Shown in pieces: positions 1 through 59,698 of a stretch of DNA of 59,698 bases (positions within the stretch are counted from its first letter, which is position 1; every line of letters starts with the position of its first letter). The position numbers were made by a program, and so were the translations under genes. The stretch spans positions 1-59,698 of the IMG/VR virus record IMGVR_UViG_3300037054_000205; one strand, 5' to 3'. The stretch comes from a virus. The notes beneath the pieces were generated by a model, which searched no databases, was not told the DNA's origin, and saw only the letters and a list, made by a program, of their open reading frames with translations.

Positions 1-43
1 TGACATATGGGAATGTCGGCGAGCGGCGACAAGAGGTGATGTG

Positions 44-220
44 ATGATTAACGATATCAACGCGTTGGCTGAGTCCATTAGAGATAGCAATGTACCGCAA
101 TGGCTGAGTGAATACATCGCTCGGCATCGCGAGCGGCTGGGCGCCGAGCTTAAGATATTTGGTGAGTGTGAGATACCAATGCCTGACGGCATGGTGATGG
201 TCGTGACGGCGAAGCGGTGA
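44..220 (+). CDS. Small hypothetical protein, 58 aa
   Basis: An ATG at 44 follows a good Shine-Dalgarno (AAGAGGTG). The product begins MINDINALAESIRDS and is a mixed-charge soluble protein without a recognisable motif. It is the first of a run of tiny accessory genes at the left edge. I do not recognise the family; the call rests on start quality and orientation. Confidence 0.5.
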   Translation: MINDINALAESIRDSNVPQWLSEYIARHRERLGAELKIFGECEIPMPDGMVMVVTAKR

Positions 221-343
221 CAGGGGGCAGGGCATTTTCGTTGCCTCTCACTCGAAGCATGAGCACCAGCCAGATGTATTTGCCCGTGCAGTGGCCCGTA
301 AGCCCGCTGCCTGACCTCATAGGAGTGAGAAGAGGGATGAGCG

Positions 344-433
344 ATGCATAAGATGCTGAATGAACTGTTGCGCGAGGCACTGCGCGAAGGATTGCGGAAG
401 CTGGTTGAATTGGTGCGGCGAGGTGCGAGATGA
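344..433 (+). CDS. Very small amphipathic helical peptide, 29 aa
   Basis: The ATG at 344 follows GAAGAGGGATGAGCG, a usable Shine-Dalgarno. The 29-residue product (MHKMLNELLREALREG...) is one charged amphipathic helix. Its stop overlaps the start of the next ORF (ATGA), which supports translation. Function unknown. Confidence 0.4.
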   Translation: MHKMLNELLREALREGLRKLVELVRRGAR

Positions 434-528
434 TGATAGCGATTGGTGTTGCCCTCGGGCTGATTGCTGTTGGCGTGGTGCTCTGGGTGTGGGTGATGTA
501 TATGGAGTGCACGCGAGGTGAGCGATGA
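430..528 (+). CDS. Single-span membrane peptide, 32 aa
   Basis: It starts in an ATGA overlap with the previous ORF and ends in another ATGA overlap with the next one. Residues about 3-22 (IAIGVALGLIAVGVVLWVWV) form one transmembrane helix, followed by a short charged tail. Function unknown. The chain of overlaps suggests translational coupling. Confidence 0.45.
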   Translation: MMIAIGVALGLIAVGVVLWVWVMYMECTRGER

Positions 529-556
529 CGCGCGTGATGACGCGCGTGATGACGCG
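525..556 (+). repeat. 12-bp tandem repeat, about 2.7 copies
   Basis: The unit ATGACGCGCGTG occurs twice in full and once in part. It encodes MTRV-MTRV-MTR at the start of a small gene and creates alternative start codons. Slippage here would change the N-terminus without shifting the frame. Confidence 0.8.
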
Positions 557-752
557 ATGCATGCGGCAGCGCGTGATGTCGGACGGCGGCCAACATTATG
601 ATGTGTTGGTCTTTGACGATATCGTGAGGGAGAAGGCGTTGCCAGAGCCGAAGACCTTGGGCGAGTACACGCGCGATGCGCATAGGCGCAAGGCAGCAAA
701 GCGTGTAAAGATTACACATGGGGTTGTAACTCAAACGAAGGGAGGCGACTAA
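525..752 (+). CDS. Small basic hypothetical protein, 75 aa
   Basis: It begins in an ATGA overlap. The first residues, MTRVMTRVMTRCM, come from a 12-bp tandem repeat, so three in-frame ATGs compete as the start. The body is charged (VLVFDDIVREKALPEPK, then a Lys/Arg-rich segment). No family recognised. The true start could be any of the ATGs from 525 to 576. Confidence 0.45.
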   Translation: MTRVMTRVMTRCMRQRVMSDGGQHYDVLVFDDIVREKALPEPKTLGEYTRDAHRRKAAKRVKITHGVVTQTKGGD

Positions 753-753
753 G

Positions 754-921
754 ATGCGAACTCAATCGACTATCATCCGAGAGTATGCGAACGGCATGGC
801 GGATGGTTTTCTTAATGACTTGGTTGCTGGACACATCCCTGGTGGAGAGCCGAAGAGCGAGAACGCGCTCATCGAAGCTTTTATCCAGTATGTGTCTTCA
901 GCATCTAGCGTCAGAACATAG
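754..921 (+). CDS. Small hypothetical protein, 55 aa
   Basis: The ATG at 754 follows AAGGGAGGCGACTAAG, a strong Shine-Dalgarno, one base after the previous stop. The product (MRTQSTIIREYANGMADGF...) looks soluble and acidic. No motif or family recognised. Confidence 0.55.
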   Translation: MRTQSTIIREYANGMADGFLNDLVAGHIPGGEPKSENALIEAFIQYVSSASSVRT

Positions 922-1049
922 GCGGGTTGGCATGTGTTATCCTCGTGGTGTGCGGGCTGGCGTGGGCTGGCTCGCATGTCCACGAGTGTAAAGATTACAT
1001 GGTGCGACGGCATAGTTGCTGCCGCGCTTGCGAGCGATTTATTTTTGCC

Positions 1050-1099
1050 TGACGACATTTCGTCACGACAAAAAGTGTCACACTGACGATATATCGTCA
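1050..1099. promoter_or_regulatory. Paired palindromic operator-like sites
   Basis: TGACGATATATCGTCA at 1084-1099 is a perfect 16-bp palindrome. TGACGACATTTCGTCA at 1050-1065 has the same TGACGA/TCGTCA arms. Their centres are 34 bp apart, about three helical turns, so two dimers could bind on one face. They lie just upstream of the small ORF at 1119. A repressor or activator operator is an inference; no cognate regulator is recognised in the window. Confidence 0.55.
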
Positions 1100-1118
1100 C
1101 ATTGGGAGGATTCTACAC

Positions 1119-1196
1119 ATGACTTGGGACTTTGCGGTCGGAGTCGGTCTAATCTTGACGCTGGTGTGCGTGCTGACGTGCCGCCCGCGCAACTAA
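1119..1196 (+). CDS. Tiny membrane peptide, 25 aa
   Basis: A strong Shine-Dalgarno (TTGGGAGGA) lies 7 bases before the ATG. Residues 5-20 (FAVGVGLILTLVCVLT) are hydrophobic and would form one membrane span, followed by a CRPRN tail. It sits directly downstream of the paired palindromes, so its expression is probably controlled by them. Function unknown. Confidence 0.45.
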   Translation: MTWDFAVGVGLILTLVCVLTCRPRN

Positions 1197-1562
1197 CTCC
1201 TTGCGCATCATCACATTATTCGAAATCAGTATTTTGGCATAGTCTGCGCGGCGTGCTAAGTGCTGTGTTTGCATCAGTGAGGCAGCGATGCGCACGCGGC
1301 GCGCGGGCGGCACCAGCACCTGGACATCGCAGCGGCATTTCGAATGCGCCACAGCCCCACAACTCCAATCGAATCAACGAGGGAGCAAACCATTTCGAGC
1401 GGTCGGCGATGCGGTCATTGAAACTGTGGCGCCGGGCGGCGGCGAGCAGGGGTCCCTTTGGAATTCATGTTTGGTTTCGAAAAACCCCAGCCTGCCCGCC
1501 CGCCCAGCTAAGCTTGACTACACACACACCTTTCCGTCCGTTAAAGTTTATTACGAATTCGC
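1197..1562. other. Gap with no convincing gene
   Basis: This 366-bp stretch carries overlapping open frames. The best is an ATG at 1288 running to 1566 (92 codons, with only AGGCAGCG before it), but none has a convincing start or recognisable product. It contains a short CA run (ACACACACAC) near 1520 and ends at the promoter beginning at 1563. I would call it mostly non-coding. Confidence 0.4.
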
Positions 1563-1591
1563 TTGACACCATTTTCGGTTTTTGGTAATCT
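1563..1591 (+). promoter_or_regulatory. Sigma70-like promoter
   Basis: TTGACA at 1563-1568, a 17-bp spacer, then TAATCT at 1586-1591. The -35 is a full consensus match with ideal spacing. The predicted start near 1598 leaves a short leader that still holds GTGGAG 7 bases before the ATG at 1611. It probably drives the 1611-4700 operon. Confidence 0.7.
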
Positions 1592-1610
1592 CGGAGAGTG
1601 GAGACACCCC

Positions 1611-2345
1611 ATGTATAAAGTGGTTCCAATGGGTCCGACGATGTTCGGGCTTGTTCACAAGTTGTTGATGGATAACAAGTATCCAACCATGGCCGGGCTC
1701 CTGAAAGACAGGTGGGACGAAGAAAAACCCTGCGATGATGAGAATCCGCCGCAGGGCACCAAAACCCCAAGTACCGTCTTCCCGGGGGCTGAAGCGGTCA
1801 AATTCGTAACAGGAGGAAATTCGATGGCGAAAGGTGATGTTCACGATATTCTCTACAAGTCCCTGCGAAGTTACCAAGACGGCGTATTTCGCCACGGTAA
1901 TGGTAACCTCACTGGGCGACTCGGGCCGGAATTGACAGCCCTGTACGACCATCTTAAGGCGGCGCTCGACCAGATTGGGGCCGGGCTTCCGACTTTGCCC
2001 GACCGTGACCAGCCTCAAAAGGCGACCAGCCCCGCCGTGTCCGAGTGGGTCCGCCTTTCTCCGAACACAACCTCTGCCGCGCGCGAACTCGGCTATGGCG
2101 TGGCGTCGACACCCACGGAACCCCCGGCGCCGCCCGCGAAGACCTACGGGATTGACTTCGGCGTGAACACCATTAAGGTTTTGACTAAAGACCAATGGAT
2201 TGCGTACCTGGAACGTCGGATTCTGACCGGGGTGATTGACTTCCTCCCGTCCATCCCGGATACCCTTTCCATTTACGCCACCCCTCGAAATTGGAGCCTG
2301 GAGTCCCTGCGCCGGGAATGGCAAACTCTAAAGGGGAAAAAGTAA
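1611..2345 (+). CDS. Hypothetical protein, 244 aa
   Basis: I place the start at ATG 1611 because the promoter at 1563 would put the transcript start just before it and GTGGAG precedes it. The middle is Pro/Thr-rich (about residues 160-185); both ends look folded. An in-frame ATG at 1824 has a near-perfect Shine-Dalgarno (AGGAGGAAA at 1811-1819), so a shorter 173-residue form could also be made. The stop overlaps the next start (TAATG). No known family recognised. Confidence 0.75.
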   Translation: MYKVVPMGPTMFGLVHKLLMDNKYPTMAGLLKDRWDEEKPCDDENPPQGTKTPSTVFPGAEAVKFVTGGNSMAKGDVHDILYKSLRSYQDGVFRHGNGNLTGRLGPELTALYDHLKAALDQIGAGLPTLPDRDQPQKATSPAVSEWVRLSPNTTSAARELGYGVASTPTEPPAPPAKTYGIDFGVNTIKVLTKDQWIAYLERRILTGVIDFLPSIPDTLSIYATPRNWSLESLRREWQTLKGKK

Positions 2346-2587
2346 TGGGCATCTTATCCTGTACTGACCATGATGACATCGTGGTGTCTTACATCCAGCA
2401 CTATACCGCCCGGGGCGGGAACTGCCCCTTGTGCCAAACCTTGACCCGCGTCACAGAACTGGAATTCGAAGTCAAGGGTCTGGAGTCCCAGGTTCGTATC
2501 CTGGAAGACGACGTTGCGGAACTGCAGTCCGATGTCGACGCGGCAGAAGCAGCGGCAGAAGCATCGGCAGCGGAGGAATCGGTATGA
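2345..2587 (+). CDS. Small Cys-motif coiled-coil protein, 80 aa
   Basis: It starts in a TAATG overlap behind AAGGGGAAAAAG. An N-terminal Cys/His-bearing part with a CPLC motif is followed by a heptad-rich acidic coiled coil (about residues 33-65) and an Ala/Glu tail. One CxxC alone is not a full zinc site, so dimerisation through the coil could complete it. Function unknown. Confidence 0.65.
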   Translation: MGILSCTDHDDIVVSYIQHYTARGGNCPLCQTLTRVTELEFEVKGLESQVRILEDDVAELQSDVDAAEAAAEASAAEESV

Positions 2588-3174
2588 TAACCCCCACCGT
2601 GCGAGTCGGTCAAATCTGGGTCGACAATGACCCCCGGTGTAAGAAGACTCGGTCTCTCCGGGTCGATTCTCTTCTGCAGGAGAATGTCCGCGACCCCGAG
2701 TTTGTCCCCTATGCCATTTGCACTGTCCTGGAAACTGGACGCCCGGTTAAGATTCTTCTCTCACGGTTCAAACCAACGCGGAGCGGGTACCGTCTCATCA
2801 CCTCCAAGACCCTGCCCGTCTCTCTCAACGGCATCACCTATCCATCACCCCCGATATTCGACGACGAAGGCTTTGCGACTTCCGAATCTCCCTTTCCGCG
2901 ATTGGTTCGCCCAGTGTTCCGGGTGGAGTTAGAGAGTCCGGTGACGGCGGGCAATGAAATTCGAGTCAGGTCGGAGTTTGACGTTCTGGACGTCGTCGAC
3001 AATCAGTCCAACACCTATACCCGCGACGCCCAAGATTTCGGTTGGCGCACTATCGCCGGGAAGACCGCGTATCTTGCACTAACCGCAACATCAGTTAATG
3101 TATACTGCACCGAGAACCGCCTCACAGTCGAGGAGTGGACCCTTCCAAATTTCATTCAACGGAGCAACCAATGA
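2584..3174 (+). CDS. Hypothetical phage protein with GQIWVDND motif, 196 aa
   Basis: It starts in an ATGA overlap with GGAGGAA before it. The N-terminal 70 residues (VRVGQIWVDNDPR ... SRFKPTRSGYRLI) resemble a small beta-rich domain common in phage accessory genes. In that family the GQxWxDxDPR and GYRLI ends are conserved, which I recall from family style and have not searched. The C-terminal 120 residues are unrecognised. Confidence 0.65.
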   Translation: MITPTVRVGQIWVDNDPRCKKTRSLRVDSLLQENVRDPEFVPYAICTVLETGRPVKILLSRFKPTRSGYRLITSKTLPVSLNGITYPSPPIFDDEGFATSESPFPRLVRPVFRVELESPVTAGNEIRVRSEFDVLDVVDNQSNTYTRDAQDFGWRTIAGKTAYLALTATSVNVYCTENRLTVEEWTLPNFIQRSNQ

Positions 3175-3704
3175 AATATCCAGTGTTCAAAGGTAATGGT
3201 TTGATAGCCGCTGCGCTGCTAGCGATGGGCGGCGACTTCAGTTCGTTTGACGTCGGGAATCCCGCGAAGGGGGAACCCAAGAAAGAGTATGACACCCCAG
3301 AAAATATCCTGCGGGGAAAACTTCGGGCCGAAGACAAGCGCCGCGCGCGCGGGCAGGCTCGAATCTCGGCGGCCTTCGTCGGCGGCTTCCCGTGGTCGGA
3401 TGGTTTCGCACCTCGACACGAACTTCCACCAGCCCCTCGGCGAAGCAATGATGATTCATCCGTTGTAACCCGGCAGCAGACTCGCGCCGCCGCGCGCAGG
3501 AAGTCTGTAATCACTGCGAACTGCGCTCATGGGGTGTGGACCCGACGTCAACGGAGGCTTTTAGCGCTGCATTCGTTTCGGGTCAACTGCCGGAAGAACG
3601 GTCCTCGCGGGGGCCTCGCTGCCAAGCAATTACTACTTCGGCGAACGGTTCTCGCCGCGTTTGGGTTTGGCAATTCCCTAGCAGATGAGTTACTCTTTCG
3701 GTAG
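3171..3704 (+). CDS. Hypothetical protein, C-terminal half doubtful, 177 aa
   Basis: It starts in an ATGA overlap after ACGGAGCAACC. The first 70 residues (MKYPVFKGNGLIAAALLAMG ... KPKKEYDTPENILRGKLRAEDKRRARGQ-type composition) look like real protein. After about 3400 this frame becomes unusually Arg-rich. The frame at 3455-3690 reads a more balanced sequence with a CNHC motif instead. Either the gene shifted frame or the C-terminus is genuinely low complexity. Confidence 0.4.
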   Translation: MKYPVFKGNGLIAAALLAMGGDFSSFDVGNPAKGEPKKEYDTPENILRGKLRAEDKRRARGQARISAAFVGGFPWSDGFAPRHELPPAPRRSNDDSSVVTRQQTRAAARRKSVITANCAHGVWTRRQRRLLALHSFRVNCRKNGPRGGLAAKQLLLRRTVLAAFGFGNSLADELLFR

Positions 3705-3713
3705 GAGGTTTCT

Positions 3714-3992
3714 ATGGCGCAATGGTCGGAGAAAGCAATCGCAGAGCGAGTCGCCGCAAAGAACGCGGGCATCATCGAAGAACGGATAGCCCTGTTCAAT
3801 ACGTTTCGTGCTGGCGGCTGGGAAATCCGGGTCATCGACCCGATGCAGGACCGAACCATCCTCAAGCAAACCGATATCTGGTTCAAGCCCGGGATTGGCG
3901 CGCACTTCCTGGTTAAGATGCCCGGAGCCTATCCGATGCGCATCAGGACCGTCGAACAACTTCGAAGACTTGCGAACGGGGTGACGCGATGA
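3714..3992 (+). CDS. Hypothetical protein, 92 aa
   Basis: An excellent Shine-Dalgarno (TAGGAGG) precedes the ATG. The product starts MAQWSEKAIAERVAAKNAG, is helical for 40 residues and then beta-rich. No family recognised. The stop overlaps the next start. Confidence 0.65.
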   Translation: MAQWSEKAIAERVAAKNAGIIEERIALFNTFRAGGWEIRVIDPMQDRTILKQTDIWFKPGIGAHFLVKMPGAYPMRIRTVEQLRRLANGVTR

Positions 3993-4111
3993 TTGGACTC
4001 TCTCTTCTCGTCGCCGCTCTCGCCGCTATCTTTTTTGGCTGCCTAATCGTCATTGCGGACGCTCTCTCCCGCATCGCGAGGGTTCTGATAGACTTCTTGG
4101 AGGCATCATGA
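3989..4111 (+). CDS. Single-span membrane peptide, 40 aa
   Basis: It starts in an ATGA overlap. Residues 3-23 form one transmembrane helix (LSLLVAALAAIFFGCLIVI), followed by an amphipathic helix. One of several tiny membrane peptides in this left arm. Function unknown. Confidence 0.5.
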   Translation: MIGLSLLVAALAAIFFGCLIVIADALSRIARVLIDFLEAS

Positions 4112-4182
4112 TTCAGGTTGCGCAGAAAGACATCAAACCCGCTAAGAGGAGGCACGATGAACATCGAGCAAGTGGTTTATAA
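4108..4182 (+). CDS. Possible 24-aa peptide
   Basis: It starts in an ATGA overlap behind TTGGAGGCATC and is basic (MIQVAQKDIKPAKRRHDEH...). Its 3' end overlaps the following gene by 26 bases. It could be a real coupled micro-ORF or chance; the evidence is only the start context. Confidence 0.25.
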   Translation: MIQVAQKDIKPAKRRHDEHRASGL

Positions 4183-4348
4183 TCCCGAAGTAGACCGTTG
4201 GTATCGGCACGGCGAACACCTCAACCTGAAATTCATGGACAACGGCGTCCAGGCCGTGACGGCAGCCGAGGCGTTCGAGAAGTTGTTCGGACACGCGCAG
4301 CCCATTCCGCCCAACGTCCGGGCACGGCGCAAAGAGGTGCTGGCATGA
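4157..4348 (+). CDS. Small hypothetical protein, 63 aa
   Basis: Start chosen at 4157 because AAGAGGAGG precedes it. The product starts MNIEQVVYNPEVDRWYRHG and ends basic. No family recognised. The stop overlaps the next gene's ATG. Confidence 0.6.
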   Translation: MNIEQVVYNPEVDRWYRHGEHLNLKFMDNGVQAVTAAEAFEKLFGHAQPIPPNVRARRKEVLA

Positions 4349-4548
4349 AACCGATAACTCAACGCGAGGCCGACAGGCTCCGCGAAAATTTACTTAACAT
4401 AGTTCGGTTCTTACCCATCGACCAAGTGCAACGCCTCGATACGATTGTCCAACTCGTGTTTTTGGGGCGCATCATCACATCCCCGGCTCCCAAACATCCG
4501 GCTAACGGTGATTGTCCGGTGTGCGGGATAGGAATGGGACACTCATGA
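4345..4548 (+). CDS. Small protein with C-terminal CPVCG knuckle, 67 aa
   Basis: It starts in an ATGA overlap after AAAGAGGTG. The N-terminal two thirds is helical (ITQREADRLRENLLNIVRF) and the C-terminus carries CPVCGIGMGHS, a half zinc ribbon that could bind metal as a dimer. Function unknown. Confidence 0.55.
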   Translation: MKPITQREADRLRENLLNIVRFLPIDQVQRLDTIVQLVFLGRIITSPAPKHPANGDCPVCGIGMGHS

Positions 4549-4685
4549 ATTACGGCAGACTCATTTCGTGGGTAAGTGTTGGGCTCTCCGTGGGCGGTTG
4601 CGTCGGGTACGCTCTCGCAGGCGACTGGCGACGGACAGCGTATTTCTTTTTCGCGGCGTGCATTACGGCGTCGGTGATTTGGTAA
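4545..4685 (+). CDS. Two-span membrane peptide, 46 aa
   Basis: It starts in an ATGA overlap. Two hydrophobic segments (about residues 5-25 and 31-46) flank a short basic turn (GDWRRT), giving a small hairpin membrane protein. The holin-like look is not supported by context, because the lysozyme is about 54 kb away in the window. Confidence 0.5.
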   Translation: MNYGRLISWVSVGLSVGGCVGYALAGDWRRTAYFFFAACITASVIW

Positions 4686-4755
4686 GGTCTTGCTGGTTGC
4701 CCAAGTCGAAAGGGCTATAGGCTACGCCGAGCGTCCCTCCAATTTCTGAGGAGAC

Positions 4756-5010
4756 ATGATGCCTTTGTTTGCGCCATCACACCCGAACGACGTTCATTGG
4801 TATCCAGTGCCTGGGACATTCTGGGCCGGGTTGGTTTGTCGGGTGTACGGACATGCACCTTGGCTGACGGAAGTGTATAACTTCTGGTGCGCAGATGAAA
4901 TTGCGTTTTACCGCTGCACGCGGTGCGGCAGAGGAGGAACCATACCATGCACGAAACCTTCTGGACCCTACTCGGGGACCCCGCCCATTGGATGTTCGAA
5001 CTGTTTTTGA
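4756..5010 (+). CDS. Small zinc-ribbon-like protein, 84 aa
   Basis: CTGAGGAGAC precedes the ATG. The core, LVCRVYGHAP followed by FYRCTRCGRGG, gives a Cys...His...CxxC pattern like small phage zinc proteins of the DUF1660 type (family recalled, not searched). The last 22 codons overlap the next gene, so the C-terminus may be dispensable. Confidence 0.55.
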   Translation: MMPLFAPSHPNDVHWYPVPGTFWAGLVCRVYGHAPWLTEVYNFWCADEIAFYRCTRCGRGGTIPCTKPSGPYSGTPPIGCSNCF

Positions 5011-5438
5011 TGGCGTTGTTCGACGGCTTGTTGTTCGGGCTGTGCTGGCCGTTTCTGCGGAAGCACTACCAGCATCATATTGCCCGCGACAACAAGGAAG
5101 CCCAGTGGAGCGGCACGCCGCTAAGGTTTCCGAACGACCAGTATGAAGAAATCTCTCAGCCTGTTGATACCCGCTGCGATTTTTATCAGCGTTGTTACCG
5201 AGAGAATGCGCATGTGGGTCCTCATCATTTTGAAATCATCTCTCCCGAACCCGGCAAGATGGGCGGGAGGGTTTTTCCCCGGTGTGGGTATGATGGAGAT
5301 GACTTCCCAAAGGGGGGCGGGCGGTGGGACGGGCCTTTGAAAGTCGTTAATGGAGTCCTTCAACCAGAGGAGGAGACTGTTGAGCCGTTTCCGATGGGCG
5401 AGGGGGATAAGTGGGATGGAAACTACGAGCCATCGTAA
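4947..5438 (+). CDS. Hypothetical protein with one membrane span, 163 aa
   Basis: Start at 4947 chosen for AGAGGAGG nine bases upstream. Residues about 13-33 are a transmembrane helix (MFELFLMALFDGLLFGLCWPF). The rest is hydrophilic, with His/Cys pairs and an acidic C-terminus, so a cytoplasmic or periplasmic domain is anchored by one span. No family recognised. Confidence 0.6.
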   Translation: MHETFWTLLGDPAHWMFELFLMALFDGLLFGLCWPFLRKHYQHHIARDNKEAQWSGTPLRFPNDQYEEISQPVDTRCDFYQRCYRENAHVGPHHFEIISPEPGKMGGRVFPRCGYDGDDFPKGGGRWDGPLKVVNGVLQPEEETVEPFPMGEGDKWDGNYEPS

Positions 5439-5485
5439 ATTCCGCGAAAACCGTGACAACCCCGTGAACCCCGGTTACAGTTTCT

Positions 5486-5505
5486 GACTTTTCATTCTAT
5501 AGTAG
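5486..5505 (+). promoter_or_regulatory. GACTTT-CATAAGTG element, copy 1 (divergent)
   Basis: GACTTTTCATTCTATAGTAG. The left arm is perfect and the right arm diverged (TATAGTAG for CATAAGTG), preceded by TTTCT as in copy 6. It lies in a 101-bp gap 34 bp before the gene at 5540. Confidence 0.5.
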
Positions 5506-5539
5506 AGCGAGGATTCCTGACGGAATTCTCGGGAGCATC

Positions 5540-5929
5540 GTGGTGAGCATCTGGACTCGATTCTTTCATGCAGAACATTTGAGAGAGACGCAGACTTTTA
5601 TTCGCGTCATCCCCGCGCCCCCGTTGGCATCCCCTGACCCTGCGCTCAAAGCGGATATTCTGCAACTCAAATTCTTGTTGAGTCAGGCACCGATGCTTGA
5701 CGTGGGGTTGAAACCGGACTGGTTCAGCACAGCCCGCGCTCCATATGCGTTAGTGAACCCAAAAACCATTGCGCCCTTTACGAGGTATTCGCTGCAGAAG
5801 AAAACCATCGCGCCGTACGTGATGTTCCCCGGTTCGAACACGCAATGGGTCGTGACTTCGTTAATGCCGGAAGGCCGTGTCATCTTCACTCCGAACCCGC
5901 TCCCTGGATATGAAAAGCGGATGGCGTAA
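5540..5929 (+). CDS. Hypothetical protein, 129 aa
   Basis: GTG start (5540, or 5543 immediately after) behind CGGGAGCATC. It is the first gene after element copy 1. The sequence is Pro-rich early (VIPAPPLASPDPALKAD), then beta-rich. It contains a near-duplicated phrase, NPKTIAPFTRY and QKKTIAPYVMF, about 12 residues apart. No family recognised. Confidence 0.6.
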   Translation: MVSIWTRFFHAEHLRETQTFIRVIPAPPLASPDPALKADILQLKFLLSQAPMLDVGLKPDWFSTARAPYALVNPKTIAPFTRYSLQKKTIAPYVMFPGSNTQWVVTSLMPEGRVIFTPNPLPGYEKRMA

Positions 5930-5931
5930 CC

Positions 5932-6108
5932 ATGCAGACCTCCGTTCAGTGGCATGGACCTTTGTTTGTTAGCAAACGGGCAGAAATAGATGTGGCCGTT
6001 CTGAAAGAAGATGTGGAATTTGTTCCTGGCTATGTGTACGACGAGAAGCAGATTCTGATTGACGCGCTGGAAGCTTGGCTCGGGGCAGAACAGAGACGGA
6101 ATGCGTAA
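5932..6108 (+). CDS. Small hypothetical protein, 58 aa
   Basis: It begins two bases after the previous stop and overlaps the next gene by 8 bases. Acidic product (MQTSVQWHGPLFVSKRAEID...). No strong Shine-Dalgarno, so translation may depend on coupling. Function unknown. Confidence 0.5.
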   Translation: MQTSVQWHGPLFVSKRAEIDVAVLKEDVEFVPGYVYDEKQILIDALEAWLGAEQRRNA

Positions 6109-6277
6109 AACACCAAAGCGAGTTATCAGAGGTACCATTTTTCGAGTTTTTGAAAGTCGATCAGGACACTTCAAGGCGTATCTGGATGGGAGATACGGAG
6201 GTTGGACTTCCATCTGGGCGGACTCGGATGAAAATCTTTTGCGCCGGGTCCAACGGGCGAAGAATGGTGGGCAATGA
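6101..6277 (+). CDS. Small basic protein, 58 aa
   Basis: It overlaps the previous gene by 8 bp and the next by 4. A beta-rich sequence with alternating Arg and aromatic residues (GTIFRVFESRSGHFKAYLDG) suggests a small barrel or SH3-like fold that could bind nucleic acid; this is composition only. No family recognised. Confidence 0.5.
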   Translation: MRKTPKRVIRGTIFRVFESRSGHFKAYLDGRYGGWTSIWADSDENLLRRVQRAKNGGQ

Positions 6278-6576
6278 AGTACCTTATACGGCTAAACCCA
6301 AAAGCTTTCAATCCGCTCACGCGGAAGGTAAACGCCGCCCGGCTCTGGGAAGTTGAACAGTGCGCGATGCTTGGTCGAGATGGGAAAGTGAAGAGCGAGA
6401 AAGTGATTTGGCATTGCGCGGATATTCGTATCGACGGGGAGAACATTAGCCACAAATTTTCCTTGCCGAAAGAAGGGCAGAAACCCTGGGAAGCAGAGTA
6501 CTGGGGGGCTTGTGCTCGCGGCCAGGACGACGTAGTTGAAATTCATACGGGGCGACCAGATGCTTCAGGAAATTGA
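6274..6576 (+). CDS. Hypothetical protein, 100 aa
   Basis: It starts in an ATGA overlap. Beta-rich soluble protein (MKYLIRLNPKAFNPLTRK ...) with a Trp-rich C-terminal part. It lies just before the HNH gene, so the HNH gene may have inserted after it. No family recognised. Confidence 0.55.
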   Translation: MKYLIRLNPKAFNPLTRKVNAARLWEVEQCAMLGRDGKVKSEKVIWHCADIRIDGENISHKFSLPKEGQKPWEAEYWGACARGQDDVVEIHTGRPDASGN

Positions 6577-6609
6577 CGGCTGCGTTTCGTTTGGGGGATC
6601 ATAATCCGC

Positions 6610-7014
6610 ATGCCTCACGGATTAATGGCTGTCCCGGAAGAGCGCATTTGCGGCGATTGCGCGAAACCGTATCTCGCGCGAAACGGAATGACTATTTTCT
6701 GTGTCGCCTGTCGGGTGAGCGACCGTGCCAAATATCGACGATATGCGCTGAAGATCAAAGAGCGGGTTTATACGGTCTATGGAAACTGCTGCAAGCATTG
6801 CGGATTTTCAGACCGTCGGGCTTTGCAACTAGACCACGTTCTTGGTGGAGGGACTAAAGAACGAAAAGAAAAACGCTGGTCTAGTTCTTCGGTCTACGCA
6901 GACGCGTTGAAGAACCCAGAAAAGTATCAGTTACTGTGCGCTAACTGTAACGCCATTAAGCGATATGAGAACCAGGAGATTCCGGTCAATGTCCATTATA
7001 AATGCTTTGTGTAA
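6610..7014 (+). CDS. HNH endonuclease, homing type, 134 aa
   Basis: Two CxxC pairs (CGDC and CVAC, residues about 14-36) make an N-terminal zinc ribbon. The nuclease core is CCKHCG, then LQLDHV with the catalytic-type DH, then YQLLCANCNAIKRYENQE, a standard HNH with structural Cys pairs. It cuts DNA with one metal ion. It is free-standing between unrelated small genes, as expected of a mobile homing gene. The start has no strong Shine-Dalgarno. Confidence 0.8.
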   Translation: MPHGLMAVPEERICGDCAKPYLARNGMTIFCVACRVSDRAKYRRYALKIKERVYTVYGNCCKHCGFSDRRALQLDHVLGGGTKERKEKRWSSSSVYADALKNPEKYQLLCANCNAIKRYENQEIPVNVHYKCFV

Positions 7015-7348
7015 GGATGTTCAAAAAGTGAGGGAGACGTATCAAGGACTTGGTGTGGTTGCATCATTTTTTTCTTGGTTCCAGGGGCGGGCTACCTTTT
7101 TTGCAATCATATTTACCGTCTGCGGACTGATTGGATTTTTCAAGAGGATTGATTTAGGCTCTTACTCTCTATTCGTCGCATCGATTCTCACTGGTGTAGT
7201 TGGGCACAGTCTGAAAGAAGATTATTTTGAAATGCGACGTAACCGGGACGAACAGTCTACCACCATCACAACGATTCCGACGCCTCCTGCCGACCCGACG
7301 ACGACCGTCGTGACGCCGAGCCCTATTCCCGAAAGGACGCAGCAATGA
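6989..7348 (+). CDS. Two-span membrane protein, 119 aa
   Basis: Start at 6989 has CCAGGAGATTC upstream and overlaps the HNH gene by 26 bp. Two transmembrane helices (about residues 28-50 and 58-76) are joined by a short basic turn. A charged stretch (KEDYFEMRRNRDE) and a Thr/Pro-rich tail follow. The topology resembles small phage holins, but it sits beside the exported protease, not the lysozyme. Holin is therefore only a possibility. Confidence 0.6.
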   Translation: MSIINALCKDVQKVRETYQGLGVVASFFSWFQGRATFFAIIFTVCGLIGFFKRIDLGSYSLFVASILTGVVGHSLKEDYFEMRRNRDEQSTTITTIPTPPADPTTTVVTPSPIPERTQQ

Positions 7349-8094
7349 AACGCTATCTGGCCATAGCCCTGGTGTTTTTTTCTGCGGTGTCTGCCAGCGC
7401 AGTGCATGCGCCGACAGGCTATGCAGGAAAACTGTGGGCGGGAACCTTAGCGTTGTACGGCACCCGAAACAATAGCGACAGATTCATATGTACGACGGAA
7501 CCATTCGAAAAGACTAAGGATGGGTATATCCTGATGAGCGCGGGGCACTGCGTGCAGGGCGTGCCTGCGGATGTGACGTTCTCCGTGGCGGACTTTATTG
7601 GCGGCCCGTTGACCCCGGTCAAGATGGTCAAAGCCTATCGCGGTGACGGATTCGACTTCTCCGAGTTCGAGTTGAAGACCAAGCACCAGTACCCAGTGTT
7701 TGTTTTGGGAGATGAGCGTACCGCGCGCGTCGGAGACACTATCATCAATCCGAATTTTGCGGTAGGGTTAGGAAAGCAACTGAGTTTCGGGTATGTGTCG
7801 TCCCAGCCTCTCGGGGTATCTCGGTCCTGCCCGGACATCAATGCTTGCGTGGGAAACTTTATCGTGCAATCCTATGGCGGTCCCGGGTCATCGGGCTCGG
7901 TGGTGGTGGACGTCCGAACTCGAACCGTGATAGGGGTTGTGGTTCAAGGCTTCGATGCGTCAGGAGACGGGTTTATCGGTTTTGCTGTGAATCCTATTTC
8001 GTCGTTCTATAAATTTTTGGCTGCGCCGGGGCAACCACATCCTGTGCCGCCGCCCCTAATTATTTCAGACGATGACCCGGATGATGACAAATAA
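7345..8094 (+). CDS. Exported trypsin-like serine protease, 249 aa
   Basis: A signal peptide covers residues 1-20 (basic MKR, hydrophobic YLAIALVFFSAVSASA). The mature protein has a chymotrypsin-fold triad: His68 in MSAGHC, Asp104 in DGFDFSEFEL and Ser183 in GPGSSGS. The C-terminus is Pro-rich and ends in a run of Asp. It should cleave peptide bonds in the periplasm or outside the cell. It overlaps the two-span membrane protein by 4 bp, so the two may be a functional pair. Substrate unknown; an envelope or immunity-evasion role is inference. Confidence 0.8.
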   Translation: MKRYLAIALVFFSAVSASAVHAPTGYAGKLWAGTLALYGTRNNSDRFICTTEPFEKTKDGYILMSAGHCVQGVPADVTFSVADFIGGPLTPVKMVKAYRGDGFDFSEFELKTKHQYPVFVLGDERTARVGDTIINPNFAVGLGKQLSFGYVSSQPLGVSRSCPDINACVGNFIVQSYGGPGSSGSVVVDVRTRTVIGVVVQGFDASGDGFIGFAVNPISSFYKFLAAPGQPHPVPPPLIISDDDPDDDK

Positions 8095-8410
8095 CATGCT
8101 CATCTACGACAAAAACGAAACTCTCCAACCGCCCGCAGGATTTGAGGTGGACGGCGTGGAGCCACACGGTGCGTATTTGGTCTTGAGCTACCACCGCTCC
8201 GAAGAAGAGAAAGACCATTTCAACATCCAACTGGTGCATGTATACTTGAACGACATGGGGCGCGAAGTCCTGCGGACGGTAGAGAACGCATTGGACTGGA
8301 AAGCAGAACCAGCAGTGGCTGTGACGGTTTCGCGGTGGTACCGTTTTTGTAATGGATGGTTAATCGCCCTTCAGGGCCTACAGGAGATGTGGTCATGTCT
8401 AAACAAATGA
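8072..8410 (+). CDS. Hypothetical protein, 112 aa
   Basis: Several in-frame starts compete (8072, 8081, 8084, 8096). None has a clear Shine-Dalgarno, and 8096 lies just after the protease stop. The product is a soluble mixed alpha/beta protein (LIYDKNETLQPPAGFEVDG...). The last 16 bases overlap the next gene. No family recognised. Confidence 0.5.
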   Translation: MTRMMTNNMLIYDKNETLQPPAGFEVDGVEPHGAYLVLSYHRSEEEKDHFNIQLVHVYLNDMGREVLRTVENALDWKAEPAVAVTVSRWYRFCNGWLIALQGLQEMWSCLNK

Positions 8411-8700
8411 TATCCCAGCGCGTGAGGCAAACCTGCGACGGATGCGGGGAGTCCAAAGACACCGAAACTGTTGGCATCAGCGAGCAAGAAGTTGTTGCCG
8501 AGATTGTGCGGTGGTACGTGGTCGGACGAAAGGCCCTGATAAATGGGCAGCTAGAACAACTGTCCGTCGATGCCTGCTGCCTGTCATGTGTCCCGGTGGC
8601 GGCGGTCAAGCTTGCGCTGCCGACACCAACGGAAGAGCCTGCCGACAACATCGACATGAATTCTTTGAGGGCGGGCAACGTGGACCCGACCGCCAACTAA
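8395..8700 (+). CDS. Hypothetical protein with CxxC pairs, 101 aa
   Basis: Start at 8395 follows ACAGGAGATG. An N-terminal CDGCGES and a central CCLSC give two Cys pairs about 50 residues apart, a plausible split zinc site around a helical segment (EQEVVAEIVRWYVVGRKAL). It directly precedes groEL. Function unknown. Confidence 0.6.
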   Translation: MSKQMISQRVRQTCDGCGESKDTETVGISEQEVVAEIVRWYVVGRKALINGQLEQLSVDACCLSCVPVAAVKLALPTPTEEPADNIDMNSLRAGNVDPTAN

Positions 8701-8701
8701 C

Positions 8702-10303
8702 ATGAGCAAAAATCTTAGATTCGGGAAAGAGGCACGCGAGGCTTTATTGCGAGGAGTGGATTTTCTCGCCAACGCAGTGGCAATTACTGAAGGGCCGCGC
8801 GGCAGATGTGTTATTCTCGGGCAGCGCGTGTTGGGGCAGAGCCCTAAGGTGACGAGAGACGGGGTAACGGTGGCTAACTATGCCGACCCATCAGACCCTA
8901 CGGAGCAACTTGGGGCTGACCTCGTCCGCGAAGCCGCGCAGAAAACTGACAACGCGGTAGGCGACGGCACCACTGCGGCAATCGTATTGGCGCAGTCCAT
9001 GATTCACGAAGGCTTCCGACTGATTGACGCCGGGGCGAATCCTATGGCTATGGAGCGCGGGATTCACAAAGCGACAGACGCAATCATTGCCCGTTTAACG
9101 CAAATGGCAGTACCGTGCTCAGGTTCGAAAATTGCGCAAGTGGCGACGGTCTCGGCGCACGGTGATGCGCTTATCGGGACGCTGGTCGCTGGCGCGGTTG
9201 AGACGGCGGGCAAGGATGGAGTCGTGACGGTCGAGCCGTCCTCTACTTCTGACACGCGCGTGGATACGGTCGCCGGAATCGAATTGGAAAAGTCGAACCT
9301 CCTTCACAGTGCGTTTATTACACATCCCGAGGATATGATAGCCCAATGGGAAGACTGCCGAATTTTACTTTGGGAAGGGGTGATTGCTACAGCAAGGTCT
9401 CTGGTTCCGATTCTCTCCCAGGTTAAGGAAGAGGCTGACAAACACAATGCGGTTCCGTTGCTGATTATCGCCGGGGGCTATGAGCAAGAGGCTCTCGCGG
9501 TCATCATCAAAGCCCGCCTCGGCATCGCGCTCCCCATCATCGCCGTGCGGATGGACGCCTATGGCGAACGCCGCAAAGAAGTGATGCGCGACATCGCGGC
9601 GTTGACGGGCGGCAAGGCGTACACCGAAGATATGGGATTGAAGATTGAGTCCATCAAGCTGGCGGACTTGGGTCGCGCGCGCAAAGTCATCACGAGCATG
9701 TCCAAGACCCAGATTATCGAAGGCCGGGGAAATCAATCCGAACTGGTGGGTCGCATCGACTATTTGCGCCAGTGCATCGACAACGCCTCCCCTGCGGAAA
9801 GAAAACCGCTACAACAGCGTCTCGCGGCGTTGTTGGGCGGCATCACCATTATCAAGGTCGGCGGCGTCACAGTCACCGAAATGGAAGAGAAGAAAGACCG
9901 GGTCGTCGACGCCATGTCGGCTGCGAAAGCTGCAGTTGAATCTGGAATCGTTCCTGGCGGCGGCACCGCGCTTCTCCAGGCGTCGGTTGTCCTGGCGGGT
10001 TTGAAAACGTCCGTCGAGGAGCACGCCGGAATCCTCGTGGTATGGAATGCTTGCCGTGCGGTGGCGAAACAGATAGCCGAGAACGCGGGCATTGACGGTG
10101 ACGTACTGTTGACTCAGTTGATGGCGACCTCAACCCTGGGGTACAACGCACTGTCCGGGGCCTTTGAGGATTTGGTGGAATCTGGTATAATAGACCCTGT
10201 GAAAGTAGTGTGCGAATCGCTCAAAAACGCCTCGGCAGTAAGTTGTAGTATCCTCACTATGGGGGCCACCGTGGCGGAAGTGGCTATTAAACATGAATCG
10301 TAA
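8702..10303 (+). CDS. groEL: Phage-encoded chaperonin GroEL (HSP60), 533 aa
   Basis: Full-length group I chaperonin: N-terminal KNLRFGKEAREALLRGVDFLANAV, ATP-site motifs GPRGR, TRDGVTV and VGDGTTAA, an apical domain, and the C-terminal PGGGTALL and AGIDG stretches. It folds proteins in a GroES-capped ring using ATP. It is slightly shorter than the usual 545-550 residues and lacks the Gly-Gly-Met tail. GroES is encoded just downstream, separated by a homing endonuclease gene. Phage chaperonins usually serve capsid folding, and the packaging module follows immediately. The upstream Shine-Dalgarno is weak. Confidence 0.95.
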   Translation: MSKNLRFGKEAREALLRGVDFLANAVAITEGPRGRCVILGQRVLGQSPKVTRDGVTVANYADPSDPTEQLGADLVREAAQKTDNAVGDGTTAAIVLAQSMIHEGFRLIDAGANPMAMERGIHKATDAIIARLTQMAVPCSGSKIAQVATVSAHGDALIGTLVAGAVETAGKDGVVTVEPSSTSDTRVDTVAGIELEKSNLLHSAFITHPEDMIAQWEDCRILLWEGVIATARSLVPILSQVKEEADKHNAVPLLIIAGGYEQEALAVIIKARLGIALPIIAVRMDAYGERRKEVMRDIAALTGGKAYTEDMGLKIESIKLADLGRARKVITSMSKTQIIEGRGNQSELVGRIDYLRQCIDNASPAERKPLQQRLAALLGGITIIKVGGVTVTEMEEKKDRVVDAMSAAKAAVESGIVPGGGTALLQASVVLAGLKTSVEEHAGILVVWNACRAVAKQIAENAGIDGDVLLTQLMATSTLGYNALSGAFEDLVESGIIDPVKVVCESLKNASAVSCSILTMGATVAEVAIKHES

Positions 10304-10931
10304 GTTCTACGCTTATTTGTGGCTGCGAGAAAATGGAACTCCCTACTATGTGGGGAAGGGGTTTGGGCGTCGCGCATTCAAGTCAGTTCCTGGTCATCGC
10401 CCACCTAAAGACACGTCTCGCATTGTGATTCTCACGCGCGTCTCCGAGAGGGCGGCGATTGAAACTGAGATTGAGATGGTTCATAACTGGGGTCGGAGAG
10501 ATATCGGTACAGGACGTCTTTATAATCGCACTGACGGAGGAGAGGGGAAAAGTGGCTACACCCTTTCTGAAGAGACCCGAGCGAAAATAGGAGAGGGAAA
10601 TCGGGGAAAACGCAGGTCTTCGGAAACACGAATGCTGCTATCACTTGCCCGCCAAGGCAGAAAAGCATCTTTGAATACTAGAAAAAAACTCTCAGCCATG
10701 AGGCAAGGGCATGTTGTCTCTCCCGAGTGTCGTGCCAAGTTGTCGGCTATTATGAAGATGAATGAAAAAGTTCGCACATCTAGGTTAGGGCACCACAACA
10801 CTGCAGAACATAACGCCAATATATCGGCGGGGAAGATAGGTCATTCGGTTTCTTCTGAGACACGTCAGAAGATACGAGAGACTATGGCTCGCAAGAGAGA
10901 TGCCAAACTACAGGAGAGAACCAATGCCTAA
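10293..10931 (+). CDS. GIY-YIG homing endonuclease with NUMOD repeats, 212 aa
   Basis: N-terminal GIY-YIG nuclease (FYAYLWLRENGTPYYVGKG, with conserved Arg and Glu further on), then a basic C-terminal array of NUMOD3-like repeats (SEETRAKIGEGNRGK, SPECRAKLSAIMK, SSETRQKIRETM) that contact DNA. It lies exactly between groEL and groES, overlapping both (11 and 8 bp). It therefore looks like an intergenic homing insertion that preserves translational coupling. It is related to the gene at 12895. Confidence 0.88.
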   Translation: MNRKFYAYLWLRENGTPYYVGKGFGRRAFKSVPGHRPPKDTSRIVILTRVSERAAIETEIEMVHNWGRRDIGTGRLYNRTDGGEGKSGYTLSEETRAKIGEGNRGKRRSSETRMLLSLARQGRKASLNTRKKLSAMRQGHVVSPECRAKLSAIMKMNEKVRTSRLGHHNTAEHNANISAGKIGHSVSSETRQKIRETMARKRDAKLQERTNA

Positions 10932-11205
10932 CCATTTCTTAGAGCCCGCCAGCAATCACATCTTGGTGGTCGACGCCTCGTCCGAGATAACACTGGACGG
11001 AATTTCACTGCCCGCGAATGTGCGGCAGCAGGATATGGTCGGAGGCACGGTGATGTTCGTGGGTCCTGATGTGAAGCATACGAAGCCCAACGACCAAGTA
11101 TTGTACGGCCCTTACGCAGGGAAGACCGTGGTGTTTAACGGGTCGGAATTTCGACTTCTGCTCGAAGGGCATATTGAACTGTACGTTAGAAAGAGCCCGG
11201 AATGA
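10924..11205 (+). CDS. groES: GroES-like co-chaperonin, 93 aa
   Basis: Start at 10924 has CAGGAGAG upstream. The length and a beta-rich sequence with ITLDGISLPANVRQQDMVGG, GPDVKHTKPNDQVLYG and a C-terminal hydrophobic strand match the Cpn10 fold. It should cap the adjacent phage GroEL ring. The mobile-loop region (IT LDGISLP) is in the expected place. The order is groEL then groES, the reverse of the usual bacterial order. Confidence 0.82.
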   Translation: MPNHFLEPASNHILVVDASSEITLDGISLPANVRQQDMVGGTVMFVGPDVKHTKPNDQVLYGPYAGKTVVFNGSEFRLLLEGHIELYVRKSPE

Positions 11206-11714
11206 GCGAACAAACACGAATGCCACTGGAGGAATTACGGCTCACGCCTGAATTCCAAAAGCTTACGCAGAAGCAGCAACTCTTCTGCTCGACCTATTGC
11301 GCCGGGGGGATTGCTGACGGGACGTACGATGCGGTCCTGGCGACCCATACGGCGTACGCCTGCAAATCCATGGAGGTAGCCCGCATTATGAGCTACTCGA
11401 TGATGGCGAACATCCGCATCATTTCAGTGTTGAATCGCCACTTCAATACCACGCCGACCCAAGAACTTCTCGTGCAAATTGACCGTGCCATCAACAACAA
11501 GAAACTGACTGTTGCTCAACTGAACGCCTTGAAACTCAAGTGCGACCTGTTAGGGCTTTCGACCGGGCTCATCGGCCCCACCTACACGCGCCCGAGCGCG
11601 GTGCCGAACGACGTGCAAGAAGCTTCGAAGGCTGTCCGCAAATCCAAACGCAAGCCGCGCGCGACCCCTGCTCCTAAAGAGTCCCCGAAGTCCCAGTTCG
11701 ACGGCGCGTTTTAA
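11202..11714 (+). CDS. terS: Terminase small subunit-like protein, 170 aa
   Basis: It starts in an ATGA overlap. LTPEFQKLTQKQQLFCSTYC followed by a helical segment (AVLATHTAYACKSMEVARIM) matches the N-terminal helix-turn-helix pattern of phage small terminases, which bind the pac site and recruit TerL. The C-terminus is basic and disordered (KSKRKPRATPAPK). TerL is 4.5 kb downstream, with small virion genes and a fibre gene between. The family match is from motif style. Confidence 0.65.
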   Translation: MSEQTRMPLEELRLTPEFQKLTQKQQLFCSTYCAGGIADGTYDAVLATHTAYACKSMEVARIMSYSMMANIRIISVLNRHFNTTPTQELLVQIDRAINNKKLTVAQLNALKLKCDLLGLSTGLIGPTYTRPSAVPNDVQEASKAVRKSKRKPRATPAPKESPKSQFDGAF

Positions 11715-11734
11715 GACTTTTTCTTCCATCAGTG
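11715..11734 (+). promoter_or_regulatory. GACTTT-CATAAGTG element, copy 2
   Basis: GACTTTTTCTTCCATCAGTG, preceded by TTTAA, directly after the terS stop and 11 bp before the ATG at 11746. One mismatch from the right-arm consensus. Confidence 0.75.
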
Positions 11735-11745
11735 AGGACACTCCC

Positions 11746-11913
11746 ATGGCAGAGAAAATGGGGAAGGCGGAAGCCTTTCATGAAGTTTACGCCAAGACGC
11801 CGAAAACCGTGACCGCCACGGGAAAGACTGGCGCGGCCAAGCGCAAAATGATGATAGCCGTGGCTCTGTCGAAAGCGGGCATGTCGAAGCCCGGGAAGAA
11901 CGCGAAGAGGTAA
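11746..11913 (+). CDS. Small basic virion-region protein, 55 aa
   Basis: GTGAGGACACTCCC precedes the ATG. The product is strongly basic (MAEKMGKAEAFHEVYAKTPK ... KRKMMIAVALSKAGMSKPGK). It resembles short phage proteins of the DUF6496 type, whose Lys-rich body ends in an IA(I/V)ALS(K/E)AG motif; that family assignment is a recollection. A DNA-binding or internal virion role is plausible. Confidence 0.6.
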   Translation: MAEKMGKAEAFHEVYAKTPKTVTATGKTGAAKRKMMIAVALSKAGMSKPGKNAKR

Positions 11914-11917
11914 ACCA

Positions 11918-12259
11918 ATGTTGCCTTTCTCGCGGCGGGAGACGACCGCAGTCACAGTGTTTGCCTGTATCTTCGTAAACCGGGACGCGACCGCGCTCAC
12001 TACTAGCGTGCCACAAATTTCCGCGTTGTCTTTGAACTACGCAAAGCTGCTGCGCGTATATCGCCAACTGTGCCATCAGGATATTGCGAACCAAGAAATC
12101 ATTTTGCAGAGCCTCATTGCAGAAGCAGGTTCGGTCATAGGGGATTTGAACGCAACTGTCCAAGCCATCACCTCGACGCCGTCCAACAGCATTGTTCTGA
12201 CGGAGGTGCAGATTAAAGCGCAGAACGCAGTGACAGTGATGGCCAATCCGCTACTCTAA
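11918..12259 (+). CDS. Hypothetical virion-region protein, 113 aa
   Basis: AAGAGGTAAACC precedes the ATG. A hydrophobic N-terminal stretch (TTAVTVFACIFV) is followed by a helical Gln/Ala/Thr-rich body. It is encoded between late elements 2 and 3 in the structural region. No family recognised. Confidence 0.6.
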   Translation: MLPFSRRETTAVTVFACIFVNRDATALTTSVPQISALSLNYAKLLRVYRQLCHQDIANQEIILQSLIAEAGSVIGDLNATVQAITSTPSNSIVLTEVQIKAQNAVTVMANPLL

Positions 12260-12270
12260 GCGACGTTTAA

Positions 12271-12290
12271 GACTTTCTCTTTCATGAATA
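12271..12290 (+). promoter_or_regulatory. GACTTT-CATAAGTG element, copy 3
   Basis: GACTTTCTCTTTCATGAATA, preceded by GTTTAA, 13 bp before the ATG at 12304. The AGGGAG that follows also serves as the Shine-Dalgarno. Confidence 0.65.
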
Positions 12291-12303
12291 GGGAGACCTT
12301 GGT

Positions 12304-12591
12304 ATGGGTCTGGCAATGAGTAAACCTGTCAATTCTGCCGCGAAGGCTCTGGCTTCGGCGGCCCCTACGTCGACCGTTGTGACTCCAGGCGCGAACGCGG
12401 CCAAAGCACCTGCTGACATACCGCATCTGCACCACGGCGGTCCTGTCCCAACCGATGGAATTTACAAGCTAAAAGCGGGCGAACACGTTCTTACCGCGAA
12501 GGAAGCGGCCAAGGCAAAGAAACATGCACTGTTGGCATCGGGACTAAAATCTCTGGCTATGCCAGGAAAAGGGAGTCAGGAAAATGATTAA
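12304..12591 (+). CDS. Small virion-region protein, 95 aa
   Basis: ATAGGGAGACC precedes the ATG. An Ala/Pro-rich N-terminus leads to HHGGPVPTDGIYKLKAGEHVLTAKEAAK. The GGxVPxxGxYxLKxGExVL pattern is common in phage virion proteins and tape-measure tails. Likely a minor structural protein; exact role unknown. Confidence 0.6.
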   Translation: MGLAMSKPVNSAAKALASAAPTSTVVTPGANAAKAPADIPHLHHGGPVPTDGIYKLKAGEHVLTAKEAAKAKKHALLASGLKSLAMPGKGSQEND

Positions 12592-12889
12592 GGCAAAAGG
12601 AAATAGCGGTGGTGAGAAATCACCGACACCCAAGTCCGTGACGATGTTCAAAGGCATCAAGGGTCTTGTGGCGTCAGGTCCAGGAACGAAGAAAACTCCT
12701 GACATCCAGAAACTGCGCCCTGAAGGTAAGGTGCATATTGACGCCGGAAACTTGAAGCCCGCCACGGGTATGAAAAAGACAGTGGCCGGGTCCCCGAAAC
12801 CAGTCGGCCACGGTTCGGTTAGCGTCACGCCAAAGATTCGACCCGAGGGTGGAATTCGGCGCGACAGCGCGGGCGTCATCAAGCCATAA
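12584..12889 (+). CDS. Small Gly/Lys/Pro-rich virion-region protein, 101 aa
   Basis: It overlaps the previous gene by 8 bp with AGGAAA before the ATG. Low-complexity basic sequence contains a recurring RPEGx-H/I-R-type phrase (KLRPEGKVHIDAG and KIRPEGGIRRDSAG). Probably disordered. No family recognised. Confidence 0.55.
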   Translation: MIKAKGNSGGEKSPTPKSVTMFKGIKGLVASGPGTKKTPDIQKLRPEGKVHIDAGNLKPATGMKKTVAGSPKPVGHGSVSVTPKIRPEGGIRRDSAGVIKP

Positions 12890-12894
12890 AGAAG

Positions 12895-13425
12895 ATGATT
12901 TTTTATACCTATCTGTGGCTTCGTGACGACGGAACACCCTACTATGCGGGGAAGGGTTCTGGGAAGCGGGCTTTTGTACTGCACGGTCACCACTTAAAGC
13001 CGCCGAAGGTCCGAGAGAACATTTTGATTCAGGAGTGGCCTGACGAAGCGGGAGCCCTTGAAGGAGAAAAACTTCTGATTGCAATTTATGGCAGGAAGGA
13101 CATAGGGACTGGATGCCTGCGAAATCTAACGGACGGGGGAGAAAATCCCCCAAAGCGCAGTTTTCTTGGGTGCAAGCATTCTGACGAGAGCAAAGAACGT
13201 AATAGGCTCTCCCATTTGAATCCGTCCGCAGAAACCAGAGCGAAAATCTCGGCGGCGGGTATCGGAAGAATAGCTTCAGAAGAGACGCGAAAGAAAATGA
13301 GTGCGTCACAAAAGGGAAAAACGAAAGGGCGTCCGTGTACTCTTGATAGGGCGCTAAAAGCGAGTTTAGCATTGAAAGGTAGACCTTGGTCGGAATCTCG
13401 ACGCAAGGCTCAAAAGGTGAAATAA
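12895..13425 (+). CDS. GIY-YIG homing endonuclease, 176 aa
   Basis: The N-terminal nuclease core, FYTYLWLRDDGTPYYAGKGSGKRAF, is close to the gene at 10293, with the same DIGTGxLxNLTDGGE segment. It is followed by NUMOD3-like repeats (SAETRAKISAAG, SEETRKKMSASQKGK). It sits between two virion genes, 5 bp after one stop and 1 bp before the next start. The two related genes suggest spread within this genome. Confidence 0.87.
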   Translation: MIFYTYLWLRDDGTPYYAGKGSGKRAFVLHGHHLKPPKVRENILIQEWPDEAGALEGEKLLIAIYGRKDIGTGCLRNLTDGGENPPKRSFLGCKHSDESKERNRLSHLNPSAETRAKISAAGIGRIASEETRKKMSASQKGKTKGRPCTLDRALKASLALKGRPWSESRRKAQKVK

Positions 13426-13426
13426 C

Positions 13427-14083
13427 ATGGGCGTTGTGCGCACACTGGGGCAGGTCACCGCCCCGAATACGGCTGGCTTTCGCACCCCCGTCTACACAGG
13501 CGCGGTGCTCGTAGCAACAGGGTTCATTATCCAGAACGGTATCTGCACCGTGTTCCTCGGGGCGGGGAACCTTCCGAAGAACGGGTACAACGGGCCGAAT
13601 GGATACCCGACGCATAATGCCGCCACAAACTCGACGTTTGATATCCACGGCGGCGTGTCGGGCGGTTCTGGTGGTCCTGCGGGCGGACAGCAAGTCACGT
13701 TGTGGGGATTCGCCACCGCTGTCGGGTTGTTGTTCAACGGGTTGACCGTGACGTCTATCGGATGCAATCCCCAGGCAGACTCCTTCAGTTTCTATTTCAA
13801 CCATGCGGACGACCTCACCGCTGGTGCGACCGATACGGGAAATACTGCCGTCGCGCCGTCGCAACACTATCGCGCCGTGCGCCTTGAGTGTGACGCGAGC
13901 AACTCCACCAACATCGTGTATGTTGGCGACTTCGCCGTGAGCGCGACTCGATACATGGCCGCGTTGACCTTGGCGGGACAACTCGCAATCGTGATTGCGT
14001 CCGATAACATTCCCGCTGACCGCATCTTCATCTTCGGCAGTGCGGGTTCGGCTTGCAAAGTTCAGGCGTCACTAATTTACTAA
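13427..14083 (+). CDS. Probable virion protein, 218 aa
   Basis: Start ATG 13427 after AAAGGTGAAATAAC. Beta-rich, low-charge, Gly/Ala/Thr/Asn-rich sequence (GVSGGSGGPAGGQQVTLWG) as in capsid decoration or tail proteins. It lies between the homing gene and the large fibre gene. No family recognised; the virion role rests on composition and position. Confidence 0.6.
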   Translation: MGVVRTLGQVTAPNTAGFRTPVYTGAVLVATGFIIQNGICTVFLGAGNLPKNGYNGPNGYPTHNAATNSTFDIHGGVSGGSGGPAGGQQVTLWGFATAVGLLFNGLTVTSIGCNPQADSFSFYFNHADDLTAGATDTGNTAVAPSQHYRAVRLECDASNSTNIVYVGDFAVSATRYMAALTLAGQLAIVIASDNIPADRIFIFGSAGSACKVQASLIY

Positions 14084-14151
14084 TGGCTCGCCTGCTGCGG
14101 GCACGGTGGTCTTCACTATTTCCGTGACCTAACGTTCAAAGGGAAAAAGCA

Positions 14152-16263
14152 ATGGCCCCAGTATTTGTCTCGGATAATTTCAATAGACCGGATGGAACGC
14201 TAGGCTCGAACTGGACGCCGATTCTTCCAGTCCACTACGGGTCTGACCCGGTATTGTCCATCCGCAACCATGGGTATACGAACAGCACGCCAAGTACAAA
14301 TGAGGCCGGGGAATTTATTTGGAATGCTGACGCCTTTCCAAACGACCAGTATGCGCAAGCAACTTTTACTGCGGTTGGGGCGCCCGGAACCGACTCAATT
14401 CCTGGAGTAATCGCGCGGGGCTCGGTAGCGAGTAATGGCAATTGCTATTTTGCGCTTGTTGGGCGTAACTCCTATCTCGGGAATACATGGTGCAATGAAC
14501 TTTGGGAGCGCGTAAATGGAGTAGAGCTTTTCCTTGCAGGCGGTGCGGGTGTCGGTCCCGACATACATCTTGGGGACACCTTTGGAATTGAGGTGCGAGG
14601 TACTCTCATCAGGCTTCGGCGTAATAACTCCGTGGTTTTTGCGGTACTGAATTCCGATATTGCCTCCGGTTCAGGAGGCATCGGATTCAACACGGGTGAC
14701 CCTGCTACAAGCACCCCGGACAACAACACTATTGCTTCTGATTTTATAGCGGGAAGTATTCCGGTTCTAGCGTTTAATGAGCAAGATACTTTCATTCGAA
14801 CCAACGCAGATATTGGACCCAACTGGAAAGAAGTTGTTGGGGCGATGGCTATAAATTCCAATGTGGCTATCGGGAGTACTGCATCAGTTTACAACCGTGC
14901 CTATTGGATTGACACTTGGCCTGCCAATCAGTTTAGTCAGGCAGTGTATGAAGGGCCGTCTCCCGCGCGGCAAGCCATATCCGTTTGGGTGAGAATGGGT
15001 GACTCAGGCAATGGGTACCTGTTGCAGGGCAATGACGACATTTCAGGTACCCATTACCAAATAACTCTCGTTACTGGGGGGTCAACATTCACTGCTCTGC
15101 TTGCCACATCAACCGTTCCAGTATCTGGAGACGTATTTCGCCTGGAAATTGTAGGCACAACTCTGACGGCCAAGGTGAACGGCGGGGTAATCGGGACGAT
15201 AACCAATACCAGTATAGCCTCGGGTTCCGCAGGCATCGGGGCGTATGGTAACACTAACTTGAATCAACTCGGCGGAACTTGGGTCGGTGGCCCGCTGTAC
15301 CCGCCGCCAACCCCGGTTAGCACTGATACGGCAAGCGGGGCGCAAGAGACTACTTTTAACATTACCATTACGGGGACCGATTTTGCTGCGGGCGGCCCCA
15401 GCACTCTGTCATTTAGCGGCACTGGCATCACTGTTAATTCCTACGGTACCCGCAACGCGACGACCCTGGTTGCGAACATAACGATTGCCTATAACGCCGC
15501 CTTAACTGCGCGCAATATTGTTATCACGAACGCCGACACGCAGACTGGGACTCTCGCGAGCGCTTTCACCATCACAGCAGGCGCGCCAAATCCCATTTCT
15601 ATTTCCCAAGCAACTGGGGAGCAGGGATACACTCTCTCCGCGTTCACGGTTACCGGAACAAATTTTGATGCGGGCGGAACGAGTATATTGTCTTTCAGCG
15701 GAGCAGGCGTCACGGTAAACTCGTACGGGACCCGCAACGCGACGACCCTGGTTGCGAACATAACGATTGCCTATAACGCCGCCTTAACTGCGCGTGATGT
15801 AATTATCACAAACGCGGACACGCAAACAGGCGCCTTGGCCGCCTCGTTCACTATTATGAGCGGGGCTCCGGTCCCGTCGGGCGCGGTCTCGCCAACCTCG
15901 GGCGTCCAAGGCGCGACCATCACTACCTTTACTGTGAACGGCACGAACTTCGCCACCCCAACGCTGTCTTTTTCAGGCACAGGCATTACCGTGAACTCGT
16001 ACAGTGTGCAATCTTCGACGCAAGTCGTCGCGAACATCACTATTTCTGGCGTAGCGGCAACAACGGCGCGGGACGTGATAATCACAAACGCCAACGCTCA
16101 GACAGGTACTCTAGCCGCTGCATTTACCGTTACCTCCAGCAGCCCGTCGACAACTCCACCCATTACCGGGACGTTCAGGTCGGGCGGGGGTGTTGCAACA
16201 CTCATTGATTCAGGACGCACATCAATTTTCGGCACAAATTTGGGAACCAATATCTTCGGGTAA
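14152..16263 (+). CDS. Large virion adhesin or tail fibre, 703 aa
   Basis: AAAGGGAAAAAGC precedes the ATG. Residues 1-200 and 205-385 are two related beta-sandwich modules opening with SDNFNRPDGTLGSNW and NEQDTFIRTNADIGPNW, a concanavalin/LamG-like pattern. Residues about 390-665 are three tandem Ig-like IPT/TIG-type repeats (TGTDFAAGGPSTLSFSG, NSYGTRNATTLVANITI). The C-terminus is Ser/Gly-rich. The design suits host-surface recognition. Two of the repeats share a 65-bp stretch identical in DNA. Confidence 0.75.
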   Translation: MAPVFVSDNFNRPDGTLGSNWTPILPVHYGSDPVLSIRNHGYTNSTPSTNEAGEFIWNADAFPNDQYAQATFTAVGAPGTDSIPGVIARGSVASNGNCYFALVGRNSYLGNTWCNELWERVNGVELFLAGGAGVGPDIHLGDTFGIEVRGTLIRLRRNNSVVFAVLNSDIASGSGGIGFNTGDPATSTPDNNTIASDFIAGSIPVLAFNEQDTFIRTNADIGPNWKEVVGAMAINSNVAIGSTASVYNRAYWIDTWPANQFSQAVYEGPSPARQAISVWVRMGDSGNGYLLQGNDDISGTHYQITLVTGGSTFTALLATSTVPVSGDVFRLEIVGTTLTAKVNGGVIGTITNTSIASGSAGIGAYGNTNLNQLGGTWVGGPLYPPPTPVSTDTASGAQETTFNITITGTDFAAGGPSTLSFSGTGITVNSYGTRNATTLVANITIAYNAALTARNIVITNADTQTGTLASAFTITAGAPNPISISQATGEQGYTLSAFTVTGTNFDAGGTSILSFSGAGVTVNSYGTRNATTLVANITIAYNAALTARDVIITNADTQTGALAASFTIMSGAPVPSGAVSPTSGVQGATITTFTVNGTNFATPTLSFSGTGITVNSYSVQSSTQVVANITISGVAATTARDVIITNANAQTGTLAAAFTVTSSSPSTTPPITGTFRSGGGVATLIDSGRTSIFGTNLGTNIFG
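15448..15512 (+). repeat. 65-bp exact direct repeat, copy A
   Basis: Identical to 15730-15794, 282 bp later. It encodes TRNATTLVANITIAYNAALTA in the first Ig-like repeat of the fibre. Perfect DNA identity implies recent duplication or gene conversion. Confidence 0.9.
15730..15794 (+). repeat. 65-bp exact direct repeat, copy B
   Basis: Second copy of the 65-bp repeat, inside the second Ig-like module. Recombination between the copies would delete exactly one 94-residue module in frame. Confidence 0.9.
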
Positions 16264-16280
16264 AGAACAGGGAGCAGCCT

Positions 16281-18191
16281 GTGTTCGAAGTCGACGACGA
16301 CCTACTCAAAAAGTATAAAGCCTCCATCGACCTCTCCAACTTCCCTCGGGAGTTCGTGAGGCAATTCAATTTGACGCATCCTGATAGCCAAGAGTTATGG
16401 TACCGTGAACGGTTCAAGTGCCTGAAGTACCACGTCTATCTCAGCGGTTACGCCGAAGCCACTAAGGCGGGCGATGAAGACAAGCCCATCAATTACGTGC
16501 CGATTCTTGGGATGGACTTCCAACCAGACCCCCACAATATCTTGTTCAGCCGCTTTGTCCAAAAACGCCCGGGAGAAAACAAAGTATTCCTGGACCTGGA
16601 ACTTCTCGCCAAAAAGATGATGATACTCTGGCCGCGAGGATTGTTCAAAACCTCTGCGGTCATTGTGGACATCGTTCAGACCATTCTGAACTACCCCAAC
16701 ATTCGCATATGCTTCCTGACGGGCGGCGACCAACTCGCCAAGCGGCAATTGGAGCGCGTGAAGCGCGTGTTCGAGAAGCCTTCACCCCGATTCAAGTGGT
16801 TGTTTCCCGAATTCTGTTTGAAGGATGTGCGCAACCGGAAAGTCAAGAACGATGACAGTGAGGCTGCGTGGACATCTGAACTTTGCAAGATGGGAACGCA
16901 ACATGAGTTCACGGTCCCGTGTCGGACGAACCTGACGTTCGCCGAACCGACGTTCGCTATTTCAACCGCGAAGTCCGTTAAGGCCGGGTCGCACTACGAC
17001 ATCATCTACATCGACGACTTGGTGAACGAACAAAACTACCGCAGCATTCCCATGTTGGAGAAATGCTACGACGACTATATCGCCATATGCCCGTTGCTTG
17101 AACCCTCGGGCTATATCGTCATGACCGGAACGCGGTACTCGTTCGGCGACACGTACGAACGCATTCAGGAGTTGGCGCACGACGAAGATAAACGAGAAGG
17201 TCGCAGCATTTGGAGGTTTTCGATTCGGGATTGCTGGAGTCATGGTTGCCAGAATTGCGTCCATACCAGCGTCTATCACGACTTCGAAAAGAACATCATA
17301 GAGCCGCCATGTATTATGCCCGGATGCGCGTGCCCGGGATTCAAAGACCGTGGCGATAAAGGCGTGCTGTTTCCGCTGACTCGGTCAGTAGACGGCAGAC
17401 CTATTGGGCACACCGTAGAAATGTTGGAGGCAAAACGCAGAGAGTATGGTCAGGAGTTCTTCGCAAACCAATACGAGAACTGCCCCATCGCGGCGGGAAC
17501 GCAGACCTTCGACGAAAATATGATAGGGGCTCAGACGTTCCACAACTTGAATCAGATGCCGTCCGACCCGAGCGGGTTCACCTTCGCAGTCGGGGACCTC
17601 GCGTACGTGGGTCAACCTGACCGCGACTACTCGGTGATTTACATCTGCAGGGCAATCCAAGGTCGCATCTGGGTGTACGACTGTCTTTTTGGGAACTGGG
17701 ACTCGGGGCAGGTCGCCGACGTCACGGTTGACGAAGTACTGTTAAAGTTCCGTCCGAACATCGTCTATTATGAAAAGGTCAACGGCTGGGACGGGTTCGA
17801 TAAACTCATCGCGGCGGCGGCGGCCACGCGCGGGATGCCCAAGGTCCCGCTGCAGTGGGAAAAGGGCTCGCAGGCTAAGAACGCCAAGATGCGGCGTATC
17901 GGCGATATCAAAGGCTGGATTACGAGTCGGCGCCTTTGGATTTACGGAGGGATGCGCGGGTACGATAAACTGGTTGCGCAACTCACCCATTGGCCGAAAC
18001 ACGGACGCCACGACGACTTTGCAGACTGTATGGGCATGGTGGTGGCGGCGCCGACCGGAGTGCAACTCAGCGCACCCCCGCCCGCCGACGACTCGGGGAA
18101 CTGGCTGCGGAAACTGCATGACATGAACCCTACCGGGCCGGGCAGCGATGCATACCCAGACAATGGATGCGGAAGCGGTGTCACATGCTAG
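16281..18191 (+). CDS. terL: Terminase large subunit, 636 aa
   Basis: GTG start behind AGGGAGCAGCC. The ATPase domain has a Walker A-type WPRGLFKTS (residues 117-125) and a Walker B-like YIDD (243-246). The C-terminal RNase H-like nuclease has Asp in FAVGDLAYVG and HDDFADCM. It pumps DNA into the procapsid and cuts it. Between the domains is an unusual Cys cluster (Cys318, 323, 326, 344, 349, 351) that could bind zinc. TerS lies upstream and the portal downstream, with an HNH gene between TerL and portal. Confidence 0.9.
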   Translation: MFEVDDDLLKKYKASIDLSNFPREFVRQFNLTHPDSQELWYRERFKCLKYHVYLSGYAEATKAGDEDKPINYVPILGMDFQPDPHNILFSRFVQKRPGENKVFLDLELLAKKMMILWPRGLFKTSAVIVDIVQTILNYPNIRICFLTGGDQLAKRQLERVKRVFEKPSPRFKWLFPEFCLKDVRNRKVKNDDSEAAWTSELCKMGTQHEFTVPCRTNLTFAEPTFAISTAKSVKAGSHYDIIYIDDLVNEQNYRSIPMLEKCYDDYIAICPLLEPSGYIVMTGTRYSFGDTYERIQELAHDEDKREGRSIWRFSIRDCWSHGCQNCVHTSVYHDFEKNIIEPPCIMPGCACPGFKDRGDKGVLFPLTRSVDGRPIGHTVEMLEAKRREYGQEFFANQYENCPIAAGTQTFDENMIGAQTFHNLNQMPSDPSGFTFAVGDLAYVGQPDRDYSVIYICRAIQGRIWVYDCLFGNWDSGQVADVTVDEVLLKFRPNIVYYEKVNGWDGFDKLIAAAAATRGMPKVPLQWEKGSQAKNAKMRRIGDIKGWITSRRLWIYGGMRGYDKLVAQLTHWPKHGRHDDFADCMGMVVAAPTGVQLSAPPPADDSGNWLRKLHDMNPTGPGSDAYPDNGCGSGVTC

Positions 18192-18206
18192 CCCGAAGAT
18201 GATTAA

Positions 18207-18226
18207 GACTTTCTCTCCCATGTGTG
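18207..18226 (+). promoter_or_regulatory. GACTTT-CATAAGTG element, copy 4
   Basis: GACTTTCTCTCCCATGTGTG, preceded by ATTAA, in the TerL-HNH gap. The GAGGG that follows is the Shine-Dalgarno of the HNH gene, so the homing gene has captured the element that presumably served the portal. Confidence 0.65.
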
Positions 18227-18236
18227 AGGGCTGATT

Positions 18237-18716
18237 GTGTCAAATATACGTGGAAGTCAGTGGAGCAAACTGGCCGAAACCCCTTTTCGGATTGAAAATA
18301 GCAGGAGAAAATACCGATGTTCTCACGGGCGAAGACAAGATGCTTGTAGAGAATGCGGCGGGCTCAAATTAGCCGTTCGGTGCATGTACTATTCCGCCCG
18401 AACTCGGGCGCGTCGGGACGGAATACCGTTTACCATCTTGCGAGCGGAGATTTGGGATTTGGTAGGCGACGGGGTTTGTCCTGTGTTGGGTATTCGCTAT
18501 GAATTTGCGACTCAAAAAGGACAAGGAGGGTGTGATAGTTCGCCATCCCTTGACCGATTTTACCCCGAGCGTGGGTATGTCGCTGGGAATTGTTTTGTAA
18601 TCTCCAGCTTAGCCAACAGAATCAAAAATAATGCCACTTCTCCGCAAGTGGCTCAAGTGGCAACTTGGATGAAACAGACGGAAGAACAGATGGAGATTAC
18701 TTATGGCCGAGATTAA
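18237..18716 (+). CDS. HNH-type homing endonuclease, 159 aa
   Basis: GTG start with GAGGG six bases upstream. An N-terminal Cys/His part (YRCSHGRRQDACRECGG) precedes a core, CPVLGIRYEF ... SPSLDRFYPERGYVAGNCFV ... ANRIKNNAT. This matches a phage HNH subfamily in which SLDRxxPxxGYxxGN and ANRxK are hallmarks (family knowledge). It sits between terL and the portal gene and overlaps the portal start by 14 bp. Confidence 0.75.
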   Translation: MSNIRGSQWSKLAETPFRIENSRRKYRCSHGRRQDACRECGGLKLAVRCMYYSARTRARRDGIPFTILRAEIWDLVGDGVCPVLGIRYEFATQKGQGGCDSSPSLDRFYPERGYVAGNCFVISSLANRIKNNATSPQVAQVATWMKQTEEQMEITYGRD

Positions 18717-20937
18717 CAAAAAAAATGTGAACGCTACGGAGCATTTCACAGATTCTGGCCAAATCCGCATCATCGAACTGCCTGGAGCAATCCCGTACGG
18801 CGAGACCGCGATGCCGATTACCGCCGCGCAGGTTGCTTTCGACGACCAGTTGCGTTCTGACGTATCCATGCTACAGGAAGCGAACCTGAATCGCGAGGAA
18901 TCCGAAAGTTTTATCGCTACCCGTGGCTTGATTGGACGCTGGAACCTCGCGGAACTGATGTTACGCGCTTGGGTAGAGCCCGTGAAGTGGAAAGGGAGCG
19001 AGCAATTTCGGTCTCACCTCGGGGTACCCCTTGTCGCGGAGCAATTTTATAGCATTCACAGTGTCGTCAACCAAACTTTATTTGGCGGCTACCAAATTTT
19101 CAAAGTGGATGCGACTTCAGGCACGCCGTTGGATTGCGCCGAAGCCCAGCAAGCCATCCTGAACGCGCAGTTGAAGACCTGCGGGTACAAAGGCGTCTCA
19201 GCCAAGACCGAATTCCGCGAAATCACCTACGACGGACTGTTCTACGGGTTCGGCGTGGCTCACTACGGCTGGCAGAAGACGAAACAGAACATCATCAAGA
19301 AGGTGGCGAAATTCCATCCGCAGACGACCGTCGTAAACGGGGTCGCGGTGACGGTTCCGGTCGCAGATGAAGACGATTACACAGAAGAGATTGTCGGCGT
19401 GCTGGAATTCAATCAGCCGAAAATTGAACATGTGCCGATTCGGCGCTATCGTTATGCTCCTGACCTTCGTCGCGGCGACTCGCGCACCGCTGAATGGAGC
19501 GGGCGCCTACTTTATGTGACGTCCTATGACCTGGATGGGCTCCGAAACACGGACGGGTGGAAGATTCCTACCCGCGCCCAACTGGTAGCCCTCACAACTC
19601 CGCAAATGCAGAACAACGCGACCACGAACCCGCTCGAAACGATGGGTTCGAACACAGGACAACCGATTTTCCAGCAAACCACAACTCCGCAGAAGGCGTT
19701 GCCCGAAAATTACACCGAACGTACCGCGCATGACCCGTTGATGCGGAAATTCGAGCTATTCGACTACTGGACGAGCCTGCGGCATGTGATTATTCTCAAT
19801 AGAGAGTACGTGCTGCTGAATGAAACGCACAAATTCGGTCGTCCACCGTTTTTGAGTTTCTGTTTCCGCGCCGCGCCCGATTCCGCGCATGGATATGGCA
19901 TTGCTTTCTGGCTTACTGACTTTCAACGCATATGCAATGGCGTTATCAACTCGTTTTTGGACGATATGAACCTGAACATGATGGGAACCTACACCGCGCC
20001 CGCTGGCACCAACAACAGCGCTCAGGCTCAGTGGATATTCCCGGGGAAAATCTTCAAATCCGACACCCCGAACGGTAAAATCGAAGCTTTGACACGCAAC
20101 GGCATCGACGCGAAGGAACCTTTGGCGGTTATCGCGCAGATGAAGGCGTGGGCGGCGTCAATCACTGGCGCAGGCCCGGGTACCCTTGGGTCCAACCCCG
20201 GCGCGGCTGGGGATATGCGCACTCCTGCGGGAGTTGAAGCTTTGTCGGGCGGCGAATCGGTCAAGTTGCAAGATTTGGTGGATGTAATCTCCGAACAGGT
20301 ATTCGTTCCGTTCTTGGAGTTCTGTATTGACCAGAATCAGAAGTTGAAGCCGTCGCAACTGCGCGCGATGCTGTCGCAAGCTCTTGGTGAGGCATTCAAA
20401 GCCACGCCGCTGGACATTCTCAACGGCACCTACAAAGTTGACATCTCCGCAGCGACGAAACTCGCGGCGCGCGAAGCGTTGAATAAATACATGGGAATTC
20501 TGCAGACATTCTTGAGTTCCCCGGGCACCGTCGAGAACCTCGCTACGCAGGCGATGAAGTTGGACTACAACGCGATGTTCTCGGCCCTATATGACTCCTT
20601 CGGCGTCCCGTACAAGGAAAAGATTATCGTGCCGATGAACGACGACGACAAACAACGGCTGGCGGCCATGAAGAACCAGCAACAGCCGCAGGATAAGATG
20701 TCGTTGATTAAGGCTCAGGGCGAATCGAAGAAAGACATCGACAACAACCAAGCCGAGAATCGCATGCTGATTGAGACGGGCAAACACACACTCAATACAC
20801 ACGGCGCGGACCATCAAGCGACCATCGACCAAGCGCAAGCGAAGGCGGAAGCCGCCACGCCCCAAGCACAGGGTCTCGACCGGGCGGCGAAGGGTTCATT
20901 CGCCAATATGGATAAAGCCGCATTTCCAGGCAAGTAA
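18703..20937 (+). CDS. Portal protein, 744 aa
   Basis: GGAGATTACTT precedes the ATG. Large size, position right after terL, and segments such as WNLAELMLRAWVEPVKWKG, the EFREITYDGLFYGFGVAHYGW region and a Gln/Lys-rich helical C-terminus fit the podovirus-type portal. This is the dodecameric ring through which DNA enters the capsid. The length is in the range of N4-like portals, consistent with the N4 gp56-like capsid gene nearby. Assigned from context and overall pattern. Confidence 0.78.
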   Translation: MAEINKKNVNATEHFTDSGQIRIIELPGAIPYGETAMPITAAQVAFDDQLRSDVSMLQEANLNREESESFIATRGLIGRWNLAELMLRAWVEPVKWKGSEQFRSHLGVPLVAEQFYSIHSVVNQTLFGGYQIFKVDATSGTPLDCAEAQQAILNAQLKTCGYKGVSAKTEFREITYDGLFYGFGVAHYGWQKTKQNIIKKVAKFHPQTTVVNGVAVTVPVADEDDYTEEIVGVLEFNQPKIEHVPIRRYRYAPDLRRGDSRTAEWSGRLLYVTSYDLDGLRNTDGWKIPTRAQLVALTTPQMQNNATTNPLETMGSNTGQPIFQQTTTPQKALPENYTERTAHDPLMRKFELFDYWTSLRHVIILNREYVLLNETHKFGRPPFLSFCFRAAPDSAHGYGIAFWLTDFQRICNGVINSFLDDMNLNMMGTYTAPAGTNNSAQAQWIFPGKIFKSDTPNGKIEALTRNGIDAKEPLAVIAQMKAWAASITGAGPGTLGSNPGAAGDMRTPAGVEALSGGESVKLQDLVDVISEQVFVPFLEFCIDQNQKLKPSQLRAMLSQALGEAFKATPLDILNGTYKVDISAATKLAAREALNKYMGILQTFLSSPGTVENLATQAMKLDYNAMFSALYDSFGVPYKEKIIVPMNDDDKQRLAAMKNQQQPQDKMSLIKAQGESKKDIDNNQAENRMLIETGKHTLNTHGADHQATIDQAQAKAEAATPQAQGLDRAAKGSFANMDKAAFPGK

Positions 20938-20957
20938 ATCTTGATTGAGGAGCATCT

Positions 20958-21383
20958 ATGAGCAGCCCTATCCCCGTCACCGCAGCCACTGCGCCGTTTG
21001 TTCCCACCACCACTCCAAACATTGAGCGGGCGAACCGCCTCATCAGTCTTCGGAGCAATCCCGGTTTTCTTGACCTCCTGCGTCTCTCGCAGGAACTTGT
21101 CGATGAGGCCGTTGAAACGTGTTCTGACTATCCTGGGTGGGACCCGCAACAAATGGTGGTGTTAAAGGTCCGCCAGCAATGCGCCAAGGAGCACCACCGG
21201 ATGATTCTCGTCAAAATCAACGACGCGATTCAGTCGGGAGTCGATGAGATGAAGTCGCATCTCGCGGCGAATACATTGCCCGAGAAGACCGCAGAGGAAG
21301 CGGTTGACCAGGGAGATTACGTGCGTCAGGAGACCCTGAAGAAGTTTGACGAGTTCGATAGCCGCCCTGCCGGGAGTTTCTGA
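20958..21383 (+). CDS. Hypothetical virion-region protein, 141 aa
   Basis: TTGAGGAGCATCT precedes the ATG. Helical, acidic C-terminus (EKTAEEAVDQGDYVRQETLKKFDEF). Lying between portal and scaffold, it could be a capsid assembly factor, but no family is recognised. The next late element follows its stop. Confidence 0.6.
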   Translation: MSSPIPVTAATAPFVPTTTPNIERANRLISLRSNPGFLDLLRLSQELVDEAVETCSDYPGWDPQQMVVLKVRQQCAKEHHRMILVKINDAIQSGVDEMKSHLAANTLPEKTAEEAVDQGDYVRQETLKKFDEFDSRPAGSF

Positions 21384-21403
21384 CATCTTATTACGAAGTT
21401 TTA

Positions 21404-21423
21404 GACTTTCTTCTCCATAAGTG
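21404..21423 (+). promoter_or_regulatory. GACTTT-CATAAGTG element, copy 5
   Basis: GACTTTCTTCTCCATAAGTG, an exact consensus match preceded by GTTTTA, 33 bp before the scaffold ATG at 21457. Confidence 0.85.
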
Positions 21424-21456
21424 AACCACTACGGAGATACCACAAGGAGCATTCAC

Positions 21457-22563
21457 ATGTCCGATGACACCCGAGTTTTGGCTACCCCGACCATGAACGA
21501 AGAGATTAACGCCGCCGTCCGGGCTGCGCTTGACCCCGCCGACGTTCGCGCGGCAATTTTGGCAGAAGCCGAAAAGCAAGGGCGCGCGTCTGACGATGCC
21601 GTTGCGGCTCAGGCTGCTGCGGACCAAGCCGTTGCTGATAAGGATGCCGCTGACGCTGCGCATGCCGCCGCGCCGAAAGCATTCACCCGCACCGAGACCA
21701 TCGCCGGGACGTCCTTCAACTTTGAAGCGGCCACGGAAATCGAGTTGGAACGCATGGTCAACAACGCATACCGCGTTGCGTACGCCGTGCAGAAGACTGA
21801 AGCGACCGCCACCGTTGTGGACCCCGCCACTACCGCCGCCGCTGCCAAGAAGGAAGCGGAAGCTGCCACTGCCCGCAAAGCCGAATTGGAATTGAATTTC
21901 CGAAGCGGGAATATCACCGCTGCCGAATACATCGAACAGTCAGGCGCGATGAGTGAGTACCTTGCCTCGCAGGGTGTGCCCCTCGACCAACTCAAACAGG
22001 TTGTGGAGCAAACACAAATGAACTCAGAAGCCCAATCGTGGGCCGACGCTGTCGAGGACTTCAAGAATTCTCCTGCTGGTAATGACTGGCCGGGTGGAGA
22101 TGGAAATCTCGTCACTCTTAATGACAAATTGCTTTCTCTTGGATTGGAGGACTCGACCGACAGAGTCGGGGCGTTGACCCGGGCATATGCGGCCATGAGA
22201 AAAGCGGGACAGGTGATTCCGTATACGCCGCCTGCAGAGGAACCAACGAATACTGCGGAAGAAGTTGCGGACGGTGCATCGCGCAGAGCACTTGCTGACA
22301 AACTGGCGAACGATGCTGCGGCTGCAGCGGCTGCGCTTAAAGCAAAGCCTCTGGCGGCGCGCACATCCTCTTCGCTTTTCGGTGCCAGTTCTGGCGTCAG
22401 CGACATACCCACCACAACCACCACAAAAGCGGGAGCAACAATCGAGATTCCGAGAGAAGTATCTCCTGCCGAAATTATTGACGCCTGGAAGAAAGCAGTA
22501 GTGGCGCAGGGTGGTTCTCCCAACGATGAGTTTAAGTCCGCCTTCGCGGGAAAAGCTCGATAA
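21457..22563 (+). CDS. Capsid scaffold-like protein, 368 aa
   Basis: Start at 21457 has ACAAGGAGC upstream. Ala/Glu/Lys-rich, largely helical and coiled-coil sequence (residues about 15-75 and 135-200), immediately before the major capsid gene: the classic position and composition of a scaffold that fills the procapsid and is then lost. The C-terminal 30 residues (SPAEIIDAWKKAVVAQGG) may be the capsid-binding end. No specific family recognised. Confidence 0.65.
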   Translation: MSDDTRVLATPTMNEEINAAVRAALDPADVRAAILAEAEKQGRASDDAVAAQAAADQAVADKDAADAAHAAAPKAFTRTETIAGTSFNFEAATEIELERMVNNAYRVAYAVQKTEATATVVDPATTAAAAKKEAEAATARKAELELNFRSGNITAAEYIEQSGAMSEYLASQGVPLDQLKQVVEQTQMNSEAQSWADAVEDFKNSPAGNDWPGGDGNLVTLNDKLLSLGLEDSTDRVGALTRAYAAMRKAGQVIPYTPPAEEPTNTAEEVADGASRRALADKLANDAAAAAAALKAKPLAARTSSSLFGASSGVSDIPTTTTTKAGATIEIPREVSPAEIIDAWKKAVVAQGGSPNDEFKSAFAGKAR

Positions 22564-22670
22564 CGAATTGCGGGTGTAGGCCACACTCGTTTAGGCGCGC
22601 AGAGGGGACTAATTGAACGTCCCCCGCGCAGCCCTCCTGCATTAAATCCTTCAGTCCATTCAAAGTTTCT

Positions 22671-22690
22671 GACTATTCCTTCCATAAGTG
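22671..22690 (+). promoter_or_regulatory. GACTTT-CATAAGTG element, copy 6, before the capsid gene
   Basis: GACTATTCCTTCCATAAGTG, with one change in the left arm and preceded by GTTTCT. The leader to the capsid start at 22757 is about 65 bp, longer than for other copies, and contains a hairpin. Confidence 0.82.
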
Positions 22691-22725
22691 TACAGACTCC
22701 TTGAGCAAGAGACTGGTTGACTTTA

Positions 22726-22741
22726 GAACCGATTACGGTTC
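22726..22741 (+). promoter_or_regulatory. Leader hairpin upstream of capsid gene
   Basis: GAACCG-ATTA-CGGTTC, a perfect 6-bp stem with a 4-base loop, ends 4 bp before the AAGGAG Shine-Dalgarno of the capsid gene. Likely an mRNA-stabilising 5' structure; no U-tract follows, so it is not a terminator. Confidence 0.5.
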
Positions 22742-22756
22742 ACAAGGAGCACTACC

Positions 22757-23752
22757 TTGATTCTACCTCCCGGCGTAGTCAGCACTACCTTAGCGGCTTT
22801 TCCGCAGATTGCTTACGACCGCACCGCCATTCTCGAATGGCAGTTCAATACACCTGTCTTGGAAGAGCTTTGCGACTTCCGTCCGCTGCCTCGGCGTTCG
22901 GGTCGGACGCTTCAGTTCTACGGGCAGACCCCGTTCGCTGCTGCGACCTACGACCTGTCCGAAGGTATTCCGGGTCCGTCACTCCAACTGAACCAAGTGT
23001 TCAGCGATGCATTCGCCGAGGAATACGGCGACTGGATTGGCGTGAGTAACGTAGCCCAGCAAATGTTCCTCGCGGACATTACGCTGGACGCCACCCGCAA
23101 CCTGTCTTACCGTGGCGCTCTCACGAGCAACTTGATTGCGATTAACGGATTCGAAGCTGCCTCAGTCGCGCAGCCGTCCGCCCGCATCGACCTGCTCGAC
23201 AACGAGTTTATGCTTTCCAACACCATTCGGAAGTGCGAATCCCAGTTGATGGGCAACGCTGTTCCGGGTCGTGATGGCGGGCTCTACACGGCTGCGATGC
23301 ATCCTTACGTTGTGTACGACTTCATGTCGGACAACAGCGCCGGGTCTGCCGTCGACGTGATGAAACGCAGTGAAGCTGGCTCGGCTGTCCTGAAGTCGGA
23401 CATGACGCGCGGCTACACCGTGCTGGAGTGGGCTGGCGTTCGAATCATACGCACCCAGACCACGCCGACCTACAGCAATTATCCTTCGGCGGGCAAGACT
23501 GGTTACGCCTCGTACGTGGTTGGCCGAGAAGCCATGATGGCTTCCGAGTTACTCGGCACCCGCGTCCCCCGCAACCCCAGTTTCAAAGTGAACGTGAAGA
23601 CCTTCGGCGACAACGACATCGACTTGTCGAACCCGATGCTTCAGACTCGCGCGATTGTTTCTTACGATTGGTTCCTTGGGGTCGTTGCGAGGCCAAACAC
23701 CAATAATACACCAGGATTCAGGCGTGTTCGTGGTGAAGTTTCCGCCGTGTAA
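22757..23752 (+). CDS. Major capsid protein, N4 gp56-like, 331 aa
   Basis: TTG start with AAGGAG seven bases upstream; no in-frame ATG lies nearby. The core, SGRTLQFYGQTPFAAATYDL, EGIPGPSLQLN and FAEEYGDWIGVSNVAQQMF, matches the N4-gp56-type HK97-fold capsid pattern (gene family knowledge). It forms the icosahedral shell. It has its own late element and leader hairpin upstream and an intrinsic terminator downstream, consistent with high dedicated expression. Confidence 0.82.
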   Translation: MILPPGVVSTTLAAFPQIAYDRTAILEWQFNTPVLEELCDFRPLPRRSGRTLQFYGQTPFAAATYDLSEGIPGPSLQLNQVFSDAFAEEYGDWIGVSNVAQQMFLADITLDATRNLSYRGALTSNLIAINGFEAASVAQPSARIDLLDNEFMLSNTIRKCESQLMGNAVPGRDGGLYTAAMHPYVVYDFMSDNSAGSAVDVMKRSEAGSAVLKSDMTRGYTVLEWAGVRIIRTQTTPTYSNYPSAGKTGYASYVVGREAMMASELLGTRVPRNPSFKVNVKTFGDNDIDLSNPMLQTRAIVSYDWFLGVVARPNTNNTPGFRRVRGEVSAV

Positions 23753-23798
23753 CATGGACGGCGCTCAGTAAGGCTTATTTTGCAGGACAAAATTCGTA

Positions 23799-23828
23799 GG
23801 TGGGTTGAAACCCCCACCCCATTTTTTC
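23799..23828 (+). terminator. Intrinsic terminator after the capsid gene
   Basis: GGTGGG (23799-23804) pairs with CCCACC (23813-23818), followed two bases later by A and six T. It lies 46 bp after the capsid stop. Confidence 0.75.
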
Positions 23829-23850
23829 TTGAACGAACAGGAGAACTCCA

Positions 23851-24447
23851 GTGTCTAACGCATCTACAGTTCGACGGCAACTCGGCGGAACCCAGCAATT
23901 GACGATTGCTCAGATTCTCGGGACGGCAATCCAAACCACTCCGACCGCATTCCAATTGAACAACAACGGTTTGACTCTGACTGGCGGGGGTGTAATTCCT
24001 CTGTCCGCTGGCGTCACCGGACTGTACCAGGGAACTGGCGCAGTGCTGCATTTCGCGGCTGTTGGAAGTATCGTCGGGGTTGCGAGTACCACATTCATCG
24101 TGCAACTTTACCAAGTTCCGGCGTCTTTGCTTCCCATCGCCGACACTTTGGCGGCCGCACAAACCTTCACGAACTGGAACCTGATTGCCACGTCGTCCAC
24201 TCGCACCATTGGCGCGGCGACCGCTGCATGGTCTCTTGACTCTCGCGTTCAGTTGGACGCCGCAGGACACCTGACCGGGCAGTTCACAGACGAAATTGAT
24301 TCTCTGGTTGACGTGTACGCTCCGATTACCGCAGTGTCGAGTTTGGTTGGCGAAGCCGATTTGAACTTCGTCCTAGTGGCCACTCTGGCGGGCGGCGAGA
24401 CTGGCGTCATCATCACCTGCAATGAGCTGCGGCTTGATTTGGAATAA
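23851..24447 (+). CDS. Probable virion protein, 198 aa
   Basis: GTG start (23851) behind ACAGGAGAACTCCA. Beta-rich, Thr/Ala/Leu/Gly-rich and poorly charged, typical of head-decoration or head-fibre proteins encoded just after the capsid gene. It has no late element of its own between the capsid terminator and its start, so readthrough or another promoter must serve it. No family recognised. Confidence 0.65.
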   Translation: MSNASTVRRQLGGTQQLTIAQILGTAIQTTPTAFQLNNNGLTLTGGGVIPLSAGVTGLYQGTGAVLHFAAVGSIVGVASTTFIVQLYQVPASLLPIADTLAAAQTFTNWNLIATSSTRTIGAATAAWSLDSRVQLDAAGHLTGQFTDEIDSLVDVYAPITAVSSLVGEADLNFVLVATLAGGETGVIITCNELRLDLE

Positions 24448-24461
24448 AGTACGAACTTTAA

Positions 24462-24481
24462 GACTTTCCCCTCCATATATA
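24462..24481 (+). promoter_or_regulatory. GACTTT-CATAAGTG element, copy 7
   Basis: GACTTTCCCCTCCATATATA, preceded by CTTTAA. The left arm is exact and the right arm diverged. It is followed directly by the three-segment leader in front of the GIY-YIG gene. Confidence 0.7.
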
Positions 24482-24528
24482 GGAGGGACAACGAAACCCT
24501 CCAATCTCAACTTGGAGGGTTTTCTTTT
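24482..24528 (+). promoter_or_regulatory. Attenuator-like leader: terminator hairpin that covers the Shine-Dalgarno
   Basis: ACCCTCCAA (24496-24504) pairs perfectly with TTGGAGGGT (24512-24520), followed by TTTCTTTT: an intrinsic terminator. Its 3' arm holds GGAGGG, the only Shine-Dalgarno of the ATG at 24529. An upstream GGAGGG (24482-24487) can pair instead with CCCTCC (24497-24502), freeing the Shine-Dalgarno. The pairings are visible; switching is inference. Confidence 0.65.
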
Positions 24529-25155
24529 ATGGTCGTATACACGATAGTCAACAGTGAGACCTTAAAGATTTACATCGGACAGCACAATCGAGAGGACGAC
24601 CTAGGAAAGTATTTTTCAAAGAAATTTTACGATGCTCAACGTAAATCGGGAAAACGTTCGCACATCTACGCAGCGATGCGAAAATACTCCCGAGACAAGT
24701 GGAGCATTCACCCATTGATTTCAGGAATCGCGGATAAAAAAGAACTTGACGAAACCGAACAGCTTTTGATTTACGCACTGAACGCGCAGCATCCCGATGT
24801 AGGCTACAACATTTGTGATGGCGGCGAAGGTTTCACAGGACCCCAGTCGCCTGAAGCCAAAGCCAAAATCTCAGCGGCGCTAACAGGTCGTCCCGTGTCC
24901 GCAGAGACTCGTGCCAAAATCGGCGCATCCCAGCCTCGGTCAGCCGCTCAGTTGGCAGCCATTGACCGTACAGGAAAACCTCACACCCCTGAAACTATCG
25001 CAAAAATGATGGGCAACCAAAACTGTCTGGGTCGGGTAAACTCTGAAGAGACTTTGGTAAAGATGCGGGAGTCGGCGAAGATGCGGGGTATCTCACCAGA
25101 AACAAAGAAGAAGATGCAGGATGCTCGGTTTTTGAAGACCGTAGCGTGGGGATAG
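24529..25155 (+). CDS. GIY-YIG homing endonuclease with NUMOD repeats, 208 aa
   Basis: N-terminal VVYTIVNSETLKIYIGQHN is the GIY-YIG core, with DVGYNICDGGEGF completing the nuclease domain. NUMOD3-like repeats follow (SPEAKAKISAALTGR, SAETRAKIGASQ, TPETIAKMMGNQ, SPETKKKMQDARF). The core is only distantly like the two GIY-YIG genes at 10293 and 12895. Its Shine-Dalgarno is buried in a terminator-like hairpin, so its translation is probably tightly limited. Confidence 0.87.
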   Translation: MVVYTIVNSETLKIYIGQHNREDDLGKYFSKKFYDAQRKSGKRSHIYAAMRKYSRDKWSIHPLISGIADKKELDETEQLLIYALNAQHPDVGYNICDGGEGFTGPQSPEAKAKISAALTGRPVSAETRAKIGASQPRSAAQLAAIDRTGKPHTPETIAKMMGNQNCLGRVNSEETLVKMRESAKMRGISPETKKKMQDARFLKTVAWG

Positions 25156-25161
25156 GAACAA

Positions 25162-25181
25162 GACCTTTCAAACCATACATG
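25162..25181 (+). promoter_or_regulatory. Degenerate GACTTT-CATAAGTG element, copy 11
   Basis: GACCTTTCAAACCATACATG keeps GAC, CCATA and the final TG at the right spacing and has the AACAA prefix of copies 8 and 9. It lies between the homing gene and the ATG at 25195. It may be a decayed original promoter or chance. Confidence 0.4.
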
Positions 25182-25194
25182 AGAGGTGAATTAT

Positions 25195-25401
25195 ATGAGT
25201 GGATTATTGGTTCCCCTAGGGTTCCCGACAGTGAATGCTGGCGGCACCGAAGGATTAGGTGTTGGCGTGCGGACAGACAATCTCACGCTTGTTGCGCCGA
25301 ACGGCACGAGCGGCACGCGCGCGCAAATCGCAGCGGATATCGCAGCGGTGCTCGCGGGCGGCGGACAGAACGTGTTCGGCTTGCAAGGAAACACGCGCTA
25401 A
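25195..25401 (+). CDS. Small virion-region protein, 68 aa
   Basis: ATGAGAGGTG precedes the ATG at 25195. Gly/Ala/Thr-rich product beginning MSGLLVPLGFPTVNAGGTEG. It has the same size and style as the next gene (also 68 aa), and both may be small head or tail components. No family recognised. Confidence 0.6.
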   Translation: MSGLLVPLGFPTVNAGGTEGLGVGVRTDNLTLVAPNGTSGTRAQIAADIAAVLAGGGQNVFGLQGNTR

Positions 25402-25422
25402 TTTCGAACGGGAGGAAAGATT

Positions 25423-25629
25423 ATGTCTGTACTCACACCACACATTGGGATAGGAACTGCGTCCCTTAAATCTCCGCTCATCACCCCGGGCTGGCCGCTT
25501 GCGTCTGTGCCCGCCTCGAACCCTATCGCGGGAAATCCCGGGACGACTCCGGGAATGAATACGACCGACGCTGCAGATTTGCTTGCTGCGGCAACCGCAG
25601 CGGGGAACCAAAACAACTCAGTCCTGTAA
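25423..25629 (+). CDS. Small virion-region protein, 68 aa
   Basis: CGGGAGGAAAG precedes the ATG. Pro/Gly/Ala-rich (MSVLTPHIGIGTASLKSPLI ... TTDAADLLAAATAAGNQ). It directly follows the gene of equal size and precedes late element 8. No family recognised. Confidence 0.6.
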   Translation: MSVLTPHIGIGTASLKSPLITPGWPLASVPASNPIAGNPGTTPGMNTTDAADLLAAATAAGNQNNSVL

Positions 25630-25638
25630 ATAGAACAA

Positions 25639-25658
25639 GACTTTTTCTTCCATAAGTG
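25639..25658 (+). promoter_or_regulatory. GACTTT-CATAAGTG element, copy 8
   Basis: GACTTTTTCTTCCATAAGTG, an exact consensus match preceded by AACAA. It lies 33 bp upstream of the glycosyltransferase ATG at 25692. Confidence 0.87.
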
Positions 25659-25691
25659 AAGTTCAATCCTGAATTTTCACTGAGGGTTCCC

Positions 25692-26507
25692 ATGTACCAC
25701 GAGCCAAAAGTTCCCTGCACGTATCCGCACAAACCCGACAACGATTTCTATATCGAATGTGTAATCGTTTGCCATAAGTTCGCCGATTTTCTGTGTCACA
25801 CTTTGCCGCATAATAAATCTTTCTTCAATCGCATCGTGGTCGTGACTTCCCCGGAGGACAAAGCGACTCAGAAACTCTGCGAGTTCTACCATGTCGAGTG
25901 CGTTGTGACTGACCGTCTGCAGACCAAGCAAGGGAAGTTTTGTAAAGGTGCGGGCATTAATGATGGATTGGCGCGCCTGAGCAAACGCGGGTGGGTGGTT
26001 CATATGGACGCCGACATTTGGCTGCCTCCACAATTTCGACTTTTGGTTGCCTGGGCGAACTTGGACAAACGCATGCTTTACGGCATAGACCGCTTTGCCG
26101 TAGTCGGCGCACATAAATGGCAAGCTTTTTTGGAATCCCCTAAACTTCAACATGAGTGTGGGTCCTACATTCATCTCCACAATTCTGGGTTTCCGCTCAG
26201 TACACGGGTAATGCAAACGCACATGGGCGGCTACATGCCGATAGGGTTTTTTCAGTTGTGGAATCCCCCCGGGAGCGGTGTTAGGCATTACCCCGAAGGG
26301 CATCTCGACGCCGGGCGCGAAGACCTGCAGTTCGGTAACAACTGGTTGCGAAACCAACGGGGATTTATTCCCGAAGTGGTATGCTATCACCTCGAAAGCG
26401 AGTCGGGCAAAATGGGTGTGAACTGGGGTGGGCGGCAAACAAAGCCATTTTCCACTAAAGCCCCCACATCTCGGGAGCGGCGCCTGTCCCGTAAATTGGT
26501 CAGTTAA
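25692..26507 (+). CDS. GT-A type glycosyltransferase, 271 aa
   Basis: Start at 25692 (TGAGGGTTCCC upstream); earlier in-frame GTG codons lie inside or next to late element 8. ECVIVCHKFADFL, then RIVVVTSPEDKATQ, then HMDADIW with the DxD metal site at Asp106 and Asp108, fit a nucleotide-sugar-dependent GT-A enzyme. It would transfer a sugar to a phage or host acceptor; being transcribed from a late element favours virion glycosylation. Acceptor and donor unknown. Confidence 0.75.
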   Translation: MYHEPKVPCTYPHKPDNDFYIECVIVCHKFADFLCHTLPHNKSFFNRIVVVTSPEDKATQKLCEFYHVECVVTDRLQTKQGKFCKGAGINDGLARLSKRGWVVHMDADIWLPPQFRLLVAWANLDKRMLYGIDRFAVVGAHKWQAFLESPKLQHECGSYIHLHNSGFPLSTRVMQTHMGGYMPIGFFQLWNPPGSGVRHYPEGHLDAGREDLQFGNNWLRNQRGFIPEVVCYHLESESGKMGVNWGGRQTKPFSTKAPTSRERRLSRKLVS

Positions 26508-26511
26508 ACAA

Positions 26512-26531
26512 GACTTTTCCTATCATAAGTG
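26512..26531 (+). promoter_or_regulatory. GACTTT-CATAAGTG element, copy 9, before the tRNA
   Basis: GACTTTTCCTATCATAAGTG, an exact arm match. It ends four bases before tRNA nucleotide 1, which suggests transcription begins at or just after the right arm and supports a promoter role. Confidence 0.85.
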
Positions 26532-26535
26532 TAGC

Positions 26536-26612
26536 TGCGGGGTAGTTCAGCCTGGAAGAATAGTCGGCTCATAACCGAAAGGTCGTTGGTTCAAATCCAA
26601 CCCCCGCAACCA
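26536..26612 (+). tRNA. tRNA with CAT anticodon (Met or lysidine Ile)
   Basis: Acceptor TGCGGGG/CCCCGCA, D stem GTTC/GAAT, anticodon stem GTCGG/CCGAA with one mismatch at 27-43, loop CTCATAA, T stem GTTGG/CCAAC, discriminator A and an encoded CCA. Position 1-72 is a T-A pair and there are no GGG:CCC anticodon-stem pairs, so it is not a standard initiator. It could be elongator Met or a tRNA-Ile2 needing lysidine. It sits alone, directly after late element 9. Confidence 0.93.
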
Positions 26613-26622
26613 AAGTTTCTTC

Positions 26623-26651
26623 TTGACCGCCGAACATGTCGGTGATACACT
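26623..26651 (+). promoter_or_regulatory. Sigma70-like promoter
   Basis: TTGACC at 26623-26628, a 17-bp spacer, TACACT at 26646-26651. It starts 11 bp after the tRNA and precedes the zinc-ribbon, endonuclease VII-like and phosphatase genes. Confidence 0.5.
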
Positions 26652-26676
26652 GAAAGTCAAGGCATTTGTGGACACA

Positions 26677-26790
26677 ATGCAATGTCCGCGTTGTAAATGC
26701 ACGGTTGCACGCGACCCGAGTAAGCGCGCGGAACCATTTTACTGTTTGGTTTGCGGCTGGATTTCTTGGCCGAAAGGAAAGACAAGTTGA
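26677..26790 (+). CDS. Tiny zinc-ribbon protein, 37 aa
   Basis: CPRC (residues 3-6) and CLVC (23-26) form a compact four-Cys zinc ribbon in 37 residues (MQCPRCKCTVARDPSKRAEP ...). The Shine-Dalgarno is weak (TGTGGA). It overlaps the next start by one base. Function unknown; such ribbons often bind nucleic acid or a protein partner. Confidence 0.6.
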   Translation: MQCPRCKCTVARDPSKRAEPFYCLVCGWISWPKGKTS

Positions 26791-27233
26791 TGGCTCTAGG
26801 ACACCATAAGCGGGATGTGACAGGGAAGTCACTTTCTCGCACCCACGAAACTCGGGCGTATCGTCTGAAATACCCAGGACGACGACGACCTTGGGATGCG
26901 ACATATCGGCAATCCGAAGCAGGGCACATCGCCCATCAAGAGTACAACGACTCAGAAAAAGGTCGTCTAAATTCGGCGGACGGGAACCTGAAAAGAAAAT
27001 ACGGCAAAGGGCTAGACGACAAAATAGCCCAACATCAGACACAGAATGGACTATGCGGGGTTTGTGGTAATCCGTTATCTACCAAGATGAATGAATGCCA
27101 TTGGGACCATCGTCACGAAACTGGGGAGTTGCGCGAGATTTTACATCCGCGTTGTAATATTGCAGTTGGTTTTATGGAGAGTGAACTACAGCAGCCTGTT
27201 TTAGAGTATCTCAAGAGGCATCGCCATGATTAA
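26790..27233 (+). CDS. Endonuclease VII-like HNH protein, 147 aa
   Basis: Start at 26790 shares a base with the previous stop. The C-terminal half reads CGVCGNPL ... CHWDHRHETGELREILHPRCNIAVGFM, the His-Me fold of T4 endonuclease VII relatives, with two Cys pairs for zinc and a DHxHxTGxxRGxLxxxCN-type core (Gly of RG replaced). It may be a Holliday-junction resolvase or, given three similar genes here, a homing relative. Confidence 0.78.
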   Translation: MALGHHKRDVTGKSLSRTHETRAYRLKYPGRRRPWDATYRQSEAGHIAHQEYNDSEKGRLNSADGNLKRKYGKGLDDKIAQHQTQNGLCGVCGNPLSTKMNECHWDHRHETGELREILHPRCNIAVGFMESELQQPVLEYLKRHRHD

Positions 27234-27840
27234 TCTGGACCCGTCAAAAGAGAGAATTGGATTTCTGGTGAGACATGGTGAGTTGACCAATCCAGGATGC
27301 TGGGACGGCTGGGGAGACCTGACTCTGAGTGAAGAAGGTCGCCAGCAAGCCGAGCGCGCCGCGCACTGGCTTTCATTCGAGAAAATCGGACGGGCTGTGT
27401 GTTCCGATCTTCCCCGCACTATCGAGACCGCCGAGTACCTCATGAATACGGGTGTAGTGGCCTGTCCGCATCTGGCTTGTGACCCTAACCTGCGACCACG
27501 AAAAGTCGGAGATTTTACGGGCAAGGAAAAGACCCCAGCGCTCCTCGCTGAATTTCAAAAGTATCTGGATGACCCGTCCCTGCAAATTCCAGACGGCGAG
27601 AGCCAAGACCAACTCACGACGCGCGTGCAGGTGATTTATCAGTATCTGTGTGCTCCGTACGAAGCGCTTCCCACGGCCTGTTTCGTTCACAACTCCGTCC
27701 TCAAAGCCTTGATGGGACTGCAGGGGGAGAAGGAAGCCGTCACGCCGGGTGGAATAATTGGGGTGTACATGGACGAAAAAGGTGAGGTATCATTCCAAAT
27801 TGTGCTGGGCGAAGCTAACGCAGAAAAGGGAGTAAGTTAA
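27226..27840 (+). CDS. Histidine phosphatase superfamily protein, 204 aa
   Basis: The signature FLVRHGE (residues 12-18) supplies the phospho-accepting His, with downstream SDLPRTIETAEYL and the second catalytic-type His in CFVHNSVLKALMG. These enzymes remove phosphate from small molecules or proteins. It is unusual in a phage and sits between virion genes. The substrate cannot be told from sequence. It overlaps the previous gene by 8 bp. Confidence 0.85.
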   Translation: MINLDPSKERIGFLVRHGELTNPGCWDGWGDLTLSEEGRQQAERAAHWLSFEKIGRAVCSDLPRTIETAEYLMNTGVVACPHLACDPNLRPRKVGDFTGKEKTPALLAEFQKYLDDPSLQIPDGESQDQLTTRVQVIYQYLCAPYEALPTACFVHNSVLKALMGLQGEKEAVTPGGIIGVYMDEKGEVSFQIVLGEANAEKGVS

Positions 27841-28397
27841 TGGACCCCCAATCACCATTTATTGACCACGCCGCGCCGATTCTGAAGGGCGAGCCCTCGA
27901 TTACCGACGACCAGCGCGCGGATTTGTGGGACGTGTTCCACAACTCAAAGTCCGCCGAAGACCTGCAGCAAAAGCTGCAGCCGCTTGCCGTGCCCGACGA
28001 CTTGAAACAGAGCCTCTGGGATAAGAAAAAGAAAACGATGCCTCTGGTAAGTCCTGTGACTACCGCTATTTCTCAACTGGCTCAACTGGACCCCCCGAAC
28101 CGAGAACTGGCCGAGGGGCATCCTAACCTCTTGAAGGCTCTTATAGCCGCCAATACACCGGAGCCAGAGCCCGCTGCAGGGGCTTCAGCCGCTGGGAAGG
28201 GGAAACCTGCAGGGAAGGCCCAAAAGGCTGCCCCGCTGGTCCAGGGACCCCGCCCTGATGGACTAGAGCACATGCCGCCGATACCTGACGGGCACCACCG
28301 TGTCAAAACCAGTGATGGCGGAATTTGGGACGTGCCCGCCGAGGGGCTCGATGCGGCGCGAGAGAAAGACCCCAATCTTCATGTTTTGAACCCCTAA
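27840..28397 (+). CDS. Hypothetical virion-region protein, 185 aa
   Basis: It shares one base with the previous stop, with GGGAGT upstream. Helical N-terminal half (TDDQRADLWDVFHNSKSAED), Ala/Pro/Gly-rich linker, then a short beta segment (DGHHRVKTSDGGIWDVPAEG). It directly precedes the giant multidomain gene and may be an accessory of it. No family recognised. Confidence 0.6.
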   Translation: MDPQSPFIDHAAPILKGEPSITDDQRADLWDVFHNSKSAEDLQQKLQPLAVPDDLKQSLWDKKKKTMPLVSPVTTAISQLAQLDPPNRELAEGHPNLLKALIAANTPEPEPAAGASAAGKGKPAGKAQKAAPLVQGPRPDGLEHMPPIPDGHHRVKTSDGGIWDVPAEGLDAAREKDPNLHVLNP

Positions 28398-28435
28398 AAG
28401 GGATGATTAGAGCGGAATGAACCCCTAAAAGGGAT
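28387..28435 (+). repeat. 18-bp direct repeat before the giant gene
   Basis: TGAACCCCTAAAAGGGAT occurs at 28387-28404 and 28418-28435. The first copy contains the stop of the previous gene. The second supplies the AAAAGGG Shine-Dalgarno of the giant gene. Each copy can form a small CCC/GGG hairpin. Confidence 0.8.
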
Positions 28436-28437
28436 AT

Positions 28438-31400
28438 ATGGCCAACGGCGACCCAACAACGACTCCGACCGTGACTCCCCCCGCTGCCCCGGCAGCGCCT
28501 GACGCCACCCCTGCGCCTACTGACGAAGGGCTGCTGCATTCCTTCGCTACTGGATGGGGAGTTGACCCCGAGGCTGTCAAATGGGCGGCTAAGACTATTT
28601 GGAATGACCCCATCGGGTCGGCCAAAGCCATAGGCGGCGCGCAGGTAGACGAACTCAAACATGCATTTACGCACCCGATAGAAGCCGCGAAGGAAGTAGG
28701 GGAGGGGGTAGTGTCCGCCGTCACCCCGAACCCTGATGCGGTAAAGACGGCGCAAGCCCACCTACACGCACCGGGGCTTGTCAATAAATTGGTGGGCGGC
28801 GCGGAGTATTTGACCAGCGGCGTACCGTTGTTCGGTGCGGCTGGCGTCAAGGCCGAGGAGCAGGGCGCGAAGGGAAATATCCCCGGCATGCTTGGCACCA
28901 CGGCGGCTGTCGCCTCGCAAGTTTTCGCTGGCGGAAAAGCTGGCGAAGAATCGCCCAAACTTTCGAAGGAAACGAAGCTGGGGTCTGTTTCCCCCGAGGC
29001 TGGAAAAACTCCCGGCGAACTTGAACCGTTGAACCGTGCGAATGCGAAAACACTACAAGACCTGGGGTACTCCAACCAAACTATCACGAACTTGAATGCC
29101 ACCGAAGTTGACCATATTCTCAAGAACAACATTCCGGCACCCCCACGCGTCGACCTGACAAGCGAGGGCGCGAAAGAAGTCATGCCCGCCCCGCATATGC
29201 ATCCTCCCGCCGAAGATGTGGCGGCTACTGCTGCGGCTGCGGCGGAACCCGCAGACCTTCAGATGGGCGAATCTCGCAAAATAGATGTCCCGAAAGGAAG
29301 ACAGGGCTCGGACGCGCAGGTTATCCAAAAAGGGGGATGGCTCCTGCCTAATGGACAAAACTACGTGCATCCTGACCTTCACATGACTCATGGCGAATCT
29401 GCACTGGACGCGGGTTTTAGTGGACTTGGAGTGGTGAATCCATCCACCGGATTGGATATGCCCGATGCACTAACTGCGCGCATCCAGGCGTTGCGGAGTG
29501 GGGCCATTCGTTCTACTCTCGACCGAAAAGGAACGACCACCTTAGAGTTGTTTGGCATCACTGAAGAAAGTAAGCCGCGCTTGTTAGACGCGCTGGCAGT
29601 CGCACCGCCTCATAAGCCTGTATTTATTGCACATGCTGGAGGTAGAGGGGCCGAATTTCAAAACTCCAACTCAACCCAACAGTTTAGCAATCCCGCAGAG
29701 GCAATTGATTGGGTTGACCGCCAAGCAACGGTCAGTTCCATTCAGACAGGCGAGTCCAAGGGACCGTTAGCGAAACTCGGTATTGATACCACCACGCTGA
29801 AACCACCAAAGGGACAGGGACGGCGAGCCTTTGACCGCCCTGAGGGCGAGCCCGCAACAGGCGCGGAAGAAACTCCGACCACTGGGGCTACTTCAGACAA
29901 GGGCATCTTAGGCAGACTAGGCATTGACACCACTAAACTCCCGCCCGCGCCTGGGCAGGGCAGTCAAGCGTTTGACCGTCCGCAAGGAGGACACGCGGGC
30001 GGCGGCGTTGCGTCCCTCGAAGAATTGAATCGTCCTGGCCGCTTTGTTTCCGTTGACCGCGCGGGCACGACTAGTGACCAAGGAAAAACTCCAGACTTTA
30101 ATTTGCGTCCAGGCTCGGTCGGGTATCAAGTCAAGCCTGACGGCACGCACCAACTGATTGATGGGCAGGAAACTCCTACGCATAAAGCCGCCATTGAGAA
30201 TTACAAGCAGAACGTGTACCCGAGTCCTGCGCCCGAGCATCTCAACACCCTCGCCAAGCGCGGACAACTCGAAGGGCAGAGGTATAATCTCGGAGATATT
30301 GATGGCGCCACGTATCGCGGCGGCCTCGACCAATCACCGCGCCCGGGGTCCGAGGACGCGACGGACAAACTTCAGATGGGTGAGCGTCAATCACCGCTCA
30401 AGGAACCGTATACGGTTGAAGTGACGGACCAAGATGGAACCAAGCACACCGAGACGATTGAGGGATTCTCCTCGAAAAACGCGCTGGCGGCGGCGCAAAA
30501 ACAATTCCCGAACGGGTACAACTGGAGCCTCGCGTCAGGAAAGTCAGATGGACCCAGGACCCTGTCGACGGAATACACTCCCGGAACCAAGAAGCCCCTA
30601 TCCATGCGGGCTTCGAATACTGGCAGAACGGCGCGAGAGCGACGTGGGCATGAAGTCGGGCATGTAATGGAAGCGCAAGCGGTGGGGATAAAGCAACTTG
30701 GGATAGCGAGAAGTTCGCATCCAGATAATCGAGGAGATTATGACACCTTCGCCATCTTCTCAGGCGAAGGGGTATACGTTCCTGGGACGAGGGTCATCAA
30801 GCCGGAAAGGCGGATGGACGTCGTACGCCTTCTGGTGGGGGGCATCGCGAGAGATGAAGGCGCTGGATTGCATCGCGCTTCCAACCATAATTTCAGCATT
30901 AATCTTGAGGGTTCTGACGGTCATCAAGCCTACAGCATTTTGACGGCGGCAGACTACACGCATGAGAACGCAATGGACCGCATGAACCAACTCATAGACA
31001 TAGCTGCGGACCATCAGTCCAGACCTCACGTTGCCAGTGTCATCGAAGAGAATCTCGATACCCGCGAAGAGGGGCTATCTCGGCATTACGACTACAGTCC
31101 CGAGCGGTTGGATAATATGTGGGCTGAATCCCAGAGGAGAGCACAAAATGCAACCGAAAAGCGTGACGCTGCAGGAAATGGCGCAGGACTTGCTGAAGGA
31201 AGCCCAGAAAGCCTCGCCCGAGGAGAAAGCGGAATTTCGAAAGCAATTGGACCAGTATCTGAAGGACCAGATAGCGGCCCTGAACCCGGAGCAAAAGGCG
31301 AACTTTCTCAAACTCCAGGCGCAGAGAAAGAAGACCTCACCGCAGGAGCCAGCAAAGTAGCCCCCACTACAGGTGAGGAAGTGATTGCCAAACTAGAGAA

Positions 31401-34400
31401 ACCCCCTATCGGCTTCCAAGACGCTAAACCAATTCCGTATTCCTCCGACGCAGAGTTTACCAATCGAACCGCCCCTTCCATGATTCTGCCTGATGGCAGA
31501 ATTATCAACGCGCGGCTGGCTCATACTGAAATTGCGGCGGCTGCTGGTTTTAAGGATACTGGGTCATCGCTGGATAAAACGTACGTTTCTGGCGTAACCG
31601 CTTTTCAACGGGCAACCGGAGTGGTGCGAGTTATCTACCCCGAGCACGGCGGAAATATAGGCATTGAAATACACCAACGACCCTCTAATGACCAGTTAGG
31701 CATCATTGGAAAGAATCTAAAGAATGCGACTGCAGCGGGCAAGGGTGATGGTTCCCTGACGTGGGATTTGGCAGACGCTAACGGCAAATTCACATCGGGT
31801 CACGGGTCTATCGGGGATTTTCGGCGCGCGGTAGATACCGCTTATCTAGAGCAAGGTCTATCCAATCGCGTGAACTCCGCGCCCGTCACAAAGACGCCGA
31901 AACTACAAGCGGGCGAGATTAAAGGTGACGCTGTCGACAAGCCCGCTGCGACGTACCATGAAGCTGCCGCGACCGAAGGAAACCCGTGGGTGCGCCGTTC
32001 CGCTGACCCCGCCGACGACGCCGCCCCGACAAACAAGGGTCGGCAGGTAATGGTACAGTTCAGTTCTGACCTCATCAACAAGGACCTTCCGTCTGGCACA
32101 GGCGGGGCATATTATGACAAGCTGTACGGCGGCGCGCGCCCCGGCTACGCGCGCATGCAGGATACCTGGGAGATTCCGCAATGGATGGGATTTGCTTCCC
32201 ATGCACTGCCAAAAGCAGATGTCTATTTTGTCCGCGACATGGCGCAAGCGAAAAAGTTCTTGAACGAGGCGGGTTACGACCGCGCGCTCTTCAGCGCGCT
32301 GGACGTAAACACCCCGCTGATTAAGGAATTGGCGAAAGGTTACAAGGGCGCGGTGGACGTCGGCGGGTATCAGAAGCCTGGGACGTTCCTGGACAGCCCG
32401 AACGTCACGTACCATGCGTCTATCCAGGACATGATGAACCACCCCTACTATAAAGGGCAGGGCCTGGAATATAAGAACGGCACCGACTATCGGCACTTCG
32501 AAGGTTCTGATGTCATCCCTCGCCTGACCATGTCCGATGGCTGCTTGCACAAGTGCGCGTTCTGCGTGGTGGAAAAGAAGATTGACGTTACCCCGGAGAG
32601 CGTGGTCGACCAACAGGCTGAATCCATTGCAAAGCTCGGCGCGAAGCTGGTTTACCTGAATGACAAGACCTTCGGGCAAGCGTCAAACTATCAACATCTG
32701 TCCGACGTGTACGCGAAGATGAAAGAAGCGAATCCCGCGTTCCACGGCTTCGTCGTGCAGACCACTGCCGCCCAAATGGGCAAGATTCCTTCTGACTGGT
32801 TGCAGAAGTCGGGCATCAAGTATGTGGAACTCGGCATTGAAAGTTACAATGACCCCATCCTAAAGGAAATGCACAAGCCCGCGAACCAGAAACTGATTGA
32901 CGCGGCCACGCAGAAACTACGCGAGAACGGTATCGCGCTCATTCCGAACATCCTGGTCGGCTTGCCCGGCGAGACCGCGCAAACATACGCCAACACCCTG
33001 AAGTTCCTGCAGGATAACAAAGACATCATCTCGCACGCGAACATCTACAACCTCGCGCTGTATGAGAATTCAGAGTTGGGCAAGAAACTGACGACCGCCA
33101 ACCCCGACGACTTCAACGAGAACGTATTGGAGAAGTCATTCCACTCCGACCCCGCAGTGCATAAGCAGTTCGCGGGTGACCTGTACGGCGCTGCGCAGGA
33201 CATGTTAGACCAACCGCCCCCAAGCGCGACGAAGACGAATGAACCCGCTACGCTGCAGATGGGCTTTGCAAAACAGAAAGCTAAGGCTAAAGACCAAGCC
33301 CCGAAAATTACGGACATGACTGCGGAGGATTTGGCGTTCGACAAGAGGCACGCCGAGTTTGCTGCGCCCGATGCGGCTGCGGAAGAACCAGTGACGCCGA
33401 CTCGCGAAACAATCGTCGCCGCTAACGCCGACATTAAAGAGCGGCAGCGGATTCAAGACCATTTAGCAAAGGTGGATAAAAGAAATCAACCCGCCGAAGC
33501 TGCGGCTCCTGAAGTCGCGCGCACTGCCACGTCCCAAGAAGCCATTGCCAACATCGTCAAAAACAACGAGCATGACGATTACAAGGTTACACCCCCAGGC
33601 AAGGCCGTAGCGCGAGACGCTTATGGGTATTTGCTGGCTGATGGGAGTCTGGTCGAGAACGCCGACGATACCCGCGAGTACACCCATTCCCAACTTGCCG
33701 ACTTGTTGGACTGGGATGATATGAGGAACGCAAACGCCATCCGAACTAATGGTCCCGATAACATTGAGGTTCTGCATGACGCCCCGACCGAACAACAGCG
33801 CGGGGAAATAGCCCGATTCGTCAAAGAGGGCGGGAAAGACAAACTTACTTGGGACTTCCATAAAATCACAGACTTCGATGGCTACGAGAATTTTCTGCGC
33901 GGCTCAGATTCTCTATATGGCGGGGAAGACAAACCACCTCTCGAAAGCGGCGAAGGTAGCCTCGGGGATTTCCTGCGCGCGGCTGATAAGTTCTACAAGA
34001 AGCCCGAGCCAGTTTCTGGGGGAGCCTCGATAGGCGACCGTCTCCAAACTGGATTTGCGAAGACCAAGAAGCCTGCCGAGGCTGCGGCTCCTGAAGCGGC
34101 ACTGAAGTTCACGCACAAAACTTTCGGAGTCGATGACTCCATTGCCCGCGTGTCTGCGCTCGATGCCAAGGGAGAGGATGTCGGACACGTCACTTACGGG
34201 TTGCCTAAACCCGCGAAGCGCACGGGGGATTTCAGTGCCACGATAGCGATGGCGGCGGTTGACACTCCAGGTCAAGGTCTGGGCCAGAAACTTTATCTGC
34301 AAGCGGCGGATGCGGCGAAGACCAAAGGCGCGCGGTATTTGGTCTCCGACGTGGCGCACGGGGTGGACCCGTCCGCTGTTCGTGTTTGGGATGCGCTCGT

Positions 34401-36768
34401 GGCAAAAGGATATCCCGTAGAAAAGCTGGGCGCGAAGAACTATCGTATGGACCTTTCGAAATTTCAAACGCCATCGAATGCGGCTCCTGTCCAGAGTATA
34501 TATGAGAAAAAGGGAGCCCAAGAATTAGCAGACCATATCGGCGGAAGAGTGGTCGGGTCCGTCGCCACAAAGGGCGTCTCAACCCATGATTTAGATTTGG
34601 CGGTTGACACCTATGACCAACCTAAGATTGAAGCGGCGATGAAAGCCCGAGGATTTGAGCCGATAGGTAGTTCAGTAGTGTCTCCTGCCGAAGCAAAAAC
34701 ATCTGGTAAGACTTTTGGCGGCGATTCTGCCGACTGGAATCGAGCACACCATTTTGAAAATAACACGACGCAATCAAAAGCCTCGGAACCTCGGCGGAGG
34801 GTGGATATTTGGAGCAAAGAACCCGCTGAAAGCGATGTCATCGACCACATCAAGTCGGGCGGGCAGTTCGGTGTCCTGACCGCCGAGAACCCGCAGAACA
34901 GAACGCTGTCGGCGAAAGAGAACGCTACTCGCAACGAGGCCCTGCGCCAGCAACTGGAAGCGCGCGGACACGACCCAATCCAGTTGACTGGGCACTCCGA
35001 TGCGGTTGGCCCGGCGACGGAGAATCCCTTCTTTGTGAAAGACCTTCCTGCGGCTGAGACGGCGGCGCTGGGGCGCGAGCACGGACAACAGTCCGTCCTG
35101 ACGCATCAAGGTCTGCACGACCTGAACAAGGATGTGGTGAATCCGCTCGACCCGTCGCAAGGAATCATGACGGGTCCTGATGCCGAGAAGCAGAAGTATT
35201 TCTCCAAGCATGATGGACAGGCGTTCTCTGCACCAGTTAATTGGGATAAGACGGTTGCGCCGGAAGGAAAAGGGGAGTCTCTCTCTGGGGTTCCTGTTGT
35301 GAGCACGCGGGTGCCGCACGGGACCCTGAATAAAGTAAAGTTCCAGCGGCATGAAGATACAACCCGCATGTCCGACATGGAAGCAGCGACGGCGGCGCCT
35401 GGATATCTGCAAAAGATGATGGACAAGGTACACGATATTCCCGGGTTTGTCGCGCCGCAGGGCGGGACCATTCAGGAGCAAACCGAAGCCTTTATTCAGC
35501 ACGGGCTGGACAACATAATGTTCGTTCACTCTAAGATGACACCTGAAAAAATCGCACTGAACAAGCAGTGGTACCCGGTTGGAGCGCATGGACGCGGAAT
35601 CATTCTCGCGCATCAAAATGGGATTACGCCCGCGCAAGCCTACGGCATCACGTCGGTCGAGTCGCCGCTAACGGACTGGGACCAGAACACATCCTTGGCC
35701 GAGCGTACCGCCAGCATCTATCAGCAACAGCAAAACACGCGCTTCACGCCGGAAATGGCAAAAGCCGCCGACGCGATTCTTACCATACCCGCTATGGCAG
35801 GATTCAAAAAATCGTTTAGTTTGCTTCGCGGGAAGACTCTCGCCGAACTACCGGATATCGAGGATAAGGCATACTGGCTACGCATCTACGACGAAGCCCA
35901 CAACCCCCGCGAGTATATGCAATGGAACGCGGACGGCACCCAGGCGGGCATCGCTAGGAGCATGGACGGCACGCCAAGGGCAGTAGGCTGGAGTTTCTTC
36001 ACTCATATTGAGAAGGCAATCAGGATTGCCCAGGACGGGTCTCCAGAAAATATCAGTCGACAACTAGGGCTGAATCATAAGGTGCGGAACTTCTACAACA
36101 ACCAAGCCGACCCAGACAACCCGCGATACCTGACCATCGACACCCATGCGGGCGCCGTAGCGCAGTTGCGCCCGTTGTCGGGAGGGCATCCTGACATTTT
36201 CCACATCTTCGGGAATCCATCCAACAACGCGTTTGGTCTCTCTGGCACCTATCCGCTTTATGACGAGATGTACAGGCGGGCAGCGAAAAAACTTGACGAA
36301 CCTATCCCGAGCAGGGTACAATCGTCCGTATGGGCGGAGATTCGAGAAGTGTTCAACGACGATTTTAAGACGCCAGAGAATCTGGCCGCAGTAGACGCGA
36401 TTTGGAAGGAGTCGACCGATGGCAAAATCACAGCCGACGAAGCCCGAAACAGAATCTGGGACTTCGCAACTCGATGGAACAGAGAAGCTGCTGAAAAAGG
36501 GCGGGCTTCCGATAACCAGGGAAAACTATTTGCTCCTGACGTTTCTGGGACACCCGCCAGCGGAACCCCTGAGCGAGGAAATGGAGCAGGAGTTGCCCCA
36601 CCACCTGCAGCGGAAGAGGTAGGCGATACCTCGTTTGACTTCGGTGCGAACGTCAAGCCGGAAGCGGGCAGCTTCGGGCGGGCGCCGAAAAAGAGCAAGG
36701 CGAAAACGCAACTGAACGCCGTAGACCTCCTGAAGGCTTTGAGCAACCTGAAGAAACCCGCACGCTAG
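28438..36768 (+). CDS. Giant multidomain (polyvalent) phage protein, 2776 aa
   Basis: No stop over 8.3 kb. In order: a disordered N-terminus; repeat-domain copy 1 (about 300-430); two LGIDTTxLxPPxGQG phrases (about 447 and 495); an M41-like metalloprotease with His738-Glu-Val-Gly-His742; repeat-domain copy 2 (about 1013-1140); a radical-SAM region with Cys1369-x3-Cys1373-x2-Cys1376; repeat-domain copy 3 (about 1720-1860); a GNAT-like fold with GQGLGQK (1945-1951); a nucleotidyltransferase-like GS...DLD (Asp2051, 2053, and Asp2123); and a C-terminal phage domain with WYPVGAHGRG. The motif LQ(M/A/T)G recurs at 274, 645, 1156, 1606 and 1869 between domains. Such proteins may be carried in the virion and injected; this is family knowledge plus inference. 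Confidence 0.85.
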   Translation: MANGDPTTTPTVTPPAAPAAPDATPAPTDEGLLHSFATGWGVDPEAVKWAAKTIWNDPIGSAKAIGGAQVDELKHAFTHPIEAAKEVGEGVVSAVTPNPDAVKTAQAHLHAPGLVNKLVGGAEYLTSGVPLFGAAGVKAEEQGAKGNIPGMLGTTAAVASQVFAGGKAGEESPKLSKETKLGSVSPEAGKTPGELEPLNRANAKTLQDLGYSNQTITNLNATEVDHILKNNIPAPPRVDLTSEGAKEVMPAPHMHPPAEDVAATAAAAAEPADLQMGESRKIDVPKGRQGSDAQVIQKGGWLLPNGQNYVHPDLHMTHGESALDAGFSGLGVVNPSTGLDMPDALTARIQALRSGAIRSTLDRKGTTTLELFGITEESKPRLLDALAVAPPHKPVFIAHAGGRGAEFQNSNSTQQFSNPAEAIDWVDRQATVSSIQTGESKGPLAKLGIDTTTLKPPKGQGRRAFDRPEGEPATGAEETPTTGATSDKGILGRLGIDTTKLPPAPGQGSQAFDRPQGGHAGGGVASLEELNRPGRFVSVDRAGTTSDQGKTPDFNLRPGSVGYQVKPDGTHQLIDGQETPTHKAAIENYKQNVYPSPAPEHLNTLAKRGQLEGQRYNLGDIDGATYRGGLDQSPRPGSEDATDKLQMGERQSPLKEPYTVEVTDQDGTKHTETIEGFSSKNALAAAQKQFPNGYNWSLASGKSDGPRTLSTEYTPGTKKPLSMRASNTGRTARERRGHEVGHVMEAQAVGIKQLGIARSSHPDNRGDYDTFAIFSGEGVYVPGTRVIKPERRMDVVRLLVGGIARDEGAGLHRASNHNFSINLEGSDGHQAYSILTAADYTHENAMDRMNQLIDIAADHQSRPHVASVIEENLDTREEGLSRHYDYSPERLDNMWAESQRRAQNATEKRDAAGNGAGLAEGSPESLARGESGISKAIGPVSEGPDSGPEPGAKGELSQTPGAEKEDLTAGASKVAPTTGEEVIAKLEKPPIGFQDAKPIPYSSDAEFTNRTAPSMILPDGRIINARLAHTEIAAAAGFKDTGSSLDKTYVSGVTAFQRATGVVRVIYPEHGGNIGIEIHQRPSNDQLGIIGKNLKNATAAGKGDGSLTWDLADANGKFTSGHGSIGDFRRAVDTAYLEQGLSNRVNSAPVTKTPKLQAGEIKGDAVDKPAATYHEAAATEGNPWVRRSADPADDAAPTNKGRQVMVQFSSDLINKDLPSGTGGAYYDKLYGGARPGYARMQDTWEIPQWMGFASHALPKADVYFVRDMAQAKKFLNEAGYDRALFSALDVNTPLIKELAKGYKGAVDVGGYQKPGTFLDSPNVTYHASIQDMMNHPYYKGQGLEYKNGTDYRHFEGSDVIPRLTMSDGCLHKCAFCVVEKKIDVTPESVVDQQAESIAKLGAKLVYLNDKTFGQASNYQHLSDVYAKMKEANPAFHGFVVQTTAAQMGKIPSDWLQKSGIKYVELGIESYNDPILKEMHKPANQKLIDAATQKLRENGIALIPNILVGLPGETAQTYANTLKFLQDNKDIISHANIYNLALYENSELGKKLTTANPDDFNENVLEKSFHSDPAVHKQFAGDLYGAAQDMLDQPPPSATKTNEPATLQMGFAKQKAKAKDQAPKITDMTAEDLAFDKRHAEFAAPDAAAEEPVTPTRETIVAANADIKERQRIQDHLAKVDKRNQPAEAAAPEVARTATSQEAIANIVKNNEHDDYKVTPPGKAVARDAYGYLLADGSLVENADDTREYTHSQLADLLDWDDMRNANAIRTNGPDNIEVLHDAPTEQQRGEIARFVKEGGKDKLTWDFHKITDFDGYENFLRGSDSLYGGEDKPPLESGEGSLGDFLRAADKFYKKPEPVSGGASIGDRLQTGFAKTKKPAEAAAPEAALKFTHKTFGVDDSIARVSALDAKGEDVGHVTYGLPKPAKRTGDFSATIAMAAVDTPGQGLGQKLYLQAADAAKTKGARYLVSDVAHGVDPSAVRVWDALVAKGYPVEKLGAKNYRMDLSKFQTPSNAAPVQSIYEKKGAQELADHIGGRVVGSVATKGVSTHDLDLAVDTYDQPKIEAAMKARGFEPIGSSVVSPAEAKTSGKTFGGDSADWNRAHHFENNTTQSKASEPRRRVDIWSKEPAESDVIDHIKSGGQFGVLTAENPQNRTLSAKENATRNEALRQQLEARGHDPIQLTGHSDAVGPATENPFFVKDLPAAETAALGREHGQQSVLTHQGLHDLNKDVVNPLDPSQGIMTGPDAEKQKYFSKHDGQAFSAPVNWDKTVAPEGKGESLSGVPVVSTRVPHGTLNKVKFQRHEDTTRMSDMEAATAAPGYLQKMMDKVHDIPGFVAPQGGTIQEQTEAFIQHGLDNIMFVHSKMTPEKIALNKQWYPVGAHGRGIILAHQNGITPAQAYGITSVESPLTDWDQNTSLAERTASIYQQQQNTRFTPEMAKAADAILTIPAMAGFKKSFSLLRGKTLAELPDIEDKAYWLRIYDEAHNPREYMQWNADGTQAGIARSMDGTPRAVGWSFFTHIEKAIRIAQDGSPENISRQLGLNHKVRNFYNNQADPDNPRYLTIDTHAGAVAQLRPLSGGHPDIFHIFGNPSNNAFGLSGTYPLYDEMYRRAAKKLDEPIPSRVQSSVWAEIREVFNDDFKTPENLAAVDAIWKESTDGKITADEARNRIWDFATRWNREAAEKGRASDNQGKLFAPDVSGTPASGTPERGNGAGVAPPPAAEEVGDTSFDFGANVKPEAGSFGRAPKKSKAKTQLNAVDLLKALSNLKKPAR

Positions 36769-36779
36769 GAGCATGTTAC

Positions 36780-37298
36780 ATGTCACGAGCGAAAAAGGTC
36801 CCGACAGATGAAGACCGGAAACGCGCCCAAGACAAGCGCATCCAGCGAAAATTCGGCATCACCCTCGCCGACCGCGATAGGCGCATTTACGAACAAAACA
36901 ACCTCTGCAAAATCTGCGGAGGAGCCCTCGATGCCTACGGACCCCCCAACATCGACCATTTCCATTTCTATGTGAATGTGGTGCGGGAAAAAGACCCCAG
37001 TATGTTAGCGGTGGGTCTGAAATGGTGCGCAATTTCCTATAACGAGATACGAATACCAGTTTTTACTCGCTATTCCCGCACCAAAGCTGGTGCCATCGAA
37101 AGCGTCAAGATGGCGACTATGCCATGGGCCGTGCGCGGCATTCTCTGCTTCAAGTGCAATCGCGGCCTGGGATACATCGAGCGGTTCTTTGGCGCCTCCC
37201 ACCACCCTGAAAATATCATCCCCGTCATTGATTATTTACGTGCCCGACTCCCGAAAACCCTTGACAAGTCCTACGATTTCGACTATCCTGATGTTTGA
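36780..37298 (+). CDS. Endonuclease VII-like protein, 172 aa
   Basis: TAGGAG at the stop of the giant gene serves as Shine-Dalgarno. CKICGGAL ... IDHFHFY ... GILCFKCNRGLGYIERF is the His-Me fold with two Cys pairs, as in recombination endonuclease VII and related homing proteins. It has a longer insertion between DH and the second Cys pair than usual. A promoter for the next gene lies within its last codons. Confidence 0.75.
   Translation: MSRAKKVPTDEDRKRAQDKRIQRKFGITLADRDRRIYEQNNLCKICGGALDAYGPPNIDHFHFYVNVVREKDPSMLAVGLKWCAISYNEIRIPVFTRYSRTKAGAIESVKMATMPWAVRGILCFKCNRGLGYIERFFGASHHPENIIPVIDYLRARLPKTLDKSYDFDYPDV
37261..37289 (+). promoter_or_regulatory. Sigma70-like promoter inside a gene end
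   Basis: TTGACA at 37261-37266, a 17-bp spacer, TATCCT at 37284-37289, inside the last codons of the upstream gene and 22 bp before the ATG at 37312. Consensus -35 and ideal spacing; could still be coincidence within coding sequence. Confidence 0.5.
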
Positions 37299-37311
37299 TT
37301 TGGAGGATTGA

Positions 37312-38100
37312 ATGGCAACAACACCTGTTCCAGTTCTTGCTCCAGTTCCCGTTCCGGCTGCCACCAGTAACCCGGTGAGCACATTCTTGAAAGCCCACGA
37401 AAAACTTATCATTTTGGTCCTCTGCTTGCTGGTAGGCTGGCATTTCTACGCCAAAGCCGTAAGTGCTTGGGAATCATACGACCAGCGCAAGGATAACCTC
37501 GCCCATGCCGCGCTCGCGGCGGACGTCACCACGGCGAATCAAATTGCTACCGTCAATGCGCAGGAAGCGGCTGATTATAAAGTACTTGCGGCTCAACTGG
37601 CGGCCAGTAACACGGCCCTGGCGTCCGCCCGGGTAACTCGCGCTGCCGCCACCCAGACCCAGCAAGCCGCCGACCGGACATTGCCCCCTACCGAACTGGC
37701 AACCCGCTGGACGACCCTTCTCAAAATGCCGCCAGGGACTGTCCTGGTCGAGCCTGGGGGGAAAGGCGTGCCGGATGCGCTTGTGATTACGCCCGCTGGC
37801 GCGACCGAGACCGTCTTGCAGTTAGAGACCGTCCCGATGCTGCAAGCCGACCTCCAAGACGAAACCACTGTCGCAACCAATTACTCTACCCAAGTCACGT
37901 CTCTGGAACGGGTCAACGTCGGGCTGAACACCCAAATCGACGCATTAGATGCGGAGATTATCACTGCAAACGCCGCATGCGTTGCGGACAAAAAATTACT
38001 GGTCGCGAAGGCGCGGAAGTCGAAACTGCACTGGTTTGAAGCTGGCGTGGTGGTAGGCTTCGTCGGACGGCAACTAATTAAGACCTTTGGAGGTATATAG
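37312..38100 (+). CDS. Membrane-anchored coiled-coil protein, 262 aa
   Basis: TTTGGAGGATTG precedes the ATG. Pro/Ala/Val-rich start, one transmembrane helix (about residues 31-51, LIILVLCLLVGWHFY), a long Ala/Gln helical segment, and a second hydrophobic stretch at the end (WFEAGVVVGFVGRQL). The layout resembles inner-membrane spanin-like or DNA-ejection proteins, but no family is certain. The lysozyme is distant, so lysis is not implied. Confidence 0.6.
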   Translation: MATTPVPVLAPVPVPAATSNPVSTFLKAHEKLIILVLCLLVGWHFYAKAVSAWESYDQRKDNLAHAALAADVTTANQIATVNAQEAADYKVLAAQLAASNTALASARVTRAAATQTQQAADRTLPPTELATRWTTLLKMPPGTVLVEPGGKGVPDALVITPAGATETVLQLETVPMLQADLQDETTVATNYSTQVTSLERVNVGLNTQIDALDAEIITANAACVADKKLLVAKARKSKLHWFEAGVVVGFVGRQLIKTFGGI

Positions 38101-38103
38101 AGC

Positions 38104-38361
38104 ATGCCGAACGCGGCTCAATATGCCGCCCTGAAAGCGGCGGGGGTATGCAGTCGAGGCTGTGGTCAGCCTATTTGGATGGCCGGGTTCTGTTAACCAT
38201 GCTGGCTCGATAAGCAGCGCCGGAATTTCCGTCGAGGGGACCGCTTTGCAGCGCGCGGCATCGGCAGAGGAATTAGACCAGAGTGGGAAGCGCAACGGGA
38301 CGAGAAAATTAACGCCATAGCAGCCCAAATCCTCAAATCGCAGGAGGCACCATGTTCCTGA
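38104..38361 (+). pseudogene. Disrupted paralogue of the Cys-rich gene at 40766
   Basis: The frame reads MPNAAQYAALKAAGVCSRGC to an in-frame TAA at 38194-38196, then continues as PCWLDKQRRNFRRGD and [14 protein letters not shown] before a TGA at 38359. The second part matches the intact protein at 40766-41038, including 42 identical bases (38251-38292 versus 40934-40975). The stop replaces a residue next to the second Cys pair. TAA clearly terminates other genes here, so this is a broken copy unless it is read through. Confidence 0.65.
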
Positions 38362-39281
38362 ACGACAACGGCATCCAGGTTTTGCAGTGGGAGACCATGA
38401 TTCCCATAGAAGACATTGATGTGTTTGATGGCCGCAACGGGTTGGTCATTCCTCAGAAAATATCACACTTCGAAAAGGTCTTTCGTGTCGAAGGGTTTCG
38501 GCTACCGCTCACGGGTCGCCGCCTGCCGAACGGGCGCGTGAAACTATTATGCGGGCATCATCGTACCCCCGCAGCAAAGAATCTGGGGCTGCGTTTCATT
38601 CCTATGGTTCTCCTGCCCGACGACGCCCCTGACCAACTTGGTATAGACATCTATTTAGGAGATAACAATCGTCTTCTGAACTTGGCAACGCCCTTGATTA
38701 TTAGTGCCGTACGCATTGCCGACTTGAACCGACAGGCGGGGTTGGATGATAGCGAACACAACTCCATAACCGGGGAGAAAGTCGGGCTCGACAAAGAAGA
38801 AGTCCGGGATGTTCGGGGTCTTGCGGACGGCTTAGACGCCAAGACAATGCATCCCGGTATCGCTGAGATTGCGAACTCTGACACAGCCATCCAGGCTTAT
38901 CGGTTGTTTACGAAATACAGCCTGACAGTGGAGGCCCAAGGCCCGGTATTACAGGCTGTAGGTCAAAACCCCAAGGATGGGCTTCGCATTCTCTCACGCC
39001 AACTCTCCAAAGGGGATTACCAACCCGCGCGCCCTCGGCCCAAGCCAAAGGCTCTAGTAACTATTGATGAATTAGGAGACCGGGTGCGGGTTGCGGTGGA
39101 AAATTTTGTGAGCTTCGTAGAATCCGCCGAAGAGCTTGAAATGGACCCGAAGATTCGGCGTGAAATGAGCGACGGCTGGACTCAATTGACCCAAGTATGC
39201 CCAGAACTCCCGGAGGATAACAATGTTGAAAGTGAAATTCGTCAAACGTCCTGCTTCTCGGAAGTCGAAGAAACCTACTAA
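38352..39281 (+). CDS. ParB-like nuclease-domain protein, 309 aa
   Basis: GCAGGAGGCACC precedes the ATG. The N-terminal domain holds the ParB/sulfiredoxin-like phrase VKLLCGHHRTPAAKNLGL, where the GHHR motif corresponds to the G-H-R box that binds CTP or acts in nucleases. The central part is helical and the C-terminus acidic. In phages such genes are often DNA-binding or nuclease accessories at the edge of replication modules. It overlaps the next gene by 59 bp. Confidence 0.7.
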   Translation: MFLNDNGIQVLQWETMIPIEDIDVFDGRNGLVIPQKISHFEKVFRVEGFRLPLTGRRLPNGRVKLLCGHHRTPAAKNLGLRFIPMVLLPDDAPDQLGIDIYLGDNNRLLNLATPLIISAVRIADLNRQAGLDDSEHNSITGEKVGLDKEEVRDVRGLADGLDAKTMHPGIAEIANSDTAIQAYRLFTKYSLTVEAQGPVLQAVGQNPKDGLRILSRQLSKGDYQPARPRPKPKALVTIDELGDRVRVAVENFVSFVESAEELEMDPKIRREMSDGWTQLTQVCPELPEDNNVESEIRQTSCFSEVEETY

Positions 39282-40749
39282 GCCGTTAAAGGCCGGAACC
39301 ATCGACGGGGTTGAGCCTGTTCTGGCCACGTTGCCGACCGGGGAGGCCATAACCCGGTACATCATCACGTCGGCGCAGAATAACACTGAGATGCACGAGG
39401 GGACGTGGCAGAACCTACTTGCGCTGACCAATTACTATAAAGCCACGTTGTTGGTTGGAACCTTTACCTATAACAAGAGTGCTTATGGGGAAGCCTCCGT
39501 TAAACGAGGAACCGCCGACGAGGGAGACCATGGTTCCCTCTATGACCCGCGTCTCGTGCAGTACTTCTGCGATAAGCGCGTGCAACTCGGTCGGGGACTG
39601 GTGTGGTGCGGGGACTTGAACATTCAGCCCACCGCAAGTAACCCGCTCTCCGGTTACGACACCTTTTGCGGACGCAATTCCTGTATCTTTCCACACGCCA
39701 AGATAGCGGAACGGAGCGTGGCATCAACGGGCGGGAGCGGCGCGAAACTCATCTACACCACGGGAACGACAACCTGCAGGAACTACGTCCAGATGAAGGC
39801 CGGGCAAAAAGCAGAATTCAATCACACCTTCGGCGGACTGATTGTCGAAGTTGATAGCCAAGGTGTATGGAAGGTCCGCCAACTCGACGCCGAAACAGAC
39901 ACCGGAACCATCTGCGACTTGAATTTGAAGGTCGAGCGCGGGGTGGTGACCGACACGCATGGAGACAACGTGGAAGCTATCGTGTTCGGCGATATCCACG
40001 CCACCATCATCGACCCGACAGTCCTGGCTTTATCGGCCACGGCCCCGGGCAATATGATTGATTTTTTGAAACCAAAATACGTCGTCATTCATGACTTAAT
40101 GGAGGGGGCTTCCGTCAACCACCATGACGTGAAGAAACCAGTAGAGAGGTTCAAAAAAGAGTTGCGCGATTTGACGGTCGTCCAACACGAACTGCAGGCC
40201 ACCGCCGAGGTCCTCACCAAGTATTACCGCCCGGGCTCGCAAATTGTGGTGGTGAATTCTAATCACGACCGCTGGCTCGACCTTTGGCTCGATACCTACA
40301 ACGCGCAAAAAGATGATGTGCGCAATTTAGAAATCTATCACGACGGCAACGCCGCGCGCCTCAAACAACAGCGACTCTGCGGCAGCGCCATGAACGTCCT
40401 CGAATACTTGCTCCGCAATCACACCGATTGTACCGCCCCCGCCCGATTCCTGGGTCTGGACGAACCCTTCTTGCTTTGCGACAATCGTCTCGAATGCTAC
40501 CATGGAGACCTGGGACCGAACGGGACGCGCGGGTCCGCCCCGGCACTCTCTAAGGTGGGGCGTCGGGCTATCATCGGCCACTCTCACGTTGCGGGCATCT
40601 GGGATGGGTTGTACTCAGTCGGCACCAGTACTGAACTGCGAATGGGATACAATCATGGCCCCAGTGCCTGGACACACAGCCATGTGATTGTCTACAAGAA
40701 CGGGAAGCGGGCTATAGTCACCATGTACGAAGGAAAGTGGAAAGCCTAA
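39223..40749 (+). CDS. Calcineurin-like metallophosphoesterase, 508 aa
   Basis: CGGAGGATAAC precedes the ATG. The C-terminal half has the metal-binding set FGDIH, VVNSNHDRWLD and GRRAIIGHSHVAG. The N-terminal 250 residues (YIITSAQNNTEMHEGTWQNL ... LVWCGDLNIQPT) are an extra domain. The layout recalls phage T5 A1-type DNA-transfer or nuclease proteins, though that similarity is remembered, not searched. It likely hydrolyses phosphodiester bonds in DNA or a nucleotide. Confidence 0.75.
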   Translation: MLKVKFVKRPASRKSKKPTKPLKAGTIDGVEPVLATLPTGEAITRYIITSAQNNTEMHEGTWQNLLALTNYYKATLLVGTFTYNKSAYGEASVKRGTADEGDHGSLYDPRLVQYFCDKRVQLGRGLVWCGDLNIQPTASNPLSGYDTFCGRNSCIFPHAKIAERSVASTGGSGAKLIYTTGTTTCRNYVQMKAGQKAEFNHTFGGLIVEVDSQGVWKVRQLDAETDTGTICDLNLKVERGVVTDTHGDNVEAIVFGDIHATIIDPTVLALSATAPGNMIDFLKPKYVVIHDLMEGASVNHHDVKKPVERFKKELRDLTVVQHELQATAEVLTKYYRPGSQIVVVNSNHDRWLDLWLDTYNAQKDDVRNLEIYHDGNAARLKQQRLCGSAMNVLEYLLRNHTDCTAPARFLGLDEPFLLCDNRLECYHGDLGPNGTRGSAPALSKVGRRAIIGHSHVAGIWDGLYSVGTSTELRMGYNHGPSAWTHSHVIVYKNGKRAIVTMYEGKWKA

Positions 40750-40765
40750 TTCGGAGGGATTGAGC

Positions 40766-41038
40766 GTGACTCCAAGTACGGTTCGGTATCACCAACAGAA
40801 AGCGGCGCGGAGAGACGCAGGATTATGTCATATTCCTCGGTGCCCGCATCCTGCGCGTCCAGGACGGGTCGACTGCGAGCACTGCAGCATGATACAAAGG
40901 CGCCGCGATACCCGACGCGCGGACGCATTCGAAGCGCGCGGCATCGGCAGAGGAATTAGACCAGAGTGGGAAGCGAAACGGGCCGAGAACCTCAACGCCA
41001 TAGCAGTCAAAATTTTACAAGGGCAGGAGCAATTATGA
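40766..41038 (+). CDS. Small zinc-finger-like protein, 90 aa
   Basis: GTG start with GGAGGG upstream (an earlier in-frame TTG at 40760 is less well placed). [20 protein letters not shown] carries four Cys in a C-x4-C...C-x2-C arrangement, followed by a strongly basic helix and [14 protein letters not shown]. It is the intact paralogue of the broken copy at 38104. It overlaps recA by 4 bp; a DNA-binding role is plausible. Confidence 0.65.
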
Positions 41039-42045
41039 GCAGCAAAGATGAAGTTTCCACCAATCTCGATGACATCGTCGCCAAGATTGAAAAAGACCAC
41101 GGCAAGGGGAGCATCATGATGTTGGGTAGCAAGAAGTTTGCTCCCATCGACGTGATACCCACCTCTTCACTAGCTCTCGATGAAGCCCTGGGCGTCGGAG
41201 GTCTCCCGCGCGGGCGGGTAATCGAAATCTACGGGCCGGAATCGGGCGGCAAGACCACGCTGTCGCTGCACTGCATCGCCGAGGCCCAGAAGCTGGGCGG
41301 CAAGGCGGCGTTCATTGACGCAGAGAACGCCCTGGACCCTATCTATGCCCGCAAGTTAGGCGTAGATGTCGACCACCTCCTGGTATCCCAGCCTGACAAC
41401 GGCGAACAGGCTTTGGAAATTGCAAAGACCCTGATTGAGTCGGGCAAAATTGCTATCGTCGTCATCGACTCAGTCGCGGCGTTAGTCCCGAGGGCCGAAC
41501 TTGAAGGGGATATGGGAGACCCCCAGATGGGGCTGCAGGCCCGGCTGATGTCGCAAGCGCTGCGGAAGCTTACTGCCTTGACTAACAAGACCCGTACCGT
41601 TGTCATCTTCATCAACCAGATTCGGGAGAAGATTGGGGTCATGTTCGGCAGTCCCGAGACCACAACGGGAGGGCGCGCGCTGAAGTTTTACGCTTCCGTG
41701 CGGCTCGACATTCGAAAGACCGGGCCGATTAAAGACGGGGACAAAGTCATCGGGGCCGAAACCCGCATCAAGGTGGTGAAAAATAAGGTGGCCTCTCCGT
41801 TCTGCGTGGCCGAAGTCAAGATTCTGTATGGGCAAGGTATCTCCCGCGAAAGTGATTTGTTGACTCTGGGGGTCCTGCGCAACGTCATCGAAAAGAACGG
41901 GTCCTGGTTGTCGTATAAGGGCGAGAGAATTGGGCAAGGGGCGGAGCAGGCGCGTTTATTTCTCGTGAATCATGTTGACATCGCCACCAAGATTGATGTA
42001 GAATTACGGAATATAATTTTCAAAAAAGAGGTGACAGTTGATTAA
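41035..42045 (+). CDS. recA: RecA recombinase, 336 aa
   Basis: Start at 41035 in an ATGA overlap. Bacterial-type RecA with Walker A GPESGGKT (67-74), [20 protein letters not shown], the [16 protein letters not shown] loop and an acidic-to-basic C-terminus, slightly shorter than host RecA. It forms filaments on ssDNA and drives strand exchange with ATP. It sits with ERF-type annealing protein and SSB genes, so recombination-dependent replication is likely. Confidence 0.95.
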
Positions 42046-42664
42046 CACGAGTCCTGCAGAACATGCCTATGTCGAAGGCACCCCGCTCTTTGATATGTGC
42101 CGCATTTGTGGTTTGCATTACACAGCCCACACTCTGAACTACCGCGACGGGATAGTGCCCTGGGGGCTCGGGGGGACCGTCTCCCCCGCTCCGCAAGCTC
42201 CCGAACCACCATCTGTGACTGTCCAGACCACAGCAGGTGATAATGACAAATGGGCGGGTGGAAAAGTTCACCCGGATGAACCCCAATCTGTTCTGCCTTC
42301 CGACGCGGCGGCACGAAAGGGAATTCCAATCGGAACCGGGGTCATAGATTATTTCCCAGCAGCCTTAGCGGAAGTCGCCAAGGTGTCGTTCGCGGGGAAC
42401 CAGCAACATAATCCCGGCGAACCTCTACATTGGTCGCGCGGGAAGTCTACCGACCAAGCCGACACGATAATCCGGCATTACCTGGAGCGCGGGAAGATTG
42501 ACAGTGACGGACAGCGGCACTCCGCGAAGCTGGCATGGCGGACTCTCGCGCTATTGCAGCTTGAACTCGAAGAGGCAGGAGCCCCACTCGCACGAGGGGC
42601 TACTTTACCCGACGCCGCCCCGCAGGTTTATCCTGGATATGCCATCATCAAGGGGAAAATATGA
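42038..42664 (+). CDS. dATP/dGTP diphosphohydrolase-like protein, 208 aa
   Basis: TTG start behind AGAGGTGACAG, overlapping recA by 8 bp. The N-terminus has a small [11 protein letters not shown] knuckle. The C-terminal half ([59 protein letters not shown]) matches the DUF5664 / MazZ N-terminal pattern, where His and acidic residues bind metal and nucleotide. Family named from memory. Together with the MazG-like gene that follows it may sanitise or remodel the dNTP pool. Confidence 0.68.
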
Positions 42665-42900
42665 ATCGCTCTTCCGCCATAGACTCGGTTGTTCGAGAAT
42701 TCGAGTCGGCCATCTCACGGTACCCGGCATTTCATTCTGCGCACGAAGGATACGCCATCATATTAGAAGAAGTTGATGAACTCTGGACAGAAGTCAAGAA
42801 GAGCCCAAAGAAACGCGACCCTATTCTCATGCGAGAGGAAGCAATTCAAGTGGCCGCTATGGCTTTGCGATTTCTGATTGACGTATGCCCAAATGAATGA
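42661..42900 (+). CDS. MazG-like pyrophosphohydrolase, 79 aa
   Basis: It starts in an ATGA overlap. YAIILEEVDELWTEVKK and EEAIQVAAMALRFLIDV supply the EExxE and ExxD metal-binding pairs of the all-alpha NTP pyrophosphatase fold, in a minimal 79 residues. It would hydrolyse (d)NTPs to monophosphates plus pyrophosphate. It follows the DUF5664-like gene, so the two may be halves of one MazZ-like function. Confidence 0.78.
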   Translation: MNRSSAIDSVVREFESAISRYPAFHSAHEGYAIILEEVDELWTEVKKSPKKRDPILMREEAIQVAAMALRFLIDVCPNE

Positions 42901-42914
42901 CTAACGGAGGTCCT

Positions 42915-43331
42915 ATGCTTAAGGTTTACCTCGCAGCACCGTACCAGAAAAAAGAAGACATTCGAAATTATGCCAAGGAGCTTCGGTCCTTGGGTATCGA
43001 AGTGACTTCTCGGTGGATAGATGAACCAGACAAACCAAATGTTCAGTTGAAGGATGTAGATGCGGCGATGTTGCGACTCTACGCAGGACACGATGTTGCG
43101 GATGTGCAGGCGGCGGACGTTTTCGTACTGTTCACTGACCCCACGAAAACCATCATTCGCCAAGGTCGCACGGTGGAGTCGGGTCTGGCTATCGCGTTTG
43201 GTATGCCCATTGTAGCGGTTGGGCTTGAATTTGAAAATATCTTCCACTACTTGCCGCAATTCACCCACTTCGAAACGTGGTATGATGTCCGGGACAAACT
43301 TTACGCTATGTACGTGCAAGCCACCCAATAA
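42915..43331 (+). CDS. Nucleoside 2-deoxyribosyltransferase-like protein, 138 aa
   Basis: Start 42915 has AACGGAGGTCC upstream. The pattern VYLAAPYQKK, DVADVQAADVFVLFTDP, GRTVESGLAIAFGMPIVAVG and NIFHYLP matches the phage nucleoside 2-deoxyribosyltransferase / DUF4406 fold, with the Glu of VESG in the catalytic position. It swaps or cleaves bases on deoxynucleosides. Its neighbours are nucleotide-pool enzymes and DNA polymerase, fitting a precursor role. Confidence 0.8.
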   Translation: MLKVYLAAPYQKKEDIRNYAKELRSLGIEVTSRWIDEPDKPNVQLKDVDAAMLRLYAGHDVADVQAADVFVLFTDPTKTIIRQGRTVESGLAIAFGMPIVAVGLEFENIFHYLPQFTHFETWYDVRDKLYAMYVQATQ

Positions 43332-43906
43332 TGCGCCCCAGACCCCCATGGAAGTGCCCGCACACCACCAGACCCTATCGGGCTCTGGGGCTCTGCAATG
43401 CCTGCTATTTGAAACAAAACGGCGGAAGTAAGCGATGGTATGCTCGCCATCGGACCCAAATGATTCAAACAGCAACTCAGTGGAATAAAATCCACGGAGA
43501 ACGACGACGAGAAATTTCAAGATTGTCTGCGCGGCGAGTGTACCGCCGAGACCCCCAGAAAGCGATGCGTGCGGTGATGCTCGAATACCACACAAATTTG
43601 AATTATCACATCGCCTGGAATTTGCGGGCGAAAGTTCGCATGGCTCTCCATGGTCGGGCTAAAACCGCCTCGACCCTAAATTTGCTCGGGTGCTCGCTAG
43701 ACGACTTCATCCGGCACTTAGAATCTCTTTTTACTTTCGGCATGACATGGGAAAATTATGGTTTAAGAGGATGGCATATCGACCATAAGCGTCCATGCGC
43801 GTCCTTCGACTTAAGCCAGCCCGCTCAACAACGAGCGTGTTTTCATTACACCAACCTCCAACCGCTCTGGGCCTTCGACAACTTGTCTAAGGGGAACAGA
43901 ATATGA
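43331..43906 (+). CDS. HNH homing endonuclease, 191 aa
   Basis: N-terminal Cys/His knuckle (CPHTTRPYRALGLCNACY), a long basic helix, then LLGCSLDDFIRHLESLF, GMTWENYGLRGWHIDHKRPC and CFHYTNLQPLWAFDNLSKGN, the typical ending of a phage HNH homing family. It shares its first base with the previous stop and overlaps the DNA polymerase ATG by 4 bp, so it is inserted tightly upstream of the polymerase. Confidence 0.87.
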   Translation: MRPRPPWKCPHTTRPYRALGLCNACYLKQNGGSKRWYARHRTQMIQTATQWNKIHGERRREISRLSARRVYRRDPQKAMRAVMLEYHTNLNYHIAWNLRAKVRMALHGRAKTASTLNLLGCSLDDFIRHLESLFTFGMTWENYGLRGWHIDHKRPCASFDLSQPAQQRACFHYTNLQPLWAFDNLSKGNRI

Positions 43907-46177
43907 ACCAATCATACCTGTTCCTTTGACTTCGAAACATTCTCTCTTCTCGACTTGACCGAGGTGGGTCTCGATAACTACGTTAATCACCCCTCAACAG
44001 GCGTCTCGATGCTCGGCTGGGCGTTGGACAAAGAAGATGTGGAGTTGTGGTTCCCGCACAAGGGACCCATGCCGCAGAAACTGCTCGATGCCCTGCTGGA
44101 CCCCGCCATCATTAAAGTTGCTTGGCATGCCATGTTCGAGTGCATGTTTATGAATCGTGTAGTCTTCGGCCCTCGGTACGCGGCGGGGGACCACCAAGTC
44201 CCCATTAGTGAATACCGCGACCCCATCATTCTGGCGCGCGCGTTGTCGCTTCCCGGAAAACTGAAAACCGTCGCGGAAGTTCTGCAAATGCAGAATCTGA
44301 AAGACCCGCGCGGGGAAGAACTGATGCAGATGTTCTGCCAGCCCGTCAGCCTGGGCGGGGAAATGACGTTGTTCGGGATGACCACGCCGCTCTTCCGAGA
44401 CCATAACAGCCACCCGCGCGAATTTGCCGAGTACGGCGAGTACTGCAAGCAGGACATACGGACAGAACGAGACCTCTGGTACCGCCTGCTGCAGATTCCG
44501 TTTCCAGAGATTGAATGGCAGGGATGGCTTCTGGACCAGAAGATTAACTCCTTTGGAATACCGGGGCGCAGGGACCTCGCCGAAAAAGGGCTGCGGCTTG
44601 CGCTAAAGTGGTTAGGAATCCAGAAAAAGCTTCTGAAAGAGAAGACCGGGTTGGCGAATCCCAACTCCGATGCGCAGTTTAAGGTGTGGGCTGCGGAGCG
44701 GGGGTATCGCCTAAACTCTCTTCGCGCGGAGACCGTAGCCGCCGAACTCAAAAATCCCGAAGCCCAGATAACTCAGGAATGCCGCGAAGCCTTCGCGTTG
44801 CGGTCTTCTGCCCGCAAGTCGTCTTATACAAAAATCGAGAAGTTCTTGAGTCTTCTGTCTACCCTTGATGACCGTCTACGCTACCAGTTTAATTACATGG
44901 GCGCATCGCGGACAGGGCGTTGGAAGAGCGGTGGCGGGGAAGATGCATCTATGCAGGTGCAGAACCTCGCGCGCGGGGTGAAGGCGGTCAAGAAGAAACT
45001 GGCATTGGCTCTAAAACTTTTGGAAGCGGAAGATTACGACGGAATTGTGAAGGAATTTACGAATACCAAAGACCCGAAGGATTCCATCACCATCATGGAG
45101 TTTGTCATCACCCTTCTGCGGTCGCTGTTCCAAGCCAAGCCAGGAAAGAAATTTCTCGTTGCTGATAAGAACGCTATCGAAAACCGCATGCTGGGCTGGG
45201 CGGCGGGATGCGAGAAGATTCTGGAGGTTTTCCGCCGAGGCCGCTGCCCCTACATGTCTTTCGGCGCGGAACTGTTTGGAATTCCATACGAACAATGGTG
45301 CCGAGTCGAGAACGGGGTTCATAAACCTAAGCCCGAATTTGAAGAGCGTCGGCAGCAGGCGAAAGCACCCGTACTCGGCGGGGGATACGGTCTCGGCGGC
45401 GGCGACAGCTACATCGACGAATACGGCGACGAAAAGCGTGGTGGGCTGTGGGGATACGCGCTGAACGTCTGTGGCGTCGATATGCCCAGAGAGTTGGCGC
45501 ATAAAGCCGTCAAGATTCTGCGAGAGACTTGGGTTGAGGTTCCGGTCTTTTGGACAGACCTCGAAGAGGGGTTCAAACAGGTCCTAAAGCGCGGCGGGTC
45601 TATCAGCGTCGGAAAGGTAACCTGGAATAAACACACCGAGGAGTGGGTCGAGCACCCCACCCACGGCAAGCAGTGCGTCATCACCTTTCGACGCATCGCG
45701 ATGGGGAACGGGAAATATACGATTCGGATGGAACTGCCGTCCGGGCGGGCTCTGCATTACCTGAACGCCACGATTGAGGACGAACAGCGCGTTAGCAAAA
45801 AGACGGGGAACCCCTACACCTCGCATACCATTTATTACGACGGCATCGAACATAGCGCGACCCAGGACGCGGCGGGCAAGACACAGAAGAAACACCACAA
45901 ATGGGGCCGGGTCAAGACGTACGGCGGCAAGCTGGCCGAGAACGCGGTCCAAGCTATGTCGCGGGACGACCTTTTGAACTCTATGTTCCTGGCCGATGAG
46001 ATGGGGTTTGACATTTGGGGTCTCTTTCACGACGAACTCGCGGTCGAAGTCTCCGACGACATGTTCGGGCTGCGGCTGGAAGACCTAATTTGGTGTTTTG
46101 TTCAGATTCCGTGGTGGGCTCCGGGGCTCCTCCTGGGGGCCGAAGGGTACGAGTCGAAAGTTTACAAGAAAGGCTGA
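43903..46177 (+). CDS. polA: Family A DNA polymerase, expressed through a probable +1 frameshift, 757 aa
   Basis: The ATG at 43903 overlaps the HNH stop (ATGA). Zero frame reads MNQSYLFL then TGA at 43927. A +1 shift at CTT-TGA-C gives MNQSYLFL-DFETFSLLDLTE, restoring the 3'-5' exonuclease metal ligands Asp9 and Glu11. Later motifs are VADKNAIENRMLGWAAG (palm motif A), AKAPVLGGGYGLGGG (O-helix region) and LFHDELAVEV (motif C). It should copy the phage genome with proofreading. Without the shift, the first in-frame start (TTG 43955) loses the exonuclease ligands. A sequencing error is the alternative. Confidence 0.85.
43921..43930 (+). other. Programmed +1 frameshift site candidate
   Basis: TTC CTT TGA C: CTT TGA C is exactly the slippery heptamer of bacterial prfB (release factor 2). 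Leu-tRNA on CTT can slip to TTT and the next codon becomes GAC. No Shine-Dalgarno-like stimulator lies 3 bases upstream as in prfB; the nearest is the initiation AAGGGG about 30 bases earlier. Confidence 0.7.
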
Positions 46178-46185
46178 GAAATTTC

Positions 46186-46214
46186 TTGACAAGGTTCCAG
46201 TACTTTGGTACTAT
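46186..46214 (+). promoter_or_regulatory. Sigma70-like promoter with AGTAC-TTTG-GTACT operator
   Basis: TTGACA at 46186-46191, a 17-bp spacer, TACTAT at 46209-46214. The inverted repeat AGTACTTTGGTACT (46199-46212) overlaps the spacer and -10, so a bound protein would block RNA polymerase. The predicted start is about 8 bases before the ATG at 46229. The same design recurs at 59103. Confidence 0.75.
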
Positions 46215-46228
46215 TGACGTGAGCAGAA

Positions 46229-46582
46229 ATGAGTTCGGATTTTACAATGCGGAGCATTCAGCAGGCTATTCGAGACGCGGGCGGGGAGTGGATTGGCGTT
46301 CAGACCGCGTTTCAGCCTTGGGATTCTGCGGCCCCCCAAATAGTGTTTAGGCATCCCCGTACAAAAAAGGTCGTCGTCCTGCGTTTCAACCCCATCTTGG
46401 ATAGTGCGGAGAAAATGTACGAAAAGGTCCTGGCAGTTCTTACCGAAGGTTACCCTTCTCCCATGCCAAGTCTTGAGCCCCAGGTCACGGTCCCTCTCGC
46501 GGCACTATTGAAACTCGGGGAGATTCTTTCGGACGCATCTAAAGAAATTACCGCGCTTTGCAAACAGGAGAAAAAGAAATGA
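46229..46582 (+). CDS. Hypothetical protein, 117 aa
   Basis: First gene of the recombination operon, almost leaderless from the promoter at 46186. The N-terminal 70 residues (RSIQQAIRDAGGEWIGVQTA ... RHPRTKKVVVLRF) look like a small alpha/beta fold and the C-terminus is helical. It overlaps the ERF gene by 4 bp, suggesting a helper role. No family recognised. Confidence 0.6.
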   Translation: MSSDFTMRSIQQAIRDAGGEWIGVQTAFQPWDSAAPQIVFRHPRTKKVVVLRFNPILDSAEKMYEKVLAVLTEGYPSPMPSLEPQVTVPLAALLKLGEILSDASKEITALCKQEKKK

Positions 46583-47553
46583 CAGACACACCGAAATTGA
46601 ATTTGCGCCAGAAGCTGATTCAGGTCTATTCCGAAATCGACCACATCGAGAAGTCCGGTCGCAACACAAAACAGAACTACAATTTCGTCAAGGCAGCCGA
46701 CGTTCTGCGCGCAATTCGCGACTCGTTCGCGAAGTTGGGTATCTACGCCCAGACGAACTATGAGTTGCTGGGGACGTATGACATCAAGACCAATAGCGGC
46801 GGGAATATGCACACCGCGACTGTGAAAGCCACCATCGTGCTGTACGATGCTGACTCCGATGAGACCAAGGCCATTAGCGGCCTGGGCGACGGGGCGGACT
46901 CAGGTGATAAGGGCATCTTTAAGGCCCAAACCGGAGCCACCAAGAACGCGCTCCGCAACGGAACTCTCTTGCCCGACGAAGCGGACCCTGAAGCAGATGA
47001 AGAGGTTGATGATAGAACCGCGCCGACCGCATCTAGGACCTACCAGGAAGACAAGCATGACGCTCCGCGCTCCCAGGCCACCCCTAAACAGGGCACGGAA
47101 CGCCCTACTCAGGCCCCTGCGACGGTACACGAGAAGGGGACCTCGCCAGCGGCCCACACCCAGGAGACCCCTACATTGTTTGGTGTGGCACCTGCGGCTG
47201 CCCAAGAGTCGACGGAGATTGCACAGGCTGCGGGTCGTGAACCCGGCGACGAGTCCGAGACAACCCCGCCGACAGAAGCCGAGTTGGTGACGTACCGCGA
47301 GAAATTCAAGAAGTTGGGTGATGACCTCTCGGCGGATGGTCAGTTGAAAGCCAGCAAGGGTCTCCCCCTCAACCGCAAACTGCTTGTCTTCCTATTGAGC
47401 ATCACGAAGGCGGCGGACGCAAAGGTTCTCACGAAGGCGCAATGGGATAACTTTTTCGGGCGCGTCAAGACGGCGATGGAGGAACCCACAATTGGTTTGG
47501 TCGGCATCACGAAGTTGGTCAACAAGGCAAACGGGCTCGACGACAAGAAGTAA
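46579..47553 (+). CDS. erf: ERF-family ssDNA annealing protein, 324 aa
   Basis: Start at 46579 in an ATGA overlap with GAGAAAAAG upstream. The first 150 residues (LIQVYSEIDHIEKSGRNTKQ, YNFVKAADVLRAIRDSFAKL, GDGADSGDKGIFKAQTGATK) carry the ERF pattern, including the G-D-x-x-D-K-x-x-x-K-A-x-x-x-A-x-K signature. A disordered Pro/Thr linker leads to a small C-terminal helical domain. It anneals complementary ssDNA during recombination, working with the SSB that follows. Confidence 0.85.
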   Translation: MTDTPKLNLRQKLIQVYSEIDHIEKSGRNTKQNYNFVKAADVLRAIRDSFAKLGIYAQTNYELLGTYDIKTNSGGNMHTATVKATIVLYDADSDETKAISGLGDGADSGDKGIFKAQTGATKNALRNGTLLPDEADPEADEEVDDRTAPTASRTYQEDKHDAPRSQATPKQGTERPTQAPATVHEKGTSPAAHTQETPTLFGVAPAAAQESTEIAQAAGREPGDESETTPPTEAELVTYREKFKKLGDDLSADGQLKASKGLPLNRKLLVFLLSITKAADAKVLTKAQWDNFFGRVKTAMEEPTIGLVGITKLVNKANGLDDKK

Positions 47554-47577
47554 CTAATTTCACACTAGGAGAGAACA

Positions 47578-47988
47578 ATGAACAATCTGGTAATTGTTGG
47601 ACGCATCGGACGCGTGGGTGATTTGAAATACACCCAAAGTAGCAAAGCAGTGGCTTATTTCAGTGTCGCGGTCGACAATGGGAAGACTTCGGATGGAGAG
47701 AAGCGCGAAGCCACTTGGTTCGAAGTGACTCTCTGGGAGAAGCAGGCGGAAAGTCTGCATCAGTACCTGCATGTCGGCGACAGAATCGGCGTCAGCGGAC
47801 AGGTTCAGTTGAAAGCGGCTGAAGAGCGGGGCGAGAAGACCTACCCAGCCAAACTGACCGTATCCTTTCCTCGGATTGAACTCCTGGGAGACTCCAACAA
47901 GCAGAATGACACTCAAAACGCCAAACCCGCGCAGCGACAGGCGGCGCCAGCCTCGACGCAAGTCAACGACGAAGATATCCCCTTCTAA
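47578..47988 (+). CDS. ssb: Single-stranded DNA-binding protein, 136 aa
   Basis: TAGGAGAGAAC precedes the ATG. N-terminal OB fold (NNLVIVGRIGRVGDLKYTQS, VAYFSVAVDN, ATWFEVTLWEKQAESLHQYL) and an acidic tail ending DEDIPF, the classic SSB tip that docks partner proteins. It coats ssDNA in replication and ERF/RecA recombination. Confidence 0.95.
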   Translation: MNNLVIVGRIGRVGDLKYTQSSKAVAYFSVAVDNGKTSDGEKREATWFEVTLWEKQAESLHQYLHVGDRIGVSGQVQLKAAEERGEKTYPAKLTVSFPRIELLGDSNKQNDTQNAKPAQRQAAPASTQVNDEDIPF

Positions 47989-47996
47989 TCGAAGTT

Positions 47997-48086
47997 GCGG
48001 AGTCGCACTCCGCTGATTTGGTGGTAGTATGAGATACGGCTAGCCTGCGGGAGCGGGCACAGGGTTTTCCCCGTGTCGTCTCATGC
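47997..48086 (+). ncRNA. Structured intergenic region, possible ncRNA or leader
   Basis: GCGGAGT-CGC-ACTCCGC (47997-48013) is a perfect 7-bp hairpin without a U-tract. It is followed by a nested structure. ATGAGA...TCTCAT arms (about 48030-48086) enclose GGCTAGCC and a CACAGGG/CCCCGTG hairpin with a TTTT loop. The gap has no ORF. It could be a leader controlling the helicase gene at 48146; it matches no RNA family I recognise. Confidence 0.35.
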
Positions 48087-48145
48087 GCGCGTGGTAGCAC
48101 CAACGAGAATGCCAAAAATCCACGCACAAATTTTATGAGGTGTCT

Positions 48146-49732
48146 GTGGTATCTCTAAATCAAGACCAAACTGCCGTTGTCTTCGACTCCCAGGGCGCGC
48201 GCTCTATTGTGGCAGGTCCTGGGAGCGGAAAGACCACCACGATGGTGGAGTTGGTTCGCCACCTTATCGCAGATGGTGTCTCCCCTACCGAAATTCGCGC
48301 AGTCACCTTCTCGAAAGAAATGGCAGGGCATCTCGCGAAGAAGCTAGGCATCGACGGCATCGCATCCACCTTCCATAGCCTGGGCTACGCAATTTGTTCC
48401 GAGACCGAACGCAAACCCGTCGAGCCAGAACTGCGGTATCGGCTGATGTGCCGACTCTGCAAGCGGTGGGGGCTCGACTACAAGGAACTGGACATGTTCA
48501 TTGCCCGGATGCGCCGCGAGAACATCACCCCTGCGGCGGTGGAGTATGACGACGGCGGGAACTACCCTGTCGATTTAGGGAGCGCGTACGTCGAGTATGA
48601 GGATACCCGCGCGCGGGAAGGCTGGATGGACTTCGACTCCATGCTGGCAGACGCGGTGCAGTTGCTGGAGACCAACACCCAATGCCGGGCGCGCTGGCAG
48701 CCAAAATACCTCATCGTCGACGAAGCCCAAGACACCGATAACTGCCAATGGCGCATGATGCAACTAATGGCCGAGACGCATAACAACATCACGGTCGTTG
48801 GCGACCCGAACCAAGCCATCTACGGCTTTCGTGGGGCGAAGCCCGACAACATCACCAATTTCCAACAGTGGTTCCCAGAAGGCCGCCGCTATTACTTGGG
48901 GTTGAACTACCGAAGCACACAAACCATTGTGAAGTTTGTTCGCGAGAACGTACCCCCCGGCACCCCGCAGGAGTTACTCGACCGAATGGTCGCCGCCCGC
49001 GACGTGAAGGGCGCGCCGATTGGGCTGAAGATGTATTGGAACGACGACGACGAAGCCGAGTCAGCGTTGAAGCTGGCACAGGCGGACCCGCTCAACAGTA
49101 TTATTCTTGCCCGCACTAACCGCGCCGTGGGACTCCTGGAGCGGTTGTGTAATCGGTATAGTGTTCGATACCACCTGATGGGCAAGACCGGATTCTGGAA
49201 ACAGAATGAGATTCGGAAGGCCGTCCAAGCGCTGGGAAATTATCCGCTAATTTCCTGTGAGGCCGGGCTGAACCTTACCCTCCCGGGCATTGAAAAGAAA
49301 TATGCCGTAGACGACCGGACGGAGCGCGATAACGACGCGCTGGAAAATTTACAGACGTTGCGAATCATCGGCAAAGATTTCAGCAAGGCCAGAGATTTTG
49401 TGATACACGCCAACAAGATGATGCACCGCCGCAACGACCCGAGGGGCGTCTCGATATCCACCGTCCACCAAGCCAAGGGCGGAGAATGGAAGAACGTCTA
49501 CATCATCGGAGCCAACGCGAAGGGATTCCCGCACCCAAAGGGAGACCCTATGGAAGAAAAGCGCATCTACTTCGTAGCAATATCACGGGCAATCGATAAC
49601 CTGCGTATTTCGTTCGCCGGGACGCCGTCGTTGTACTTGCGAAAATATTTAACGGAAGAAATTTTGGATACGCTTCGTGAGAAGGCGGAAGAGGTTGACC
49701 GACTGCAGGAACAGAAAAAACTTTTCGCATAG
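48146..49732 (+). CDS. UvrD/PcrA-like SF1 helicase, 528 aa
   Basis: GTG 48146 is preferred (GAGG five bases upstream) over GTG 48140. SF1A motifs in order: NQDQTAVV (Q motif), AGPGSGKTTT (Lys29), DEAQDTDNCQW, GDPNQAIYGFRGA, NYRSTQTIVKF, STVHQAKGGEWKNVYIIG and AISRAIDNLRIS. It unwinds DNA 3'-5' using ATP. At 528 residues it lacks much of the 2B and C-terminal parts of full-length UvrD. The RecB-like nuclease gene follows by 8 bp, so the two may act together. Confidence 0.9.
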   Translation: MVSLNQDQTAVVFDSQGARSIVAGPGSGKTTTMVELVRHLIADGVSPTEIRAVTFSKEMAGHLAKKLGIDGIASTFHSLGYAICSETERKPVEPELRYRLMCRLCKRWGLDYKELDMFIARMRRENITPAAVEYDDGGNYPVDLGSAYVEYEDTRAREGWMDFDSMLADAVQLLETNTQCRARWQPKYLIVDEAQDTDNCQWRMMQLMAETHNNITVVGDPNQAIYGFRGAKPDNITNFQQWFPEGRRYYLGLNYRSTQTIVKFVRENVPPGTPQELLDRMVAARDVKGAPIGLKMYWNDDDEAESALKLAQADPLNSIILARTNRAVGLLERLCNRYSVRYHLMGKTGFWKQNEIRKAVQALGNYPLISCEAGLNLTLPGIEKKYAVDDRTERDNDALENLQTLRIIGKDFSKARDFVIHANKMMHRRNDPRGVSISTVHQAKGGEWKNVYIIGANAKGFPHPKGDPMEEKRIYFVAISRAIDNLRISFAGTPSLYLRKYLTEEILDTLREKAEEVDRLQEQKKLFA

Positions 49733-49740
49733 GAGAGAAC

Positions 49741-50865
49741 ATGAGCACCATGAAGCCGCATCTGTACATAAATTCGAAAGGGTACTTCGTCACCCGCCAC
49801 AGCTACAGCGGCGGCGACTCGTTCAATTACTGTGCCCGCAAGTACTACCTTGAGCGCGTGCAGGGTTGGTCAGAGAAACAGGAGCGAATCGCCAAGTATT
49901 TTGGCATTGCGCTGGAAAAGGCGTGGACGTTCTGGCACCAGCGCGGCCAGGACACCAGCGCCGCTGTCGCCGAGTTTGTGCGCGTGTGGGCGGAACATAA
50001 AGATAAGGATTACATCTACTCCAAGCCTGAAAAAGACTGGGACACGCTGAATCTCACGGGGCAAGAACTCATTCGCCTCTACGCTATCCGCTACCCAACG
50101 TTGCCATATGTCGTGAATAACACCAAGGATTTCCAGGTCGAGACCACATTTGAAGTGTTTCCCGGCACCAAGCTGGCGGGCATTGAATTCACCAGCTATA
50201 TCGACTTGCTGGCGCAGGACAAAGTTTCGGGAAAGCCCATCATCATTGACTGCAAGACCTCGGGCAAGGATATCCCCGACCTTATCGTGCTGGACCCGCA
50301 GCTTCGGAGCTATTCCTGGGTGAAGGGATTCCGAAAAGTGGCGTTTTTGTGGTTCCGCAAGATGGGGCGGTCGATTTCGCGCGGCGACACGGCTACGATG
50401 CTGGAGCCCTACGCCGGATTGGCGCCGGGCACCGACGTCACGGTCCTGGCGACAGGTGAATTCGGAGTCTGGGTGACCCCGGACGAGAATGGATACACGG
50501 AAATGGCCGAGAAGTTTGTTGGCGAATCGAAGGCGGTGAAGGCGGCGCGATTTGATTATGTGGCTCTTCGTGGCTCCCATGTCACCGAATCATCTCTCAC
50601 TAAACAGCGCGTTCAATTTGGGATGTCCACGATCACCTCCGAGAGTGCCGAGGATATCGGGCGGTCCATCAAACAGGACATCATCAACATCACGACCGCA
50701 ACGGAGAAAGAATTCTTTCCAATGCAGAGCGGGATAAGATTCCCAAATGAAAAGTGCCCAAATTGCGCGATGCGTGGAATTTGTGCCAACCGTCCCGAAC
50801 TGCGGGACATGCTGTTGGTTCGGAAACAGCAGGATGAACTTGCTTTTTCGCAAGAAACGGAGTAG
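49741..50865 (+). CDS. RecB-like PD-(D/E)XK nuclease with Fe-S type Cys set, 374 aa
   Basis: TAGGAGAGAAC precedes the ATG. The core GIEFTSYIDLLAQ ... IIIDCKTSGKDIPDL contains the D...DxK site of the PDDEXK_1 family. An early Cys (NYCARKYYLERV) and a C-terminal CPNCAMRGIC give C...C-x2-C-x5-C, the spacing that holds a 4Fe-4S cluster in Cas4 and AddB (family knowledge). Likely a ssDNA exonuclease partnering the upstream helicase. Confidence 0.83.
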   Translation: MSTMKPHLYINSKGYFVTRHSYSGGDSFNYCARKYYLERVQGWSEKQERIAKYFGIALEKAWTFWHQRGQDTSAAVAEFVRVWAEHKDKDYIYSKPEKDWDTLNLTGQELIRLYAIRYPTLPYVVNNTKDFQVETTFEVFPGTKLAGIEFTSYIDLLAQDKVSGKPIIIDCKTSGKDIPDLIVLDPQLRSYSWVKGFRKVAFLWFRKMGRSISRGDTATMLEPYAGLAPGTDVTVLATGEFGVWVTPDENGYTEMAEKFVGESKAVKAARFDYVALRGSHVTESSLTKQRVQFGMSTITSESAEDIGRSIKQDIINITTATEKEFFPMQSGIRFPNEKCPNCAMRGICANRPELRDMLLVRKQQDELAFSQETE

Positions 50866-50889
50866 GCTCTAGGTTCCACTGAGCCTCCT

Positions 50890-53043
50890 ATGGTAAAATC
50901 CAAATTTTCCAATGACGACCTGACGCGGTGGAAACGAGAAATCAACCCCTCGCCGATTATCGGGTCTCGGGTCCCTTTGCGCCGCGAGAACGCTGAGTAT
51001 CTCGGGTTATGCCCGTTTCATCCTGACAAAAACCCCTCATTCAAAGTTTGGAAGTCTGACGAAGGGGTGTGGGGGTTCAAGTGTTTCGGATGCGGCGAGG
51101 CCGGGAACGTGTTTCAGTTCGTGCAGAAATTTGACCAAATTCCGTTCACCGTCGCCGTCGCTAAAGTCTTAACGGAAGCGGGTGTCGCTGGCTGGGAAGA
51201 CGGGCAATCACAAGCGGACCCCAAGATTCCCGACCAGACCCCGAAGGAAACCGTTACCTTCCCGATGGCGCAATACCAACCCGCTACGGCGGCACTGGAG
51301 CGCTCCCCTGCAGGGCAGAAATGGTTGGCGGCGCGCGGAATCACCATGGAAACCGCGCGAAAGTTTCACCTGGGTTTCGTGCAGAGCGCGGCGGCAATTT
51401 CTAACAGCAACTCCTGGGTAAACGACGGCTGGGTGCTGTTTCCGACCATTTCAACAGACGTTGAAACCGTCACTGCAGTGAAATATCGGAGCCTTATCGC
51501 AAAGAAGGGCAAGCGCCCGGACGGGCATGAGAATTCTGGCATCTTGCGCGCGCCCGACACCTCCACGACCCTCTATAATCTTCAAACAGTGACGCCGCAG
51601 GGGGATGTGTGGGTCTGCGAAGGCGAACCCGACACTCTGGTGCTGGCCCAGGCCGGATTGACCGCCGTAGGGTACCCGATGGCGGGATATAAGCCTACAG
51701 AGGAGGAATGTGAGTTGCTTTCCTCGGCGAAGCGTCGGTTCCTGGCAGGGGATAATGACGCGGTGGGCTCTAAGGCCATGGCGGGATTACTGGCAAGATT
51801 ACGCGGAGAGACCCACGTCATTCGCTGGCCGAACAACCGAAAAGACGCCAACGACGTTCTGACAAACGAATGTGGGAACGACCCGGCCAAGTTTAGGGCG
51901 CTCGTTGGGGAATTACAAGCTCGGGCTACCCGAACCGGGCCGATCACTATAGAGTTTCACACCCCCGCACTTCCAGACCCTGATGGAGAATATGTGGTTG
52001 CGCCTGCGGAGCATCAAGAAGATGGCTGGTTTCCGCTCGGGGATATCAGCCTGATTGGTGGGGCCAGCGGTACGGGAAAGACAACTTGGATTTTCGAAAT
52101 GCTCCATAAACAAAAACAGGGTTGGGAAGTCTTAGGGCACAGCACCTTCAAGCACTCTTTTCATGTTCTGGCGTACGACAGGGGAGCAAACGCTTTTACC
52201 CGCACGCTGCGGCGGCTGAATTTAGCGCCGAGGGATATCCCAACAACCCCCCTCCCGCTGTCTTTCGGCACCGACGCGGTGCAAAACATCATCAATGAAA
52301 TCGAGAAGATGAGGCCGACCCCCAATATAATATTCATTGAAGGGTTAGACATGCTGCTCGATGACGCCAATAAAAAGTCAGTCGTATCCCCATTCATGCG
52401 ACAAATGCAAGAGACGGCGGCGCATTTTCACATCGCTTTGATTTGTAGTGTCGGAGCACCCAAAACCAAGCGCGGGGAAGACTACGCCGCCAAGCGGGAT
52501 AAGCTCTCAGGGAGCGAAGCCTGGGGTCGGAACTGCGAAACGGTCTGTGTACTCGAATTCTCTGAAGAAGACGACGGGACCGCCCCCCAGCGCGAATTAA
52601 CCATACTCCCACGCAATGCCCCGGCTGAAAAGTTCACCCTTCAGTTCGAAGGCGGGCGTCTTGTGCCAGTAAAAGCAACCGAAGAAGAAGAACCAGACCA
52701 AAAACCCACAGGGCGGCCACCTCTGGCGTTACAGAAGGCTGTTCGGTTTTTGGAGCGAGAACTGCAAGATGGAACCAGGAAAGACAGCCAGGAAGTGTAC
52801 GCCCGCGCGCAAGGGTTGGAGAGAATCAGCAGGAGTACTCTGGACCGCGCCATCGACTCGATGCACATCAAAACCGAGATGGAGCCGTATACAACCACAA
52901 ATCCTCGTTCACATGTGGTCAAGCACGGTTACCGGGTCATGTGGTCATTAGAGCCCATGAGTGTTGGCGGTGAAAACAACATCGAAGAGATGAACGGACA
53001 ATCATCACCTTTGCTGGACTATGGGTCGTCACATGGGAAATAA
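50890..53043 (+). CDS. Bifunctional DNA primase-helicase, 717 aa
   Basis: CHC2-type zinc finger: Cys41, His44, Cys65, Cys68. TOPRIM domain: VWVCEGEPDTLVLAQAG ... LAGDNDAVGSKA. RecA-type helicase domain: Walker A GASGTGKT with Lys397, then IIFIEGLDMLLDD. C-terminal helical region. It primes lagging-strand synthesis and unwinds DNA at the fork. The Shine-Dalgarno is poor (GAGCCTCCT). An AT-rich iteron gap follows, a sensible place for an origin. Confidence 0.92.
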   Translation: MVKSKFSNDDLTRWKREINPSPIIGSRVPLRRENAEYLGLCPFHPDKNPSFKVWKSDEGVWGFKCFGCGEAGNVFQFVQKFDQIPFTVAVAKVLTEAGVAGWEDGQSQADPKIPDQTPKETVTFPMAQYQPATAALERSPAGQKWLAARGITMETARKFHLGFVQSAAAISNSNSWVNDGWVLFPTISTDVETVTAVKYRSLIAKKGKRPDGHENSGILRAPDTSTTLYNLQTVTPQGDVWVCEGEPDTLVLAQAGLTAVGYPMAGYKPTEEECELLSSAKRRFLAGDNDAVGSKAMAGLLARLRGETHVIRWPNNRKDANDVLTNECGNDPAKFRALVGELQARATRTGPITIEFHTPALPDPDGEYVVAPAEHQEDGWFPLGDISLIGGASGTGKTTWIFEMLHKQKQGWEVLGHSTFKHSFHVLAYDRGANAFTRTLRRLNLAPRDIPTTPLPLSFGTDAVQNIINEIEKMRPTPNIIFIEGLDMLLDDANKKSVVSPFMRQMQETAAHFHIALICSVGAPKTKRGEDYAAKRDKLSGSEAWGRNCETVCVLEFSEEDDGTAPQRELTILPRNAPAEKFTLQFEGGRLVPVKATEEEEPDQKPTGRPPLALQKAVRFLERELQDGTRKDSQEVYARAQGLERISRSTLDRAIDSMHIKTEMEPYTTTNPRSHVVKHGYRVMWSLEPMSVGGENNIEEMNGQSSPLLDYGSSHGK

Positions 53044-53100
53044 CTACCCATGTCTGCTTGTAAGGGTTCGTCAAATGAGTTTTAGCTGTGTGCAGGAGAA

Positions 53101-53201
53101 TACTTTTGGAAATGGTTGTATATATATGATTCTATTATATATAAGTCTTTCCAAAACCCTTCTGGAAAACAAGGGGGACTTCTGGAAACACTTTCCAAAA
53201 G
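53101..53201. other. Iteron cluster with AT-rich tract, candidate replication origin
   Basis: Five copies of CTTYTGGAAA (one C to G variant) occur at 53103-53112 (+), 53148-53157 (-, GTTTTGGAAA), 53159-53168 (+), 53179-53188 (+) and 53192-53201 (-). Copies 1 and 2 flank a TA-only-like core (TATATATATGATTCTATTAT...) that would melt easily. The gap (53044-53234) is strikingly AT-rich in a GC-rich genome and lies right after primase-helicase. Origin function is inference; a transcriptional operator array is the alternative. Confidence 0.5.
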
Positions 53202-53234
53202 TAAACTATTTTCTGCGCCGAGGAGGAAAAGACC

Positions 53235-53735
53235 ATGTCTCGACTAAGTAAGAGTTTGCCTCGAATCGCAGCCCATGAACTGCAAAACACCCGCTGCGGG
53301 TTGAAGAACCTTCAGTTTAAGTTGGAACTGATATCGGAAGCCTACGGGGCCGCCGATGTAGAAAACGATTTTCGAGATTGGTGCCGGGGCTTGGAGGAAG
53401 GGCTCCATCCGAAATACCCGATTTTCGATTACATGAAGGTGATTGACTCTCGGTTAGGGTCTTCCCCTGAAGAGAAGCGGGCCGATTTCGACGACCCGGC
53501 CATCAGTGAATTGCAATCCCTCGCATATGAGTTGACCGGGCTGTTTCCGGTAAAAACTTCAGTCGCAAATGCGCGGGTGATATACTCGGTCGAAGAGATC
53601 AAAGATGCCTTGGTAGAATACACCGAGGCTCTACCGGATAAAGGCTCGAAAGCGGACATGCGGGCCTTCTGGGCCGAAGGCGGGGTCGACGCCATCATTC
53701 TTGCCCGCAGACGGAGAGCCGAACATGCCCGTTAA
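53235..53735 (+). CDS. Hypothetical protein, 166 aa
   Basis: GAGGAGGAAAAG precedes the ATG, just downstream of the iteron gap. Helical, acidic, soluble protein (LPRIAAHELQNTRCGLKNLQ ... RAFWAEGGVDAIILARRRRAE). Its expression could be controlled by the repeats upstream. No family recognised. Confidence 0.65.
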   Translation: MSRLSKSLPRIAAHELQNTRCGLKNLQFKLELISEAYGAADVENDFRDWCRGLEEGLHPKYPIFDYMKVIDSRLGSSPEEKRADFDDPAISELQSLAYELTGLFPVKTSVANARVIYSVEEIKDALVEYTEALPDKGSKADMRAFWAEGGVDAIILARRRRAEHAR

Positions 53736-54039
53736 AGTGGTGAAGATTAGTCGGAAGTATCTGAATTTCGGGACCTACATCGGACGGGAGTGGGCGGGGA
53801 ACGGTGAGTCTCTTTTTCACAATCCTTACCACATCGGTCCCGACGGTTCCCGTGCGGAGGTGATTGCTAAATTTGCGGAGTACTGGTATAGTCCGCAACA
53901 GAAGTTTCTCCGCGAGGCGGCCTTGACTCATATTGCGCAGCATGCTACACTGGGTTGTTGGTGCAAGCCCCGCGACTGTCATGGAGACATTATCGCGGGG
54001 TATCTTAACTGGAAACGACAGGAGCCCAGATTATGGTAG
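53725..54039 (+). CDS. DUF4326-like protein, 104 aa
   Basis: Start 53725 (ACGGAGAGCC upstream), overlapping the previous gene by 11 bp. KYLNFGTYIGREWAGNGESL, HNPYHIG and the ending GCWCKPRDCHGDIIAGYL give the W(G)NP-like and CWCxPxxCHGD motifs of DUF4326 (named from memory), a small domain found in many phages and of unknown function. Confidence 0.75.
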   Translation: MPVKVVKISRKYLNFGTYIGREWAGNGESLFHNPYHIGPDGSRAEVIAKFAEYWYSPQQKFLREAALTHIAQHATLGCWCKPRDCHGDIIAGYLNWKRQEPRLW

Positions 54040-54320
54040 ATGCAGCCGACCACACCGAACCAGATTGTCGCGGGAACTGCGGGTTCTGCAAGAATCACGA
54101 AGACGGGTACGCTAAAATGGATGAGAATGGGAAAATGCAGCCCGCTTGTTGGCCCTGCATCGACAAAGACCGCGTGGCGGTAAAGTTTCGCCCCCGTAAG
54201 CCCGTGGGAACGACATTCACGGAAGACACCGACACCGATGTCCATATTAAAGCGCGGGAGAAGAAAGAGAAACACGCCCCCGGTCTCGCGCCATCCGAAG
54301 TTCGACCAAAGGTGAACTAA
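54033..54320 (+). CDS. Small Cys-rich protein, 95 aa
   Basis: ACAGGAGCCC precedes the ATG. CRGNCGFCKNHEDGYAKM and CWPCID give three or four Cys plus His in an N-terminal zinc-ribbon-like knuckle, then a basic disordered tail. Function unknown. Confidence 0.6.
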   Translation: MVDAADHTEPDCRGNCGFCKNHEDGYAKMDENGKMQPACWPCIDKDRVAVKFRPRKPVGTTFTEDTDTDVHIKAREKKEKHAPGLAPSEVRPKVN

Positions 54321-54586
54321 TGGAAACCAATGAACAGAAAATAGCAAGAGAAGAGATTAGTGCCGTTGTGGCGAGCCTGCTTCGAATTGCCACGAAAAAC
54401 AAATGCGCCGTCGTCGGATTTGTGATTGGAGCGGAGCCCGCGCTGATGATTCGATTTGGCAACGTGAAAGAGAAGGGTCCTGCGCTGGCTGAGTTGTATT
54501 TGAAACTCTCCGATATCTCCGAAGAAAAAGAAGAGTCGGGAGAGACGATTATCCGCAACATAAAATCCGAAGGGTTGGGAAATTAA
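54320..54586 (+). CDS. Hypothetical protein, 88 aa
   Basis: It shares a base with the previous TAA (TAATG); AAAGGTG upstream. Charged alpha/beta protein (METNEQKIAREEISAVVASLLRIA). Short enough to be a modulator of another protein. No family recognised. Confidence 0.6.
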   Translation: METNEQKIAREEISAVVASLLRIATKNKCAVVGFVIGAEPALMIRFGNVKEKGPALAELYLKLSDISEEKEESGETIIRNIKSEGLGN

Positions 54587-54587
54587 C

Positions 54588-55223
54588 ATGGAAATGTACG
54601 CGACCAGTCCTGACGTAGACCCCATTCAACATGTTCGGGAGTGGGCGATGCATATGGCGGTCAATGAGGACAACTCTGAGCGGGGGTATGCACACCTCGG
54701 GTGGTTGTTGCTGCAGGTCGCGGATATGCAATACTGGCGCGTACATTTTACGACCTTCCGAGAGTACCTCCGAAGTGTGGCGCAAGTCTCCAGGAAGTCT
54801 GTCGGGCAACTTCACCAGTATTTTCTTACTGTCCGAGACTTGAGCGACACATTTTCGGCAGAGCAACTTGAAATTATGGGAATTTCGAAAGCTATCAAAC
54901 TGCGCGCGGCGAAAGATTATGCCATAGTTCTGCCCGCCGTCGTGGTGAATGCCGCGCTCGACCCGAAGATTACTGTTCAGGACCTGAAAAAAGTTATTTC
55001 CGTCGCACTTAAGATGCCGGAGGAAGAGGGCGACTGGATGGACCTGGAATTTGAGTTCATGGTGACGCCGGAACAACGCGCCCTATTTACGCAAGCCGTG
55101 GATGTGGCGATGCACACGGAGCCGTTGACGAAATCAACGATTTCTAAATCTGCCCAGATGCTGGACGTGGCAACCAAGTTGGCTCAGGAATTTTTAGGGT
55201 CTCATTGCGGTGATGGGCAATGA
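54588..55223 (+). CDS. Hypothetical helical protein, 211 aa
   Basis: Weak Shine-Dalgarno (TTGGGAAATT). Mostly helical: HVREWAMHMAVNEDNSERGY, YLRSVAQVSRKSVGQLHQYF, FSAEQLEIMGISKAIKLRAA. The segment IKLRAAKDYAIVLPAVVVNA and its neighbours have a helix-turn-helix look (V-S-R-K-S-V-G-Q), so it may bind DNA. No family named with confidence. It overlaps the following HNH gene. Confidence 0.6.
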   Translation: MEMYATSPDVDPIQHVREWAMHMAVNEDNSERGYAHLGWLLLQVADMQYWRVHFTTFREYLRSVAQVSRKSVGQLHQYFLTVRDLSDTFSAEQLEIMGISKAIKLRAAKDYAIVLPAVVVNAALDPKITVQDLKKVISVALKMPEEEGDWMDLEFEFMVTPEQRALFTQAVDVAMHTEPLTKSTISKSAQMLDVATKLAQEFLGSHCGDGQ

Positions 55224-55612
55224 GAAAATTTGTGTGTGTGGAATTAGACCAGACCCGGAACTGGGTGGTGAGGATTTTTCGCAGCGAGAGCGCCGCATAT
55301 GGCGCGCAGGGTCCTACGGATGTCATTTTATATTCGAAGGCCGTGAGTAGTATCCGTCACGCGTTGTTTATTCGGTCCAAAGGGTTATGTGAACTTTGCA
55401 GTGAAATTTTGACCGAAAAGTCCGGGCATATGCATGAACAAATGCATCGCGGAAAGGGTGGTGAGATAAGTCTGGAGAATAGTGTTTTTATTTGCGCCCG
55501 TACGCATAAGCGAGAGCATCGCGACAGGAATGTGCGATGGGGCGAGACCGTCTGTCAGCACATGAACAATCCATTTGAATGTAAACTTTGTCGAGAGAGG
55601 AGTATTTTGTGA
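55220..55612 (+). CDS. HNH endonuclease, 130 aa
   Basis: It starts in an ATGA overlap. CELCSEIL, HMHEQMHRGKGGEISLENSV, FICARTHKREH and CQHMNNPFECKLC hold the HNH core (His-His ... Asn-x8-His) and two Cys pairs. Single-domain phage HNH nucleases can be homing nucleases or packaging cofactors; far from terL, homing is more likely. Confidence 0.75.
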   Translation: MRKFVCVELDQTRNWVVRIFRSESAAYGAQGPTDVILYSKAVSSIRHALFIRSKGLCELCSEILTEKSGHMHEQMHRGKGGEISLENSVFICARTHKREHRDRNVRWGETVCQHMNNPFECKLCRERSIL

Positions 55613-57066
55613 TAAAACACTTAATTCGGGTACTGGTATTGGTGATGGCTGTTTTCGTGATTAACGGCAGGGGGGTAGCGACCCCAATTGGCGGCCCTAC
55701 GGGATACACGCTTTGCGCTTCAGAAAATGGTACGTGTTCATTTACTGGAACGGCGAGCGTGGCGTATGGGGCGAACGGACAATTCAATTATCAAAACCTC
55801 ACGGGAGGCACGCTCTGCGCTAATTCGGTCTTTGGTGACCCAATTTACGGAGTTGCAAAGGCATGCTATACGCAGGCGGCACTACCACCGAGCGGAGGTC
55901 CTACGGGCTACACGTTCTGCTCTTCTGAAAGCGGAACTTGTTCCTTTACGGGAACGATGAGCGTGGCTTTCGGAGCTAACGGTCAATTCAACTATAAGAA
56001 CCTCACGGGCGGAACGTCCTGTACCAACACCGTGTTCGGCGACCCAATTTACGGAGTTGCAAAATCGTGCTACACGCAAGCGGTGACACCTCCCCCAAGC
56101 GGCGGACCCACGGGTTACACATTCTGTGCTTCGGAAAACGGCGCGTGTGCGTTTACCGGAACTGCGAGTGTGGCTTTCGGAGCTAATGGCGCATTTAACT
56201 ATAAGAACCTCACAGGCGGCACGCCATGCACGAATGTCATCTTCGGCGACCCAATTTACGGAGTTGCAAAATCTTGCTACACGCAGTCCGTCACTGTTGG
56301 GAGTGTCGTGATTACCACGGCGTCAATTCCTGGCGGCATGGTTGGGTTGTCTTATCAAACTACCATCGCCACCACGGGCGGAACGGCCCCCTACACCTTT
56401 TCCATATCGGGGGGTTCTCTTCCACCTGGGCTCTCTTTGGCGTCTAGCACAGGAATGATTTACGGAACACCAATAGTTTCAGGGGTATTCCCGTTCACTA
56501 TTCAGGTAGTTGATTCGGAGAATCCAGCCGCATTAGCTACGCATCCGTATACTATCGCCGTTGTGTCGACGTTGGCAATCTCTACAGCATCCTTGCCTGC
56601 CGCGAACATCGGGGTGGGGTACACCACAACCATTACCGCAACGGGAGGCGTTGTGCCGTACACGTTCGCGGTTACGAATGGTTCATTGCCTGCGGGGTTG
56701 CCTTTGAATTCTGCAACTGGCGTTCTCGCGGGGACTCCAACAACGGGAGGGGCTTTTAACTTCACACTGACGGCTTCCGACAGCGCAGTGCCTCAAGATA
56801 AATCCTCGGCCCCATTTCTCATTGTTGTGGGGCATACGGTTATTGTGCAGTGGACGGCATCCATTACTCCAGGGGTTTCCTATAACGTGTACTCTGGAAT
56901 CACTTCGGGGGGACCTTACACCTCGATTGGAACCACATCCGCGTTGAATTTTAGGGACCCCACATCTACTGCGGGAAACACTTATTACTATGTGGTAACC
57001 GCGTTCGACACTAATGGTGAGAGTGGGTATTCCAATGAAGCGTCAGCAGTGATTCCAAAACCCTAA
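55609..57066 (+). CDS. Exported multidomain carbohydrate-binding-like protein, 485 aa
   Basis: GTG start at 55609 with GAGAGGAG upstream gives a signal peptide MIKHLIRVLVLVMAVFVING. Three nearly identical modules of about 69 residues follow (from about 28, 96 and 165; core CASENGTCSFTGTASVAYGA, FGDPIYGVAK), each with Cys pairs. Next come two putative-Ig modules (IPGGMVGLSYQTTIATTGGT and relatives) and a C-terminal fibronectin III domain (HTVIVQWTASITPGVSYNVY). Such layouts occur in secreted or surface proteins of soil bacteria. It is likely exported by the infected cell. Confidence 0.78.
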   Translation: MIKHLIRVLVLVMAVFVINGRGVATPIGGPTGYTLCASENGTCSFTGTASVAYGANGQFNYQNLTGGTLCANSVFGDPIYGVAKACYTQAALPPSGGPTGYTFCSSESGTCSFTGTMSVAFGANGQFNYKNLTGGTSCTNTVFGDPIYGVAKSCYTQAVTPPPSGGPTGYTFCASENGACAFTGTASVAFGANGAFNYKNLTGGTPCTNVIFGDPIYGVAKSCYTQSVTVGSVVITTASIPGGMVGLSYQTTIATTGGTAPYTFSISGGSLPPGLSLASSTGMIYGTPIVSGVFPFTIQVVDSENPAALATHPYTIAVVSTLAISTASLPAANIGVGYTTTITATGGVVPYTFAVTNGSLPAGLPLNSATGVLAGTPTTGGAFNFTLTASDSAVPQDKSSAPFLIVVGHTVIVQWTASITPGVSYNVYSGITSGGPYTSIGTTSALNFRDPTSTAGNTYYYVVTAFDTNGESGYSNEASAVIPKP

Positions 57067-57107
57067 AGAAAAAACTTGACAATGGATTATCTTTAGGGCA
57101 GTATTAA
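57061..57107 (+). promoter_or_regulatory. Possible promoter flanked by inverted repeat
   Basis: TTGACA at 57076-57081; the best -10 is TATTAA at 57102-57107, a long 20-bp spacer. CCCTAAAG (57061-57068) and CTTTAGGG (57091-57098) form an exact inverted repeat around the -35, operator-like. It would drive the barrel-like gene at 57215 through a 100-bp leader. Confidence 0.35.
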
Positions 57108-57147
57108 AGGTGCGAAGTGGAGTAGGATTCACCTAGTATACCCCGGC

Positions 57148-57174
57148 GGCGAGCCGATGAGCAGACGGCTCGCC
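57148..57174 (+). promoter_or_regulatory. Leader stem-loop upstream of exported protein
   Basis: GGCGAGCCG-9 bases-CGGCTCGCC, a perfect 9-bp stem at 57148-57174, in the leader of the gene at 57215. No U-tract follows; it is likely an mRNA-stability or translation-control structure. Confidence 0.55.
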
Positions 57175-57214
57175 AGCCTCCTTCGAATTCAATCTGCCAA
57201 ATACGAGGAGAATT

Positions 57215-57985
57215 ATGAGACTTCCGAAATTTCTTGCGACGTTCTTATTGATTTTGGTCCTGGCGTCAGGCGTGTTTGCCCAATCCACCCCGGCAGTGAA
57301 GTACCCAACGTCGAGCCAGTATTGGGTCGGCGTGACGGGCGGTGACTCATTCAACAACACGAATCTGGGAATTGAAGTTGGTTTAGAGAAGCCGTTTTCG
57401 AAGCGCTTCGCAATCAGCTTGACGGAACGTTTCCTGCCGCTAGAAACCAAACGTGCGCTGGGAACAGGTGATGCGAACATCGTCCGGGGTACGACATATG
57501 TCTGGTTGACTCCAAAGTTCGGTTTCGCGGCCAATGCGGAATTATCCAGCTACTCAATTTCGCAAGTCAATAAGGCGACCATCTATGTGTTCGGCGGACC
57601 TGTATGGCGCCATACCATATTTGGAGCCCCCGCGCGCCTGGAATTGGATTACGTCGGGCAAGTCGACAACCACTACATCAACCAATTCCTGGTCAACCAC
57701 AACTTGCAGACGGGCGGAATTGAACCCGGCCAGATGCAGGGCGCTCGATTTGCGCTGAACCTTCGAGCCGGATGTTTCTCAAACTTCTGCGTTAATATCA
57801 ATGAGGAATATTCCCTCGGAAGGGTTTTGACGCAAGGCAACCCAATTTGTGACGGCACCATTGGGAACGGCAGTCAAGCCGGAATTGCCTCCTGCCCGCG
57901 CGGTAGCGGTATCTCGGGAAGCGTGGCGGCATCCGTCCGCTTCGTGTTTCCGCGACCTCGTGGTCACGAAAACGATTTGTTCTAA
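57215..57985 (+). CDS. Exported outer-membrane beta-barrel-like protein, 256 aa
   Basis: ACGAGGAGAATT precedes the ATG. Signal peptide MRLPKFLATFLLILVLASGV ending VFAQ at residue 23. The mature part alternates short amphipathic strands (NTNLGIEVGLEKPFSKRFAI, ATIYVFGGPVWRHTIFG, ARLELDYVGQVDNHYINQF) and ends in a terminal Phe, the BAM-type signal of outer-membrane barrels. A phage-encoded barrel suggests superinfection exclusion or a host-surface change. The family is not identified. Confidence 0.68.
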   Translation: MRLPKFLATFLLILVLASGVFAQSTPAVKYPTSSQYWVGVTGGDSFNNTNLGIEVGLEKPFSKRFAISLTERFLPLETKRALGTGDANIVRGTTYVWLTPKFGFAANAELSSYSISQVNKATIYVFGGPVWRHTIFGAPARLELDYVGQVDNHYINQFLVNHNLQTGGIEPGQMQGARFALNLRAGCFSNFCVNINEEYSLGRVLTQGNPICDGTIGNGSQAGIASCPRGSGISGSVAASVRFVFPRPRGHENDLF

Positions 57986-57999
57986 GTTTGCAACCTAAA

Positions 58000-58029
58000 G
58001 GGGGCGGTAAATCGCACGTCGCCGCCCCC
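58000..58029 (+). terminator. GC-rich hairpin, weak terminator candidate
   Basis: GGGGGCGG (58000-58007) and CCGCCCCC (58022-58029) form an 8-bp stem with a 14-base loop, 14 bp after the barrel gene stop. The downstream sequence ATCTAATCTT is not a clear U-tract, so termination is uncertain. Confidence 0.45.
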
Positions 58030-58055
58030 ATCTAATCTTCTGTGAGGAGATGGAA

Positions 58056-58250
58056 ATGGGCCACAACGTTGGAGATCAAGCAAATCGAGCGGTGAAAGCG
58101 GGAGAGCGAAAGGCGGCGGAAGAGAAGCGCACCCCCGAGGAAATCATTAAGGGGATTCGCGGAAATCTCGCGGCGCATCTGGCGGTCACGCCCAGCGACA
58201 CGCAGTTTTTGCTGGCGCAGTATGATGCTGCGGTAAAGTCCAATGTTTAA
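58056..58250 (+). CDS. Small hypothetical protein, 64 aa
   Basis: ATG 58056 is preferred over 58050 because GAGGAG lies six bases upstream. Ala/Lys-rich helical N-terminus (MGHNVGDQANRAVKAGERKA) and a short second helix. Overlaps the next gene by 8 bp. No family recognised. Confidence 0.55.
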   Translation: MGHNVGDQANRAVKAGERKAAEEKRTPEEIIKGIRGNLAAHLAVTPSDTQFLLAQYDAAVKSNV

Positions 58251-58440
58251 CATCCACATCGAAGTGCCGTCCGGTGCGGTCTCGCGGGGGTATGAGCGTG
58301 AGACCGAGGAAGAGGCTGTCAAGGTGTTCGAGCGCAATGTGGCGCAGATTAAGCCGTGGGACGGCATCGTCTGCGACGTCGTGATGACCGAAGAGGGTAA
58401 GGAAGTGAAGAGGGAGCATATCGACAATGGCTCACGATAA
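58243..58440 (+). CDS. Small hypothetical protein, 65 aa
   Basis: It overlaps the previous gene by 8 bp and the next by 14. Alternating beta and helix (FNIHIEVPSGAVSRGYERET, EEAVKVFERNVAQIKPWDG, IVCDVVMTEEGKEV), a compact ferredoxin-like size. No family recognised. Confidence 0.55.
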   Translation: MFNIHIEVPSGAVSRGYERETEEEAVKVFERNVAQIKPWDGIVCDVVMTEEGKEVKREHIDNGSR

Positions 58441-58744
58441 GGCCGGGAACCGCATCTTTCGTAAAGTCCAGGTCCGGGTCATCTTCCCGGACGATATTTT
58501 TCCGCCGAAGCTGTTCACGCAGCGTGCCGGGCCGAAACAGGGATTTGGGGACTCAGGCAGAGCGGCAATGCTGGACCAGATTGCTGATCAACTCGACACA
58601 CTTTACCCGTACTGGGAATTCAATCTGACTGAACTCGCTCCTATCGGAAGTACGGCGAAATATGTGATGACATTTGCTGGGTATCGTCGCGCGGCGAACA
58701 CAGACCCCCAACTGGGGATGGACGACTCAAGGGTGAGCGTATGA
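58427..58744 (+). CDS. Hypothetical protein, 105 aa
   Basis: The ATG at 58427 follows AGGGAGCATATCG. Mixed alpha/beta sequence (RKVQVRVIFPDDIFPPKLFT ... KYVMTFAGYRRAANTD). It overlaps the next gene by 4 bp. No family recognised. Confidence 0.55.
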   Translation: MAHDKAGNRIFRKVQVRVIFPDDIFPPKLFTQRAGPKQGFGDSGRAAMLDQIADQLDTLYPYWEFNLTELAPIGSTAKYVMTFAGYRRAANTDPQLGMDDSRVSV

Positions 58745-58908
58745 AGCGCGAACTTTATGATATATGGGAAGAGGCGGACCCCCTTGGCCATCCGAACCTC
58801 TGGCGGTGCCAGTTGATAAATTTTATTGCTAGTTTCCCCAGCCAGGAGTACGCCGAACGGTATGTCGCGGCTGTGAAGAAGACTCGGAAAGAACTGGGGC
58901 TCAAGTAA
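58741..58908 (+). CDS. Small hypothetical protein, 55 aa
   Basis: It starts in an ATGA overlap. Product MKRELYDIWEEADPLGHPNL..., helical with a basic C-terminus. It ends against the convergent minus-strand gene at 58901, overlapping it by 8 bp. No family recognised. Confidence 0.55.
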   Translation: MKRELYDIWEEADPLGHPNLWRCQLINFIASFPSQEYAERYVAAVKKTRKELGLK

Positions 58909-59077
58909 GAGTGAATGGTGGGCGCCACCCGCAAAGCATAGGTCCGCATTTACAATCCACGCATGTAGTTTGAAACGGCTCCCAGCACAGAGTATTGAGG
59001 CAAGTCCACTCCGCCCCGCAGACTTTGCAGACGTGCGGCTGGCTCCAGGGGACCTCTTCGGAAAGTCGTTTCTTCAT
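58901..59077 (-). CDS. Cys-rich zinc-ribbon peptide on the minus strand, 58 aa
   Basis: ATG at 59077 reading left: MKKRLSEEVPWSQPHVCKVC..., with Cys at residues 17, 20, 26, 31, 39, 42, 44 and 49. Two CxxC pairs would make one or two zinc sites. It is the only plausible minus-strand gene in the window, in a gap with no + strand gene, but has no clear Shine-Dalgarno. Cys density far above chance supports it; a divergent promoter with 59103 is possible. Confidence 0.5.
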   Translation of the reverse strand: MKKRLSEEVPWSQPHVCKVCGAEWTCLNTLCWEPFQTTCVDCKCGPMLCGWRPPFTLT

Positions 59078-59102
59078 GCCCGCAAGTATATCATAAAATC
59101 CC

Positions 59103-59131
59103 TTGACAGGGTACTAGTACTTTGGTACTCT
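59103..59131 (+). promoter_or_regulatory. Sigma70-like promoter with AGTAC-TTTG-GTACT operator
   Basis: TTGACA at 59103-59108, a 17-bp spacer, TACTCT at 59126-59131. AGTACTTTGGTACT (59116-59129) overlaps the -10, and GTACTAGTAC (59111-59120) adds an extra palindromic half site. The predicted start falls at or next to the lysozyme ATG (59138), so the transcript may be leaderless. Partner of the promoter at 46186. Confidence 0.75.
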
Positions 59132-59137
59132 TGATTT

Positions 59138-59602
59138 ATGGCAAACTTCTCCATCGCCGTGGCTCTCACTCTTCAGCATGAAGGGGGCTATGTTGACAAT
59201 CCCGCCGACCCTGGCGGGGCGACGAACATGGGGATTACCCAGTACGATATGCCGGGGCAGGATATAAAGACCCTGAATGTGGCTCAGGCGACGGCCTATT
59301 ATTTAGAACACTACTGGAAACCCTTCTATTCGCAGATTTCCAATCAGGCGATTGCTTCCAAGCTCTTCGATCTCGGCGTCCTTTTCGGTGTCGGCACCGC
59401 CGTGAAAGTCCTTCAGGGAGTTTTATCGCTAGTTCAGGATGGGAATTTCGGTCCCGTCTCTTTGTCTGCGGTGAACGCGGCAGGCTCGGGTCTATTGTCG
59501 GGATATAAAAACGCTCTAAGCCAACACGCCGTAAACGTGGTAGCATCGAACCCCCGTGAGGCAATGTTTCTAGCGGGCTGGCAGCGGAGGATAAACTCTT
59601 AA
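59138..59602 (+). CDS. GH108-type lysozyme (N-acetylmuramidase), endolysin, 154 aa
   Basis: SIAVALTLQHEGGYVDNPAD, then GGATNMGITQYD, the NVAQATAYYLEHYW helix and a C-terminal peptidoglycan-binding-3-like part (NAAGSGLLSGYKNALSQHAV ... REAMFLAGWQRRINS). The EGGY motif supplies the catalytic Glu15. It cleaves peptidoglycan at lysis. No signal peptide, so it needs a holin. The start probably lacks a leader, as the promoter ends 6 bp before it. A late element follows the stop. Confidence 0.9.
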   Translation: MANFSIAVALTLQHEGGYVDNPADPGGATNMGITQYDMPGQDIKTLNVAQATAYYLEHYWKPFYSQISNQAIASKLFDLGVLFGVGTAVKVLQGVLSLVQDGNFGPVSLSAVNAAGSGLLSGYKNALSQHAVNVVASNPREAMFLAGWQRRINS

Positions 59603-59603
59603 A

Positions 59604-59623
59604 GACTTTTTATTTCATAAGTG
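59604..59623 (+). promoter_or_regulatory. GACTTT-CATAAGTG element, copy 10
   Basis: GACTTTTTATTTCATAAGTG, an exact arm match, directly after the lysozyme stop. The remaining 75 bp to the window end hold no gene, so the unit it serves lies beyond the window. Confidence 0.8.
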
Positions 59624-59698
59624 AAGACTATTTTGGCCCAGACGGAGGGCAAGGCTCATCAGTCAATTGGGGCTAATCAAACAAAAAGCCGTCGGACG

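Follow-up and report, generated by a model that had tools for sequence, protein, structure and literature searches.

How can a phage DNA polymerase be translated when its only well-placed start codon leads into a stop after eight codons? This question is raised by the polymerase gene of the virus record IMGVR_UViG_3300037054_000205, of which a stretch of 59,698 nt (hereafter, the window) was analyzed. An initial annotation had proposed a programmed +1 frameshift of the kind used by bacterial prfB, the gene of release factor 2 (RF2), with a sequencing indel as the open alternative. The features discussed below are collected in Table 1.

Table 1. Features at and around the polymerase start, in window coordinates
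Feature	Positions	Strand	Basis
Nucleoside 2-deoxyribosyltransferase (dNDT) gene	42897..43331	+	Pfam PF05014, 2.6e-7
HNH/endonuclease VII-like ORF, 191 aa, between dNDT and polymerase	43331..43906	+	PHROG 1035 endonuclease VII, 4.5e-9
Shine-Dalgarno AAGGGG for ATG 43903, spacing 8 nt	43889..43894	+	Anti-SD duplex -6.2 kcal/mol, window and L035 alike
Predicted RNA hairpin	43890..43927	+	Outer stem AGGGGAACAG 43890-43899 with CUGUUCCUUU 43918-43927; inner UAUGA 43902-43906 with UCAUA 43912-43916
Zero-frame leader ORF MNQSYLFL, 8 codons; putatively the polymerase's own N-terminal strand	43903..43926	+	Homology scoring
Putative +1 frameshift heptamer CTT TGA C	43924..43930	+	Sequence; identical in L035/L043
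Body of the DNA polymerase (family-A like, phrog_17), with exonuclease motif DFET at its start	43928..46177	+	Open for 749 codons; PHROG 17, 8e-79

Two reading frames at the polymerase start

Re-reading of the sequence confirmed the initial description of the frames exactly. The zero frame from ATG 43903 reads ATG AAC CAA TCA TAC CTG TTC CTT TGA C, with TGA at 43927-43929, and the ATG shares an ATGA with the stop of the upstream ORF (43331-43906). The +1 frame starting at GAC 43928 (first residues DFETFSLLDLTE) remains open for 749 codons up to TGA 46175-46177. ATG 43903 also held up as the only well-placed start: after the upstream stop (43904-43906) the polymerase frame reads ACC AAT CAT ACC TGT TCC TTT GAC, with no ATG, GTG or TTG before GAC 43928, and its first mechanical start is TTG 43955, located 3' of the DFET motif. 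The junction, in frame with ATG 43903, is indeed the prfB heptamer CTT TGA C, and no second CTT TGA was found among the 31 predicted window genes. The prfB-type internal Shine-Dalgarno sequence approximately 3 nt upstream of CTT, noted from the outset as missing, was absent here as well as in the second carrier described below, as pairing of AAUCAUACCUGUUC just 5' of CTT with the anti-SD yielded only +1.0 kcal/mol in both.

Homology along the full length and the presence of the DFET motif identified the gene product as a phage DNA polymerase of the family-A type, equipped with a 3'-5' exonuclease. It shares 59-75% identity with 11 metagenomic phage homologues, and tblastn against Casjensviridae family-A polymerases gave 100% coverage at ~32% identity. 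The Pfam DNA_pol_A match was sub-threshold, a PDB profile search returned no match, and the AlphaFold model (mean pLDDT 52.5) was uninformative. A zinc-ribbon-like insert (CxxC...CPKCGG) is present in the polymerase domain of several relatives (L016:3001-5292, L018, L019, L022 and L025) and absent from the window protein.

The DFET/DYET residues are conserved in all polymerase relatives, and in those with a continuous frame a hydrophobic strand directly precedes them: SYLFI in L018, EFLFL in L023, QYLFM in L025 and KILFL in L015. With a scoring matrix built from 10 in-frame relatives, the zero-frame SYLFL of the window ranked in the top 8e-5 (0.008%) of all window 5-mers, compared with 0.38 for HTCSF, its polymerase-frame counterpart. 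YLFL-DFET of the window aligns with SYLFI-DYET (L018) and EFLFL-DYET (L023), and L023 has CCTT-GAC where the window has CCTTTGAC. Because SYLFL matches the first strand of the in-frame relatives, and would thus be the polymerase's own, the gene carries one extra T. As read from these alignments, the predicted N-terminus of the polymerase is in the zero frame and its body in the +1 frame, with the frame change falling exactly at CTT (T) GAC.

A divergent second carrier of the heptamer

The same arrangement was found in a second contig, IMGVR_UViG_3300010343_000018 (L035; L043 is the same contig). It carries ATGATTCAATCATACCTGTTCCTTTGACTACGAAACC, with the same ATG start and ATGA overlap, an eight-codon leader that differs in one amino acid, and an identical CTTTGAC. 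The two polymerases share 79 of 137 aligned residues (~58% amino acid identity), and since only 33 of these 79 shared residues are encoded by identical codons, they must have been separated for a long time. The leader from CTAAGG to GACT is nevertheless identical at 42 of 45 nt (93%), against 71% over the next 76 nt, and the six leader codons common to both genomes are all identical (P ~0.0035 at the rates of the polymerase body). The polymerase frame of L035 is open for 138 codons to the contig end, 416 nt into the gene; the openness of the frame in both genomes (749 codons in the window) is as expected of an expressed gene. An ORF that can be read in more than one frame and consists of many short tandem repeats like KLGDGVKLGYGVTLG lies elsewhere on L035 (1351-2097) and is absent from the window at that place.

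Retention of the heptamer in L035 while its flanks drift supports a programmed +1 frameshift as the reading of the polymerase start. The expectation that CTTTGAC would be conserved among relatives was borne out for L035, but not for ~20 other polymerase relatives, which have a continuous frame without CTTTGAC. The heptamer is carried by two genomes only, the window and L035, and because the remaining relatives are in frame, the putative frameshift trait is lineage-limited. Pattern scans of viral contigs for CTTTGAC joined to DFET/DYET coding recovered L035/L043 and otherwise unrelated chance matches; genomes of bacteria and archaea, scanned twice, yielded no close relative, a plasmid search gave distant polymerases only, and a DNA-level search of phage records produced no match.

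These data bear directly on the possibility that the true genome reads CTTGAC, an ordinary in-frame gene disrupted by a sequencing or assembly indel. Most relatives are in frame (e.g., CCTT-GAC in L023) and both carrier contigs are metagenome assemblies, as this explanation would predict. Against it, two contigs that are independent and differ in their flanking DNA have the identical extra T, this T forms a pair with A43890 in a hairpin that both carriers have, the T run is only three long, and the remainder of the 749-codon frame is undisturbed. Moreover, when one-base insertions were simulated at the starts of 30 window genes, CTTTGAC arose as the new stop junction in 0 of 6840 cases. Given the extra T in both contigs, the divergence of the leader-sharing L035 and this simulation, a shared sequencing error is very unlikely, and we assign the indel explanation a correspondingly slight chance.

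The second carrier also argues against translation from TTG 43955 or a later codon, which would leave a polymerase without its first exonuclease motif and the 8-codon ORF as a regulatory leader only. While TTG is a possible start codon, no Shine-Dalgarno sequence was seen there by inspection and the codon is CTG in L035, so that in both genomes the catalytic DFET/DYET lies 5' of any usable start. The conservation of these residues in all relatives further makes such a truncated product highly improbable.

In the polymerase tree the two carriers were grouped in 0% of bootstraps, yet their grouping was not rejected (AU p 0.106), and so one ancient origin followed by losses and a transfer of the leader are both possible. 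The leader may therefore have spread by recombination or transfer, as judged from this tree.

A hairpin leader next to an endonuclease gene

The initial annotation correctly singled out a heptamer that is kept in L035, but overlooked two features, the hairpin across the leader and, upstream of it, the HNH endonuclease gene, which may explain much of the leader conservation. The predicted hairpin has a minimum free energy of -17.2 kcal/mol in the window (z -3.71) and -15.9 kcal/mol in L035 (z -3.79), and no comparable fold was found in ten in-frame relatives. Its repeat occurs as a single copy in the window and in none of 100 shuffles (0 expected). All three leader differences between the window and L035 fall in the loop and internal loop, and the T of TGA forms the outermost pair, with A43890. 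The hairpin is an alternative or additional reason for nucleotide conservation in the leader, and alone could explain it. An Rfam search gave no match. The hairpin lacks a trailing T run and was not called as a terminator, and an apparent third copy of the pattern (L097) was dismissed as chance, being located on an unrelated contig without a polymerase.

Since the hairpin buries the AUG together with its Shine-Dalgarno sequence AAGGGG and the slippery CUUU, initiation would require it to be opened, for which ribosomes coming from the upstream ORF are the simplest candidates. Stimulation of the shift by RNA structure was also considered. Downstream structure was not significant in the window (z 0.58), and in L035 the signal was weak (z -1.22). 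A hairpin that refolds upstream of the site can imitate an internal Shine-Dalgarno sequence at CUUUGA on 70S ribosomes (PMC6321510); with a ribosome positioned on the site, the inner stem is the only portion of the leader hairpin able to refold, and it reached only -1.6 and -2.3 kcal/mol, and because of these low values such mimicry is given little weight, as a weak possibility.

The gene ending at this leader retains an intact, conserved HIDH...YTNLQPL...N motif, shares its frame with the polymerase and stops at TGA 43904-43906. In most in-frame relatives (L014-L022 and L024-L026) dNDT homologues lie directly 5' of the polymerase, and no HNH endonuclease gene was found 5' of the polymerase in in-frame relatives. 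L035 has at this position a 17-codon ORF (2926-2979, MRPRQPWRCEHTKGNRL) that matches the window HNH protein at its start (MRPRPPWKCPHT) and at its end (KGNRI), i.e., the first 12 and last 5 codons of the gene, and keeps the ATGA overlap. By its sequence, this mini-ORF is consistent with an in-frame HNH deletion that preserved the Shine-Dalgarno sequence, hairpin and ATGA junction. Unlike the leader, the ORF start is identical at only 24 of 36 positions between the window gene and the L035 remnant, making it less likely that the unit as a whole was transferred very recently. None of the HNH relatives elsewhere precedes a polymerase with a CTTTGAC hairpin leader.

Two further explanations draw on this layout. 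As the upstream ORF and the polymerase share a frame and are separated by a hairpin, as in T4 gene 60 bypassing (PMC3014915), stop readthrough or hairpin bypass might join the endonuclease to the polymerase in one product (in L035, the polymerase would carry a 17-residue leader). However, the polymerase-frame HTCSF misfits the N-terminus of the family, which the zero-frame SYLFL fits, no matched take-off and landing codons are kept in both genomes, and the base following the upstream TGA differs (A vs. T); we consider such a fusion scarcely credible. A real frameshift mutation that left the leader as a recombinant or endonuclease-linked scar, with the polymerase made by background CUU UGA slippage and nothing programmed or regulated, deserves more weight, though it too is unlikely. 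It would be in line with a CTT site lacking a Shine-Dalgarno stimulator, with an HNH gene or remnant at the junction in both carriers and not in relatives, and with carriers that do not group in the polymerase tree. Yet such a scar must have persisted through 42% amino-acid divergence, or been transferred, with no one-base deletion of a T to revert it, and with the leader codons and heptamer kept exactly.

Proposed translation and comparison with known recoding systems

The reading we prefer, and regard as probable from the sequence comparisons, is that the DNA polymerase is produced by an obligatory +1 frameshift at CTT_TGA_C, codon 8, within a translationally coupled, endonuclease-linked hairpin leader and without the internal Shine-Dalgarno sequence of prfB. 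Ribosomes finishing the HNH ORF would melt the hairpin, re-initiate at ATG 43903, which overlaps the HNH stop (ATGA), read MNQSYLFL and stall at UGA, with a poor C at +4. Peptidyl-tRNA-Leu would then slip from CUU to UUU and translation would resume at GAC, giving MNQSYLFL-DFETFS..., with non-slipping ribosomes releasing an 8-residue peptide. In the prfB context CUU_U is reported to be the most efficient shift site, and UGAC a weak stop (PMC5009743). Slippage itself, its efficiency, the translational coupling and any RF2 dependence are what we infer here; a low efficiency may suffice for a polymerase.

The site resembles prfB in its identical CTT_TGA_C early in the gene, a functional domain encoded wholly in the +1 frame, and a short dead-end zero-frame peptide. 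It differs in that the gene encodes a phage DNA polymerase and not RF2, in its position at codon 8/9 instead of 25/26, in its location at the end of a hairpin, and in lacking the internal Shine-Dalgarno sequence that prfB has 3 nt upstream; for this last reason it was not classified as prfB-type in the full sense. Every +1 case with CUU before a stop in the RECODE set is prfB (PMC10885494), and our literature search found no report of a CTT_TGA_C shift in a phage polymerase. On the strength of the RECODE set, its use in a phage polymerase therefore appears to be new. Phage +1 frameshifts at the codon before UGA are known from Listeria phages PSA, A118 and A500, where they occur at CCC_UGA near the end of tail genes and give a second product (PMC5009743); the polymerase shift differs from these in being near the gene start and, as proposed, obligatory.

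In layout, the locus is analogous to T4 mobA/gene 60, where an HNH homing-type endonuclease lies beside a hairpin recoding element that sits in the 5' portion of an essential replication gene, the element being needed only in the carrier phage (PMC3014915, PMC2988022, PMC5009743). The window HNH gene likewise adjoins a putative hairpin-bearing recoding element and was not found before the polymerase of leader-free relatives. Here, however, the ribosome would slip forward by a single base at a stop codon, as opposed to the 50-nt hop of gene 60, and the putatively mobile HNH gene ends at the polymerase start instead of splitting a gene. By this analogy, a mobile leader (HNH gene, hairpin with Shine-Dalgarno sequence, start and slippery site, and CTT_TGA_C) might have captured polymerase starts, so that synthesis would depend on endonuclease translation and RF2-sensitive slippage, as a second independent mobA/gene 60-like case; we advance this only tentatively and think it doubtful. 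A second likeness of layout is to T4/RB69 gene 43, which is autoregulated and has an upstream translational operator hairpin bound by the polymerase (PMC3014915), as a stable hairpin is predicted at the polymerase ribosome-binding region here (z -3.7 in the window, -3.8 in L035). The window hairpin, in contrast, contains the Shine-Dalgarno sequence, ATG and shift site, the polymerase is of another family (family-A like), and binding by a protein is hypothetical.

If slippage does occur, use of the prfB heptamer would extend beyond RF2 autoregulation. The efficiency of UGA termination would then gate a replicative polymerase, without the internal Shine-Dalgarno sequence thought to be needed and beside a homing-type endonuclease, and would offer a second natural case for studying the co-evolution of mobile endonucleases and recoding signals.

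Elsewhere in the window, a full RecA with C-terminal domain (40966-42045; PF00154, 3.7e-131) is encoded 5' of the replication genes and a Cpn60-family chaperonin at 8702-10303 (PF00118, 3.8e-58). A single ORF of 2776 aa occupies 28438-36768 on the plus strand, and the one tRNA gene detected in the window, tRNA-Met (CAT), lies at 26536-26612.
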